This document shows, piece by piece, positions 1 to 64,000 of a DNA stretch of 64,000 bases (the stretch's first letter is position 1; every line of letters starts with the position of its first letter). A program made the position numbers and the translations under genes. The stretch covers positions 310,001-374,000 of the forward strand of contig CM074765.1 of assembly GCA_037355855.1 (NCBI GenBank), in the 5' to 3' direction. The notes beneath the pieces are model-generated. The model did not search any database. It saw nothing but the letters and a program-made list of their open reading frames with translations, and was not told the origin of the DNA. Origin of the DNA: Pseudo-nitzschia pungens (lineage: Eukaryota > Bacillariophyta > Bacillariophyceae > Bacillariales > Bacillariaceae).

Positions 1-1083
1 GCCTACCAGGCCATGATCAACGACCAGAGTCGAACCCCAATGTTCTACAAGGTCATGGCCGATCGCATCGACGACGGAAAGGGTGCTTCCACCGTCCTGG
101 ATCTGGGAACGGGTCCCTTTGCCATTTTCGCCATCAAGGCCGCCGAGCTCGGCGCCAAAAAGGTCTACGCCATCGAGGCCAACCCAAAGGCCGCCGAAAT
201 GGCCCGCGAGACGATCCGAAAAAAGGGATTCGAGGACATTATCACCGTTCTCGAAGGATTTTCGACCGACGTGAGCCTCCCCGACGGCGACAAGGCCGAT
301 CTGATCGTGGCGGAGATCATCGGATCGATCGCCTCGGAGGAGGGCGTGGTGGCGACGATTGCCGACGCCCATAGGCGCTTCGCCAAGAATCCGGCGTCGG
401 ATGCGAGCTGGATCCCGTCGCGGGTCCAGACCTATATGGCGCCGGCCTCGTACACGCTGCACAACTTGTTTGGACCGCCCGGCTTTGACTGGTCCAAGCT
501 CGACGGGGAACCGGTCCGGTTCAACTGCCGGGACGAGGGATTGCAGCTGCTGGCGGATCCCCAAATGGTCGAGGACATTCGCTTCGCCACCATCGACAAG
601 CTTTCGTCGTCCAACCGCAAGACGCTGGACTTTGCCGTCGACACCTCGCGGACCGTCACCAACACGGACAAGCTCGTCAAGGAACTCCAGGCGAACAAAC
701 TGGGCAAGTCGGAGGCGATCCGGGTTGCCGACGCCACGGCGCACTCGTTTTCGGGAATGGCCTTTTGGCCCCGCCTGATTCTGGGGAGCGACGTCGACGG
801 GAACGCGGACACGATCAACTCGCGGCAGTTTCCCGGCGGGGGTCACCAGCGGAGCCACTGGCAGACCGTCCTGCCCATCATGAAGGACCGGCCGGTTGCG
901 GTGACCGGCGGGGACACCATTTCCGTGGCGATCGACTTTGAGGTCCCCACTTGGTTCCAAGGGCACCAGCGATCTACAGACGCCGGCGACGTACCAACTG
1001 GACGGGAAGGTCACGTCGTCGGTGGCGGCCCGGCCGGAACCCGCGCTGATGTGAGCGCGAGCGTCAGCGTCAGCGTGAATTGA
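1..1083 (+). CDS. Protein arginine methyltransferase-like, 5' partial, 3' frame break
   Basis: The frame is open to the window edge, so the N-terminus lies outside; the ATG at 13 is probably internal. A class I S-adenosylmethionine methyltransferase core is visible: VLDLGTGPFAIFAIKAA is motif I with the SAM-binding GxG, YAIEAN holds the acidic ribose-binding residue, and VAEIIGSIASEEG resembles the double-E loop of arginine methyltransferases. Just before motif I, a Y-x2-M-x2-D-x2-R-x3-Y pattern matches the family's N-terminal helix. From about position 950 the frame loses codon bias. Dropping one C from the CCCC at 945-948 gives a natural ending (LQTPATYQLDGKVTSS...) that stops at 1052-1054. 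The tail that ends at 1083, with its repeated Val-Ser, is therefore probably out of frame. Methyltransferase assignment is firm; the PRMT subclass is not. Confidence 0.75.
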   Translation, partial: AYQAMINDQSRTPMFYKVMADRIDDGKGASTVLDLGTGPFAIFAIKAAELGAKKVYAIEANPKAAEMARETIRKKGFEDIITVLEGFSTDVSLPDGDKADLIVAEIIGSIASEEGVVATIADAHRRFAKNPASDASWIPSRVQTYMAPASYTLHNLFGPPGFDWSKLDGEPVRFNCRDEGLQLLADPQMVEDIRFATIDKLSSSNRKTLDFAVDTSRTVTNTDKLVKELQANKLGKSEAIRVADATAHSFSGMAFWPRLILGSDVDGNADTINSRQFPGGGHQRSHWQTVLPIMKDRPVAVTGGDTISVAIDFEVPTWFQGHQRSTDAGDVPTGREGHVVGGGPAGTRADVSASVSVSVN

Positions 1084-1518
1084 GTTTGAGTCTGAGTCTG
1101 AGTCGAGTCGGGCAATGAAACGAAGTAAAATGCAATCCTATGCATCGAAGACAGAAAAAATGACCGAAACGAAACCCAAAAACAATTGCGTGGACGAAAT
1201 GTCCGGACACCACTACTGCTTTGAGAATACTACTCTAGACCCAAAATATGTCCCACTGTTTGCAAAGCATCATGTTTGGTTAGGACATGTAAAGATCTCA
1301 ACCCAAATCGAATACCCGTGTAACAAGTATTGGTATTAATAAAATACTGAGTAGCAGATTGCGTTTGGGTTGGAATTCGAATCAACGTCAAAACGATTCG
1401 TCGTCGTCGGAGGTCGGAGATCGTTGCGATGATCGGTTTGGTGTTGTTTCAATTCCTATTTGAGAGGCATATCCTACTATGTTCGTGTCCTCGTCGAAAA
1501 CAGCAGTCCTTATCTTCA

Positions 1519-1592
1519 GGGTCTCTTTCTCTCGTTTTTGATCTGTCCATGACCAGAAAGGGTCTCTTTCTCTCGTTTTCGATCTGTCCATG
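1519..1592 (+). repeat. Tandem duplication, 33-bp near-identical copies
   Basis: A 33-base segment that starts GGGTCTCTTTCTCTCG and ends in GATCTGTCCATG occurs at 1519-1551 and again at 1560-1592. The copies differ at one base and repeat with a 41-bp period. Confidence 0.85.
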
Positions 1593-1799
1593 GTATCCAT
1601 CTTTTTCTCCCTCCTTCAGAGCTCTTCAATCCAGAATGACGTAGCGATTGCTTCGCAGGTCATAAATGGTGGATCTCGACTGACCTGTTCAATATTGATC
1701 TGCGATCACTGGAATCATTTTTCGTTTACCGGGCCATTTCGATGGCCAACTTCGAAGGCCAACTTCGATGGCCTCTTTGATGGACGAGAGATTGTTGTG

Positions 1800-2700
1800 A
1801 TCACAAGGAACCCTGGAACCGAATCGAGGAAAACCAGCGATCTCGAGACGTTGACCACGTATTGACCGGACTGCGTCCGACCGGAACCGGCTGCCGATGT
1901 GAGCCTGGTAAAGCGCAACCCGAAGAATGGAAGAAAGAAACCAAGAAATCATACATGCAAGCCAACAACGGCACGGGCGAAAGGGCTGGAACGCAAGTAC
2001 GGCAGCGCTTCCGCTACGATGGCATGCGTAATCCTAGAACGACACTACGGTATATCAACTCTTGCCAAGCAGCACACACAAAGCTACGCAATCCATTCTG
2101 TTGCTGATGAACTGTGTTCGAACTCCGTTCCCCTACTGTATTCATTGCGTTCTTTGTCCGTTGAATATCATGATACGATAATAAAAGACTTGGATTGGTT
2201 CGTTACTAATAGCAGCACGCTTTGAGAACTCAGCTCCTCGTCGAACTGTGTCGGTCTTTGGTTTCCAACAACGGAGAAGTCCCCGGACGAAGGACGCAAC
2301 ACCGGCTCTTGAGGGGAGACCAGCGATCTCGATAAGCCGACCACGTATCGGCTGGACGCATCCGGGCAGAGCTGGCGCGAATGGAAGCCGGGCAATGTGC
2401 AAGACGAAGATAGGTATACACAAACCAACCACCCAACCAATAACGACACAGAAGAGAAGTGCTGGAACGCAACTGCTGGAGCGCTTCCGCTACGACCACG
2501 TACTGTAGACCGAAAACTAATACGAAGTACACTTTGGCACAGGATTACCTAGCAATGCAATCCATTCTGTTGTACTAAATAATACAAAAACTCTTGTTCG
2601 AATCCCGGGACGAAGAAGATCCGAAACAAAATTTTGGTTCCGAAATAATCAAAGAGTTAGGATTGTTTAGTTATCTGACATCGTAGTAGAATAGCAAGTT
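1800..2700. repeat. Two diverged tandem copies of a ~470-490 bp unit
   Basis: Matching blocks recur in the same order. ACCAGCGATCTCGA plus GACCACGTAT is near 1830 and near 2320. GCGCTTCCGCTACGA is near 2006 and 2480. GCAATCCATTCTGTTG is near 2087 and 2557, each followed by TGTTCGAA. AATAAAAGACTTGGATTGG near 2180 corresponds to a diverged block near 2645. The order is preserved with a constant offset, which indicates an old tandem duplication. Its origin is unknown. Confidence 0.7.
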
Positions 2701-2790
2701 TACGGTTTCTGTTGGACATCAAATCGTCGTCGAAACCCGGATCATTTTGGTCTTTTGTTCCCGACTCTATTTCGTAAGTGGCATTGTACG

Positions 2791-4406
2791 TTATTCGTCC
2801 TTGTGCGCATAGTTGTGTTTGGTGGGCTTTTTCCGTATAGTGACGCCAAGGTTGTCGTCCGACGTGTCCCATGTATGCAGCTACGAGGAGAAACGAAATC
2901 AAAAAGAAGCAAGAAACTGAGCATTGGAATGATTTGTTTTTTTTCTGTATCAATTTTTCGAAACCCTAAAATGCGTGTACACCTGTCGAAAGTCGGCTGC
3001 TACAGAATACTCCGTTTCATTTCAAAGTTCGAGAAGGACCCCCTTCTCGCAGCACTTGGTCCGGTCCATTGGTCTCGCTCCCCATCTATCTGTTTATCCA
3101 TCTCGTCACTCACCTTGACATCGTTTTGAATGGCCACGTACCGGCTTCCCATGCACGTCGCCATGGCCAGCCCGATCTTGGCCGCCGGGGACACCACCAG
3201 CATCGGATTGGCGGCCGCCGCGGCGCTCGCCAGTCCCCTCGGGTGCGCCAGGTGCGCATAGACTGTGGCCCCCATCAACGCCGGTGGCGCGTAGACCTCC
3301 GTGGTGGAGTGGACGATCCGTACCGGCCGTCCGCACAATACGTCGCGGACGACCCCGCCAAAGGTGGCGGTGGCCATGCCGCAAATGGCGCAGACCAGGA
3401 GCGGCATGTTGGCGCGGAGGCCGTTCTGGGCCCCGATGATGGCAAAGGCCGACAACCCGATCGCGTCCAGGGCGTCGAGGAGTCCGTCGATCGAGTCGTA
3501 GTATGATGAACTGCTGGCAGTAGAATTGGCAGTGGCAACGTGTCCCGGCGTTTCGGGGGATGACATCGATACGGACGAGGAGGATTCCGCGAGTTTGGTA
3601 TCTCTGTCTCCTTGTGTCGTAGTAGTAGTAGCTGTTGTTGTTGTAGTAGTAGTAGTAGTAGCAGGAGCAGTGCTTTGTTGCGTTTGTTGTTGCTCCTGTT
3701 TCTTTTGTTGCCACTCCAGCACCGACGTCGGCCACACAAAAAAGGTGATGAGCCCCGTCACAATGCCCATCCAGATGTACTCGGTCTCCTCCGTCCAAAA
3801 GGGCTGTTTGTGCAGCAGAATCGCGTCCCGGATGGTTCCGCCACCCACGCTGGTGAGGATCCCCACCAGGGTGCTCCCAAAGACGTCCAAACCGGACTGT
3901 GCCGCGGTGATGGTCCCCGTCAGGGCAAAGGTGACGGTTCCGGCGTAGTCGGCGCCCCGCAAGAGGCCCCCGGCGCTCCGCAGGTTCGGGTAACGGGACA
4001 GTGCCACATCGTCGCGCCCGGTGGACGAGAGAGCCTTCCACCAGTCGCGGGAGATCGACTGGGTCGCTGTTGAGGCCGTTGAGTACGAGGAAGGATTCGT
4101 GGTTGCTATGGTTGTTGGTGACGTCAGGGAGGACAGGGGCTGCGCCTTTGTGGGAGAGGATCTGGAAGTAGAGGAGGAAGTCGAGGAGGAGGACGACGAC
4201 TTAACGGGCGGGGTCGGGCGCTGCCGATGATGCGAAGGAGAATGAGAATGAGAATGCGAATGCGATTGGGATTTAGTCTGATGACCGCGAAAACCCAGGC
4301 GTCGACTCGACAATGTCGACGAGTGCGACGGAGACGAAAGGGAAGGAACTCCGAGCGACTTTTGGGTTTGGGCCGCCATCCAGCGAGCTAGGAGTCGTCC
4401 ATTCAT
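2791..4406 (-). CDS. TRIC/UPF0126 (glycine-transporter domain) membrane protein, two exons
   Basis: Two copies of the UPF0126/Gly_transporter unit (Pfam PF03458) are visible, about residues 150-235 and 305-390. Each runs from a membrane helix with a D/G-rich start (DYAGTVTFALTG; LDAIGLSAFAIIG) to a GG-x-x-RD motif (GGGTIRD; GGVVRD). The unit is shared with bacterial YicG and TRIC-fold channels, so a channel or transporter in an internal membrane is likely; the substrate is not shown. Ser/Thr-rich linkers lie before and between the repeats, and the basic N-terminus could be a targeting peptide. I start at the ATG at 4406; the frame further upstream has only a TTG. Exon 1 is 4406-3114. A GTGAGT donor follows at 3113 and a pyrimidine-rich ..CTCGTAG acceptor ends at 2881. 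Exon 2, 2880-2791, is in phase 0, giving 460 residues. Without splicing the frame runs on to 3000 through intron sequence. Confidence 0.82.
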
Positions 4407-5330
4407 GGTGTTTTGTGTGTTTGATCGTTGGCTTGGGCTTTTGGAGGACACAACCACCAATGCTGAGGAGTAAGAGTATGTGCAATACAGTGCTTAGTAC
4501 TATTATTTGTTCTTTTCGCACTAGATTCATTCGATGTTTCTCGTCGATTTTAGGAAGTTTTTGGATGTGAGAATCATCATCCATCGTTTGTTCTACCGGT
4601 AAGTTAAATACGTAGTACCCAATAACCTTACCGGTAGAATTCAAATTTTCAACGCATTTTCCATCTCTATTGCATAACATTTTACGTGGAAGTCGTACGA
4701 TGCCTCCGTAGGCAACGACTAAGATTCCTGGAATCTAGAATCTAGAATGTGGAATGATGGTGTCAGATGTCAAAACCAGGAGGCAACCATTCGTGACGGG
4801 ACTCAATTGCCCGTTTCTAATCGGAAAATAAATCTCATTTTTTGTTATCCATTTGCAATGGAAGGGTCATCTTGAAAAGATCTCATTTTGACCGAATGAC
4901 CGACCTCCCTAGTTCTCGCCTCCCCCCTTTTGTCCATCACAGGATGGACAACAATTCGAGCGAGCAAGACGAAGATCGTCATCAATAATTCTGTGCATAG
5001 TAAGGTTACATACCAGTACAACTTTTTTGCTCCTCCACGACAAGCAACGCGGCACAGAACACAATGTAACACAATACTATTTTCTCGTCGATCGAATGAC
5101 CGAGTCTTTGTATCATCCAAAGTAGCTTGGTTTATGTTCGGGCTCTTCCGAGAAAGAGAGGGATTTCACAATCGACGTTCTGACGAGGCATAGAGCACGC
5201 ATATCGGATACAAGAAACAGAGAAAGCGAGACCAGCATCCGACGACGGGACAACGAGAAGTTCTCAGTTAATAACCACATAACTTGCAAACGGCACCAGC
5301 CAATCAAATCAAATCAAATCCATCCGAACC
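4407..5330. other. Divergent intergenic region
   Basis: No coding frame is supported. It must hold the 5' regions of the TRIC-like gene (leftward) and the glycosyltransferase gene (rightward). A GTAAGGTTAC word lies near 5001, a CCAAT at 5310, and a run of AATCA repeats directly before the ATG at 5331. I see no clear TATA box. Confidence 0.4.
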
Positions 5331-7588
5331 ATGAGGCGAGCGTTCAACAAGTCTGCGATGCCAAACACGGCATCCTTTTCGTTTCCTGGGTCGTCCTCCT
5401 CATCGACCTCCCTTCCGAGACCCGGAAGCCGCTCGGTGGGAAAGACCGGTTCGCGCGGCCCGATGGCGTGGTGGATGGTCCTGTTGGTGGTGTCGCTGGC
5501 TTCCTTTTACGCCGGCATCAACGTGGGATGGCACTCGGGGGCTGCAACGACAACGGCAACAACGGCAACGACAAAGACAGCGACAGCTGAAACATCAAAA
5601 GCAGCCGCCGCCGCCGCCGACAAGATTGCCAGTGCCGAAGCCGCAGCTGCCGCCGCCGAAGAAAAGCACAGAGAACTCGAATTTCTCCAGACACAAGTCG
5701 AACAAAAACTCAAGGAGACCGAGGAGAAACTGGCGGCATGCCGACGAGAGAACGAGGACAAAAAACCCACGTCCAAACCCACAGAAGCCAAAACAAAAAT
5801 AAGCGACGACCACCAAACCTCCGATTGCAAGACAGAGGCTTTTCACGCCGATGCCTTCCCCAAGGACCACACCGGATCCTTTGCCTCGGGGATGGAATTC
5901 GTCGATCGGATCGAGTTTGCCGAGACGTACGACACGGGAGTGCCCCTCGACGAGAACAAAAAGGGAAACGACCAGGTCATGATTTTGTACAGCGACAAGA
6001 GCGCCTTTCCCGACAAGGTCAACACTAGTAGTAGTAGCACACCGCTCTCGGTGAAGGACGCCACCGCCAACTGCCACAACCTGCACGTGCTCCTGACGCA
6101 GGCCCCCGACCGGAGGCACCAGTGCATCGCCATTATGGGACAGTACGAGAGCTACCACCTGCAAAAATTCATGCGGGTCGATCCGACCATCACCCGCGGA
6201 GGCGTCGACTCGTCCCTGCCATTGACGTACGTCAGCCGAGGCTACCAGCAAAACGGCCGCAAGTCCGCCAAGGTACCGACGATCGAGCACTCCAAGACGC
6301 ACTGGGAGAGCCTGGTGCCTTATTTGCAGTCGCTGGACGAGGCGCTTGAGGGGCTGGGACCGATTCTGAAAAAAGTGGCGTCGCACAACGACCACAACAC
6401 GATCATTGTCATGGTGTGCAACTTTGGGCATTCCGAGTTGCTTCTGAATTGTGAGTATACATTACTACTATTATTATTATTACTGTTTGCAAAACAGAAT
6501 TGCTAACAATCATCAATAGAGGATGCGCGTCGTGCGGATGGGAAGCGACGGGATGTGGTTATGTCTTGAAACTTAATTTTTGTGCTTTGGTGCTTTGTCA
6601 TCTCATTCTTTCTTGCATTGTATCTGCGTTGGCTTCTTGTTACAAAATTATACAAACAAACGAAAACTAAATTAACGCAGTCATCTGTAACGCCCGTGCC
6701 AAGGGATTCGGACACATCCTCGACAACATTTTGTTGTTCGCCACGGACCAGGAAACCCAGGACCTGGCCGAGTCGATGGGCATCACGTCGGTCTTTCTCG
6801 AGTCCATCTTTGGAAGTATGCCCAGCGACGCCGCAAAGCGGTACGCTGACAAGACCTTCAAACAAATGATGGCCGCCAAGGTGTACTGTGTACAGATGGT
6901 CTCCATGCTCGGATACGACATTTTGTTCCAGGACGTGGACGTGGTTTGGTACAAGAACCCCCTCGAGTGGTTCCACGACTCCTCCAGCGACCACTATCAC
7001 TTTGACATGTACTTTCAGGACGACGGCAACCATGGGTTGTTTTACGCTCCCTACTCGGCCAACACTGGATTCTACTACGTCCGCAACAATATCCGGACGC
7101 AGTTCTTTTTCAACTCCCTCCTCATGACCGGCGATTTGATCCTCAGCACCAGCTCCCACCAAATTGCTCTCGTTTCCCTTTTGAACGAACACGCCAGCAT
7201 GTATGGATTGCGGGTCAAGATCTGGGAGCGCAACAAACACGAATTCCCCGGCGGCTACACCTATCACAGAATGGCCGCCAAGAAATTTCTAAAGAGCCTC
7301 ATGGCCGGGGAGGAGGACGACACGTACGTCTTTCACATGAGCTGGACCGCCTCCAAAAAGGACAAGCTCAAGTTTTTCCAGCAAATGGGAGAGTGGTACC
7401 TCGAGGACAAGTGCATCGGAACCAAGCTGGACGCCCTCGCCATCGACTCGGGGGGGCAAGGAAAAACTGCCTCCTCCGAGTGCTGCACGGCGGATGCAAC
7501 GGTCACGTGCCACTATCGCGACAAGCCCAGCAAGATTCCCTGCAAGGACTCGCCACCGATCGACAAGGGAGCCCAATCGTTTTGGTGA
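5331..7588 (+). CDS. Type II membrane nucleotide-sugar glycosyltransferase (Nucleotid_trans family), two exons
   Basis: The N-terminus has the layout of a Golgi type II membrane enzyme: a Ser-rich cytosolic tail of about 42 residues, one hydrophobic segment (about 45-65, MAWWMVLLVVSLASFYAGI), then an Ala/Glu/Lys-rich coiled-coil stalk to about residue 150. The catalytic part matches the Nucleotid_trans (PF03407) fold: LLFATDQETQ, then FQDVDVVWYKNP with the DxD motif that binds the metal-nucleotide sugar, later NTGFYYVR and a His-x-Ser near FHMSW. A Cys-rich tail (SECCTAD..) ends the protein. Exon 1 is 5331-6450, with a GTGAGT donor at 6451 and an ACGCAG acceptor ending at 6680. Exon 2 is 6681-7588, phase 1, giving 675 residues. 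The join restores a continuous ..LLLNFICNARAKGFGHIL.. segment. The sugar donor and acceptor cannot be read from sequence. Confidence 0.85.
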
Positions 7589-8020
7589 GGAATCAAGAAA
7601 GCGAGCAAGTGGAACGAAAACAACCATCCCGAAACGAAACGAATCAAAACATTACATACGCCCTGGGTCGAACAGGACAAAACCAAAGGCGTTTGCACAG
7701 TCGGCAAAGAATCAGCTGTCGACGAAGGTTTTCCTCGAAGAAAGATTTCCACCACAGAATTTATTTTGGTCAAAACCAAGAACTGTACTAGTCAGCGACG
7801 GAAGGGAGATAGTGGCGAAGAACAGTCGATCCATTCCGCGTTCTCAAACACCAATTAATTCTATGCCAAGTCCGAGAAAGCAGACATGAATACCAGGAAA
7901 ATTTTGCACTAGCACCCAAATGGTGGTATGCACCCAAATGGGTGGTATCCGAATGGGTTGGCTTGTTTCAACAATTGTCCAGCGACGCCGCTGGCTGCTC
8001 ACTGCAGGAACACTTTATTT

Positions 8021-9120
8021 TCGGATTTGCTGTCCTAACTACGAACCAATCGTTGCCGATTGTGGATGACCGATTGCCGCCGGCATGGCAATATACGATT
8101 AGCTACACGCAAAACTAAAGCAACTTCTATTGTGCGATAAATGAATAATAGGCACGTGATAGATTTTGTCTGGATAGATTTTGTCTGGATAGATTAGATT
8201 ATTTCATGTGACCTTGACACGGATTTCTTGCGGTAGACGAACTCCATTTTTGGCAGCGACCATAATGTCACACGGATAAGGATATCGATAACGAGGGAAG
8301 AAATCGTTCCGACCCGTGTTGCGTTCCACTGTATCTCACCTCGTCTCGTAATCAAGCACTCCCTTTGCCGAGGCGTGTACCGGTACTGCACTTTCTGGGC
8401 AATCGACGAGTTCTTTCTCTGTCTCGGGAAAATGTTTGTGCCGAGCACGAACTTGTTTCGCAGACGGTTCCCGATTGGATTGTCGCCCTCGTGACGTGTT
8501 TCTTCGGTGTTATTCGGGATTCCTTCTTTGGGTTTCGTCCCGCATTTGCCATGATGGATAATTGGATGCAATTGTCCTGACTACGAACCAAGCGTTTTCG
8601 GATATGCTATCCTAGCTACAATCCAACCGTTGCCAATTCTTGTGTGACTAGCTTTACGCGGAAAGCATGGCACTAATTGGGCCAGCGAATGAATAAAATA
8701 TGGTAGTAGTAGAAATGTGCAGGAGTGACATGATAGATATCTGGATAGATTGGATTATGTGACCTTCGGCACGGGTTTCATGTGACAGACGGATTGCATT
8801 TCAGAAAATTTGGGTAGGAACTGCCATTGCTATTCGACTACGAATTCCTATACCGATAACGAGAGAGTTCATTCCGACCCCTGTTTCGCTCCCGTTGTCG
8901 CTCCCTATGCCGTGCTTCCCTCGTGTCTCCTGGTGGTGTATCGTTGTCAAAGTTGGTGAGCTCCTTCTATCTCGGGAGTGTGTCATAGAAGAGCAAGAAG
9001 TGGTTTCGCGGATGGTTCACTTGTGGATTTTCGCTCTCGTGGGAGAATCCGATGTCGGTTGGGACCCACTGATTTTTGCTGTTCCCCGGTGTATGTGATC
9101 AATCAGGGATCCGGGACAGT
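8021..9120. repeat. Diverged ~550-577 bp tandem repeat, two full copies
   Basis: Blocks recur in order. TTCGGAT(T/A)TGCT plus CGTTGCC is at about 8020 and 8597. TCTGGATAGATT plus ATGTGACCTT is at about 8170-8215 and 8740-8765. A block with CGATAACGAG and a following CGACCC is at about 8286 and 8857. A block with TTTCGC(A/G)GA(C/T)GGTT is at about 8455 and 9003. The copies are roughly three-quarters identical by eye. Confidence 0.75.
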
Positions 9121-9744
9121 CGAGCTGAAACTCTCGAGGTTTTGGAGGGTCTCCGTAGAGTCGTTTGCGAACGGACAAGCCAGCCAGATGTTGTTGTGAC
9201 TATCTCGCTCGTTTTCATCCATCATCAACACTCAACGCTTTTTCGCTTTTCACGAAGGTATATCCACAGTAGACTAAGCTCACTCTCATAACTTGGACTA
9301 TTTTCATCGACCTCTTAAGCGGTGGGTTTTCGAATGCCGCGACACGTTCCAAAAGAGGAAGTACTCGAAGTAGCGATTCTGACCTATTCCCGCCTATGTA
9401 CTCGAGCTTGGGTCTCGCTGTCCCGACTCCAAACCAATGGATTGGGGATCAATAGCAGCTGACACGGCACGTGCGACTAACCGCAGACGGATTTTCAAGA
9501 CATCAAAATTGTATAGACGTGTTATGGTACCAGTACCGAAAATAGCAATAGTCACGACCCAGATGGTTTGGTATTGACTATGAAATGAATCATCGTCACC
9601 ACTTAGACAATCGTTCCGTGTAATGGTACAGATACATCTGATTTGAGGACAGCTGCGCTACGTCTACACGTCGAACGCTGTCATACTATTAACGAAGTGT
9701 GCTCATAATGACAATAGGGGAAAAGGAAAATGGTTTTCGGATCC

Positions 9745-10010
9745 CTGGTTCGGTGACGCTGCCGTTGTCGTCTCGAAGGATCCCGCGGTCTCAGTGTTGT
9801 GCTGCCATCGGGGAAGTTTGGGAGCTCTTGCTCTGTGTCTCGGAAGTTTTTTGACGAGCAAGAACGGGTTGCGTGGTTGGTTCACTTAGTTGATTGTCGC
9901 TCCCGCGGTAGAATGCAATGCCATTTGGGACCGCCCAGTGTTTTTCTTTTTTTACTTGCCCGATAGGGATGGCCGAATGCCTTCCTCGCGAGGTTTTCGC
10001 CGAACCAACC
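9745..10010. repeat. Third, partial copy of the ~550 bp repeat
   Basis: Compared with 8880-9155, this block keeps GAGCAAGAA..GGTT..GGTTCACTT, then CGCTC..G(G)TAGAAT, then TGGGACC and finally CTCG(A/C)GAGGTTTT in the same order. The separation from copy 2 is larger (about 870 bp), so the array is interrupted. It abuts or overlaps the end of the TPR gene. Confidence 0.6.
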
Positions 10011-10077
10011 AAACCATTGACCCGTGGCAAGCCTCCTGGGGAACGCGGTGGGTCTCTCCACGCCTCCTTGTTCCGAC

Positions 10078-11229
10078 TCAACGCTTCGGATCGCGGCCCT
10101 TGGTCACCGTGAGCAATGCACGATCCTTGCTCGTCGTTGCCGGCTTCCTCGAGCTCTTCCAGTCGCATGAATATCCGTCGAGCCTCGGGAGAATTGGGGG
10201 GCAGCGTTTCGAGCGCCTCTTCCAGCAGGGCCCGGGCCGTGGCGGAGCCGCTCGACGACGACGACGACGACGACGACATCGACCGGCAGGTGCCATAGAT
10301 CGGCCAGTTCGCCGTTGAGTTGCACCACCTTGGGATCGTCCGGACCAAAGACAACCGCCAGCTGGTTCTGGGTTTCGGTGAGTTTCTCGATGGCTTCCTC
10401 GAACCGACCCCTTTCTTTGCAGAGCATGGCCCACCGGTAGGGCCGTGTGATGGGTCATTCCGTCCTCCCATCCCACGGACGAAGCGAGCCCGTCGAGGGC
10501 CTCAGCAAAGTGGGCCTCGGCCAGGTCCAGCCACTGCTGCATTTGCTCGTAATCGTCGTTGTCGTTGTCGTTATTGTCCAACCCCATCCGGGCCCGGGCC
10601 TCGGCCAGGTGCGAGAGGGCCGCGCATTCTCGCTTTCGGAGGGCGACCGCAACCATCCGGCTCGCATGTGCCGCGGCCTTGCTGGGATGTTCGGTGGCGG
10701 CGTGCTTTTCGGCTTCCTGCCGATGCCGCTCGTGAAAGATCCACCGTGCTTCCTCAAAGGATCGCACGGCATCGGCAACGTTGTTTTGGAGCTGGAGGAG
10801 TTTTCCCAGAAAAAAGAGAGCATCGGCGAGGTCTTCCCGGATCGAGCGGTACCGATCATCGTCGTCCTCGTCGGTTCCGTTTTCTGCTGCGAGCTGTTGG
10901 TCCCGCAGAACCAGCAAGGCCTGCGAGGTCAGCACAATGGCCTCGGGAATGTCGCCCTTCAATTGCCGCGCCGTTGCTCTCGTCAAGAGCTGCGAATAGG
11001 ATTCGGATTCGGATGAGGAATTGATCGTTTCGTTGTTTGGTGAACCCGAAAAAAACCTTGCCAATGGCGTGGTGGTTCCACCGCGGGAAGCCGACAAGGA
11101 ACTGAGGGACGACGACGCTACGAATCCGTTGGGGACCCTAGCAACGAGAGAACTAGTCCCGGGCTTTCCGTTGTTGGCGAAGCGTCTTAACCATCGGCAC
11201 CCATAAGCGGCAGCATTTCCTGTTCTCAT
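10078..11229 (-). pseudogene. TPR-like protein, probably mitochondrial, with two frame breaks
   Basis: Read leftward from the ATG at 11229. The first 75 residues are rich in Arg, Ser, Ala and Gly and end near ARFFSGSP, a typical mitochondrial presequence, followed by helical repeats (LTRATARQLKGDIPEAIVLTSQALLVL; LADALFFLGKLLQLQNNVADAVRSFEEARWIF) that look like tetratricopeptide units for protein-protein contact. The frame breaks at the CCC at 10440-10442; dropping one base continues as YRWAMLCKERGRFEEAIEKL, a further TPR helix pair. A second break lies in the (TCG)n run at 10256-10282, after which ALLEEALETLPPNSPEARRIF.. resumes. The 3' end is uncertain (candidate stops near 10078 and 10104, or beyond). 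Because every segment keeps good coding character, sequence error is as likely as a recent pseudogene. Confidence 0.6.
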
Positions 11230-11944
11230 CACGGCAGTGGTATTACTTGTTGTTGAGGATGATTGTGACAGGTTTCGGTGGTTTAGTGGATGGGAAACCA
11301 AGAACCAGTGGGGATGTTCAATGAGTTCAGGTGATGTGCTGCAAACTGCAAACTGCAAACTGCAAACTGCAAACTGCAAACTGCAAACTGCAAACTGCCA
11401 ACAAAACAGAAGATATTCCGACACATCCTTTTCCCGCCATTTCCGGCCAACGGACACGAAGACTTCTTGCCAATTTGTCGAAGTCAAAGCTTGAAAGTAC
11501 GTACTTGTACGATGATGATTGGGAAGGTTGGTATGAAAAGTACGAAGTCCTATGTGTTTGTCTCCTCTTGCCCAAAGGCAAAATGTGTAACATACGGTAA
11601 TTAACCTTACGCACCGGTACAAGTAACTTACTTACGTATTCAATACAGGTAGGTAGATGAAAGTCGAATGAAACGTGCGCATGTGCCTTTCGTATTGTGA
11701 ACCGAGCAAGAACTCTCACATATCTTACCGTACGTAAATGTGTTTTCTGTCAATCTTTTTGGTTGAGAATCCAATGTTTGTTTTTTTTCTCACAACTCTT
11801 TAGATCGTTTCCTGTCCGTTGTGACTACAGCATTCCTCCTGGAGAGAGACAAAGGCAGTGACCGAGGACATTATTTGTTCCAAAGAAGTGCCATAATAGC
11901 AAAGTACAGACCGCAAAACGACCCATCCTCAATCCTTGCTACCA
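11230..11944. other. Divergent intergenic / promoter region
   Basis: This spacer separates the leftward TPR gene from the rightward GST-like gene and should hold both 5' regions. It contains an eight-copy heptamer (11341-11396), a TTAACCTTACGCACCGG copy of the dispersed motif near 11603, and a T-rich run near 11778. No other gene is visible. Confidence 0.5.
11341..11396. repeat. Heptanucleotide tandem repeat (GCAAACT)8
   Basis: Eight perfect copies of GCAAACT in 56 bases, starting about 110 bases upstream of the TPR gene ATG. Seven is not a multiple of three, so all frames through it stay open and generate spurious repeat peptides. Confidence 0.97.
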
Positions 11945-12024
11945 ATGACGACGACAGTTGCATCATCCCTTTTGGCACTTTTGTTGCTGCCTCAAACCGT
12001 TTTCTCGTTTGTGGCAACTCGTAC

Positions 12025-12057
<33 letters not shown>

Positions 12058-13331
12058 GAATCGGCCGCAATTTCAGCTCCAAGCAACCGCAACTATCCCA
12101 TCGTGGAAGGAACTCTCACAGGTTACGCAATGCGATCTCCACGAGCAACCCTTTGCCGAAAACGGCGCGGCCTATTCCTCCCATCCGGACCTGGGCGGTG
12201 ACAAGCCCGTGCTGTACCGGGAACGCCACGGGTGGTGCCCCTACTCCGAACGGATCTGGCTCGCCCTGGAGGCCAAGGGAATCGACTACGACACGATCTA
12301 CATCGACAACATATACGGCCGACCGAATTGGTACGGGGGCAACACGCCCCAGATGAAGTGGGAGGACGGCAGGGTCCAGTCCGAGAGCATGGACCTGGTG
12401 CGGGAGCTCGACAAGCGGTACGAGGGTCAGATGCAGTTGTATCCGGAGGACATTCTGAACGAGGTCGTCGACAAATCGGAGCGGGCCTTTCGCAACATTT
12501 TTCCGAGAAAGGCCCGGCCATCCTCGCGCGCGGCCTTTTTGTTCCGCTACGACGGGAGTCCGCTGTGGAAAAACGAGTTCGAGAAGACCCTCCGGGAGAC
12601 CGACGAGCTGCTGGCCGAAACCCGGGAGGACGGACCCTTCTTTTGCGGGGACCGCTTCACAGCAGCCGACGTTTGCTGGGCTCCCTTTCTGGAGCGGTAC
12701 GCCGGGCAACTCCCCTGCCTGCACGAGGGACTCGATCCGCGGTGTCCCGAGACGTACCCCCACCTGCACGCGTGGTACACCGCCATGGAGAATCGGATCC
12801 CGGCCTACGCCTGCAAGGTCCGCGGCGATCCGTCGAGCTGGAGAAAAGTCCTGACGATGGCCGGGTTTGGAAACGCCGGTGCCGTCCCGCCGCTCATCTC
12901 CGAGCGGATGGACGAGCTCACCCTCCAGGAAAGGGAACCCCTCTCCGAAACCCGGGCCGCCAACCAGAAAAAGCTCTGGGACGAGTACGCCTCGTCGCGC
13001 CCCTACGTCGCGTCCTCGTCCAACGAGGAGGCGGCCGCGGTGCTGATTCCGCAACCGCGAGAACATCGCAAGGGACGTGGCGAAAAACTGCGGCGACGCG
13101 GCTCTGGCGGGGGACGCCGAGGCCCTGGACGCGGCGATGCGGTCCCTGGCGGTGGCGCTCTGCGACGAGGAAAGCTTTTCGTCCGCCGTGCGAGAAGCGT
13201 GCGAGGACGAATGCGCCGATTCGGTGCGATCCCTGGCGGCCTTTTTGGACGAGCGCATGTGCGTTCCGAGGGACATGGGGGCGCTCAGCGCGGCGCATTT
13301 CAAGCGGATCGGATTCCGTTCCAATGCATAG
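11945..13331 (+). CDS. Plastid-targeted glutathione S-transferase-like protein, one frame break
   Basis: I start at the ATG at 11945; upstream codons have only TTG. Residues 1-20 form a hydrophobic signal peptide ending VFSFVATR, with Phe at the cleavage site as in diatom plastid presequences, followed by a poly-Gln run. The thioredoxin-fold domain starts at about 80 and carries GWCPYSERIWLALEAKG, a Cys-Pro-Tyr-Ser motif like the catalytic Cys of omega/lambda glutathione transferases. An all-helical C-terminal domain follows (FFCGDRFTAADVCWAPFLERY is the N-capping region typical of GSTs). The likely role is glutathione-dependent reduction or thiol transfer in the plastid. At the CC at 13049-13050 the frame slips; dropping one C restores IRNRENIARDVAKNCGDAAL.. 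to a stop at 13331. The uncorrected frame instead runs into the ATTCG repeat. Confidence 0.8.
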
Positions 13332-13420
13332 AATTCGATTTTATTCGATTCGATTCGATTCGATTCGATTCGATTCGATTCGATTCGATTCGATTCGATT
13401 CGATTCGATTCGATTCGATT
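13332..13420. repeat. Pentanucleotide microsatellite (CGATT)15
   Basis: Fifteen uninterrupted CGATT units occupy 13346-13420, with an imperfect start just after the GST-like stop codon. The repeat lies in the presumed 3' UTR. Confidence 0.97.
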
Positions 13421-14949
13421 GACTTCATGAGGAGGACAATCTATGGGTGACCAATCCTCTGGCTCGCTATGGGTTCGTAATTAATGACACTTATTTTGAA
13501 ATGGTTCCTGGTGGAAACCTTGGTTTGGCTGTTACAACTCATAATGTTACTCATTACGAAGTAATCGTTCGCATGACATAGCGGTAGCAGAATTAACTTC
13601 TGTGTTATTCGTCTTCGTAGTCTCACTGGATGACATCCATTCAAACAAATTCCTCCGTTTTGGAAACGAGGCTTATGAACAAACCAAGCTATCACCGGCA
13701 TGATTCTAGTGAATGGGATAAGCCGAGTTCGAAAGTGCATGGTCGAGTCAACTGATTTTGCGGTATTCGTTCCCGCCGGTGTTACGCCTTGAAGAAAAAC
13801 AATAAATTTTATGACAATCGTCAGCAAACTGTTGAATCGAAATTTTACATACTGTCTACAATATAAACGAAATGCTATATATGATTCTCGGTTGTAATGG
13901 TTTCAATTAGTATCCCGGGTAGTGTGTTAATAGGTGTGTAGGGAGAATATTGTATTCTATCACTTAGGAGGTACATGGGTTTGGAGTAGTAACTGGTAGG
14001 ATGAGTGTGTAAGTCAAAATGTCCTCGCTTATTGTTTCGTTTCGTCGTCGGAGTCGTCATTCACCGTTGTTCGCCTTACAGAATATAGGTGGTAGTGTAC
14101 AGTGGCGGGCGGACGGAGGAGTAAAGTAGAATGGAACGAACCGACGACGGAAGAAAAATAGAAAACTCAATCAGACACACCAAAACCTCCAATGAATGTC
14201 TGATTCATTCAATCATTCGGTATTGGCACTTTGGTGTTGTGTCATGAGATGAGATGTGATTCGATCCGATTTCGTTCGATTGAACTTTGTTCAAAGAGGA
14301 GAGTAGTCACGTGAGAGGGCGCTTGCACAGTCTTGCCCGAGGCGGAGTTGTTCTATCTATGTATTCTGTTGTATCTGTGCAAGCAGCCGTCGCATGACGT
14401 TTCGTATTTATTGAAGAGGATTGGGGTAACCCTATCTTTGTTCAAGAACCCAGAAAGGAGACCGCACGTTCCCACACCCAGCAGTAATTCGGTCCGGAGA
14501 AGTGTGTGATATGGACAGTGGGAGTTGATAATGTACGGTGAACGGTAGAGTGTAAAAAGCTGTGCGTCTCTTCTGGTCCTGATTTCGTTCTTGTTTCTTG
14601 GAATTTCATTTGGGTTTTCGCCCATACGAAGATTTTCATGATTCCTAAATTGTCTGAAGTGCGAATCCAGATCCATAGGTGGAGCACCCGAAGGCTCGAA
14701 TCGTTATGGATCGCTGGAAACTGGAGAGTACCTCAACGGATGCATGGTTGATCGTTCTTCCGCTTGAGGCACAAAGCCGTGCTTGCTGAAAGGAGTTGGT
14801 AATATTTGTTGCTAATAGTCGCACATTTTGCGGTGGCCAATGATTTGGTTTGGATCGAAGATTTGTGTTGGTTTCATCCACAGAATGCTGACAGTTTTTG
14901 TTGTTGTTCGAAAGGTGTTCGATTTCGTAGCAGTTCCCGGGACTGTTGT
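13421..14949. other. Intergenic region, no gene seen
   Basis: About 1.5 kb between the ends of two converging genes. It is moderately AT-rich with short, unconvincing frames on both strands. It probably includes 3' UTRs of the GST-like gene and of the unknown gene at 14950. I see no repeat family or RNA gene. Confidence 0.45.
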
Positions 14950-17470
14950 TTACTTGGTGCGGAGTCTCTTGTTCCGGGAAAAGCAGGCCGGGTTGACGTT
15001 TCCGGCCAACACAGAGTCGACGATGTGGCAAGCCCGTTCGGCCATGAGTCGGTTTTTGTAGTCTTCATCTTCGACTTGGTCGTTTTGTTCGCGTTCCGTT
15101 TTGGTGGGGTACGCCTCGTGATCTTCGTGATCTTGGTCGTCGTGATCGTGTTCCGAATAGGCCGAAGTAGATTCAAAACTTGGATCCACGCTCACTAAGT
15201 AATTCGTGTCTCGGTTTATGATGTCGAGGTTGGTGATGGTGGTGGAAGTCGTGGCAAGTGCAGCAACAACACTGGATGGAATCGGTGATGATGGTTGTTC
15301 GGGTTGTCTTCTAGCACTGTGGTCTTCGTCGCCTACCACAACAACGGAGGGAGGATGAAATGAGAGTTCAGACACTTGCTTGGACATATGAGTGCCGCTC
15401 GAATGGTGTTGTTCATTGTCGGCAGGATGGTTATGGTGATTCCAATGGACATCATGGCATAATTCGCACCTTGATCGCTTGCCCGTCAAGCCTTTTGGGA
15501 TATCTTGAACCGTAGCAGAGGAATTACAGTCGTCATCGTCATCAGCAATGATGAGGTTAGCGGTGTTTCTTGCGATATTCATGTTGTTGTTGTTGTCGTC
15601 GTCGTCGTACAAGTTGTTGAGCTCTTGCTGTTTCTGTGTATTGTTCTTCCAAGCCTGATTGGTCAGTTCAACTGCCATAGAAACAACCTTGCTGGCTTCC
15701 TCCATCATTTGAGATAGTAAGACGTCGCAATCGATCTCAAGTACAACGCTTTCCAGTCCAGTTTGATTTTCACAGCTTGCGCCTGATAGACCGGTGTTTC
15801 TATTATGTGAGGTAATAGTGTCGCTTCCACCCAGATTCACCCCCTCATTCCGGACAAAGCAGCTGTCCGTGTCATCCGCTTCGCCAGAGGTTTTCTCTTT
15901 CTGGCCAATAAGAATTCTGTCAGCTTCAAATACCAAGAACGGAAGACGATCCCGAAATACCGAAGTGCAATAAAGAAGAAAATTGATTGTGAGAGTGCCA
16001 TAAGTGCAAAAGAAGAACCGAAGACTTTTTCAGATAGTGACACAAATCATGTCAATACCCAAAGGGAATTCTACGATTTGATTGGTTCAAATTAATCCAC
16101 AGCTGTTCTTGAGGTAGGCAAATCGACGAGGCAATGTGACTGGAGGAGAATTTAGGAACCAAAAGTCCGGACAACGGTTTGGCGTCAATCGTATCCGCGA
16201 AGCTTGTGCTGAAACGTGGCAGGCAGCATTGGTGTCATGCACCCAGACGTGCATCTCAGAAAATATCTTTCACACCTTCTTGGCCTTCAACGTATGAAAG
16301 AACGTCTGAACGTCATTCACCGAACATCAGCGCATCAGGAGAACGCGTGATGTCGTGTCGGCGAACAGCATTGCATCATTCTCAACAAAAATCCGAACTT
16401 GATTGATGTTCAAGCTATCATTCAGGCGTCAGTCGTGCGCCAATAGGATGCAGCAGAGGTCCGAAATACCTCAATCGCTTGCTCTGCCCATCAGCAGCGA
16501 TTGTGTTGGGCACGAAACAAGTAGGAACAATTCCGAACGCTGATATTCTCAGGCAGGTCATGACTGACATGCCATGACTGAGAACACCGAAACAGCCACG
16601 ATAGAACAATACCCCGGTACGATGATATATATCGCGTTAAATCGTTTGAGTTTTCAACACGAAACAAGAAACACGAAACCTACCTTTAATTTCGCCATCA
16701 GCTTGAAACAAGAGCTTGCCTTTCGGTGAACTCCGGCGTGGGAAACCTTCGGTATCGTCCTTGATATTCCCTTGATACAATCTAGGAGACTGTATTTCCA
16801 CTGTAAGACCGACTGGTATTGTAAGGCGATTTTCCTCTGTAGCATTTACATCAGTAGAAGCATCGTGGCCGTTTTCCTTCTCTTCCGTAGACGTAGTCTT
16901 TGTAGCTTGTTTGAACTCGATCGAAATAGAATCAAACAGAACGTGATTGGCAGCGATTTCCAATAGCGTCTGTAGCTTGTATTCAGCGATTTGTGCTCCT
17001 TTTCTGTTGTTGGATTGCGACAACGCCCGAACGTGATTGCTCAGAACGCGGGCGTAGGCTCGTATCCGTGCGTCCACCAATTGATCGAAGGAATCGAGAA
17101 TGCTCTCTAGCATTACCAGGTTTGGACGTTCTTCGTTGCGCTGTTGCTGTTGTTGCAATCGGTCGTCCTTTTTCCAGACAATTTTTCGTGCCATTAAACT
17201 CGAAGCCTTGGACTGGACAGTTTCCCTGCGATCGCCGGTTGTGTTGTCATCCTCGCCGTGATCCAATTCGACATCCAAATCGCCATGGGAGAGAGAAAAT
17301 GATGGATAGGAAATCTTGTGAGGATATGTAAGTTTTCCCGGAGGCATCGATGAATCAGCTCCGCTAGCAGTGAGATTGCCATCCTTGGCCGTCCATGAAC
17401 AACCCAAGGAAGACAGCAATTGCGATATCATGTCCGCCCTTTTCTTTTCGCTTGTTCTGTTGCTATTCAT
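14950..17470 (-). CDS. Hypothetical protein, two exons, low-complexity C-terminal half
   Basis: I do not recognise a family. Exon 1 (17470-16684) encodes a basic N-terminus, a Gln run and a well-structured helical segment (SILDSFDQLVDARIRAYARVLSNHVRAL..) followed by a probable beta-rich region (RLTIPVGLTVEIQSPRLYQG). A GTAGGT donor at 16683 leaves phase 1. The best phase-matched acceptor ends at 15924 (..TATTTGAAG), and exon 2 (15923-14950) continues to a stop at 14950, giving 586 residues. Exon 2 is rich in Asp, Asn, His and Ser and has a Cys-x2-Cys within RCELCHDVHWNHH. The 760-bp intron is far longer than the others here, so an additional small exon or two separate genes cannot be excluded. 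No membrane segment or signal peptide is visible. Confidence 0.55.
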
Positions 17471-20400
17471 GACAACAGTTGTGCTTCAGAAGTTATCATT
17501 GGGTAAACTACGGCAATAGGTGAGGAATCGAACTTCTATTACTTTTTGGAGTCTTGATGGAAGGGAGTGTCTTCTCCAAAAAAAGAACCAATGCATGTAA
17601 ATCGTAGAAAGTAACCTTAACGCAGTAATCGCATTTGCTGATGCAGCATTGATTGATGTTTCTTACTGGCACACTGTCCCATTGATTGTTGAATCAGATT
17701 TTCTAAAATCTCTGTGGTCAATGTACGACGTATGGTCCCCAGTTTAGAAATTTCTACGCAGATGTTGCGTGTCGTCTGTAGTACAAAAATGAAACTTCAA
17801 ACCATTACTTCTCGCATGTTTCCAAATCTGGAAGAACAGCGTACTCTATTACGTGTATTTGTCGACCAGCTGTTCAACCGTTTCACAGATGCTTACACAA
17901 GATGGCTCTGATGCGTTCGAAAATCGATATGACAAATGTGATTGGGTAATACCAAATGACATGTACGTCATTGGTGGATATTGAATATGAAATGTGATTG
18001 GTTGGATAGATTCTTTGGTTCGTAGAGAATACTTGCATTAAATGCAAGGATTACAAATCGGACTTGAAAAGGGTGTTTGTGTCAGGTCCTGAAGAGCCCA
18101 TAAGAAATCATCGGTCCCAGACTATAATGAGACGCACTTTTGATCCAAACTTCCGTATATATTGGCAATCCTTTGTTCATCATCTTGGGAATTTAACAAG
18201 CTACATAAATAGAAAACATTGGGGATCCATAAAAAATTGGGGAATACTTAGTAGTTTGAGACGCTTAAGTATTGTTGAGTATTGTACGTGTCGACATTAT
18301 TGTTCTACACCGTATTTATTACTAGTGACACATCTATTCTTCTTCGGGGATGACTGGTCCTCTCCCGAGAAGAATACCGTTGGCAATTGATACTTCTCGC
18401 ATCAGAAAGAACAGAGATAAAATGCCGCCCTCGTTTTCATACGCACTTTCCACAAAATGTGGTTGTCATCAGGTTACTATCGAGCTTTTTGACGAAACAG
18501 AGAAAGAATTTGGCTTGCGCCAACCATACGCATCATCTGACGATGCGATTATCTGTTTTCGCACGAACCCAAACTTTTCCTGTAAAAACCGTATCCTCAA
18601 CATCATTGAAGTTGCATCCTGATCGATCACCTTACATGGACGTGCGATGGCAGAATGTTTTTGCTCACCATAGTCGAAAGGACTTAAATTATTTTAAAAG
18701 ACCTTTTAAGGTTACCCAGAGAACGAATAATGAGGGTCGCTTTCGCTTGTGATGGATAATGTTGGGGAAACAGTAAGGTACACGTAGTTACCGTAATCTT
18801 ACCTATTTCGTTCCGTAGAAAAGAATTACTACGTACTTCGTACGTATTATTACAGTGATAGCTGTAGTAACAACAAAAGGTAATAATAGTGATTCTTCGT
18901 CATTAAAACTATTTATGGCACTGTGATCATAGTACTTCGTCAGAAATATTGAATCGTCATCACCACTTCACCAAGTTTTATTAACTTATTTTAGGTCTCA
19001 TTCTCATACTTCGAAGTAGTTATCGGAGAGTGCTCATACTAACCTAATCAATCGGTCGTTTTACACCACCGGGTAAACAACAGATAACTTACTTACCGCA
19101 TTGTTCTTCGTATCACTTTATTACTAGTACTACCTATTAGAACTAGTAATTTTCCTTCCGTCGTTCGTCGTAAACTGTACATCCTCAAACTCCATTATTT
19201 ACCGTAATCTTACTTCAGATGATAACAACAATTCTATTACTACTAGTAGTAGGCATTAGTTGTTGTACTAGATGGAGTTGACCAAATATCGGTGACGAAA
19301 CTTGAAATTCTAACCAGCTCATTCTGCAACAAGAAAAGCTGGCCGTCCTCCTGCAACTTGCCATTTTGTTGTCACCAGCAGCATCATGATACAAAAAAAT
19401 GAGAAATGGGATGAGCAGGTTTTGCAAGAAGTGAACAATTACTAGTAGAGTCTGCTCTTGCTACAACGAGAAAAACAAATGTCATCGTATTGGTATGGCA
19501 TTTGAGAGAACCAGAAATTACGAAAACACGTTGAGGAGATACTAGTAGATCATGCATCAAAATATGGATGATACTACTAGAAGCATACTACTAGTACTAG
19601 TACTGGTAGTAGAATTCCTCTAGTAACCTTGTTGCAACTCCTGTTACTCTGAGGTGGCTGCAGTGGTATCATTCCTTCCTGGTCACTCAAACAAAACTTG
19701 CAAATGCTTGCTTACTAGTAAGAGGAGAATCACATCTGACGTTCATTCTGTAGTACTATTTGCTGGTGTGATGAGGAATCCACGGGAGACAGCAAATCAA
19801 TGACGATGGTACTGACTGTACAAGAACCGGTGGTACTACTAGTAGTAAACAATGCATGTCCTCATTGTAACAACATGATGTTCAGGAAACAACAATTGAT
19901 GATGTGGTCTTCGAAAAATACAGTAAGAGTGAGTGACCTGATGTCAGTGATGTGGTATTCGAAATCTACTATATTGTCATTATTATTGTTATTATCTGTT
20001 GTTTTTTATTCAGCTCTTCTTCCTCGTCGTCATACATCTCATCATGTTGTGGAAACAGCAGCAGTAGGGTGACCGATGCGGTCTCGTACTAGTAGGAACA
20101 AACTGTCACCCTCCAGCAGCCAACCGCCACTAGTGTACGATGAGCGCGAAAGCATACCCGTATTACTACTAGTTCTGGGAAGGTCGCCGTCTCTACTACC
20201 GTAGTACTACTATCCTTGGTTCACCGTCGCATAACAGAACTTACAGAACGGTAACACCACCAGCAAGTTACGAGTGCGCAAAGGTTACTACCGTACGGTT
20301 TTTGTAGTCATGCTGATTAGTCGTGGTTCGACGCGTGGGTTACGAGACTCACCAGACCACCCAAGCAATTTATCTCTCAAAAAGTCCTAACTTACGGTAA

Positions 20401-21560
20401 ACCTTGGGACCACAGAACCACACCAGGGTAACTTACCGTACGGTAGCAAGGTAAGGTAAGCTTACCTTACCATACAGAATTGTTTCTAGTGCCTGATCTC
20501 CGAGACCTGGACTAAAAACCTGACAACAGCGCAACGGGACTGGATACGAGTAAGGTTAGCTCTCCCATCGCTCAGCGACGAATGGTGTCAGCAGTCAGTA
20601 AGGTTATAATTGTAATTGTTGATCCGACGTAAGCTTACTACCGGTACAAGTACAAGCAATTTTAAAATCATTACTTAACCTGAAGTCTCGCAATAGAAGC
20701 ATCAGGATTGTTCTCATCGCGCAAGCAAAAATCAGACCAATAACAACAGCTGACACGGAAGAACATACCTGTAGAAACAAGGAATTACAGGATTGTCATA
20801 TTATGATGTCGTCATTGACTTCTTAACACTTTCAACTACTGCATCATTATAGCTCCACCCATTGCTTACATACGATCGCACGTCTTAGCATCCAACCTGG
20901 CAGCTCTCGCAATTGCAACATGTTAAGTCAACTACCGGTAATTAGAACAAAAGACTCAATCTGTCACAACCAATACTACAAAATTCTTATCAGCTGTCCC
21001 CCCGGTTCTACGTCCCCGACTAATAATTTCTACTGAAACCCGGGGACAGGTGATAGGAATTCTGTAGTAATGCATTAAGATTACTCAACTATGCCCCAGA
21101 TTCATGCTACTTTTTTCACTTTGAAACCCGCACATACCGGTAAGGTTTTTACCTTCAATTTGCGAAGGAAGTTACCATCGTGTATAAGTAAGGTTTAAAA
21201 TGCTAACAACCCATGCCACTAGTTTTTCGTCCCGCTGTGCAATAATGATCCCCTACGGTAATCTTACACAAAGGTTACCATACCGTACCTGGGAAGGTTC
21301 AGTCGCCTCTCCATCATTCCATCAAACTCAACAATCGAAACTTCGAACAAAATTCGCTCGCTTGTGAAAACCAAGGAACCAACAACCACAAGGATACAGT
21401 AATTACAAACACGACTACGAAACTGCTTTCGGACGTGAAGCAATCTTTGCGCAATTGAACTTCCCCAGATCGAATCAATCCACCAATCTGTGCTGATTAC
21501 ATTCCAAGAAGCACAAAGACACAAAGAACGAATAACGCATCCTTCCTACTGTATTATACA
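17471..21560. other. 4.1 kb gene-poor region between divergent genes
   Basis: No supported gene. The left third is AT-rich and unremarkable. The middle holds an island dense in ACTAGT/TAGTAG words (about 19230-20240). The right third has many variants of GGTAAGGTTAC, CCGGTAA and TACCGTAC words, for instance near 20284, 20430-20470, 20552, 20599, 21138 and 21260-21290. Only short open frames occur, with no codon bias. Confidence 0.5.
19230..20240. repeat. ACTAGT/TAGTAG-rich island 1
   Basis: Dense, irregular copies of ACTAGTAGTA, TACTAGTAGT and related words on both strands, for example at 19238-19256, 19585-19625, 19838-19852 and 20088-20095. The core ACTAGT is palindromic. The words are dispersed in otherwise ordinary sequence, so this is not a simple microsatellite. 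Confidence 0.6.
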
Positions 21561-22887
21561 ATGACCGACGCCACAGCAACAATGAGAGCACCGATCCTCG
21601 GATTCGATGAGCCGGAACACGAACGCGAACACGAATATGAAATCGAGAACGAAAGCGAAAGCGAAAGTGAAAGCAACCGGCAGCAGAACGAAGACGTCCA
21701 TGCAGCCGAGAACGACGAGTCCTATCGGCAGCAGGACGATGCTGGTGTTTATCTCAATGTTACTGAAATGGAAAACGAAAACGAAATCGAAAGCGAAATC
21801 GAAAACGAAATCAACGAGGAAGTCGACGACGACATTACCTCGCTTCCTCCCCCTCCCAAATTCGGCCACCCCCTCTGGATCTACACCCTCCCCGGCATCC
21901 TGGCCTGGCCGATCGTGCCGACGATCTCGACGATCGTCTCGAAGCTCACGTGGATCATCCTTCCCCTGACGCTCCTGATGGTGGCCCTCGTGGCTTTGTT
22001 CGTGGTCACGATCGAGATTCTGGAGCGGTGGATGATGGGCAAGCTGCGCTTTTCCTACAACAACGGCGACAATTCGAGCGAACCCGGGCTCATGGTCGGG
22101 GTCCAGATGGGGGGGAACGGAGGCGATCGGAGCCGCAGCAAATTCGCGGTCGTGGGACGAATCGAGCGCTCGCTCCGAAAGAGAGAGTTTGGGAGCATCC
22201 GGTGGGAGGAGGAACACGCGGTGCAACCGGAAACCGAGAAAGGACGAATGCGAAAGCGAATGCCAATGCCAAAACGAAAACGAATGCGAAACGAACCACG
22301 GTGCTTCCTCCCCCGCAACCAACGGCTGCCGCAACAGCAAGGTCCCCGCCGCAAAACAAGTTCGAAGAGTGCGCTGCTGCGCCATTTGCCTGGAGGATTT
22401 CCGACCCGGTGACGACATCGTATCAAGCATCGACGATTGCTGCACGAACAACGTCTTTCACCGGGGCTGCATCACGACCTGGTGGGTGAAGGCGGCCTCC
22501 CGGAGCAACGTGTACGGAAGCAACGACGGCGACGGCGACAACGTTAACGACAACGGCGACAACGAATCGTCGCCGAGCTTCCGGTGCCCGTGCTGCCGGC
22601 AGCCCATCCGGTCCCGAAAGCGGGCCAACGAGGGAGAGGAACGAGAGGCCTACGTGGTCCACATGCGATCGGAGTACCGGGCCAAGATGGAAGCCGCGAC
22701 GCGGAGGCAAAACCGGGCCGTCGAGGCCTACATGCGTCGGGAACGGGAGGCGGCCGGGGAAGACTCCGCCGCGGAGGATTCCCGGTATTATCTGGGACTG
22801 AACGATTCCGCCGCGAGGGCGAATCATCCGAGCGAGACCCCGAGCGAGGGTCCGCGCGCCGCCGCGATCGCTGCCACCGAGGATTAG
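21561..22887 (+). CDS. Membrane-anchored RING-type E3 ligase-like protein, one frame break
   Basis: From the ATG at 21561 the protein has an acidic Glu/Asn/Ser-rich start, then two adjacent hydrophobic segments at about residues 105-155 (LWIYTLPGILAWPIVPTI and IILPLTLLMVALVALFVV), then a basic linker. The frame then shifts by one base; likely points are the C runs at 22310-22314 or 22344-22347. In the next frame a RING finger follows: CCAICLEDFRPGDD, then CCTNNVFHRGCITTWW, then CPCCRQP. RING fingers bind two zinc ions and recruit an E2 ubiquitin enzyme. The usual C-x-H pair is replaced by C-T-N, so one zinc ligand may be Asn, which is unusual. An acidic, charged tail ends at 22887. Ubiquitination at an internal membrane is the likely role; the substrate is unknown. 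Confidence 0.75.
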
Positions 22888-24038
22888 GAAGAAGCGACCG
22901 AACCACCGTCGTTGCGTTGCTGCCTCCCGCTGGAATCGATCCATCCGGCTCCGAAAACCATCGGAGCCGCTCGCATCCGATCCAATAGCGTTGTACTACT
23001 ACTACTACTGCTGCTGTACAATCGAGTAGCATTCTAAATAAATACATAAATAATAGAATACGATCATATCATGCATTGCATTTGTCTTTGCCGCGCCGTT
23101 TATTGTTTTCGAGTAAGGGTAATTACTGCATGGAACGCATTGCGCGATCCATGTCATTCATTGCATCACGGTTCGTCGTCGCGTGGGTTGGCTTCGAACG
23201 AACGAACGAAGACAAATAAATAAATCCGTAACGCCGGGACGGACTCTCGACCCGGAATTCCATCCGGAAGCTCGGAAGTTCGTGTCGGCGATCCCGTGTA
23301 TTTCGCGGAGTGCAGCATCGCGAGAACCTACAAGCAAGTTAATTAACGGACTCGACTCGTACCGTACGCAACCGTGGACGATGCCAAAAACTAAGTAACT
23401 AACAAATCAACTAGAAGTAGTTTGCTAGCTAGCTAGCTTCCTTCGCGTTTTGAACAACGATATCTCGAAGTGCAAACGCGCACACTGCGAGATGCCATTT
23501 CGGATCAACACTGCGTGGGCGATGCAGACGGAAACGGAACGAATCCATCCTTCGTAATTCAACACATACAGTACCATTGTCGTGCCTCGAAACAACCGCA
23601 TTCCCGGCGTATCACATACCGCGAACCAGTGGAATGTCTGCGCCGCTCGGAATCCAAATGCTGCAAAGAAACAGTTTCTCGAACTTCCTCCGTTCGACTC
23701 GCATAACCGGTGCAAGGTTCCTTTTCACGATCGGTTTGTTGCAAGCGTTCTTTTTGGGTTGAAGACGCAATGCGCAATAGTGATTTCTGTATTGCTACAC
23801 GTACTAAATAATACTTCGTGCTGCTTTTAAAATAAGTAATACTACTAATAAACACGTGCACTCGGCGATTGCATGGTGAATACTCCACACGCATAATAGC
23901 TTATGACTGTATTCCATACACGCAGTGTAGCAGTGCGGTAAGTGTTCAGCGCAGTATCAAAATTGTATCGTATCGATCCATCCTTCATCTTGTTAGAGAC
24001 TTGCATCGAGAATCAATATTCTGCTTGGTTCGCTTTCG
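22888..24038. other. Intergenic region between converging genes
   Basis: Probably the 3' UTR of the RING gene (AATAAATA near 23036) and of the P450 gene. Short repeats include CTACTACTACTACTG near 22995, CGAACGAACGAACGAAG near 23199 and a TAGCTAGCTAGC run near 23425. No coding frame is supported. Confidence 0.45.
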
Positions 24039-25964
24039 TCACCTTCTGGGTTTCAGGACCAACCGTACATCAGTGGTAGGGGTGTATGTCACCCGCATCG
24101 TGAATTCCATGGGAACGTGCGCTTTCCCTCCATCGAGAGTGATTTCGTACTTCCGCAGGAGAAAGGAGAGCATAACCAGGATCTCCATCTCGGCCATGGA
24201 CCGGCCGGGACAGACCCGGGCGCTCGATCCAAAGGGTCTGTATCCGTTCTTGTGGCTGGGTTTTACGACGCGGAGCGGTGCGTTCTTGTGGGTCGTCGGA
24301 GATGCTCCCGAGTTGGTGGCCCTCGACGGCGATTGCGCTGCGGTTGCGGTTGCACTCGTTGTCGTTGTTCCGGACGATGACGACGAATCGTTCTCTGGGG
24401 GTTCGGCTCCGGTCGATACCAGCCATCGCCGCGGGCAAAAGGCATCGGGAGGCGCGTTCCTCGGACCCCTCGGGATGGTTCGCTTGTTTGCCACCGACCA
24501 CTGAGATTCCTGCATCGAGGCGTACCGTGCCAGGCACAGGAATTGCGAACCTGCAGGTACCTTGTTCCCGTTGATCATCAGGTCGGTCTTGCTCTCGCCG
24601 TTGATCATCGGGGAGGGCCCCTTCACACGCAGGGTCTCGTACACGAGCGATCGCATGCGGGGCAATCCCTCGTTCAATCGATCCAGATCGATGGCCGAGG
24701 TCCCATCGTCGGGATACAGATCAATGTCATCATCATCGTCGTCGCCTCCGGACTCCTCGTCACTGCTACAACACCCCGCAAAGAGTTCCTTGACTTCCGC
24801 GGCAATCTCGTCCTGCAGGGTTCCCCCCGCGACCTTGTCCAGAGCCAGCTCGTACAAACACACCAGCATGGTGTTGTATGAGGTCTCGGAACCGGCCGAG
24901 AACAACGTGAAGAGGTTCCCGTACATCTGGTCCTCCGACAGGGGGATCCACACCCTATCGCTCAGCGCCATGATCTTGCCCATGACGCTCCTTCGCAGCA
25001 TCTCCTGGTTCTTTTTGTCATCCCTAGAAACGATGTCCCGCAGGATGTTCTTGGCGCGCCGGCTGTACCAACCGCACCCATCAATGTACTGGCCCACTAT
25101 GGGTATCTTCCAGTAGGGAAACGGGGCAAAGATCCGGAACATGATGCGCTTCAGAATGTTGGAAATGTCCTGGCAGATTCCCTTGTCACCGCTGCGGATG
25201 CTGTCAATGTCAGTGGCAAAGACCACCAGGCCCACAATATCAATGGCGTAGCACAGGAGATCGGCGTTCACAACCACCACACCGTCCCGGGCCATGGTGT
25301 TCTCCCACTTGGTCACGAGGCGGTAGGCCACCAGCTTCGCAGCAGCCAGGTAGTCCTTTACGTTCTTGAGGTTCAGCGCCGGACCGACCAGACGGCGATC
25401 CCGTTTCCAGCGATCCCCCTCGGCCGAAAAGATGCCGTCGATGCCCGTGCTGCGCAGGGCTCGGCTCATTTTGGATCGCCGGATCACATCGTAGGGCCTG
25501 TGCTCCTCGAGGGTGGCAATGGTTTCGTCGCTGCACAGGATGATCAGCTTCTGGCCCATGACGTTGCACTCGAACATGCCCGACTCTCCGTACTCGGAGG
25601 CCCACTTCTCGAACATGGCGAACGAGTTGAAAACTCCACCGGGAATCGGGTTTCCCAAAAGGGGTCTGGCACCGGGAACCACCGGCCAGGGCGGGGTGCT
25701 CGACTCTCGCTGGGAATTCCTCACACTCTTGGTTCCCGACTGGATTCTGCGGCGGATGAAGCGCTTCATCCAATACGAACACACTAGTCCGCAGGCCACA
25801 AAGGCCAAGTAGTGCACGGAAGTCCAATCCATCGTAGTCGTCGAGAACATCATCGTCGCGGATTCTCTCCAGCTCGAAACTACATCGAAACTGATGTAGT
25901 CACCGCGGCCCGAGAACGGATTGGAATTGTTGCTGATATCGATCATCTCGAGCCTGTTTTGCAT
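24039..25964 (-). CDS. Cytochrome P450, membrane-anchored, intronless
   Basis: The 641-residue frame starts at the ATG at 25964. An N-terminal hydrophobic segment (about 43-60, VHYLAFVACGLVCSYWM) followed by an Arg/Lys cluster and a Pro-rich hinge (PPWPVVPGARPLLGNP) is the layout of an ER P450. Signature motifs follow in order: the I-helix AGSETS (about 357), the K-helix ExxR in YETLRVKGP (about 440) and the heme-binding loop FGSSARVCPG with the thiolate Cys at about 584. In the usual FxxGxRxCxG pattern the first Gly is Ser here. Two low-complexity inserts (an Asp run near 410; Ser/Thr/Ala near 515-550) lengthen it beyond the usual ~500 residues. It should mono-oxygenate a hydrophobic substrate with electrons from a reductase; the substrate and CYP family are not readable. 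Neighbours give no clue. Confidence 0.9.
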   Translation of the reverse strand: MQNRLEMIDISNNSNPFSGRGDYISFDVVSSWRESATMMFSTTTMDWTSVHYLAFVACGLVCSYWMKRFIRRRIQSGTKSVRNSQRESSTPPWPVVPGARPLLGNPIPGGVFNSFAMFEKWASEYGESGMFECNVMGQKLIILCSDETIATLEEHRPYDVIRRSKMSRALRSTGIDGIFSAEGDRWKRDRRLVGPALNLKNVKDYLAAAKLVAYRLVTKWENTMARDGVVVVNADLLCYAIDIVGLVVFATDIDSIRSGDKGICQDISNILKRIMFRIFAPFPYWKIPIVGQYIDGCGWYSRRAKNILRDIVSRDDKKNQEMLRRSVMGKIMALSDRVWIPLSEDQMYGNLFTLFSAGSETSYNTMLVCLYELALDKVAGGTLQDEIAAEVKELFAGCCSSDEESGGDDDDDDIDLYPDDGTSAIDLDRLNEGLPRMRSLVYETLRVKGPSPMINGESKTDLMINGNKVPAGSQFLCLARYASMQESQWSVANKRTIPRGPRNAPPDAFCPRRWLVSTGAEPPENDSSSSSGTTTTSATATAAQSPSRATNSGASPTTHKNAPLRVVKPSHKNGYRPFGSSARVCPGRSMAEMEILVMLSFLLRKYEITLDGGKAHVPMEFTMRVTYTPTTDVRLVLKPRR

Positions 25965-28880
25965 TTTTTCTTGGTTTGTACTTCTACAGTACGCACACCC
26001 TTTCTGTTTTGTGTGGGGCAGGTTTTGGCTTTCGTATCGAGGCTAGCTGGATGCGTTGTCTTGCAAAATTATGTTGATCTTCCGACATGATCCGTGGGCC
26101 GGGCACTTTCGCCGAGGGAGCAACCGAATCCAGTTAACACAGAGTGAGGTTCTATCGCGTTTGTCTTTGTTGGGAGCCACTTGTGAGTACGGAGACGATT
26201 TTTTTTGGAGTTGTCAAGGTGATGTTTTCTAAGTATTTGCGATGTCATGTATCAGTGATACAGTGTTCTTTTTTTTGTATCATAATATTATGGTAATTAC
26301 AATCGGAGTCACGAAATATAATCGAGAAAGTCCCGGTGATCCTTTTTAATGAAACGAGCCTTCGAGTAGAGAATTCGATGTGAAGTTGAGGCCTTCGTTG
26401 TGAAAACTTGCGAACACAATAGAATACGAAGTAAGATTAACCTTACAAAATACAATTTCTGCACCTTGTTGTGTTTTGGTCAGCACTTTCCGCGCAAACT
26501 AATGTATGGAACAACACTTATAAAGTGTTCACGTAAAGAAGACACATCGGCAAAAGAAGAATTGTTTTTCAGGGGGAGACACTAAGTTTGTCGTGAGTCC
26601 CTGTGGAGTCGAGTTTGTTAAATTCGTTCTCAATTGTGGGGCTTCATAGAAGAAATGGGAATGGAGGCAATTCATGAACCTGTAGTAAAGTCAGAGCTAT
26701 AGTTTTCGAGATCTAGATCCATGTGCAAGAGACATATAAGTAACCGTGGCAAGCTTGTTAATTAATTGAAGGAGCTATTGAAATATGCATTATATGATAA
26801 AAATTATTCTAATCTCGTTTCCTCACCCACCAAATTATGATAAAATGAGTTGTCATGAGTCATCAAAATCATAGACCTCGAAAATGAATCGAGAATCATC
26901 TCGAGAAGAACGGAATACACTCGAGCTGGAACCATGGAATCATCTCTTAAATTTAAAATTAACTTACTCCTCATTACTAGTTATCAAACTTCTCATTGGT
27001 TACACGTACAAGTAGTTTTGGATTACAATTTTATTATTTTTTAGGCTTCGTACAGCAGAACAAAGATCAAACCTCCTTTTTTGGGGACAAGATTTCGGAC
27101 TATCCGCAAAGACCATAAGGTTACTCGCACAAACTGAATTTGACTGTGTACGTGTAAAAGAAGAAGAACAATGATAATATTTTGGTCATCGAATTCCATC
27201 ATTTCCATTCATAAGCGACACCGACGATGTTACAATTACTACAAACACGTAAGGTTACGTACTGTATTTCGTATCGAGTTTAAGAATAGTGGACGCCCTT
27301 GATTGACATTGAGCTCAAATTCAAGTACCGCCGAAAATCATTGACTTTCACTTTACTGCAGAAAACGTGGACATTTTATTCTTCGAAAGCATTGCCGTAC
27401 GGTACGTGCGTAATTAGTTTCCAAAGCTTTTAACGAGGAGAGCAGTTTCTACCGTACCGGTAGTTTCCAGGATTCCTTTCTTTTTTTTACTCGAAATCAG
27501 TTTGGAGTTCATGTCATTCATAGTAGTAGTAGTACTCTTACCTTATCCAGTCGCACCATCGTCTTCTCTATTGCGGCCTTCATTCTCATGTTCTCACTCA
27601 TCTCAGAGTCTTGCTCTTCAGCGAGAATAATATCGTCAATCATTCTGAATCCTCACTGCGATCTACAGTATCATGATCGTCACAAGAATTTCAACAAGTA
27701 CTACTAGTAGTACTAGTAGTACTAGTACTAGTAGTTTTACTACTCTAGTAGTAGGTAGTAGTCGTAGTACTAGTAGGAGGAAGAGCTGGTGCTTCTGTTC
27801 TGTGAAGCTTTTGGTACTACTACTGGTAATAATAGTAGTAGTACTACTAGTAGTATTTTTGATTCCACTCCCAACATGATTCTTGCATACCAATCTCATA
27901 TTTGTTGCAGTCTTTTGACTACTTTTCAACATAAAGGGGAACCTTGTGGTGCATTCATAGGACTGATATTGGTGCCAAATGGATTACAACGATGAATTTG
28001 CAAGGTTTTGGTGGTGGGGATGCTGTGCCAACCAAAAATTCCAAGCTGGTTCTACAACATTCTTGTTGCAGAATTTATATGATTATTATACTAGTACTAC
28101 TAGTTCTGCATTTGCTTCTATTACTTTCACAGCATCCTTGAGATTCGTTTGGTGAATTCCTAGTAGTAGGTAAGTTAGCATCATGTGCAACGCTGCCTCC
28201 ACACTTCAAATCTTGCCCCACTTCGAAGAATCGTGCTGGTGTTACGAGTAAGGTTACGGTGATTACACATAATATATACTACTACCTGGTATGCAAAATT
28301 CGACCGTCGACAATTTTTTGGATGGATCCTCAGTCACTAAAAATCTTTCTGGCAATTAAACTCTCATTTGAAAAACAAGGACATACCAATCAAGACGGGC
28401 ATTGTTGCTGGGTAAATAATAATAATATTTTTAACGCCAAGTTACCGACATTTTAAGTTTGCATGACAATTTTACTTTCTCGTGATCACTTTTTCGCTTC
28501 TTATTATGCTGAATGGGGGAAGGTGTGAAGTTTTTTCAAGTATTTTAAATCAGATCTTCGTTCTATTGTTATTATTTTTTCTTCTGTAGCTTTACCGTTC
28601 GTACTTCACATACGGTAAGTAACCCTCCAATCTGTTCCAAGATCTGTGGCAAGATTTTACCATGCTGATACTGATACAAGTACACTTCTGCTCAGCACCC
28701 GAACCCTGGTTGTTCCACAGCGTTGCCAGTTTGTGATTATTTTTCCAGAAGTGCATCGATCACACTGCCGTGTTTGCAAGTCTTCTACTGTGCGTCAATA
28801 GACTGACAGGTGTCGCTTTCCCTCTGATCTGACACTTGGAAATTTGAAACAGCCTAATCCCTCCTTGTGTTCTAGACGTC
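25965..28880. other. 2.9 kb gene-poor divergent region
   Basis: No supported gene between the leftward P450 and the rightward cupin gene. It is AT-rich, with copies of the GTAAGGTTAC-like word near 26430, 27118, 27250 and 28248, and an ACTAGT/TAGTAG island at about 27520-28160. Short open frames inside the island are low-complexity Thr/Ser/Val/Leu artefacts. Confidence 0.5.
27520..28160. repeat. ACTAGT/TAGTAG-rich island 2
   Basis: Dense TAGTAGTAGTACT and ACTAGTACTAGTAG words at 27522-27537, 27697-27780, 27815-27860 and 28088-28105, with further TAGTAGTA near 28162. Same word family as the islands near 19.2, 40.5 and 60.2 kb. Confidence 0.65.
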
Positions 28881-30011
28881 ATGAAGCTCCCATATCGAAA
28901 CACGCTTGCAGTCTCGGCATTGACGTCATTCCTGACGCTCACAGGTTCGAAGATGATCTTTGTTGTTGCCCACGGCGACGAGGATCATGTTCATTCCTCG
29001 TGCACCAACGGAGTCCCTCTTCCGTCGGAGTTTAACGAAGATGAATGGCCCGACCTCTTTCGCCTCGACAACCCCGATCCCATCGACCCCACTGCTACCA
29101 ATTTCGATCTAGGCGGAAATATGACGATGATGGATCCGGCGGTTCTGGCCCGTGCGGGCGTGATCTACCGATACATTGATCCCACCGGCTTTGACTATCC
29201 GAATGCAACGGCTTCCGTTTCGTGGTCTCCTCCCGTTGACGGCATCAACGACCCACTGGTGCAGGAGCTACGCGAGGTTCACAATTACCAGTACGCCGAC
29301 ATTATCGTGGTGACGGACTTTATCCCAAAGTTTTGGGACGAGCACCTGCACGATGCCCCCACCATCCGGTACATGCTGGACGGGAGTGGATATTTTGACC
29401 TGAGGGACCTCAATGACAAGTGGGTCCGGATCCCGGTATCGGCCGGGGATTGGTTCGAGTGGCCCGCCGGGACCTACCACCGGTTCACGGTCGACGAGGC
29501 ATACTACACCCAGGCGATGAGGCTCTACAAGGGATCAGCGTCGCCGGAATGGAGCGCGGTGCCACGGTGGGAGGTTTTGGGAAATAACACCGCAAGGAAA
29601 GCCTACGTGAATACCTATTTGTGCGGGATCGATCCGGACCTTTTCTCGGCTGACTCGAACGAAGTGGAGGACCACGGTGACGACGGTCTATCTTTGGACG
29701 ACAGTCGGTGTTCCGCCCACTCTGAGTGCGCAGCGATTGGTCTCGACGGAGCTTGCTGTCCTTCCACTAGGGACGTCATTCTAGAATGTTGCAACAAGTT
29801 CGTAGACCCAAGCAGCAGTGTCCAACAAGTTGCTCCGGCGTCGGGATTGTTGACCCCGGCAATGGCAGTAGTGTTCTGTGTGGTTGTTGGGGCTATCGCG
29901 CAATATGATGCACGTATCGAATTGGAAGGGCAGCAGGCAGGATTTTGTTCCATGCTCTCACAACGCAAGGCGTCCGAGCAGAACGGAGAGCAAAAGCTTA
30001 TACTTCGGTGA
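28881..30011 (+). CDS. Secreted acireductone-dioxygenase-like cupin with altered metal site
   Basis: 376 residues from the ATG at 28881. The central domain (about 90-250) is clearly of the acireductone dioxygenase (ARD) cupin family: YADIIVVTDF, EHLHDAPTIRYMLDG, YFDLRD, PAGTYHRFTVDEAYYTQAMR and ARKAYVNTY are in family order. ARDs of the methionine salvage pathway bind Fe or Ni through two His in HxH, a Glu four residues on, and a distal His. Here His155, His157 and His200 remain, but the Glu position is Thr161. Unlike cytosolic ARDs, this protein has an N-terminal hydrophobic signal, a Cys-rich segment after the cupin (CSAHSECAAIG..GACC..ECC), and a hydrophobic C-terminal segment (about 322-340). 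It may be secreted or anchored on the luminal side. Classical ARD activity is doubtful. Confidence 0.82.
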   Translation: MKLPYRNTLAVSALTSFLTLTGSKMIFVVAHGDEDHVHSSCTNGVPLPSEFNEDEWPDLFRLDNPDPIDPTATNFDLGGNMTMMDPAVLARAGVIYRYIDPTGFDYPNATASVSWSPPVDGINDPLVQELREVHNYQYADIIVVTDFIPKFWDEHLHDAPTIRYMLDGSGYFDLRDLNDKWVRIPVSAGDWFEWPAGTYHRFTVDEAYYTQAMRLYKGSASPEWSAVPRWEVLGNNTARKAYVNTYLCGIDPDLFSADSNEVEDHGDDGLSLDDSRCSAHSECAAIGLDGACCPSTRDVILECCNKFVDPSSSVQQVAPASGLLTPAMAVVFCVVVGAIAQYDARIELEGQQAGFCSMLSQRKASEQNGEQKLILR

Positions 30012-30750
30012 ATGTTTCAATGTAGGATGATAGTGTAATCATAGTTACGAATAACGTTGTGAATAATGTCTGTATTGCCCAAAATATGATTGGTTCACTG
30101 TTTACAATTGAATCACACCTTGTCTCTAAGCAATAAAAGCGCTTGTAGATTGTATAAGAGAATAGTTGATCCTTCTCTAGTGTGCTTTTCCCTCCATCAC
30201 TCATTTATGCTGGCTCATTCCCGCAGTATGAAACAATCGGGAAGGTGAGGCGAGTTTCCCCCCTAGCTATCCTGATTGCCGGGATCCCCGACGTTCAAAA
30301 GGATCCTATCAAGTGCACATGTCGGCGACCCCGGTCTTCAGGCTTTCGTGTTCTCATGATCTATTTTTGCTAAGGCGCAGTGTGGTGGCTACGATAATGA
30401 TTCCAGATACAACAATAGGCATATGGATCGATACATCCTAGTGGATAGAAGATGGAAAGCAAGAAGCAGTTCCATGCGGCCCAGTTTCATCACGAAAAAC
30501 CGTGGGATAACGTCATCGAGCATGATACAGCTATGTTTCGTATGAATCGATAGCACCAATAAAGGATTTGAAGAAAATAGGAAGAATAATGATGTAGCAT
30601 GACAAAACTGATAGATGGAATCATAGACTCTGGAATTTTGGGTAGACATATCTGTCGAAAATAAATCCAAATAGGAAATGACAGATCAAAATCGGCTGGG
30701 TGAATGGAAGAAGGTTGCAAAGCAGATCTCTCTCTCTCTCTCTGCGAAAG

Positions 30751-30830
30751 GAAACAGGTCCTGCCCATTCCACCGGAGTAAGGCATCGGGGAAACAGGCC
30801 CTGTTCATTCCACTGGAGCAGGGCATCGAT
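30751..30830. repeat. 40-bp tandem duplication
   Basis: GAAACAGG(T/C)CCTG starts copies at 30751 and 30791. Each ends in GGCATCG plus three bases. The two copies differ at about seven positions. Confidence 0.85.
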
Positions 30831-31123
30831 GAATAGCTTCCGGAGACCAAATACGGTCGGAGAAAGCGCCCTACATCCATCGCGTGTTGCGGGGCGGTGG
30901 GACGATTCGTTACATAACGTCGCATAAACTAGATGAGCGAGAATTGAGTTCTCCGATGGAAGAGGACATAGCGTTTACGAGTTCCCAAAATTCAAACTTC
31001 ACGACACGCCGAGCTCTGAATTCTACTCGGGGATTGTCCTACCGATGAACCATGGCACTTAATGCATGCGTCACAAACATGCTGGCCCGAATCTCGATTG
31101 TTTGTTGTTTTTGTTTGTTGGTT

Positions 31124-31229
31124 GGTTTGTTTGTTTGTAAATTTGTTTGTTTGTTTGTTTGTTTGTTTGTTTGTTTGTTTGTTTGTTTGTTTGTTTGTTT
31201 GTTTGTTTGTTTGTTTGTTGGTTTGTTTG
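31124..31229. repeat. Tetranucleotide microsatellite (TTTG)n
   Basis: About 20 near-perfect TTTG units, continuous from 31142 to about 31220 with imperfect flanks. Open frames crossing it read as Phe-Val-Cys-Leu or Asn-Lys-Gln-Thr repeats and are artefacts. Confidence 0.97.
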
Positions 31230-31287
31230 CATCTGTGTGCGTGTGCGTATAGTATGTATCTTGCTGTTGCTCTGTCAGTCAAATCGT

Positions 31288-32546
31288 CTACACAATGCTC
31301 CCGAGATTCGCGGCGCCCTTCTTGCTTTTCTTTCGTTCCCGTCCACCAGAGTTTCGAAGGGAGGCGGAGGTAAAAGACTTCATAGAAGCGACCCGGGTGA
31401 CCTGCTGTCCCGGAAGCAATTGGGTCGTCTCGATCGCCGTGGGCGCCTGAATCCTCACCGTCGCCGGGAGCAGCGTTGGGCTGGTCGGTTCCCCCTTGCC
31501 GTCAAAGGCATCGAGCTTTTCGTCTTCGTGGACCGAATCCTCCTCCTCGTCGTCTTCGTCCGATTCGGCGCCCCTCGGGCCAAATCGCAATAGCAGCATC
31601 ATCAGACAGGTTCCGAACGAGGCCGCAAAATACAATTCACCCCCACACGCGATTCCGACCTGTTACCGAAAATGAGAAAGAGAGAAACGGTGAGCAAAGA
31701 GTTGGATGACCAGATAGGAATGAGTGCGCAGTGAATTATTCCACGAAGCAGCGTCCTTCGTGAATGCACAATCAATTGATCACTCTCTGTCGAAAAAAAA
31801 ACTCGATGTCCGTATCGCATGGCATGGCATGGCATGGCATGGCATTGCATCGCATCGACTCGAATTCACTCGAAACCTACCGCCGCCGACAGCCACACCG
31901 AGGCCGCGGTGGTCAATCCGTGCACCACCATGTTGTCGTCGTCGCTAGTCTTTTTGAAAATAAGCCCGGCACCCAGAAATCCCACCCCGGAGGGAATGGC
32001 TGCCGAAATACGGGAGCTGTCCCAGGTTTCGGGTCCGTCGACAAAGGCAAAGGCGGAATTGATGGTGAACAGACAGGATCCCAGCGAGACCAGCGACATG
32101 GTCCGGATGCCAGCCGGCCGATCTGCCTGTCGCCGCTCCCAGCCAATGACCCCACCCATCAGTATGGACATGACCAGCCGGCGACCAAAGGAGCACTCGG
32201 TCTTGTTCATTCCCAGCAGCATTCTGTACCGAACGTTGGGACACCGGGTTCCGTCGTACGCGGCGTTGGGGTAATCGATGGGTTGTTCGCCCTCTGGGAT
32301 CTCGCATGGGAGGTCCAGAAAGGGCTCCAGCATGGAGGCAAGCCCGCAGCCCACGACGTACAGCGTAGCGATCGTATACACAATGGCCTTTCGAGCGGTG
32401 AATTCGGTAAAGTAGCTCTGGGGATTGCTGAGGCCGCCATAGCTCTTCTTGCTCATGGTATCGTCGATCATGTTTTTCTTCGACACCATCATGGAGGACC
32501 CGTTCGTGTTGTTGCCGAAACCCGAGAGCTGTCGTCGGTGGGACAT
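31288..32546 (-). CDS. MgtC/SapB-family membrane protein, two exons
   Basis: I start at the ATG at 32546; the open frame upstream has only a TTG. After a polar N-terminus come a membrane segment near residues 65-85 and the MgtC core: RRLVMSILMGGVIGWERR, RPAGIRTMSLVSLGSCLF, ISAAIPSGVGFLGAGLIFK and HGLTTAASVWLSAA. Exon 1 (32546-31881) ends at a GTAGGT donor. A ..GGTAACAG acceptor ends at 31660, and exon 2 (31659-31288, phase 0) completes the last helix as VGIACGGELYFAASF.. before a hydrophilic, acidic tail. The total is 345 residues. Bacterial MgtC proteins act in growth at low magnesium and in ATP-synthase control; the role in algae is unknown. Without splicing the frame would stop after VGFE inside the conserved helix, which supports the intron. 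Confidence 0.88.
31817..31850. repeat. GCATG pentamer repeat inside the MgtC-like intron
   Basis: Five to six GCATG units followed by diverged GCATT and GCATC units, in the 221-bp intron (31660-31880). Confidence 0.9.
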
Positions 32547-33594
32547 GGTTGCGGGTGGTGGAACAAAGCAATCAAGCAAGTAAGCAAGGAGCGAAGACAG
32601 ACCGGTAGGTTTGTTGATAGGTATTTTCTATCTCACGGAGACAACAGAATGAACGATGATGTGTCCTCTCTTTCTTTCTCGGAATTCTCGTTTCTGACTG
32701 GAGTCACAGAAACTTGGAGCTATCCTTGGAAGATTCGCTTTCAGGTCAAAGAATCCTGATGTGATGTTGTATTGTCAGTACGAGTACCGATATGGGAAAT
32801 AAGGGTACATCTCATCCGATACCGTCATGAGTGAAAACAACAATGGTATTTATTTTTTGTTGTCTATTGTGATTTTGGATGTTTTTTTTTCGTTTTGGGA
32901 TTTCATGTGATGGCGAACACAATGATACATGTACTGCGTGTCTAGTAAGAATATACTACACGAGTAAGGTTACGTATTGCCAATGGACCCATCCGACAAA
33001 GCTACGCCACGCGCAATTTCGTTTGTCGCGCGATAATGTCTGCAGAATTCAATTGTGCATTCCGCGCGTTGATAGTTACAGTATTAGTAGTACTACGTAT
33101 TATTGTTTTGTAGAAGTATTTGATTGGTTTTCGGCTCACGAGAGCATTTTTAGCATACCTCAGACGACTTAAAAACAAAACAAAATCTTTCTGTTCGACA
33201 GATGCCTTCCTGGTGCGAGCGAGTCTCACCTTTTACCTTCCACTTCCGACCCGAAAGTTCCCTAACTTACCGGTATGTGCAACCAACACATCATTATTTA
33301 TTTCTTGACAACGCACATCCGACCGTGAGATCTGTAATCGGTTTCGTCCTCCAAGTAAGTAACCTTAATTTTCAAACGAAAATACGTTTGCCTTGTTGAT
33401 GCGAAGCAAGACGCCCGGTTCTGGTAACAGGTGAGGGTATCCACATTCCGTTCTTTTTTTCGGATGGACGATGGACCGATCCGATGGATATCGTTGAATC
33501 ATAAGTTGGAATTCTTCACTACAACATCGTTATCGATATTTGTAATACCGGTACTGCAATCAATACACCACAGCTCGGATGAGCCACTGTTGAC
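32547..33594. other. Divergent intergenic region
   Basis: 5' side of both the MgtC-like and the plastid coiled-coil genes. It contains a GAGTAAGGTTACG copy near 32962 and GTAACCTTA near 33359. No coding frame is supported. Confidence 0.45.
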
Positions 33595-35219
33595 ATGATG
33601 ATACCTACTAGCAGGAGAAAGAGAACCTTCGCGGTTCTTTCCCGTGCGGTGATGCTTCTGTTCGCAACCGCCACCTTGGCCATCGCCCTCGGCGCATCGG
33701 CATTTGTGATTTCTGTGGAGAACTGTATCTGCACAAATAATCCGTCTTGTCCCTGGATCGTGCGCTCCAGTCCCGGAGCGCTACCGTCGCTCTCGGATGC
33801 GGGCAGCAAAAGCGACAACAAGAACCACATCTATCGACAAGGCTTGGCCAGCTGTCGTCAGTATTACCGGTACGTTCCACGTCGCCACCGAAGCAGTACG
33901 AGCTGGCTGCCCCTTTTTTATGCGCCGGGAAACTCTGCCGAAGAAAGCAACGAGAAATTCTACAGCATCAACAACAGAAACAAAGGAAATAGAAATGGAA
34001 ACGGCAACAGCAAGGGCAACAGCAACAACATCATCAACAGCAACCTGGCTTCCTTTTGCTTGGAAATCGAATGCACGATGCCGGAATTTCGGTCTGCGAC
34101 GGACGACTTGAAACGTCGCAAAATAACTCTGTCCAAAGAACGACTGGAGGTAGAAGACGAGATCGTTCGGTTGCAGGCCGAAGCTGATAGCGAAGGATTC
34201 TCGTCCACCGCTGAATCCATCCAGACGACTCTCGGATCGGCCTTTTCGTCCTTGTGGTCACGGACCAACGGCAACTCAAACAACGGTATTAGTAATGACC
34301 ATTATTCCAACGGCAATAGCAACAGCAACGCTACACCGAGGACCGATCCATCTGCCGGTAGAGACGATGGCGGGGAGGTGGGACGACTCGAAGAGCGACG
34401 AACAGATCTGTCCGAGAGAGCGCTCGCGATTCAAAATCTCTTGGCAAGCCTGCAGTGGCTGGAAGACACCGGGGTGAGCAGCAGTGGAACTAGCAATCCG
34501 GAGGAAACGGTAACCGCAACGAAAGCAGTTGTCCAGGAACTTGCCGCTCGGTATCGAAGCATTGCCGCAGCGGAAGGAATCACCATTGTCACGGCGGCGA
34601 CAACGGTGGAGAGCGAAACAGAAACCCCGTGGAATTTTTTCGCAACCGGATACGGCAATGTCGAAAAAGACAAAGTTGACGACGACGACGACGAAAATGT
34701 CGAAGACGAGGGTGCCTATGAGGATCCGTACGACGAAGAATTCGACGAAGACGGCAACAATCTTTACGCCGAGGAGGTTGAGGATCTCGATGACGAACCC
34801 GACAGTTTCGATAACGCAGTGAAGAACCGCAGCGATTTGGGGGCACCTCACCCACCCTACAATCCTCCCACGGACTTGCAATTCATGGTGCGTAGCTCAA
34901 TGCTTGTGTTTGTTGGACTCCTGCGTTTCGAATAATGCCAAGGGCTCTATCGAGAGGTTCTGTCGTGTTTGCAGCTCCAAAACTCGTTTCAGACGTCGCT
35001 GACCTATTGATCTCTTGTTGCTTTTTCTGGATGCTCTCTTTCGAAATCAATCGTGCAATGCCCCAACAGAAACAAATCATGTCGTCAAGCAGTAACGCAG
35101 CCAGAATGGGGCAAGCCGACAGCGAAACCGACGACGACGACGACGACGAAAATCCAATGACGAGGATCGCACATTGGTTCAGCAAGGACAGGATCGATAT
35201 CAATCCATTTCAGGGGTAA
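33595..35219 (+). CDS. Hypothetical plastid-targeted coiled-coil protein, probably two exons
   Basis: Family not recognised. The N-terminus has basic residues, a hydrophobic stretch (about 15-35) and the sequence GASAFVIS, which matches the ASAF-type junction of diatom plastid presequences. The mature part has Asn/Gly-rich low complexity, two helical heptad-like segments (about 165-205, SATDDLKRRKITLSKERLEVEDEIV..; about 265-300), a third near 315-330, and a very acidic region near 360-420. The first frame stops at 34935. A phase-matched intron with a GTAGCT donor at 34892 and a GTTTGCAG acceptor ending at 34974 would add exon 2 (34975-35219) with a hydrophobic segment, VADLLISCCFFWMLSF, giving 513 residues. 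The donor is weak, and a GTGCGT at 34888 is out of phase, so the junction needs transcript evidence. It may be a plastid membrane-associated protein. Confidence 0.6.
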
Positions 35220-36069
35220 ATGGATCGATTGATTGATGTTGACGGGTATATCAACAACACCTGGTATCGTCCTTCATCGCATCGCATCATTGTACCATAG
35301 TGTCAATAATTTCAGTCTTATGCTATACGTTGGTAGTGTACACTGCGGTAGTGTATGTAGGTCGTAGATCCACTGCACCTAACTACGTATTGAGTATTGT
35401 GGCACCGAATCAATCGGATCAATACCGAACCCTACGGGACCGGAGTAGAGAGCTAGAATGCACGTCGGAAAACGATGAGGCTTTCGAATTTTATGGTCAT
35501 CAAAACGCGGCTGAACGATGACTGGAGTGAAACTCGCGATCCTGGTTGTGGAATCAATCAACAATTCAAAATGCAATGGGTATACTACGTGTAGACTAGG
35601 CGAAATCTCTCGGCTCTCCTCTGGACGAGGCATCTCTGCGCTTGCGTTTGGGACGAAGATCTCGAGCAATTGCGTAGTTTACCTTGGAATGAATCAGGCG
35701 GCGTTCTTTCAGACAACAAGGTCTATAATACAATGGCTATGGTATACTACGTGTCGACCGGGCGAGTTCTCCCGGCTGTCCTCCGAACGATGCATATTCA
35801 CTAGCAATCGAGACGACTGGAGGTCACGAAAAGCTTCCTCGCGATTAAGAGAGAAGAGTAGATCCCGAGAAATTGCTTTGCCTCGGAATGAATCGAATCA
35901 AATCAATCAGGCGTTCTTTGACGAGTCAAGAATGTGTCGATTTACAAATCCACGAAAGACTTCTTCAAATCAACAGTAGTGCAGAGGCACCAGAACTTTG
36001 TAGCAGAGAATTCTTTTTTTCTACGGTGCTCGCCGTTTTCAAACTTCTTCTCCACTATTCATAGGAGTG
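35220..36069. other. Intergenic region with diverged tandem copies
   Basis: No gene is supported between two converging genes. It includes two diverged copies of a block of about 170 bp at 35570-35930. AT content is average. Confidence 0.5.
35570..35930. repeat. Two diverged tandem copies of a ~170 bp unit
   Basis: Shared blocks in order are GGTATACTACGTGT (35579, 35743), then GGCGA, CTC(T/C)CGGCT, then TTG(C)..TTGG/CTCGGAATGAATC and finally AGGCG(GC)GTTCTTT. The second copy carries extra sequence between blocks. Confidence 0.7.
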
Positions 36070-39000
36070 TTATGATACAGGTACTGTAGTTGTTTTGTGA
36101 CACATTATTTGGTTCTTGATGAGAGTCGCACAGCAGCGCCGCGACGTTTCCCCCCCGTTGATGCCTGTCCCCCGATCGAGACCGGCTATCGCTCCGCCCC
36201 CACCGCTCCGTACGATCGCGAGGACGACGGCGGTCGCATCGCGGACGACGAGGATCGGACGACCAGCAGCGATGCCAGTTCCGTATCTCCGTGGGGGCGT
36301 GATTCCTGCCGAAAGCCGCCGCCGCCGCCGCGTTGTTGTCGTTGTCGCTGTCGCTGTTGCTGCCCACCACCCTTCGTGTTGGGCCCCCTGCCGTTTTCCC
36401 GACGGCGGCCGCAGGAGAATTCCAAAGGGAAATTCGACCAGCAGCGTGGCCACAAAGGACAGCGCAAAGGTGACCACCGTGATGGACACCAGTTCCATGA
36501 GGTACGTCGAGAGGCGAAAGACGATCTTTTCCCGTCCCTGCAAAAACCAGAGGTAAATCACGATCGGATGAATGAGATACGCCCCAAAGGACAAGTGGGC
36601 CAGCGGTGTCCAGATGCTCCAGCTCAGGATGCCACGGACGAGCCCCGTGACGGACCAAGTCTCCTGCGTGACGGCTTGGTCGTTTTCGTCGCCATTGTCG
36701 CCGTCGCCATTCTGGTCGTCGCCGAGGCACAGGTGCAGGAGGAGCGCGATGCAGACGGACCAGGCCGCGCGGCTGAATGCCGTGTAGACAAAGTTGGTGG
36801 CCGGGCTCCACAGCGATCCGCAATCGTGTCCCTGCAGCGGCGATTCGTTGAAGAGGCAGGCCCGTCTCGAATAGGCACCCGTCACGGTGGCAAAGGACAG
36901 GATGGCCAGGCCGCAGAGGGCCAGCACCATGCCGGCGTCGCGGTTGTTCTTCCACGACAACGACGGCGACGACGACATGGATGCTGCTGCCGATGGGCCT
37001 CCTCGGCTTTGGCTCCTCGACCGCCGGCGGGGCCAAAAGGCGACAAACATGCCCGCCAGGTAGGACTGGGCCCGCACGTGTGGCTTGGCGTATCCCTCGA
37101 CGTCAAAGAGAGCGACGGAGATGCCGTCGAAGGAGTTGACGCTCCAGCCCTGCGTGTAGGCCAGCGCCGCCGTCCCGACCACCGAGACCAGCCACAGCGC
37201 CACCGTGAGGTGCCGAGCCGCGGAACGGGACCGCTGGTAGAGGAGGACCAGCCAGGGAGCAAACAGACAAAAGAGCTGGACGTCGACCGCCAGATACCAC
37301 GAGTGGTAGAAGCAATTGGCCTCCGTCGGGGCACCCCAGGGCAGGAAATTGTTGACAAAGAGCAGATTGGTCCACCACAGTTGCTTGCAGGGTTCCAAAA
37401 AGTGTTCCCACTGGTACCAAAAGGGTCCGTGACCCATGTGGGGAGCCAGAAACATCCAGAATCCCAGGCAGCAAACGTACAGGGGCAGGATCCGGAGGAT
37501 CCGAAAAAAAATGACGGCCACGATGCGCAGGACTCCCACCAGCGCGCTCTTGTTGTTATTCTTGTTGTGACTGTTGTTGTTGTTGGAGTTGCCGCGGTGG
37601 TTGGTTGCCGGCAGCTTGCGCTGCAGCACGTACGCCGCCAGATACCCGCTGACGCACAAAAAGGTATCGACGGCGTACCGGGAGGAAAAGAGGAGCTGTC
37701 CCCAGAGGGTCGTGGTGAATCCCTCGGGCGGCAGAAAGTTTTGGGGGTTGAGGTAGCCGGCCCCCGTGGAGGACTGGATGGCCATGATGTGGGCCCCGAT
37801 GACCCACAGTATGCTCCCCACCCGGAGTCCGTCGAGGCAGGCGGTGGCCGACGACTGCCGGTGGGTGAGGCGACGAAGGTGCGCGCGGGCGTCCCAGGCG
37901 GACCGGAACCGATCGTCGCACAACCACCGCAACCACCGAGACCAACCGCACCGCGACTTTTTGCGAAGGATCGGGGCGGCGGGACGACCATCATCGAACG
38001 ACGACGAGGACGAATCGGATGACGACGAGGACGTCGACAGCATCATCGGTGAGGTGGAGGAGGAACACGAAGAGGATCCGTCCCCCGAGGCATCGTCGTT
38101 GTCGTTGGTATCATTGTCGTTGTCGTTTCGCTCCTGTTCAATGTCCCGGAATGGATTCGTTCCGGCGGAAGAAGAAGAAGACGCCGCCTTCCATCCTCCC
38201 TCGGTCGTCGTCGTCGTCATCCGATGACGGCGACGCCCCCGCCCTCGCGGCCCGCACGTCTCGACCAGCGTCAGAACCGCGCAGAGTCCCACCAACAGGC
38301 ACCAAATGGCAGCCGGCACCGGCTCCCAGTCCACCGCGTACTCCCCGCAGACCCAACCGGTTCCGAGGTACTTGCCGACGGCGGCGATCCGCCGGTGCAG
38401 CGTCACGTACTCGTCCAGGAGTTCCCCGAACAAGGCGTCCTCCGGATTGGCTTTGGCCGCCCGGAATCCCGCCGTCCGGACCCGCTCCACGAAATCGTTG
38501 GCCAGGACGTCCCTGGCCGAGCAGGCCGACACGACGCAGGCGGAGGCAAAGGTCAGCGAGTCGCGGCTGGTCCCGCCCGCGAGACAGACGTGAACCAGCG
38601 GATCCTCCGGTTCGCTGTTCAGCGAGAGGCACTCGTCGACGTTCCCGAGTCCCCCGCCGGCGTAGACCCAGGGCTGGGCGTCCAGGGAGAGGCGGCCCGA
38701 CAGATGCGAGGACGACTCGGTGGCGACCGCTAGCAGCTGGGTGGCGTTGCGGACCGGTTCCGTTGTCATTGCCATTTCCATTTCCATTTCCGTTGTCGTT
38801 TCCATTGTCATTTCGCCCCGGCCTCGGATGCCGGCGCTCTTGGGCATCGGCATTTGCATCGGCATCGGCTGCCGGAAAAAGTCCACCAGGCCGAGGTAGC
38901 ATTCCGTCGAGGTCAGGAGGGGATCCTTGTCGTCGTCGTCGTTGGGTCTGTTGGGGGCAATGCTCCAGAGGGGCTGGGGAGTCCAGCGATCCTCGATCAC

Positions 39001-39411
39001 GGTAGCGGCCGACAGCAGGGCATCGATGTCGTACGGATCGTCGTCGTCGTAGTTTTCTCGTTCTTCGTCGTCGTCCGTGGCATTGGAACGGAGATTCGCA
39101 TTCCCATTCCCATTCGCATTCCCATTCGAAGATAGAGTTCCATTGGCATGCTTTCGGAAAATGTGTTTTCGCTTTCTTGGCGTGTCCGACTTGAAACCGG
39201 AGGAATGGTTCGAGTCCGTTGCCATGAGTTCCGTTTCCGTTTCCGTTTGTGCTTCCGCTTGTGCTTGTGTTTCTGCTTCGGTGGCATTGGTGGGGGGCTC
39301 GAAACTCGCGCTCGCACCGGCAGCTTTCGATGATGGCGCGGGGAACCCACTAGCATCGCCCTCGTCCGAACCGGTGATGCCATTTGTGTGGGGTTCGGGG
39401 GAACCCATCAT
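36070..39411 (-). CDS. NRF-6-like multipass acyltransferase (acyltransferase family 3)
   Basis: 1113 residues from the ATG at 39411, intronless. The N-terminal 280 residues are low-complexity. A Cys-containing luminal domain follows (about 280-360: VDECLSLNS, VCLAGGT, TGWVCGEY), like the NRF domain of nose-resistant-to-fluoxetine proteins. After a membrane helix (about 365-385) and a Ser/Asp-rich loop comes the acyltransferase-3 domain (PF01757): LDGLRVGSILWVIGAH at about 524, then about nine more membrane helices, with HSWYLAVDVQLF near 700 holding the characteristic conserved residues, and AHLSFGAYLIHPIVIY near 950. This family moves acyl groups across or onto lipids and glycans in a membrane; the substrate here is unknown. 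The last ~110 residues lose codon bias and may be out of frame or a poorly conserved tail. Confidence 0.85.
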   Translation of the reverse strand: MMGSPEPHTNGITGSDEGDASGFPAPSSKAAGASASFEPPTNATEAETQAQAEAQTETETELMATDSNHSSGFKSDTPRKRKHIFRKHANGTLSSNGNANGNGNANLRSNATDDDEERENYDDDDPYDIDALLSAATVIEDRWTPQPLWSIAPNRPNDDDDKDPLLTSTECYLGLVDFFRQPMPMQMPMPKSAGIRGRGEMTMETTTEMEMEMAMTTEPVRNATQLLAVATESSSHLSGRLSLDAQPWVYAGGGLGNVDECLSLNSEPEDPLVHVCLAGGTSRDSLTFASACVVSACSARDVLANDFVERVRTAGFRAAKANPEDALFGELLDEYVTLHRRIAAVGKYLGTGWVCGEYAVDWEPVPAAIWCLLVGLCAVLTLVETCGPRGRGRRRHRMTTTTTEGGWKAASSSSSAGTNPFRDIEQERNDNDNDTNDNDDASGDGSSSCSSSTSPMMLSTSSSSSDSSSSSFDDGRPAAPILRKKSRCGWSRWLRWLCDDRFRSAWDARAHLRRLTHRQSSATACLDGLRVGSILWVIGAHIMAIQSSTGAGYLNPQNFLPPEGFTTTLWGQLLFSSRYAVDTFLCVSGYLAAYVLQRKLPATNHRGNSNNNNSHNKNNNKSALVGVLRIVAVIFFRILRILPLYVCCLGFWMFLAPHMGHGPFWYQWEHFLEPCKQLWWTNLLFVNNFLPWGAPTEANCFYHSWYLAVDVQLFCLFAPWLVLLYQRSRSAARHLTVALWLVSVVGTAALAYTQGWSVNSFDGISVALFDVEGYAKPHVRAQSYLAGMFVAFWPRRRSRSQSRGGPSAAASMSSSPSLSWKNNRDAGMVLALCGLAILSFATVTGAYSRRACLFNESPLQGHDCGSLWSPATNFVYTAFSRAAWSVCIALLLHLCLGDDQNGDGDNGDENDQAVTQETWSVTGLVRGILSWSIWTPLAHLSFGAYLIHPIVIYLWFLQGREKIVFRLSTYLMELVSITVVTFALSFVATLLVEFPFGILLRPPSGKRQGAQHEGWWAATATATTTTTRRRRRLSAGITPPRRYGTGIAAGRPILVVRDATAVVLAIVRSGGGGAIAGLDRGTGINGGETSRRCCATLIKNQIMCHKTTTVPVS

Positions 39412-39933
39412 TGCTGTTTGTTGTTGTCTTCGACGGAGTACTAGTTCGTAATCAGTGGAAGTAATTGGTAGGCAGAGGTATGCAATTGGAATACAAGTAC
39501 GAACAAGTGTGTTGTACTTTTAAACTGCTTTTGTGAAGTAAGATTTACTTGTACGTAGCCGGCACGACCCACACGTACAGTAACAATGATCTTCGGGTTA
39601 GAACGGTGGTAAGGTTACTGTAAGGAAGGGTAAGGTATGAAAGGTTACGAGTGCGTAAGCTGTAGCAACTTCGATTATGTTTCTTATTTATTTTGAGATT
39701 GTTGAAGTGTTCGAACCGAAAACGCGACCGACGTCGAAGGCCGAATTGATAAGCTCGGGTTGTTGCGACAGCTGGTACAAGTACTTAGTTGGAAGGTGAT
39801 GGAGGGAACCGCTACTTTTTTGGTCACTCTTTCGATTCATTCATTCCTGCGACCGAAATGCGTTGCGGACGCCGGATCGAGCATCGAGCCCAAAACGATC
39901 ATTTTTCAAATCCATGACTTACACAAGATTCTT

Positions 39934-39966
39934 ACCGGTAAGGTTACTCGTACAAGTAAGGTTACG
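39934..39966. repeat. Two adjacent copies of the dispersed GTAAGGTTAC word
   Basis: ACCGGTAAGGTTACTCG is followed directly by TACAAGTAAGGTTACG. This is the clearest local example of a word found in many spacers of the window. Confidence 0.8.
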
Positions 39967-40200
39967 CAGAATCTTCCGTTCCGGAGACTCGTTGTTTCAC
40001 TTATCTTCCATTCGGAGAACAAGGGAAGCGACAACGATTTACGAACAATTTCAAAATTATTATTTTGGAGACTTGCGTGGCGGCGAGTGAGAAAGAGAAA
40101 CCATCGGTGAAACGTGATTGGACCGGACCCGGTCGGAGTCTCAAATACGCGACAACGGATGGAACACGACTGCATTACGTCGATTCCGATCCTTCCTTCC

Positions 40201-40225
40201 GTCACGTCACGTCACGTCACGTCAC
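40201..40225. repeat. Pentanucleotide repeat (GTCAC)5
   Basis: Five perfect GTCAC units, preceded by a partial one. Confidence 0.95.
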
Positions 40226-40504
40226 GCACCGTGGATGGATCTCACCGAATCTTCGTGGAACCAATTGCGTTTTCGGACGAAGGATTGGAAACACAAAGAT
40301 ATAACCCCTACTATTCATACCGGTATCGCACGTGAAGGGTCTACACCCCAAAAATTTTGGTTGCAAGCGGGCATTTTAATGATATCCGGGCCCAGCTGAG
40401 GCAATACCGGTACCACGAAGAAGTAGTAGTAGTAAGACTTGGCAGAAACGTGGAAGCAACCATGAGATACGGTAGGCTTTTGGTCGACATTCGACACTCT
40501 TCTC

Positions 40505-41160
40505 TATTCAATAGTACTACTAGTACTAGTAGATACTACTACTTCACCCTATACTAGGACTACTACGGTGCTGAATGTTGGTGGTCGAGATCATACTACT
40601 AGTAGTACTAGTACTTGCTTGCTGCTGATGCTGCCGCTGCCGAGAGTAACCTCAAGTTACCAGCTAGTAGTAAGGTTCTTCTGCCTCTCCTGTTCTTGGA
40701 TTAGTTGTGCTGCCACCATATGGCGCCGGCAGTGCTCCTCGCTCTTACAGAACCACCAGCAAGATTACTCAACCGACCGATCGATGGACATGCAGAGGAG
40801 CAACAAGAAGAAGATAGTGGAGCTCGTCGTCGTGTCTATTGCCAGCAGCACCTGTAACATCAAACCACCAATACTACGTGACGGTCCCGTGCTACTACTA
40901 ACTCAATCAGCACAACACATTTCTCTGTCTTCCATTGCTCTTTTTCGATACAGCGGCAGGGCTTCTGATTACTTTACAGCAGTTGTTGGCAACAAAATGT
41001 ACGACATCGTCCAAGAATGCCCTGCAGGTCCTCGCTTTTGTTGTCGCATTCTCTCATACGACGGTCGGCGTGCAAACACGGTCCTCCTCGCTCTCGAATG
41101 TCGTCCTACTACTAGTAGTACTAGTACTACTTCGTAACGAGTAGTACTAGTAGTAGTACT
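40505..41160. repeat. ACTAGT/TAGTAG-rich island 3
   Basis: ACTAGTACTAGTAG words cluster at the two edges (40510-40535, 40592-40612 and 41106-41160), with less biased sequence between them. The edge clustering could reflect the termini of an inserted unit, but I found no clear target-site duplication. Confidence 0.6.
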
Positions 41161-42803
41161 GCCATTTGGTGTGTCTGCTACTACAGGAGTCTGCTGCTTC
41201 CTCGGTCGTCAAACGCAACGGGTGATCCAAGCGTTCCGACAGCGGGCGCGATGTTCAATCCTCGTTGTGTTTGTTTTCCAAACTCTCCGACAGGGTTGTT
41301 GAAACGGGAGAAAGTTTCGTTTCGAAGAAAGTGATATCACGCAACCGTGACGGTTTTCTTGGCGGAACAAATAAATAAGGTTCGCGCCACGGTTCATGCT
41401 GCCGTAAGTTACGATGCATTCGAATTCCAACGTTCCAACTCGGAAGGTGAACAAAGTCCGAACTCCTCATTCTCTTCCACTTGGTGGTGGGGTGGAAACT
41501 CCTAGAAAGGTTACTACTGCCCGGGCACGGGGTTGGTGATCCCCCTCCGCAAAATTGCGTGCCATCCTATCCATCCATCCAGACGGTTCCGTTCGGTTCG
41601 GTTCCATTCCATGCCAACGTCACGACGCACCGGTAAATTATCCAAACGGTTCCGTCAAATGTCGCCTTCCCTGCGAACCGCACGCCATTCTTTCGCGCTC
41701 GAACAATTCTGACGGTGCGTTCGAAACCGCGGTGGGTCGAACGAATTGTTCGTGATCGCGACACCAACACGGTAAGTTAACCTGCCTTACTATTGGAGGG
41801 ACACAAACACGGAGCGACGCAGACCGTGGCCGTTCGTCGCGACGATTCTGCTGACTCGTCGCTGCCATTTCGGAACCGGTCTCTCATCCCCTCACCGGCG
41901 ACGAAGAGGACGACGGCGATGACGACGACGAGGGTTTTTTTTCGCTACATCTGCGTAGCAGATGGCAATCGCCGGCACGAATGAATGAATGTAGGAATGT
42001 AGGAATGAATGAATGAATGAATCATGATCGTTGGTGTTACTGGCACAACGCCTTCCTGACACGGCAATCTTGTTCGTAGCCGCATCGCTACGTACAGACG
42101 GATGACTGATACATAAGTTACCGTGCTCGTACTGTTGATGGATTATTCTATTGTCATCATCATTCTTTCGGTTTCCTCACTCCGTGGTCATCTCGCGTTG
42201 ATGGTGGTCCGGTCGCCCATCATTCACATCTGTTTTTAGTGTTTAGCGATGACGCATTCGGGAGAAGTAGGAAGAAGTTGGGTGCGTATGATTGGTGACT
42301 CGGTAGTGGCGTGTCTTCGAAAAGAACGGCGCATCGTCAGTCCAGGATGTGTGTTTCGCAACATACTGGTACTCAATAATTAAATCTTACTCAATACTCG
42401 TAGACTAGAAAACGCAGTAGACTGCATACTGGTAGCTTACCATGCCGTCCCGTACCATACCTGTAGAAAAGTTCCACCGCTTCGTGTACAAAACTGCTGA
42501 GTGGATCGGAAATACGGTACGGTAATGATTTTAACTTACTGAGTGAGTTTGTGAATGAGTTTGCGAATGAGTTAGTCGTGCCTTGCCGTGTCGCGATGTG
42601 CCAACCCAAGATTTTGCCGCGGTGGTATCCTTTTTTTTTTCTCGCATCGCGGGATTGTGCGAGGGAGAAACCCATCATCCTTTTTTTCGATGAAAATTTG
42701 CATACCACTCCAACATCTCACAAAATCAAATTGGCTCTCCAACAAACCAGACAACCAAACAAACCAAACAATCCAAACCAACCAAAACCCAAACATTTCC
42801 ACC

Positions 42804-43609
42804 ATGATGAAGTTCACTGCCGCCATCCTCTCCGCCGCCCTCTTCGGATCCGCCGCCGCCTTTGCCCCGGTCCAAACCTACAAGGCCTCTTCCGCCCTCT
42901 CATCCGCCGCCGTCGATGAGTTGGTCGGAGCCCTCGAACCCGTTGGCTTCTGGGATCCTCTCGGATTCGCCGCCAAGGCCGATGACATGACCCTCCGCCG
43001 ATACCGCGAGGCCGAGCTCACCCATGGACGCGTTGCCAGTAAGTACTAATCAACACACGCACCGCACGCAGACGATGACGATCACCAAGACGTGCGAAAC
43101 AGCCGCAATGATGTTTGTGACGGATTCAATGACTCACTCACTCACTCACGATTCTTGTCTTGTCTTGTCTTGTTTTGTCACCGCGTTTGTCACACGCAAC
43201 AGTGCTCGCCACTGTCGGATTCCTCGTCGGAGAAGCCGTCGAGGGATCCTCCTTCTTGTTCGACGCCCAGGTCTCCGGACCCGCCATCACCCACCTCTCC
43301 CAGGTCCCCACCGGATTCTGGTTGGCCCTCACCATTGCCATCGGTGCCGCCGAGCAAAAGCGTGCCACCATCGGATGGGTCGAACCCGAGAACGTCCCCT
43401 TCGACAAACCCGGATTGCTCCGCGAGGGATACACCCCTGGAGACATCGGATTCGATCCCCTCGGCCTCAAGCCCACCGATCCGGAGGAACTCCGCATCAT
43501 GCAGACCAAGGAGCTCCAGAACGGACGCCTCGCCATGCTCGCCGCCGCCGGATTCATGGCCCAGGAATTGGTCGACGGAAAGGGAATCATCGAGCACTTC
43601 ACCGCCTAA
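42804..43609 (+). CDS. Fucoxanthin chlorophyll a/c-binding antenna protein (Lhc family), two exons
   Basis: 213 residues. The N-terminus MMKFTAAILSAALFGSAAAF-APVQ is a bipartite plastid presequence with the ASAFAP-like Phe at the cleavage point. The mature protein is a three-helix light-harvesting protein. Helix A carries the generic ELTHGRVAML motif and helix C carries ELQNGRLAMLAAAGF, both with the Glu and Arg that ligate and bridge chlorophyll; GFWDPLGF and GFDPLG precede them. Exon 1 is 42804-43038, with a GTAAGT donor. Exon 2 is 43203-43609, after a CGCAACAG acceptor, in phase 1. The 164-bp intron falls exactly within the ELTHGRVA|ML motif. It harvests blue-green light in the thylakoid and passes energy to the photosystems. 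Whether it is Lhcf, Lhcr or another subfamily needs a tree. A CCACC precedes the start. Confidence 0.95.
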
Positions 43610-44420
43610 AAAAACAAACGGATGGACTCTTCTCACCCACCAACACGGAGAGAAGAAGAAACTACGAACCAGAGAACAATAATGATCCGTTCGAGGCTCG
43701 ATCCATTCGTCGGTTCGGACGAAAGGAATCGACGACGCGCTCACAAGCGAAGGCATAGAAACAGGCAAAGGCAAACCACAGCACCGCGAGGAGCGATTGC
43801 GACAAAGACAAATCATCATTACGTCTTGCGCATTCGAGAATCAATTTTGAAACCAACGTATTACGACTGTAAATAGTGTAATATCAATTATAATGAAACA
43901 AAAAAAAAAATTAGCACACACAAGGAATGCTGTCGTTTAGCAATGTTCGTAGCGCATCAATTTCTGGGAAGATTTCCCATCGTTGACAAGAAATGATTTG
44001 TTAGTGTCACAGAAGGAAGTGGTGTGAAATAGCAACAACCACGGAAGACTCCAACGAACTATGCGCGTGGATGGTAATCGGTCGATCTCGGTGTTACATC
44101 TCAGCGCATCGTCCGCGGCGAAACTATTGTCTCGATCATCGAATGATTCCCGTTGCAGCAGTACGGTACCGTGGTTGGTTCCGCACGCTCACGAAACCAA
44201 TCCGCACGAATGCGAAACGAATGGATCGTAGTGCGTCCGCGGGGAAGAGGACCATTGTACCATTCTCATTCCAAAGAATACTATATCTATTAATATGTGT
44301 GTGTGTGTGTTTCATAATAGTGATGCTATTCGTGTCGCAAAAGAATTTTCCCGGTCGTCCTCTCTGGCACTCTCGCTCGGATTCGGATTATTATCCTCAC
44401 ACCCACTCTCGCTCTCGCTC
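43610..44420. other. 3' region of antenna gene and spacer
   Basis: Likely 3' UTR up to about 43900, where an AT-rich stretch and an A10 run occur. Then spacer to the end of the farnesyltransferase gene. A GT dinucleotide run is at 44297-44311. No gene seen. Confidence 0.5.
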
Positions 44421-46379
44421 TCACTCCCACTCCGTGTCCAGAATGGCCGCCACCCGCTCGATCTTGATGTTGTAGAGGGGATGGGTCGCCCCCACGATGG
44501 TTTGCACCGGATCCCCGAATCCCTCGTCTGGGCCGCCACAGGCATCGCCAGCGCCATCGTCAGTTCCATTGTCGTTTCCGGCTGGCTCGTTGGCATTTTG
44601 TCGGCTGTAGTGCTGGGCAATCGACAATCCGCTGAGGTTGTAGCACGTGTGGTAAAAGTCCCGCGGCTTGCTGGGTTTGTCTCGCAGGCCCCCCGTGATT
44701 TCCTGCGCGCAGAGAAGAATGTACCGCTCCAGCAAAAAGACATCGTACAAGAGCGGAAAGGGAAGGTCGGGTGTTGGCGATTCTGTTTCCGCTGCGGATG
44801 CGGATGCCCTGTACCGCGCCAACCAGGGATCCTCGTCGTCGTCATCGCCATCGCCATCGTCGTATTCCCCACCGTTGCGGAGGTCGCTTCCGTCGAGGAA
44901 GCCGCAGGCGCTGCTGGCAATCGCTGTGGCTCCCCCCTGCCAAAAGGAATAACACCCGTCGACCAGCTTGTTGGAGCGTCCCGAAAAGCCTCCCTCGTAG
45001 GTGTTTTGCCGGCGGGACAGCCATCCGAGGAGGGCTTTCACGTCCAGGGCGTGCTCGCTTGCACCATCGTCGCCGTCATTGTTATTGTCATTGCCATTGC
45101 CACGAGAGGGCCAGTGGTCGTGCAGCGCTCCCAGCAGCTTGAGCGCGGCCACGGCGCACAGCGTGTAGCCCCCGTGGGCCTCGGCAAAGGGCTCCCCGCC
45201 GATGCCCCCCTCGTAGGTCTGGCAGGCCCGGACGAAATCCACTACTTTTGGCCTTCCCAGGACCGTGTGCCGCCGCACGCGATTGCCATTGCCATCGCTG
45301 TTGCTTCCCTTTTTTGGTTGGGTCAGAATGCCCAGCAGCTTGGAGCAGCAGGCAATCGTGTAGGTGGCCCGGACGTCGACCTCCCCGTCGTGCTGCATCC
45401 GGTATCCCCCCGTGTCTGGAACCTGCAGCGATGTCATCCAGCGATAGAGGGGGATCCGGATCTCGCGGAGCATCCGCTTGGCGCGCTGCGAGTAGTGGAG
45501 ATTGCTGTACGAGGAATCGTCGCAATCGTTGTCGTTATCGTCGTTATTGTAATTTTCGCTGTTCGTCTTCGAGGCGGCCGACAAAGGACCGGTGGGAGGT
45601 TGCAGCGGGTCGTGCTGCTGTTTGGGATTCTCTGCTTGGTCGCTCTCGTCGTCGTCATCCGCCCCGTCATCCTTCTCTTCGGGGCACGTCGCCAGGATGC
45701 ACAGGGCCAACACGGCCGCGTACGTCGTGGCGGCGTGGGCCATTTGTCCCGGTCCGCCCCCGAATCCACCGCAGTAGTAACGGGGTTCCTCCCCGTCCCG
45801 GACCTCGTCGTCCTCGTGCGGCCGAAAGTACAGCTCGTCGCAGTCGTTGTCGCAATCTTGTTTCGGAACAATTCCCGGCACCTTGGATTTGAGAGTGTGA
45901 TAGCCCTGCCAGCAATCCTCCAGCGTCGACACCATGCTGGCCCCGTCCTGGGGGGTGATCCACCTTCGAGCCCTGGTTTTGTTGCTGCCACTATCACTGC
46001 TGCCGCCGCCGCTCTCGGTAGGTTCGTCCGACAGCAGGTCGTATCCGTGGAGGCACCAGTAGAGCATCCAGGGCCGGCTCGAATCCAGGCTCACAAAACC
46101 AGCCTTGAGGGGCTTGCGCCAGACTCCCTCCAGGTAGGCCCGGTGCTGGGGACGGAGGAGCCGGATCCAGTGGGAGGGCTTTTCGGTCTCTTCCGGAGGG
46201 ATGTTTTGCTTGAGCAAACCGACGCGGTGGAGCTGCTCCTTCTGATGCGCCGGGAGCGTCGACAGGTCCACAAAGAACGGCTGGCATTCCTTTTCGGTCT
46301 TTTTCTGGAGGATGGTCGATTCCGTGTCCACCAGGCAAAAGAGAGGGGGCTTGTTGCTGTTGCTGCTGCTGTTGCTCAT
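44421..46379 (-). CDS. FNTB: Protein farnesyltransferase beta subunit
   Basis: 652 residues, intronless, from the ATG at 46379. Alpha-alpha toroid repeats of prenyltransferase beta subunits are clear: SSRPWMLYWCLHGYDLL, YCGGFGGGPGQMAHAATTYAA, VDVRATYTIACC, YEGGIGGEPFAEAHGGYT, YEGGFSGRSNKLVDGCYSFWQGG and DFYHTCYNLSGLSIAQHYS. The zinc ligands are all present: Asp and Cys of DGCYSFW (about 473 and 475) and His of DFYHTCY (about 577). RDKPSKPRDFYH and HPLYNI place it with farnesyl- rather than geranylgeranyltransferases. With an alpha subunit it attaches farnesyl to CaaX-box proteins in the cytosol. It is about 200 residues longer than animal homologues because of Asn/Asp/Gly-rich inserts between the helices (near 240-285, 350-365, 430-445 and 490-515). 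Confidence 0.93.
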   Translation of the reverse strand: MSNSSSNSNKPPLFCLVDTESTILQKKTEKECQPFFVDLSTLPAHQKEQLHRVGLLKQNIPPEETEKPSHWIRLLRPQHRAYLEGVWRKPLKAGFVSLDSSRPWMLYWCLHGYDLLSDEPTESGGGSSDSGSNKTRARRWITPQDGASMVSTLEDCWQGYHTLKSKVPGIVPKQDCDNDCDELYFRPHEDDEVRDGEEPRYYCGGFGGGPGQMAHAATTYAAVLALCILATCPEEKDDGADDDDESDQAENPKQQHDPLQPPTGPLSAASKTNSENYNNDDNDNDCDDSSYSNLHYSQRAKRMLREIRIPLYRWMTSLQVPDTGGYRMQHDGEVDVRATYTIACCSKLLGILTQPKKGSNSDGNGNRVRRHTVLGRPKVVDFVRACQTYEGGIGGEPFAEAHGGYTLCAVAALKLLGALHDHWPSRGNGNDNNNDGDDGASEHALDVKALLGWLSRRQNTYEGGFSGRSNKLVDGCYSFWQGGATAIASSACGFLDGSDLRNGGEYDDGDGDDDDEDPWLARYRASASAAETESPTPDLPFPLLYDVFLLERYILLCAQEITGGLRDKPSKPRDFYHTCYNLSGLSIAQHYSRQNANEPAGNDNGTDDGAGDACGGPDEGFGDPVQTIVGATHPLYNIKIERVAAILDTEWE

Positions 46380-47530
46380 GATGGTGATGATATTGTGGAT
46401 ATGATAGGAGTCAGTCGGTCAATTCGATTGCAAGGCACGAATGATGATTCGGCAACGGGAAGGAGGAGTTATGGTGGGAAGATGACGCTACTATGTATTG
46501 TATGATGTACGATGCCTTCCTTTTGTAACGTTGTGATCTACAATCAACAATCTACCATGAATTGTGATCCGGCGGCCGTAATCGATACTGGTACGAGTAA
46601 CCTTACTTGTACCGTATTCTGCTTCCTAGCTCCTATCCATCATGAGGCCTCGCGCCTCGCAAAGGAGTTTGTCACACATGTCACATAAAAAGTAAAAAGC
46701 CTATGCCTACCGAACTCATATGAACTACTTGTATCCGGTTTACTGTAACTGTGTATAACTGTGTATCAGTGATATCAGTGATAGATATCCAAAGTATGTT
46801 GTGAGATGGATACGTTGCAAGTCCGATAAGATTTCCACCATCGAAATTCGACTCCATTGATTGAACATGCCAGAAGGGATGACAAGCACCAACAATTCCC
46901 TTCCTTCCGCAAAGGCAGATGGCACATCTTCTACGAAGTAGTAAACCTTAATTACACTACCTGTATCTCCCATCTCCTATCTTTCTTGTTTTCCCGTTTC
47001 CCATCAGATTTCGAAGAAAACTCCGTCTCATTCATCATCTCTCATCTCTCACGAAAGACAAAACAAATAATATCAATACTCTGAGCTTCGTACTTTAATT
47101 CATTATCCCAAAGAAGGACCTTCAAACCTGCTAAACGTACCGTATTCCCTACCTTGTGATGTGGAAGAGAGCCTCCCTTCTAGTCGACCGAGCCCGTTTG
47201 GGGCCGCCGACTCGCAATCCCCGCGAGGGTATTTCTTGGATGTCGACCGTTGCTTCCCTTCCCGCGGGACAACCCGAGATTCACCGGTTGCGGTTCCGAC
47301 CGCAGGGGGGAAGGGATCGGGCAATCCTTCCGGCAGGGATTCATCGGTCGCGGTTTGCGAACCAGAGCCTCCGCTTTCACTGCCAAGTCCGGTGCCGCGG
47401 TGGGAGTCCCTTTTCGGCCGAGGTTGGTTCCCTTTCGAACACAACCAACGGCAGACTTTGCATTCTATCACCATCATTATCACCATCACCACCACATTCG
47501 AATCGTCATCCGTGGTTGTGCCGAAACTAC
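46380..47530. other. Divergent spacer and possible 5' UTR
   Basis: No supported gene. GAGTAACCTTACTTG near 46599 and AAACCTTAATTAC near 46943 belong to the dispersed motif. From 47159 a frame is open into the next gene, but before 47531 it lacks codon bias and reads like UTR. Confidence 0.45.
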
Positions 47531-48538
47531 ATGTGCGACGAGCAAGTCCGAACCCAATCCACCGATAGCGCGAGTCCTTTTTCCAGCAACGAATCCAAAA
47601 AGGGCAAATCCCCCAAAAAGGACAATCGTCGTCGAAACCAACAGCAACAGCAACAACAACACCAACAAAACCAACAGACCGCGCATCGTCGAGACAACAA
47701 TAACAACAGCAGCAAGAAGAAGAAGAAGAAGAAACCGAGGCAACAACATTCCAGAGCGGCAGAAACCGAGGCGGCCCTCGCGGCCTTGTCCCGGGAGGAC
47801 TGCTCCCGAATCCTCGAGCGCGCCTGTTCCGACCTCCGGGGCATTGCGTTGACCAAGCGGCAGCGGTCCAAGCCTTGGATCATGGCCCTGCTGCTCCACC
47901 GGCACGATCGGGGTATCCGGGATCCCGACGAGCTCCACACGGATTCCGTGTACTGGAAAGGCACTGGCACTGGCAGCAGCAACTACAACAGCAAGAACGA
48001 CAAAATCCACGCCGATCTGGTGGCCCCCGATGGCATTGATCTGCGGGAGGTCCTGACTCCTCGCCCGGACCACGTCCGCAATTTCTTGGAGCGCAACGGC
48101 ACTCCTTCGCTCGCAGACGATCCCGAGGCCGCCGAGGAATTCTTGCGCCAAAAAAAGCTCGGACTGCTGGCGACCGAGGCCCGCCGCGTCGCGGTGGACC
48201 GGGAGATTTTGGTGGCCGGCACCGAAACCATCTCCCGCAAACTCTCCAAGACCGATCCGGCACTCTTTTTGTCCAGGTTTTCCAGGGCAATGGCAATCGC
48301 ACTCGACGTCGACGTCGACGGGGACGAGCGCGGCGTGCATTCGACCGACTTTTCCCACCGCAGGCATCACCCACCCTCCCTCAAAAAGGCCGTCTACCAG
48401 CAGGCAAAGCGCCGGGAGCAGCAGCAGCGGATCGAGGCCCAGCGCGAGCGTGCCAGAGCTGCTGCTGCGGACAAGAAGGGGCGACTCTCCGCGGAGGCCA
48501 GGAACAAGCTGGCGGCGATGCGCCGGAACAGCCAGTGA
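47531..48538 (+). CDS. Hypothetical basic protein with Gln and Lys runs
   Basis: Family not recognised. I place the start at the ATG at 47531, where biased codon use begins. The same frame is open back to an ATG at 47159, so up to 124 more residues are possible. The protein has a Ser/Lys-rich start, Gln and Asn runs, a seven-residue Lys run that could act as a nuclear signal, and then a well-structured middle (SREDCSRILERACSDLRGIALTKRQRSKPWIMALLLHRHDRG) and a charged helical C-terminus rich in Arg, Ala, Gln and Glu. There is no membrane segment or signal peptide. A nuclear or nucleolar location is an inference from composition. The stop is at 48536-48538. Confidence 0.6.
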   Translation: MCDEQVRTQSTDSASPFSSNESKKGKSPKKDNRRRNQQQQQQQHQQNQQTAHRRDNNNNSSKKKKKKKPRQQHSRAAETEAALAALSREDCSRILERACSDLRGIALTKRQRSKPWIMALLLHRHDRGIRDPDELHTDSVYWKGTGTGSSNYNSKNDKIHADLVAPDGIDLREVLTPRPDHVRNFLERNGTPSLADDPEAAEEFLRQKKLGLLATEARRVAVDREILVAGTETISRKLSKTDPALFLSRFSRAMAIALDVDVDGDERGVHSTDFSHRRHHPPSLKKAVYQQAKRREQQQRIEAQRERARAAAADKKGRLSAEARNKLAAMRRNSQ

Positions 48539-48959
48539 GCGAGTGGGGACGAATGGATGCGTGCGTGTCCGCATGTGTCTATACATTATAATTTTATATG
48601 AGTATATTACTTGTGGAGGCAGCGAGAAACAAGGACCGGTACCGTCGAAGGAAGAAAGAAAGCAGCGAGTTATTGGTCGGCAACGCTCGTATGGAAGGTC
48701 CATCTTGCCTTTGTTGGATTGGTGGTCTTTGATGATCTTGTTTCGAGGCATCGTGGCTGGCATCGCGGTTAGTATCACGGTTGGCCGAATCCATGAATCA
48801 ATCCGTTAACGCGTCATCCCGTTCCGTCCCGTCGCGGTGCGATACCATTGTTCGACGCGACGCGACGCGACTTTCACGGGCGACTTCATGGGACTAGTGA
48901 ACGGCAAGGATTGCGGCCGAGGCTGTCGTTGCGGACCGATGGGACTCGATTGCGTTGCG

Positions 48960-49420
48960 ATGAACGAGTGTTGTTGCCCGCCACGGCAGCAAACGAACGG
49001 AGAGAAAACTAGATCGATCCGGGACAACGAGCGCGAAATTCCTTCGGAACCCGGTGTTCGTGCCGGGAATCCTTTGTCAACGCTTCTCGGAGTGGCGTCG
49101 TAGAAAGATTTGGTCCGCAGCTCTGTATTGCTCGATGAACGGCCGTTGCCACAGCGGGAAACGAACGAAGAGAACGGACTCAAAATCCCCTCGGGTTCAC
49201 AAGTAAACAGAGTCTTTTCCATTGTTGAGTCGTGAGGATGGTACTATTTTCATCCTATTGCTCGATGAACGGCCGTTGCCACAGCGGGAAACGAACGAAG
49301 AGAACGGACTCCAAATCCCCTCGAAGTCCGGTGTTTTCTCAAGGAATAACCTTACCGTACCTTGTCCGCAACACCGCATCCGAGTGGTGTCGCAGAGAGT
49401 GTCAGCGGCGCCGATTCCTC
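48960..49420. repeat. Three tandem copies of a ~130-170 bp unit
   Basis: A 60-base core, GATGAACGGCCGTTGCCACAG through AACGGACTC(A/C)AAATCCCCTCG, is nearly identical at 49135-49193 and 49264-49323. A more diverged copy begins near 48959. AACCCGGTGTTCGTGCC near 49048 and AGTCCGGTGTTTTC near 49324 extend the similarity, with GAGTGG(C/T)GTCG near 49090 and 49381. Confidence 0.8.
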
Positions 49421-49951
49421 GATTGGGTCGCGGACGGTCGCAAAAAGAGAGGACCGCGGTCGGAATCGCTGCTAGGGTCTCGGGGAGAGGACAAAAAGGG
49501 CTGTCGAACGGCGGGACGCGGAGAAGAGAAGGTCCAACGATTCATTCGCAATTCACAACTCAACGACGTCTTTTTCATTTTCTATCAAACAGCGTATTTT
49601 TATTTTCTATCAGTACTAGTCGTTTATGATAGGATAGTAGTAACTTTGTCCTATTCATTTCACGTACTTGGTGTAATCGATGTTATTCAACATTTAACTA
49701 AAGGTTGTTCTGAATGCATTTATTCTTTTTTTCATCCTGTTTCCGTACCGAAGAATTTGTTTGATGCGTGGGCAGAATGAATTTCTATAGAACAGAGTTC
49801 ATTCGATTCTTGTGTTTCGACGACTGTCGGAATGAATCGATACCTTGCCCTTCCATATATATCACACAACAGCGCATACCGCAGGATAAATAAATTATAA
49901 TGGCAAGCACTGTTGGTGGCAATCTTATCCGAGACCGATCCAACCACGTGC

Positions 49952-50028
49952 ACGCGCTCCGGTCGGCGTTCGAGAATCCCTCCTTCTTGCGAACGATCGA
50001 GACTCTGTCATTCCCGAGCAGAGCGCGC
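49952..50028 (-). promoter_or_regulatory. Candidate SECIS element in the selenoprotein 3' UTR
   Basis: Read leftward, about 190 nt after the stop codon. An 8-pair helix (50028-50021 with 49959-49952) leads to a 4-pair TCGG/CCGA helix, then ATGA (50011-50008) opposite CGAA (49972-49969), giving the tandem G-A/A-G pairs of a SECIS core. An 8-pair helix II (50006-49999 with 49980-49973) and an 18-nt apical loop containing AAGAA follow. The apical AA is about 19 nt from ATGA, farther than the usual 11-13, so this is a candidate only. A second, weaker candidate (TGAT..CGAT core, CTGTTG/CGACAG stem) lies near 49820-49870. Confidence 0.35.
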
Positions 50029-50221
50029 CTTGGCACGGCCTCGCCTGTGGCAGTCACTGTGGACTTTTCACGTAGTGGTATAAAAATAATATCAATAGAA
50101 TACTGTTATCACCACGAAGCACGAAGCACGACGCAATAGTATGTATCTATTGACTCCCCGTGTAACGCGCTCACTCGTTTGCAACTTGCAACGAGCTTCC
50201 CGATTCAACGGATTGGATTGG

Positions 50222-51094
50222 CTAACCGAGGGCTGCGAGGATCTTGGAGTTGATCTCATCCATGTCCAACGCCTTGAGCGCTGGAAAAGGACGCTCCATC
50301 CCCTCGAGAGAGACAATGGGTTCTTCGACACCTTGGACGGACACCACAAAGTTGCCTTTCCCGGGCTGCATACGAAAGAAGATGGTTTCGTTTTGTATGC
50401 GTGTGTTGGATTGATTGATTCATTGATTGATTGTGTGTTGGATTTTGCGTTGTTTCCGGCACAATCCGGACAACAATGACGACAACAAAAACAAGATTCG
50501 TGAGACCTTGCAAGAATTGATTGGGAGATACAGTTACCCCCATTGTCACGACTCCAAAAATGACACTTTTTGACGTCTCTATTCACAACAATTGAAAAGC
50601 CTTGTCACAAACAAACAAACAAACAAACAAACAAACTCTCTCTCTCACACACACACACAAATCCTTGTTTTGTATTGTTTGACACGCACCTTTTCTTTGT
50701 TGACTTGCACAAGAGCTCGATCCCCGACGGCCTTGACAATCTTGTTGGCTCGAGTCTTGAATGCGCCTCACGACTTGCAGGCCTCCACTGCCACGATCTT
50801 CTTGTCGGGAGAGGGCTCACCGACGGCGGGTTGTTCTTCGGCAGCCGGAGCGGCCTTCGTCTTCTTCTTGGCTGCGGCGGCGCCCGTGGTCTTTTTGGCC
50901 TTGGTGGCACCGGCCTTCTTCGGGGCCGGCTTCTTCTTGGGAGCGTCCTTTTTCTTGGTGGGCTCTTTCTTCTTGACGGGCTCTTTCTTCTTGGGACCCG
51001 GCTTGGCCTTGGTCTCTTTGTCTTCCGCGGCAACGGGCTCTTTCTTGGGCTCCGGCTTGGGCTTGGTGGCGACGCGGGTGGATCTTCGGGGCAT
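50222..51094 (-). CDS. SELENOH: Selenoprotein H (Rdx family) with in-frame TGA as selenocysteine, two exons
   Basis: Starts at the ATG at 51094 with MPRRSTRVATKPKP, an AT-hook/histone-H1-like Lys-Pro-Ala tail of about 95 residues. The redox domain then begins: KIVAVEACKS, followed by TGA at 50770-50768. Read through, the frame continues GAFKTRANKIVKAVGDRALV QVNKEK to a GTGCGT donor at 50689. A ..CGTATGCAG acceptor ends at 50366, and exon 2 (50365-50222, phase 0) gives PGKGNFVVSVQG, EEPIVSLEGMERPFPALKAL and a final helix to TAG, 182 residues in all. The TGA is codon 109, in a Cys-x-x-Sec motif (Cys106) at the end of the first beta strand, exactly as in SELENOH and other thioredoxin-like Rdx proteins. 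Animal SELENOH is a nuclear, DNA-associated redox protein; the basic tail suggests the same here. Treating the TGA as a stop would delete most of the domain. Confidence 0.86.
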
Positions 51095-52584
51095 GGTGGC
51101 TGGTTTTCTTGGTGGAATTAGTGAAAGCTGGCTCGTTTGTTTTCGTGAAATGAAAAGAAAATGAATGGAATGTAACACTCCAGCGGATGCGATGCGATGC
51201 GATGCGATGCGATGCGATGCGTCGTTCGTATTTTTTTTTTTGCGTGCTATTTCCTTCGTGCAAATTGAACTGTCGCGTAATTTGCTCGTTATTACTCGTC
51301 TTTAGTATTTTTTGCACGGCTTCTTTCGTCGTTTGGGCTCTTTGCAGCGTCGCACACGGAGCAACGCTGTACTATTCTGTTGCGTTGCGCTGCGTCGTAT
51401 TTCGTTGCGTTCCGCACAGCAATAGACAATACAATACGAAGTACTGGTACAATACAACACGACACGACACAACCTACTAGTGTAGTAGAAAGAAACGGTA
51501 AACCTTACCCCGTTCACGCGTTGTCTTCGATCACTCGTGTGCACAGCAGAGCGGCGCAGTGCTCGCAAGGAACAAAAGCACACAAAGCACTTTACCGCGA
51601 TACCGTACCGTACCGTACCGTACACTAATTACTGGATCGATACCGTTCGTAACCTTACCGTACTGGTACAAGCACACCTCTTGTCGCCGTTTACCGTGTC
51701 GTCGATGCCGCTGCGGCTCGTTGTGGGGGATGCGGACGTTCCATTTTCGGCGCGGGGTCTGGAACTTGTCTGTTTGATCGATACAAGATGTGTCAGTTGT
51801 GTTCGGATTCCTGTCCGGTTCCTTGCGCACCGCAAAGAATTACGATCGGGATGATGTGTCGGGAATCCGAATCTTTGCGGCTGGAAACTTTTGTGTGTAC
51901 GAGGTATTACCTTCCGTGGCGGTGTTATGTGCAGAAACGCTTGTGTCATCCCTGATTGATTCATTCATTGTGCATTGAGTAAGTCCAACTAGTCGATTCA
52001 ATACCACTATACATAACATACTTATATATAGTATATAGTATATATTATTGGATGATGATAGGGAACGAGGAACTGCCAATTTGCCGATCTGCAGACTGAT
52101 TCGATTCATTCGACTCAACATCCGAAGGTTAAAATGGCGTGAGAAAAGAGACGTTAAAATTTTAAAACAAAACTTAGGTGTTCGAGAGTGAAAAAAGCCA
52201 AGAAACTCGGATCATGATGGATGATAGGCGATAGGCAAATACGGTAGGCGACAGGTAAATTACCGGTAACGTAGGCAACGAGAAAAAAAAATGAAGACGG
52301 AGGATACGGTACCGTACAGGATAAGGTGGTTTACAGAACATCAGGCATCATCGAACGCTGTCGGAAACTGTCTCGTGCTGCCAGCGTGCCCATCCAAGCT
52401 AACACACACTCTGAAAGGAATTCATCTCCATCTCGCAATCCGTGCCTGATTGGTGCGCTTTCGTTCGGTTTTTGGACGGCGGAGATCGGGATTCTTCTGC
52501 CGGAACAATACGGTACGGTACGGTACGGGTAGGCATCATAATATTATCATTGATTTGATTTGCCGCCGTGTTTCCAAACTGAAA
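51095..52584. other. Divergent intergenic region
   Basis: 5' side of both the selenoprotein and the MFS genes. Repeats: (GATGC)7, a TACCG run at 51602-51622, CGGTACGGTACGG near 52510. GTAACCTTACC occurs near 51650. A GACGAC run follows the MFS start. No gene seen. Confidence 0.5.
51186..51220. repeat. Pentanucleotide repeat (GATGC)7
   Basis: Seven perfect GATGC units about 90 bases upstream of the selenoprotein start codon, probably in or near its promoter. Confidence 0.95.
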
Positions 52585-52588
52585 ATGC

Positions 52589-52622
<34 letters not shown>

Positions 52623-53445
52623 TGTCGTCACCACTCCGTACGTTAAGGACGACGATGATCGTGCCGTCGATGCTCCGGAACACCGCTCGTGCGGATCCTA
52701 TCTCCAACAATGGTGGAACGAAAGCCTCTGGCCGGGAATGGGATTGTTCGGGGAATCCTACCTGCTGTTCAGCATCGGGACGCTGACACCGATCTGGAAG
52801 GAACTCTATCCAACGTGTTTTGGTGGCGCCAGTGGCAACGGACAGGACAATGATAATGACAATGGCGATAATGATGACATCGATGCCAATGCCAACATCA
52901 GCATCAACGACGACGCCTGCTCCCCGTGGCTCCTCCCCTCGCTCACGTACGGCGTCGTCCTGGGAGTCATTGCCGGGATGATCCTCCTGGGCTACGGATC
53001 GGACCGCATCGGGAGGCGAAAGGGATCCATTCTGACGGCCTCGCTCATGGTAGCCGGGAGCCTGGGGCTGGTGTGGGTGGCGATGCAATCCGCGTCCGAA
53101 ACCTGGACCGCCGAGGGGGTCTTTCGGGGGACGGTCGCGGCCCTGGTGGTCTTTGGGATCGGCGTGGGCGGGGAATACCCGCTCAGCGCCGGTCTGGCGT
53201 CCGAGAAGGCCACCGAGGAACCGGCCCGCAATCAGCGCGTTCCGCGAGCCCGGGCCGAACGACAACGCGGAAAAGGGGGCGGGGATCCTCCGGTGCCGGA
53301 GCCCGCCGTCGATCGTCACCGCGGCCGTCGGGTGCAACTCGTCTTTGCGATGCAGGGATTGGGGATATGGTTCAACAGCCTCGTCATGCTCGTTTTGTTT
53401 TGGATTCTGCGGGGACGAGCGGACGGCAACAATAACAATAACAAT

Positions 53446-53492
<47 letters not shown>

Positions 53493-54636
53493 GCAGTACG
53501 ACTATCTATACCAGGCCCACGATCTGGTCACCATCTGGAGGATAACCTACGCCATTGGTGCCTCCGTGTTGTGCTTTGTGCTGATTACACGGATTCTGTA
53601 TCTGGAGGAATCCAAGGTTTGGTTGGAGGCCCACCGGAACCACGCCCAAACCGATGATCCTTCTGCTATTTCGAGCGTTCCAAACAGCACCAAACAACGA
53701 GCACGCAATGCCGACACTTCCCCGGCGGTGCCGGCGGTGGACGCCAAAACCCGGTTTCGGCTGGTCCACCAGCAATACGGATCCCGCCTGTTCGGAGCGG
53801 GAACCGCCTGGCTCTTGTGGGACGTTTCCTTTTACGGCAACAAGCTCTTTCAGTCCACCTTTCTGGAAGTCCTGGTGGGAGACAATCCCGGCCCGGTCCG
53901 GCTCACCCAGGCGGCACTCATCAACGCCACCGTCGCCCTGGCCGGATACTACGGTGCCGCGGCGCTCATCGACGCGACCCTCCCGGCAGCAACCGGCGAA
54001 TCGTCGACCCGCCTTCTGGGGAGGACCCGGCTCCAGACGCTGGGATTCCTGGCCAACGGGGTCCTCTTTGTCGCCTGCGGTGCTTTGGTCGCCTCCGGAT
54101 CCTCCAACGCCTCGGCGACCATTGCCCTGTACTGGCTATCCTCCTTTGTCGGACAGCTCGGTCCCAACTGCACCACCTTTTTGATCCCGGCCGAAATCGT
54201 TCCGACCGACCAGCGGACCTACGGACACGGGGTGTGCGCGGCCGCCGGCAAGGTTGGGGCCCTGGTCGCGGCGGTGGTCTTTCACAAGATCGCCCCGGAC
54301 GACAACGACAACGACCACAAGGAGCGCCTCTTTTACCTGTCGGGGGCCTGCAGCCTGCTGGCGGCGGCGGTGACGCACGGATTCGTTCCGGAATCGTCCG
54401 GACTGGACCTGCTGGAGCTGGACCTCCAGTGGAAACTGCTGCTGCTGCTGCAAAACGAGCAACAAGAAGGAGACGGAACCGAACCCGTGCGCAAATACGA
54501 CGGACCGGCGAGCCGCCCCGATCACACGAGTCTCTTCGAGCGCTACTGTCAGCGACGAACCGAGAGGAAGAAACTCAAAACAGAAACCGATGCTTCGGGC
54601 GGTCCGAGGCATCTCCTTGACGGCTGGCTCGCCTAG
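52585..54636 (+). CDS. MFS transporter, PHO84-like phosphate:H+ symporter family, possible compensating frame breaks
   Basis: I start at the ATG at 52585, which opens a poly-Thr run; the frame upstream lacks a good start. The protein is 683 residues with about twelve hydrophobic segments. Family marks are GLFGESYLLFSIGTLTPIW in helix 1, the MFS loop motif GYGSDRIGRRKG between helices 2 and 3, GVGGEYPLSAGLASEKATEE, QLVFAMQGLGIWFNS, TAWLLWDVSFYGNKLFQST and PAEIVPTDQRTYGHG. These fit the phosphate:proton symporter branch, so import of phosphate or another anion at the plasma membrane is likely. Between 53227 and 53319 the annotated frame loses codon bias while the +1 frame is almost entirely G/C at third positions. 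One extra C at 53225-53227 and one missing C near 53319 would explain this. A long Asn/Asp insert lies near 53425-53490. Confidence 0.82.
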
Positions 54637-55278
54637 CCTAGACCGTTCCCATTTCGGTATTGTACATGTAGTAATTAGCTCATTCGACTTTTTTTAAACC
54701 TGATATTAGATTCGTGTCCTGGATTTCATTGATGATTTCGCGGAGCTTGGCTGTGTTGGAAGCCGACCGGATTTTTTCGCTTCGTTGCAACGCTCTGCGA
54801 GGTGTTGCGTTTTCCCTCGAATTCCGAATCCCCTTTCATTTTCGAATTCTTTGCTGTACTTTTGCTTGGGAGTGTTATGTTTTGATTTGTTTTGAATGTT
54901 CGGATGGCATTCATTGTTCCGGCTCTTATTCTAACGTGTGGGAATAGTGTTACCGGAGCTCGGTTGGATTTCAGTTCTCGACTTCGTTTCTACTTTGTTG
55001 GAGGAGTTCCCGATTATAAATGTTTCGGTCATTTGTTGTACTCTGAATTCCCTTTCTTTGCTGCAAAACTTGTTTTTCGTATTATTATTATTTATTACTG
55101 TAGATTTTATATGGATTGCTCTATTATGATTGTTTACTATAGGTTGCGATTCCAACCTGCGGAAGACTGCGTGTACCGATTGGCTCTATTACTAGCTTTC
55201 ATTGGATGATTGTTCTTGGTTGGGTCTTTGTCTTGGTCTACGTGGACTACGAGTAATACTTTAACGGGCAACATGTTC
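54637..55278. other. AT-rich spacer between converging genes
   Basis: T-rich on the + strand with no biased frame. Probably 3' UTRs of the MFS and EF-hand genes. Confidence 0.5.
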
Positions 55279-56479
55279 CTAGAGAGTCCTTCCCTCCCCG
55301 TCGTCCCTTGCGGTGTGGTGCGGTTCCGCCATCGCCGCAACGTCGTCCGGTCCGACAATCTCGTTCTCCGCGAGGGCGGCCCGAAGCTTCTCCAGCACCG
55401 TGTCTTTGGTGACGTGCTCCGGACCGCCGCTTTCCGACGCGGCCGACTTGGTCATGGTGAAAATGGCGTCGTCAAACGTCTCTCCCGTCGAGTCAATCAG
55501 CTGCAGAACAAACCGGGTAAACTCGGAATAATCCAGCAGCTGGTTCTTCTCGTCGTCAAACAGGATCATGGCGGCCGAGGCCGTCCCGCCGCTCGACACC
55601 AGGTCCTCCGTCATCTTGTAGAGGCCAACGACGACCTCTGCAAAGTCGACCGACCCATCCGCGTCGAGATCAAAGAGGTGAAAGAGGGCCCTCATGCGGT
55701 CGTCCTTCATGACCCGTAGCAGGGCTTCTTCTTCCTTCAAAGCCTGCTTGAGAGTTTCCTCGCACAGCTGTTCCGTGCCCTCCGGGTAGGGACTGTCCGG
55801 ATCGTCGTCATCGCCGTTGCCGTTGCCGCTGCCCTTGCCAATGGCACCGCCATTCTCACCGCTGGGATCGTCGGCAAAGACGACACTCAGAATGAGCAGC
55901 TCGGCCACGTCGTGAAAGGACGCACCCCCCAGCGCGGCCACCAGCTGGTTGACGCAGTCGGCGAATTCCTCCCGGTCGAGCTTGGCGTCCCCGTCTCGAT
56001 CAAAGTGGGCAATCTTGTCCATGGCCACCACCAGGGATTCCTCCAGGACCCGAACCGTAGTGGTCGCCCCGGGGTGACGAATCATGCGGAAGGCCATTGG
56101 CCAATTCCACAACGCTGAGGTGTCCGTCGTGGTTCGTGTCCAGGACCGAAAAAAGGCACTCCATCTTTTCCGTGTCGTTCATGGTGGCCAGGTCTTCCAG
56201 GAGGGAGAGGCGGGCCGCGAGGGCCATTAACTCCATTTCCATGATAGCCTTGGCGGCCTTGGCAAAGGCCGAGGGAGTGGTGGTTTGCTCGGATTTTTTG
56301 GCGGACGCGGCAACTTTGGTGGCCTTGTGGATGGCGGCCGACTTGGCGACCTTTTCCCGGAGATTGCTGGCGACGGGGGTGGCGTCGTCCCCATTGTTGT
56401 TGTTCTCTTTGCCATTGTGCTCTTCGGAACAGGGACAGTCGGGGAGGACCTCCGTTTTGGTTTCAAAGGTAACGGTCAT
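55279..56479 (-). CDS. EF-hand calcium-binding protein, one frame break
   Basis: From the ATG at 56479 the first frame encodes a Cys-containing polar start, a Lys/Ala-rich helix and a first EF-hand loop, DTNHDGHLSVVE. Within GGCC at 56092-56095 the frame slips; removing one C continues as FRMIRHPGATTTVRVLEESL to the stop at 55279. The second part holds loops DRDGDAKLDREE and DLDADGSVDFAE, both canonical with acidic residues at 1, 3, 5 and 12, and a degenerate DDEKNQLLDYSE. The repaired protein would be about 399 residues with four EF-hands in two pairs, a calmodulin-superfamily sensor with long acidic linkers. There is no kinase or other catalytic domain and no signal peptide, so a cytosolic calcium sensor is the best guess. 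Confidence 0.8.
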
Positions 56480-57817
56480 GGTGATTGTTTGGTGGAGATG
56501 GCTGGAATGTCGTTAGTTTGGAGAGATAGGTGTATCTCGTATTCTTGGTTCAAAGTTCTTGGTTCTTGATTTAAATGCTGTTGTGTGAAGGATCGATTTG
56601 TTTCGGATTTATGAGGGCTAGCTTGCACTCGTCCACAGCAAGCATGTTCGGTATGGTATAGCGTGATATCGCTCGTGGCATTCGGTTTCGGTTTCGGCAA
56701 TCTGGATGGTGGATGTTCCATCCGTCTCATTCGTGTTGCCACTTGCCGTCACGTTCCCGTTCGGTGGATTGATTGATCTATTCATAGATGATTATAAATT
56801 CATAGAACGTGCCATTCTCATCGCTCCGGAGTGTACCAGTTGAAACCAAGAACAGATAAGCCATGCGTCACAAGCGCGAACTCTCAACAAAGGGAAGATC
56901 GATGCTTCGTACTATTCACCCTCGCGAACCGACGACTCGCTAACTCACTCATCGTTAGAGAACGCAACCGATGCTGTATCTGGTGAGCATCTCATCCCGG
57001 GAGTCGTGTTCCATTTCGAGGAGTCGTTCTTTCCTACAAACTCAAAATAATGTTTCGGTAAGAGTCAATCAATTATCTATCGTATCTTGGCTTCGTCGTT
57101 CGTTGATCTTTGTAATTCAAGCACGTCTATTCGTGTTCCAGTAACGCATTGAATCAATCCATTCGCAAAAATTTCGCAGAATGGGATGGGATTTTAAAGT
57201 GGGAACGAGGAACAAGTGGCGTCGGTGCAGCTGACACCGGTGACTGATACAGTAACCTTAACCTAAGTTTGATTGTTGACTAAACTTCCGACACGTTCCA
57301 ACATCCAACCTAATGCAGGAAGATTAGTTACGAGTAAGGTTACGTATGACGTATGTACGGTGTGAAAAAGCATGAGGTATGTTGTGTTGTAGTTGTGATG
57401 TTGTACTACGGTAGGACTAATCTTACCCGTAAGATCTTACCGGTAATTACGTACCGTACAAACTAATCTCAACTTCCTGTCCCATCCTGGAAAACGAATG
57501 ACAGACATCATGACTGAACTCATACTCTTGGGTCTTGCTTTTCTTATGCCCTCTTGTTCTTGATCCTCTGGTTCCTGCTCTTGTTCTTGATCCTCTGCTT
57601 TGTTTGCACTCGTGCTGGCACATCAATTTTGGAAAAGGAATACAGCAACAACGTGTATTTTGACTGTCGAGGGAAACAATTCCGCAGTTTTCGAAAAGGA
57701 TAAAGTTGTTTCCATGAATTGAAAGAAACAAAACTCTTACCAACGAGGAGTTCGATATCAATCAATCACAGCAAACACCATCCATCTTTTTATCATCCGA
57801 CAAGCAAAAACGTCACC
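56480..57817. other. Divergent intergenic region
   Basis: No gene is supported. It contains GTAACCTTAACCT near 57252, TACGAGTAAGGTTACG near 57329 and TACCGGTAATTACG near 57436, all of the dispersed motif type, and a 20-bp direct repeat at 57551 and 57578. Confidence 0.5.
57551..57597. repeat. 20-bp perfect direct repeat
   Basis: CTCTTGTTCTTGATCCTCTG occurs at 57551-57570 and again at 57578-57597. Confidence 0.95.
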
Positions 57818-58369
57818 ATGTCGCAGAATTTCATGACGAACCCCGCGCTCAAACAAGCATTCGTTACGCTTGCTGGTGCCCTCATTTTGCAGGGAGTCAA
57901 GGATGCGGCGGACCATGTTGATGAAGGCGGCAGAGAGATCGACCTGAACATCGAGAACGAAACCAATGCAAAATGGATCTTGCATGGCCATTACAAGGAC
58001 TGCGGGGACGACTTTGAGCTTCCCGAGACAATCCTTCCCAACCAAACCGTCAAGGCGCGGGTCGCCAAAAAAGGTGGATTCTACGGTGTCAAGGGAGCCG
58101 CCATCTACAAGAAGGAGGGAACCAGCGACGGAGACGTCAAGATCTGCCTGTACTTTTGCAATCCCCTAACTGGCAGCAACGAAATCGGTTTCAAGCACTA
58201 CTTGGACAGCTCCGAAACCAATCACCATTTCTATTGCAATGTTCCATCCCAAGAGTCGAACATTGCCCACAGCTACTCCCGAGTCGAGGGAGGAAGCAAA
58301 GTGGAGTGTTCGTACAATATTAGTTCGGGGAATCAAGCCTCGGCATCGTGGAAGATCACATCTGCTTGA
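57818..58369 (+). CDS. Hypothetical small beta-rich protein
   Basis: 183 residues from the ATG at 57818, preceded by GTCACC; upstream in-frame codons have only TTG. An N-terminal helix (ALKQAFVTLAGALILQGVKDAADHV) is followed by alternating beta-type segments (IDLNIENETNAKWIL, ETILPNQTVKARVAKK, FYGVKGAAIYKKEG, VKICLYFCNPLTGSNEIGF). The order, an Asn-x-Thr strand, a Pro-rich turn, a Gly-rich segment with Tyr, then a hydrophobic strand ending in a Pro-turn, vaguely recalls beta-sandwich proteins of the actinoporin/fungal-lectin type, but I see no decisive motif. There is no signal peptide. The codon use is less G/C-biased than that of its neighbours. The role is unknown. Confidence 0.7.
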   Translation: MSQNFMTNPALKQAFVTLAGALILQGVKDAADHVDEGGREIDLNIENETNAKWILHGHYKDCGDDFELPETILPNQTVKARVAKKGGFYGVKGAAIYKKEGTSDGDVKICLYFCNPLTGSNEIGFKHYLDSSETNHHFYCNVPSQESNIAHSYSRVEGGSKVECSYNISSGNQASASWKITSA

Positions 58370-59727
58370 ATGATTTTATCACCTCCGTTGCTTCTTGGTG
58401 TTGTTCTTCCGCCCACTCGGGGTTCGCACAACACAAAAGACAGATCAACAATGACTCATAAGTATTGAATGAATGAAGGAATAGATGGATGAATGAAAAA
58501 CAAAAGAAGGATGTGTCTCGCTCGGTCTTTTCCTAATGAATAAATCTCATTTTGCATTGTTGAAACACACTTTTACTTGTTAGGCTATTGGATGGATTGG
58601 GATCCATCGTTCCTCCAAACCGGCGTATTGTTTGTGTAGCCCGGGTTGGAGCGTTGCGTGCCATTGTCCTTTCTTCGACAATTCGTTCGACACGACTCGA
58701 CGCCTCGATGAATGGATTTCATTGTATCGCATTGTATCGCATTGTATTGCATCCGCTTCACCATCGCCAACACCTTGAACCAAATAGCCCTTCCAACGAA
58801 CGTCGTTTTCCATAGTAGCAGAGTCAGGGGGCTCGCTATCTTTTGTTCCGAATCAATCGGGATATTATGTTCCTGTTTCGTGAGCGCCCGAGCAGCGCCG
58901 CACGTCGGTCTTTGTCTGCCTTTCTTTTTGTTTCTGTACACGTACCATGTCCTCGTTGTCGTTGCTTTTGTCAAACACGCCTCTCCCGTTCTTTCTGGCG
59001 CTTTTCGCTGTTGATGCGCTTTCGATCTCCGTTTTTGTGGCAACGACTCTGTATGTGTATCGGTTGCTACATCATACGACCCAGAGTGCTCGTAATTCAT
59101 CCGAATCGAAATGCTTCTTCTTCCTCTTCGGGAAGAATGACGACCTCCCCTTGTAGAAGGGATTCAATCAATCAAAATCACACCAATAGCAGCAGACAAG
59201 ACGGTAGAAAGAAACAACGTTATCGCACAATCAACCACATCACCAGTTGCTCCAATCACCTACATGTATTCATATGTGCGTACTTGCAGAAGTTTCCACA
59301 ACATACAGAACAGTAGATGATTGCCATTGTTACCGGTACTACTATGTTGCGCACGCGCGAATCGGAATTCTTTCTCCAGCAGCCGAATGGGAATGAAAAT
59401 ACGACTAAGATTTTCTCACGGAAAGAAAACATTTTGAGAATCCATCCGCAGAAACAAGATAAAAATGAAGTCGATCCAACTCGACAAACACAATCATTGT
59501 TTGAAATTTGAAATTGGTTTCCCTCGCACGAGTTCATCATTGCAGGCTACACAGCAGCACACGAAATCATTCACCATTATACCCCATTTTTCTGTTTTTC
59601 ACCAACTTCCTATTTCAAATGTCCGAGTTCGGCGCGGTAAGACTTTCCAAGAACGAATTGAGACCATACTGGTGTGTTCAATATTCATCAATTGAAGAAT
59701 GTCGGTGTTCGCACACGAACCATATCG

Positions 59728-59757
59728 CACATCGCACATCGCACATCGCACATCGCA
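59728..59757. repeat. Heptamer repeat of CATCGCA
   Basis: Four tandem units of ATCGCAC/ATCGCAT. Confidence 0.9.
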
Positions 59758-60189
59758 TGACACGAGACTGCAATCCCTCGCAAAACAAGTCGATCCATCG
59801 ATCCATTGATCGATCGATCGATGGTCGATCCGACGCGAGGGACACCTATTTTTTTGTCTATCCATCAAGTCCAACGAAAACATGATGTTTGTTCGTCGGT
59901 CGACCCAGCATGGACGTAGCACATCATATTAATGTGCGCATGGAACCACGACTTTTTGTTATGCACGGACGATTTCTTATTCCCCTCATTTCTCATGATG
60001 CGTCCTCCTCTGATTGCTCTGCTTCCATTTGTTTACGTTGCGACTTCTTCTTGCAGCAGAAACCAAACGAAGGTCGTTCACATCCACGACGCCGACGGCA
60101 ACAAACATCCTACTGGTACTCCTCCTAGTATTGTGGTGGTTGGATTGTTGAGCTTTGCTCTGTTCGTACTACGTACTATTATATTCCTT

Positions 60190-61340
60190 TGTGCCCAGTA
60201 CTACTAGTACTACTACTAGTAGTAGTTCCTCTGCCGACACTGTTGTTGGCTTGTTGGGGTCGGGTGCTCTGGTCGCCGTTGGTTTGTGGATTGTTTTTTT
60301 CCTTGGTGGCATTCTTGTTACCTTTTTTTCACTGATGTTATGGAGTATAATAAGTGTAACAGCTTGCTGACGATTGTGGAAGAATAATAATTCCATGATT
60401 GTGTGGCTACAAGTAGTTGTTGATGGTGACCGCCGAACTCCTCATCATGTATGATGTTACCACCACCACCAGCACTACTACCTTAGATTGTTAACTAGTA
60501 GTAGTTACTAGTACTGCTGGTAGTACTAGTACTGAAAACAAAGAATCCTTTTGTACCACTAGTAGTAGTAAGAGCAAGAAGTCGTCCAAAGACGAAGACG
60601 TATCAACATTGCAAAGCTCGGCAATATAGTAAGAAGTGCTGTTGATGCAAGAGGTAGCAGCAGACAAGAAGATCCCATAATATCATCATCGTCGTCATCA
60701 AATTATTCCGGTCAGTGTAAGGAGAGGAACAATAACATCACCAGAGATCAGAGATCTGCGACCAACAATAGTAGTACCGCTCTAGCACCACCACTACTAG
60801 TAGGAGAATGGATCTCTTGCATCCTCTCCTCCATTCCCAATTTGTTGATTACTACTAGCTAGTAGTAGTACTACTACTACTACTTGTTGTTGTAGTAGTA
60901 CTAGTGAACGGACACAACAACAAGATAGCTAAAAAGCTACTAGTAGTGACTAGTAGTAGAACCAGTCGCTAGTACTGAACTGTTGTTGTTGGATTCCTTC
61001 CATCCATCGTTTCTTTGTTGTTGTGTCGTATTATTCTAGGGAATAGTAGTATCAGTCCAGATCTGGATTGTTGACGATGACGTCGTCCTACTACTAGTAG
61101 TAGTACCACAACCAGGAAGAACGATGATTTGTTGTTCTGCGGGCCACAGCAGCAGGAGGAAGCAGGAGCTTCCCAGACCACCGCCCCACCACTCCACCAC
61201 TCCACCCCATACTAACTACGAGGACGAACACGGACTGGTGCTGGTCGGACGAGGAGCACAACACCAGCACCAGCAGGCGTCTTCAACTAGTCCTAGTAGT
61301 AACTACTAGTAGTAGTATTACTAGTAGTACGGAGTAGTTA
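60190..61340. repeat. ACTAGT/TAGTAG-rich island 4
   Basis: The largest of the four islands. Dense TACTACTAGTAGTAG and ACTAGTACTG words occur at 60197-60228, 60494-60532, 60557-60573, 60850-60905, 60938-60972, 61088-61107 and 61290-61335, separated by unbiased sequence. Confidence 0.65.
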
Positions 61341-62630
61341 TTGATCTTAGTATGGTGCAAACGAAGGCTCATCTAGAACGGCGAGCGTCCGTTGCCATCG
61401 GTTTCTCGGTTTCAACCGCAATCGGCACTTGTCGCTGGAGTCGGAATCGGCGTACGGTACCGGTAATTACGGTAACCTTACGTGTCCATCCATCCATCGA
61501 AAAAGTGGCAATGGCTTCATTCGGACGTACCGTAGGAACTCCCGCGGCATCGATCACGGACGGGACTTTCGTGGAAAAAACAACCATACCGTAAGGCAAG
61601 GTTCGTCGAGAGCGTCCGTCTCCGACTTCGAATGAAAACGGACGATTGACAGACGTGAATGTGTCGACAAAGGGAAGAATAAGTTAAGGTTAATTAACCT
61701 TACTGTCCAATCCATCCATCGTATCCGATTGAGAGATTGCGAATGTTCGGTTTCTTTCTTTTACTGTTAAATGTAAGTTACCGTACGTCGTATTGCGAAT
61801 GTGGTTCGCCTCAATCATCTCTCCGCCACCATGATGATTCATTCATTCATTCTCATTTCATTCGCTGATTTTGAATTTGAGACTGATGATTGATTTGTTC
61901 GACATTCGATTTTGGATGACGATTGATGGATGAGAGATAACCCTACCGGTACGGTATGTTTGATGACGATGATTGATTAATTAATTGATTTGATTTGATT
62001 TGATTCGATTCGCCGAGAAAAACTTCTCCGAATTTCTTCGAAGCCCAACGAGTTCCGCGCCCAATGATGTTCCCAAACAGGACCGAAAGTGCACCGCGCT
62101 CGCACACTCGTACGGTACCGGCACCGGTACGGTAGGTCCTCGGCTCGAAGTCTCGCCCAAAAACAACTCGTGGTAAGATTACTGTGCGGTGTACCAGCAC
62201 GAAGGTAAGTACCTTACCGTACGGTGATGGTACGTACAAAAGTCGAGAAGGATGACCAACAAGCAAATTCATTCTCATTGCAACTGCAACTGTCGCACGA
62301 ACTACCGGTAACTTACGTACGATCTCATTATTTGTCATACGGTACTTGTACCAGTTCCCAAGCTTACTCGTAAGAGTTGTACCTTAACAGGTCCCGTACA
62401 CTGTACAGCTTGACTTCGCGCATTCCTGCGTTGTCCATTGCCTCACAACAGTAAGTTACGGTATTGTTCATTATCGTTTCCGAAGACAACCCCGAAAGCA
62501 GCGAGAAGCAATCATTATTATTATTTTTTGTTATTACAGTAAAAAACAATACAAGAACAACAATTCACCACTTTGAATCAATCAACAAGTGTTACGAATC
62601 AACGCACGCAATCAACCAGGATCACCCACC

Positions 62631-63474
62631 ATGAACGACGACAACGACGACGCCACCATGACGGATGTTTCCGACACCTTTTGCGACGTTGCGATCCCGA
62701 TGATGATTCTTCCCGAAGAATCATCCGACACTTTCGGCGACGAGCGCGATTCCGAGCGCGAAGCCGAATCGTCTTGCGCGACAACGACGACGACGACGAC
62801 GACGACGACGACTGCCCTCGCCAGCCGGCCGTTGCTCCCGTCCGTTTCGGTCCCCGAGGTCCACGGACGAGGTCTGCGCGTCATGAACCACGCCGGAAGA
62901 ATCCTGTGGAAGGCGGCAATGGGAAAGCAGGGACTCTCCGCGGGCGTCTGGGCCAAGCTCCTGCAGCGGACCCTCGGCGCGATGATTTTTGGGAGCACCA
63001 CGGCTTCCGCTTCGTTGTCGTCCTCCTCCTCCTCTGGTGGCAACAACAGCAACAACAACAACAACAACTGGTTGCCATCGGTCTGGCCGGCGAAAGCGCG
63101 AAGCTCGCAAGAAGAAGAAGAAGAAGCGGAAGACTGCTGGAACGAAGAGGACATTAACTGCAACTACAACTACAACTACAACGACGAATGCGAAGCAATG
63201 GAAGAAAGCCCTGCCGAAATTTCTCCATTGCCAGAGCCATTAGCCATTGCCATCTAGTGACGACCGAAGCACCGCGACGAAACGAAACCGCTGGTCGACG
63301 CTGCTGCGGTGGCCGGGAGTAGTGGTCAGCGACGAGGAAGAAGAAGAAGAAGGAGGAGGAGACAACGACGAGCCGATAGACCACCGGGGATACGACGGCT
63401 ACAAGTACCACCAAGACCGGGAGGTGGAGGACTACCGTCCCCGAAAGCGGGTCCGCACCGGACTTTCTTGGTAA
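62631..63474 (+). CDS. Hypothetical acidic low-complexity protein, one frame break
   Basis: Family not recognised. The ATG at 62631 sits in CCACC-ATG. The first frame encodes an acidic start, a poly-Thr run, a short conserved-looking core (VHGRGLRVMNHAGRILWKAA, then GLSAGVWAKLLQRTLGAMIF), Ser and Asn runs and an acidic tail, and stops at 63257. Dropping one C of the pair at 63244-63245 reads on as LALPSSDDRSTATKRNRWST.. to a stop at 63474, ending in basic residues (PRKRVRTGLSW). The second segment keeps the same acidic low-complexity style, so I think it belongs to the gene. There is no membrane segment or signal peptide. The role is unknown. Confidence 0.5.
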
Positions 63475-64000
63475 GCATCGAAGCGACGGTAGGAATGCGG
63501 TGGAACCACCCTTTCCTCCTTGCGTTGCAACGGGGTTGACCGACTCGAACAACCCAATCAAGGAACAAAAAACGACTATTTCTACTACTACTACTACTAC
63601 GTTACGCATACCAACGATTGTGTGCCATCGCGGCACGAAACAAAAATCATCATTTGATTTGAATAGGAAGAATGAATCATCCGCAACCGAACAGACCAAA
63701 AACAAAGAAAAAGCGATAACGAACGAACCAAAACAAACCGTGCAATACCGAATGAATAGTATCGGAGCAACACGGACAAGAACACCATTCCTTGGGCTGC
63801 TCGAGACAAACGAGCCGGACCTTGGATTGATTTTGATGGATCGATCGATCGATCGATCGATTGCAACACGCACAAAACGATAGTAGGAATCCTCGATGCG
63901 GTGCGAGAGCACCGGATGGGTCGGGATGACTCGCAGAAAACCGGCACTCGGGCGGTTTTGCTTCCAACTCTCGAATGCTGCTGCCATCATCACTATTATA
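63475..64000. other. Spacer at the right edge
   Basis: No supported gene in the last 526 bases. It includes a CTACTACTACTACTAC run near 63582 and a GATCGATCGATCGATC repeat at 63840-63861. Confidence 0.45.

Follow-up and report, generated by a model that had tools for sequence, protein, structure and literature searches.

A selenoprotein H gene with an in-frame UGA and a candidate SECIS element in the diatom Pseudo-nitzschia pungens

Results

In a 64,000-nucleotide stretch of the Pseudo-nitzschia pungens genome (the window; C8:310001-374000 of a 66.9-Mb assembly in 28 contigs), we identified a gene for selenoprotein H (SELENOH, SelH). With a probability of roughly 0.93, its in-frame UGA is read as selenocysteine (Sec) through a SECIS element in the 3' UTR, yielding a redox protein that has a C-x-x-Sec motif and a basic tail. 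This reading draws on the gene anatomy, the homology to other proteins, the fold of a relative, a SECIS-type structure and the Sec machinery encoded in the genome. The gene is a real and expected selenoprotein H gene of an already described type; the one unusual point of the locus is a SECIS without the apical AA or CC.

Gene anatomy

Positions 50,222 to 51,094 of the window correspond exactly to the gene from ATG to stop (Table 1). Following read-through and splicing, the frame comprises 182 residues with a single in-frame TGA, which stands in exon 1 in the context EACKS-TGA-GAFKTRANKIVKAVGDRALVQVNKEK; exon 2 reads PGKGNFVVSVQG...ILAALG and is followed by TAG. A sequence-only reading of this DNA had proposed a Cys-Lys-Ser-TGA motif, a GT donor and a phase-0 second exon, and the anatomy was found as described; a standard reading indeed halts at the TGA and would give a Lys-rich peptide of 108 residues. 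The proposed intron and exon junction was supported by the relatives examined, where the splice join was crossed without a break (NKEKPGKGNF), and by relative P0061, an apparent genomic read that seems to retain the intron at the same point (VNKEK...PGKGNF). Since the spliced read-through domain matches 67 relatives and the join is continuous in the sequences examined, the frame is more than a product of chance. Searching the protein against the genome revealed its own two exons as the only matches and, thus, a single gene.

Also located in the window are a prenyltransferase alpha-alpha toroid protein with Asp/Asn-rich inserts (44421-46379, minus strand; PF00432, E 1.4e-81) and an MFS/sugar-transporter-like protein with a long Asn-Asp repeat (52585-54636, plus strand; PF00083, E 9.4e-20).

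Table 1. Features of the SELENOH locus (window coordinates), relatives in which Cys replaces Sec, and tRNA-Sec genes (contig coordinates).
Feature	Position or identifier	Strand	Remarks
Exon 1	51094-50690	-	ATG start; residues 1-98, Lys-rich tail; redox domain, first strand and helix
In-frame TGA, codon 109	50770-50768	-	Presumed selenocysteine codon; C-K-S-Sec motif
Intron, phase 0, 324 nt	50689-50366	-	GTGCGT...TATGCAG
Exon 2	50365-50222	-	Remainder of the redox domain; TAG stop at 50224-50222
Candidate SECIS	50029-49950	-	3' UTR; based on fold, grammar and controls
Cys-at-Sec-position relatives	P0015, P0016, P0017, P0025, P0032		ASKEC; partner Cys is Ser
tRNA-Sec genes	C10:2371879-2372342; C1:9139224-9139309; C5:2407242-2407327		Anticodon TCA

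Relatives and the residue at the TGA column

A protein database search with residues 97-182 at a threshold of E ≤ 0.001 revealed 67 relatives of 44-82% identity (best E 9.6e-37). Where the printed name gives an organism, it is in every case a diatom (e.g. Skeletonema, Fistulifera, Seminavis, Nitzschia and Cyclotella), many entries naming none; in UniRef, two of the relatives are named Selenoprotein H. The DNA of the relatives was looked for among genome contigs and viral contigs, where no match was obtained.

At the TGA column, Trp is present in 47 of the 67 relatives, every time as C-x-x-W. To judge from these protein sequences, it would most simply be a TGA read by a table-4 gene caller. Replacement of the TGA by Cys in related diatoms had been suggested as a check on the Sec codon, and five of the 67 were found to have Cys, Ser replacing the first Cys of the motif in each of them; these five and the 47 with Trp, the presumed TGA, support the assignment. 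Garbled residues (five Glu, one Asp) occupy the column in six transcript-derived rows, and nine relatives have no alignable site (six gaps; P0063, P0064 and P0066). In the relatives carrying Cys for Sec, the C-x-x-U pair seems to be reduced to a single thiol upon Sec loss.

Two pairs of entries bear on the codon behind these residues. P0041, which derives from a transcript, matches P0024 apart from five residues at the Sec site and one further residue; the Skeletonema gene model P0067 corresponds to P0049 less exactly the 26 residues around the Trp. Both pairs point to a stop codon at the Sec site in the relatives. A second search, using a profile of 12 sequences, returned 515 proteins; among the best 120 of these 515, transcript-derived P0100 carries Ser in place of Sec (CKSS). 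In the public diatom models P0067, P0068 and P0114, the active site is absent.

The N-terminal tail

The tail of the window protein has 98 residues, 33% of which are Lys or Arg. Its fusion to the redox domain had been regarded as unusual, a view that did not hold, as such tails are ordinary in the family: in 71 of the 141 relatives listed, those measurable by a motif filter, the median length was 58 residues (range 10-208) and the median Lys plus Arg content 26%, and five of these 71 tails were as long as that of the window protein or longer. The window tail is long, yet inside the family range. The association with chromatin proposed by the sequence-only reading is something we only infer.

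Identity as selenoprotein H

A profile of 12 family sequences, with Cys at the Sec column, was aligned by hhalign with the presumed sequence of human SELENOH at a probability of 95.4 over 81 columns, end to end and with the Sec columns matched. This collinearity and the 67 relatives support the identity as selenoprotein H that had been proposed. Model TIGR02174 (SelT/SelW/SelH) matched the window domain, with Cys placed at the TGA, at 18.8 bits (E 0.0015), below its curated cut-off of 34.2 bits; with E ≤ 0.1 as the limit, it also matched 27 of the 45 relatives searched, the best of them at 3.8e-5. Pfam PF10262 (Rdx) matched neither the window protein at E ≤ 1 nor any of 45 relatives at E ≤ 0.1. 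Other weak Pfam and NCBIfam matches, including RsgA_N and PolC, were below cut-off and were set aside.

The thioredoxin-like (Rdx) fold of SELENOH was found as well, in a relative of the window protein. The six best VIA rows of relative P0005 are SelW-type structures (2fa8, 3dex, 2obk, 2oka, 2p0g and 2ojl), of which 2obk, 2oka, 2ojl and 3dex are in part presumed to be of this type, the titles saying so for some only. A sequence search of the PDB gave 3dex as the sole plausible relative (E 0.063).

Sec machinery and other selenoprotein genes

The genome contains six identical tRNA-Sec genes (Table 1). Four form a tandem array with a period of 126 bp, in which all but one of the four repeat units are identical. 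SepSecS, an eEFSec-specific domain and SEPHS2 (LKGUACK, with TGA at the Sec position) are present. Eight genes other than that of SELENOH have TGA at the Sec position, namely SelT, two GPx, two SelM, SEPHS2, SelU and a second SelU.

For the GPx gene at C2:6318916-6319375, which has TGA at the Sec position, the AATGAC grammar described below gave no SECIS up to 1 kb from the presumed stop. At C7:869573-870211, a 379-residue open frame encodes two Rdx domains in tandem and has no TGA; CPGC is present in the first domain, and the second Cys is missing from the second.

Structure and detection of the SECIS candidate

The sequence-only reading had named the interval 49800-50221 (minus strand) for a SECIS, and a SECIS-type hairpin was found there, 193-272 nt past the stop of the gene. 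Its helix I has 14 pairs, and the core AATGAC (50012-50007) faces CGAA (49972-49969); above the 8 pairs of helix II, the apex consists of an unpaired GA, a short ministem and a GCAA loop. Folding gave a minimum free energy of -39.2 kcal/mol (z -3.08), and one of 200 shuffles was as stable. The 3' UTR contains a candidate with the core and both helices, its apical motif being atypical.

Scans demanding an apical AA or CC revealed no acceptable SECIS 3' of the SelH stop, so that this requirement was dropped. Poor helices or a GA distant from the helix led us to discard, by eye, the candidates at 3' offsets 357, 559/564 and 677. Rfam SECIS_1 had no match across the window, the locus or the genome, which carries little weight because the elements after GPx1, SelT, SelM2, SEPHS2 and SelU were missed too.

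SECIS grammars and controls

With a broader grammar built on an RTGA core, the SelH hairpin scored 23 and ranked second among the 60 candidates found when both window strands were scanned, and it was the sole candidate in the 2 kb downstream of the gene; none of 300 shuffles of 600 nt reached its score. The highest score in the window was that of a stable hairpin near 658 (minus strand; score 28), which was taken for chance as a SECIS, its core being GTGAC and no known Sec gene being located there. In other loci, two matches scored at least 20, both on the sense strand after selenoprotein genes; the register of the SEPHS2 match differs from that of the SECIS finally assigned.

The core AATGAC is common to the SECIS candidates of SelH, GPx1, SelM1, SelM2, SelT, SEPHS2, SelU and SelU2. 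A grammar demanding AATGAC, a flush helix II of at least 7 pairs, NGAN and a helix I of at least 5 pairs gave scores of 29 for SelU, 28 each for SelH, GPx1 and SEPHS2, 27 for SelU2, 24 for SelM2, 23 for SelM1 and 19 for SelT; for GPx2, it found no SECIS match in 1 kb. The SelT 3' region contains two AATGAC sites, and the SelM1 candidate has a weak fold and an assumed stop (TGA after FGTTAGK).

On both strands of the window, this grammar gave six matches, SelH at 28 and five at 14-20. Across 19 loci, overlapping ones excluded (123,508 bases, both strands), six matches reached at least 23, all in sense orientation and downstream of selenoprotein genes. Twenty sampled 10-kb regions (400,000 bases, both strands) contained 12 matches with a top score of 22, and among 2000 shuffles of the SelH 1-kb 3' region, 76 had any match and none reached 28. 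These controls are to be read as specificity estimates and not as clean p-values, because the grammar was written after the hairpin had been seen and SelH is among the sequences that defined the core.

The apical pair

In the SECIS candidates of GPx1, SelM2, SelT and SelU, an AA begins 8-12 nt after the TGA, and that of SelM1 has CC at 10 nt. Three of the eight candidates (SelH, SEPHS2 and SelU2) have neither AA nor CC 8-13 nt after the TGA. Of the canonical eukaryotic pattern, SelH thus has NTGA and GA and lacks the apical AA or CC. The SEPHS2 candidate (near 2619 of its locus) and that of SelU2 (near 2106) have the AATGAC core, a helix II of 9-10 bp and no AA or CC.

The search pattern in the part of PMC2375036 at hand is NTGA, an unpaired AA or CC 10-13 nt on, and GA. 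PMC3316567 describes AA for nearly all vertebrate SECIS and CC for SelM and SelO of mammals, and states that what exactly these two bases do is not known; PMC2874816 gives CC for a Ciona DsbA. In the literature searched, which was seen in extracts and excluded the supplements of PMC7539508 with their SECIS figures, we met no account of a diatom SECIS that lacks both AA and CC.

Discussion

Splicing would produce an mRNA with the in-frame UGA in the motif Cys-Lys-Ser-UGA and the SECIS hairpin past the true stop, and this hairpin would direct tRNA-Sec to the UGA. In eukaryotes, SECIS elements act via SBP2 and eEFSec. The predicted product has 182 residues: a thioredoxin fold bearing a C-x-x-Sec active site, preceded by a disordered Lys-rich tail. 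It is most likely a thiol/selenol oxidoreductase and probably nuclear, and the basic tail would keep it near nucleic acid. PMC13088273 reports that, in liver extract, SELENOH occurs together with PPAR-alpha on a DNA probe, and refers to its nucleolar location.

The standard reading of the frame ends at the TGA, as it would if this codon were an ordinary stop, the 108-residue peptide the product and the downstream redox domain a relic. However, the frame stays open for the 26 codons from the TGA to the donor and also through exon 2, and it is 44-82% identical to relatives; GC at its third positions is 0.80 upstream and still 0.65 downstream of the TGA, compared with a GC of 0.39 for the intron as a whole, and Sec is decoded elsewhere in the genome. 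An ordinary stop is, in our view, very improbable. We give just as little credence to a transcript from which the TGA segment is spliced out, encoding a shorter protein without the active site as in public diatom gene models: P0067 and P0114 lack exactly that part, but both are gene models, whereas transcript-derived P0041, P0028 and others keep the segment, garbled at the site, and in the window the segment sits within one open exon.

A third explanation accepts the selenoprotein gene and takes the hairpin at 50029-49950 for a chance structure, the true SECIS lying elsewhere, e.g. beyond an intron in the 3' UTR. The apical GA instead of AA or CC, the silence of Rfam, the post hoc grammar with SelH among the sequences in which its core was noticed, and the higher rank of the hairpin near 658 in the broader grammar are consistent with it. 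Nevertheless, the AATGAC score equals those of GPx1 and SEPHS2, exceeds everything else in the window (≤20) and in the 400 kb sampled (≤22) and was not reached in any shuffle of the 3' region, and the broader grammar has no other match in the 2 kb downstream; we consider a chance hairpin unlikely. Decoding of the UGA as Sec through the hairpin downstream of the gene is the reading we prefer.

Whether a SECIS of this diatom can do without an apical AA or CC is a more tentative matter; SelH (with GA), SEPHS2 and SelU2, each with an AAUGAC/GA core and long helices, suggest that it might, and we regard this as possible, with the balance somewhat against it. If so, the lineage would decode UGA via a relaxed SECIS missed by AA/CC-based searches, and its selenoproteome would be undercounted. 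The candidates without AA or CC could show at little cost what a SECIS requires beyond the GA/GA core.

According to PMC7539508, SELENOH is among the most widespread algal selenoproteins; because it is thereby already described in algae, the present locus is a further case of a known gene type. In the portion of PMC2375036 consulted, SelH is reported for Ostreococcus, but no SelH is listed for T. pseudonana, a diatom. Diatom SELENOH resembles a truncated, unknown protein in several public models because P0067, P0068 and P0114 are without the active site, a picture that is corrected by the whole gene and its likely SECIS.

Comparison with known systems

SelW/Rdx-type structures, including mouse SelW (2npb), share 12-18% identity in the rows of P0005; these structures have no basic tail, unlike the window protein, which Pfam Rdx does not match. 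The hairpin resembles the eukaryotic SECIS form II, the form with an apical minihelix, in its RTGA/NGAN core between two helices, its extra ministem and its position in the 3' UTR; it differs in the apical pair, which is GA at 9 nt after the TGA where AA or CC at 10-13 nt is usual. Compared with human SELENOH, the identity is about 26% (presumed human sequence), and the N-terminal tail of the window protein is longer and without a GRP/RGR AT-hook-like core. In both proteins, C-x-x-Sec closes the first strand, the domain is collinear over 81 columns and the N-terminus is rich in Lys and Arg.
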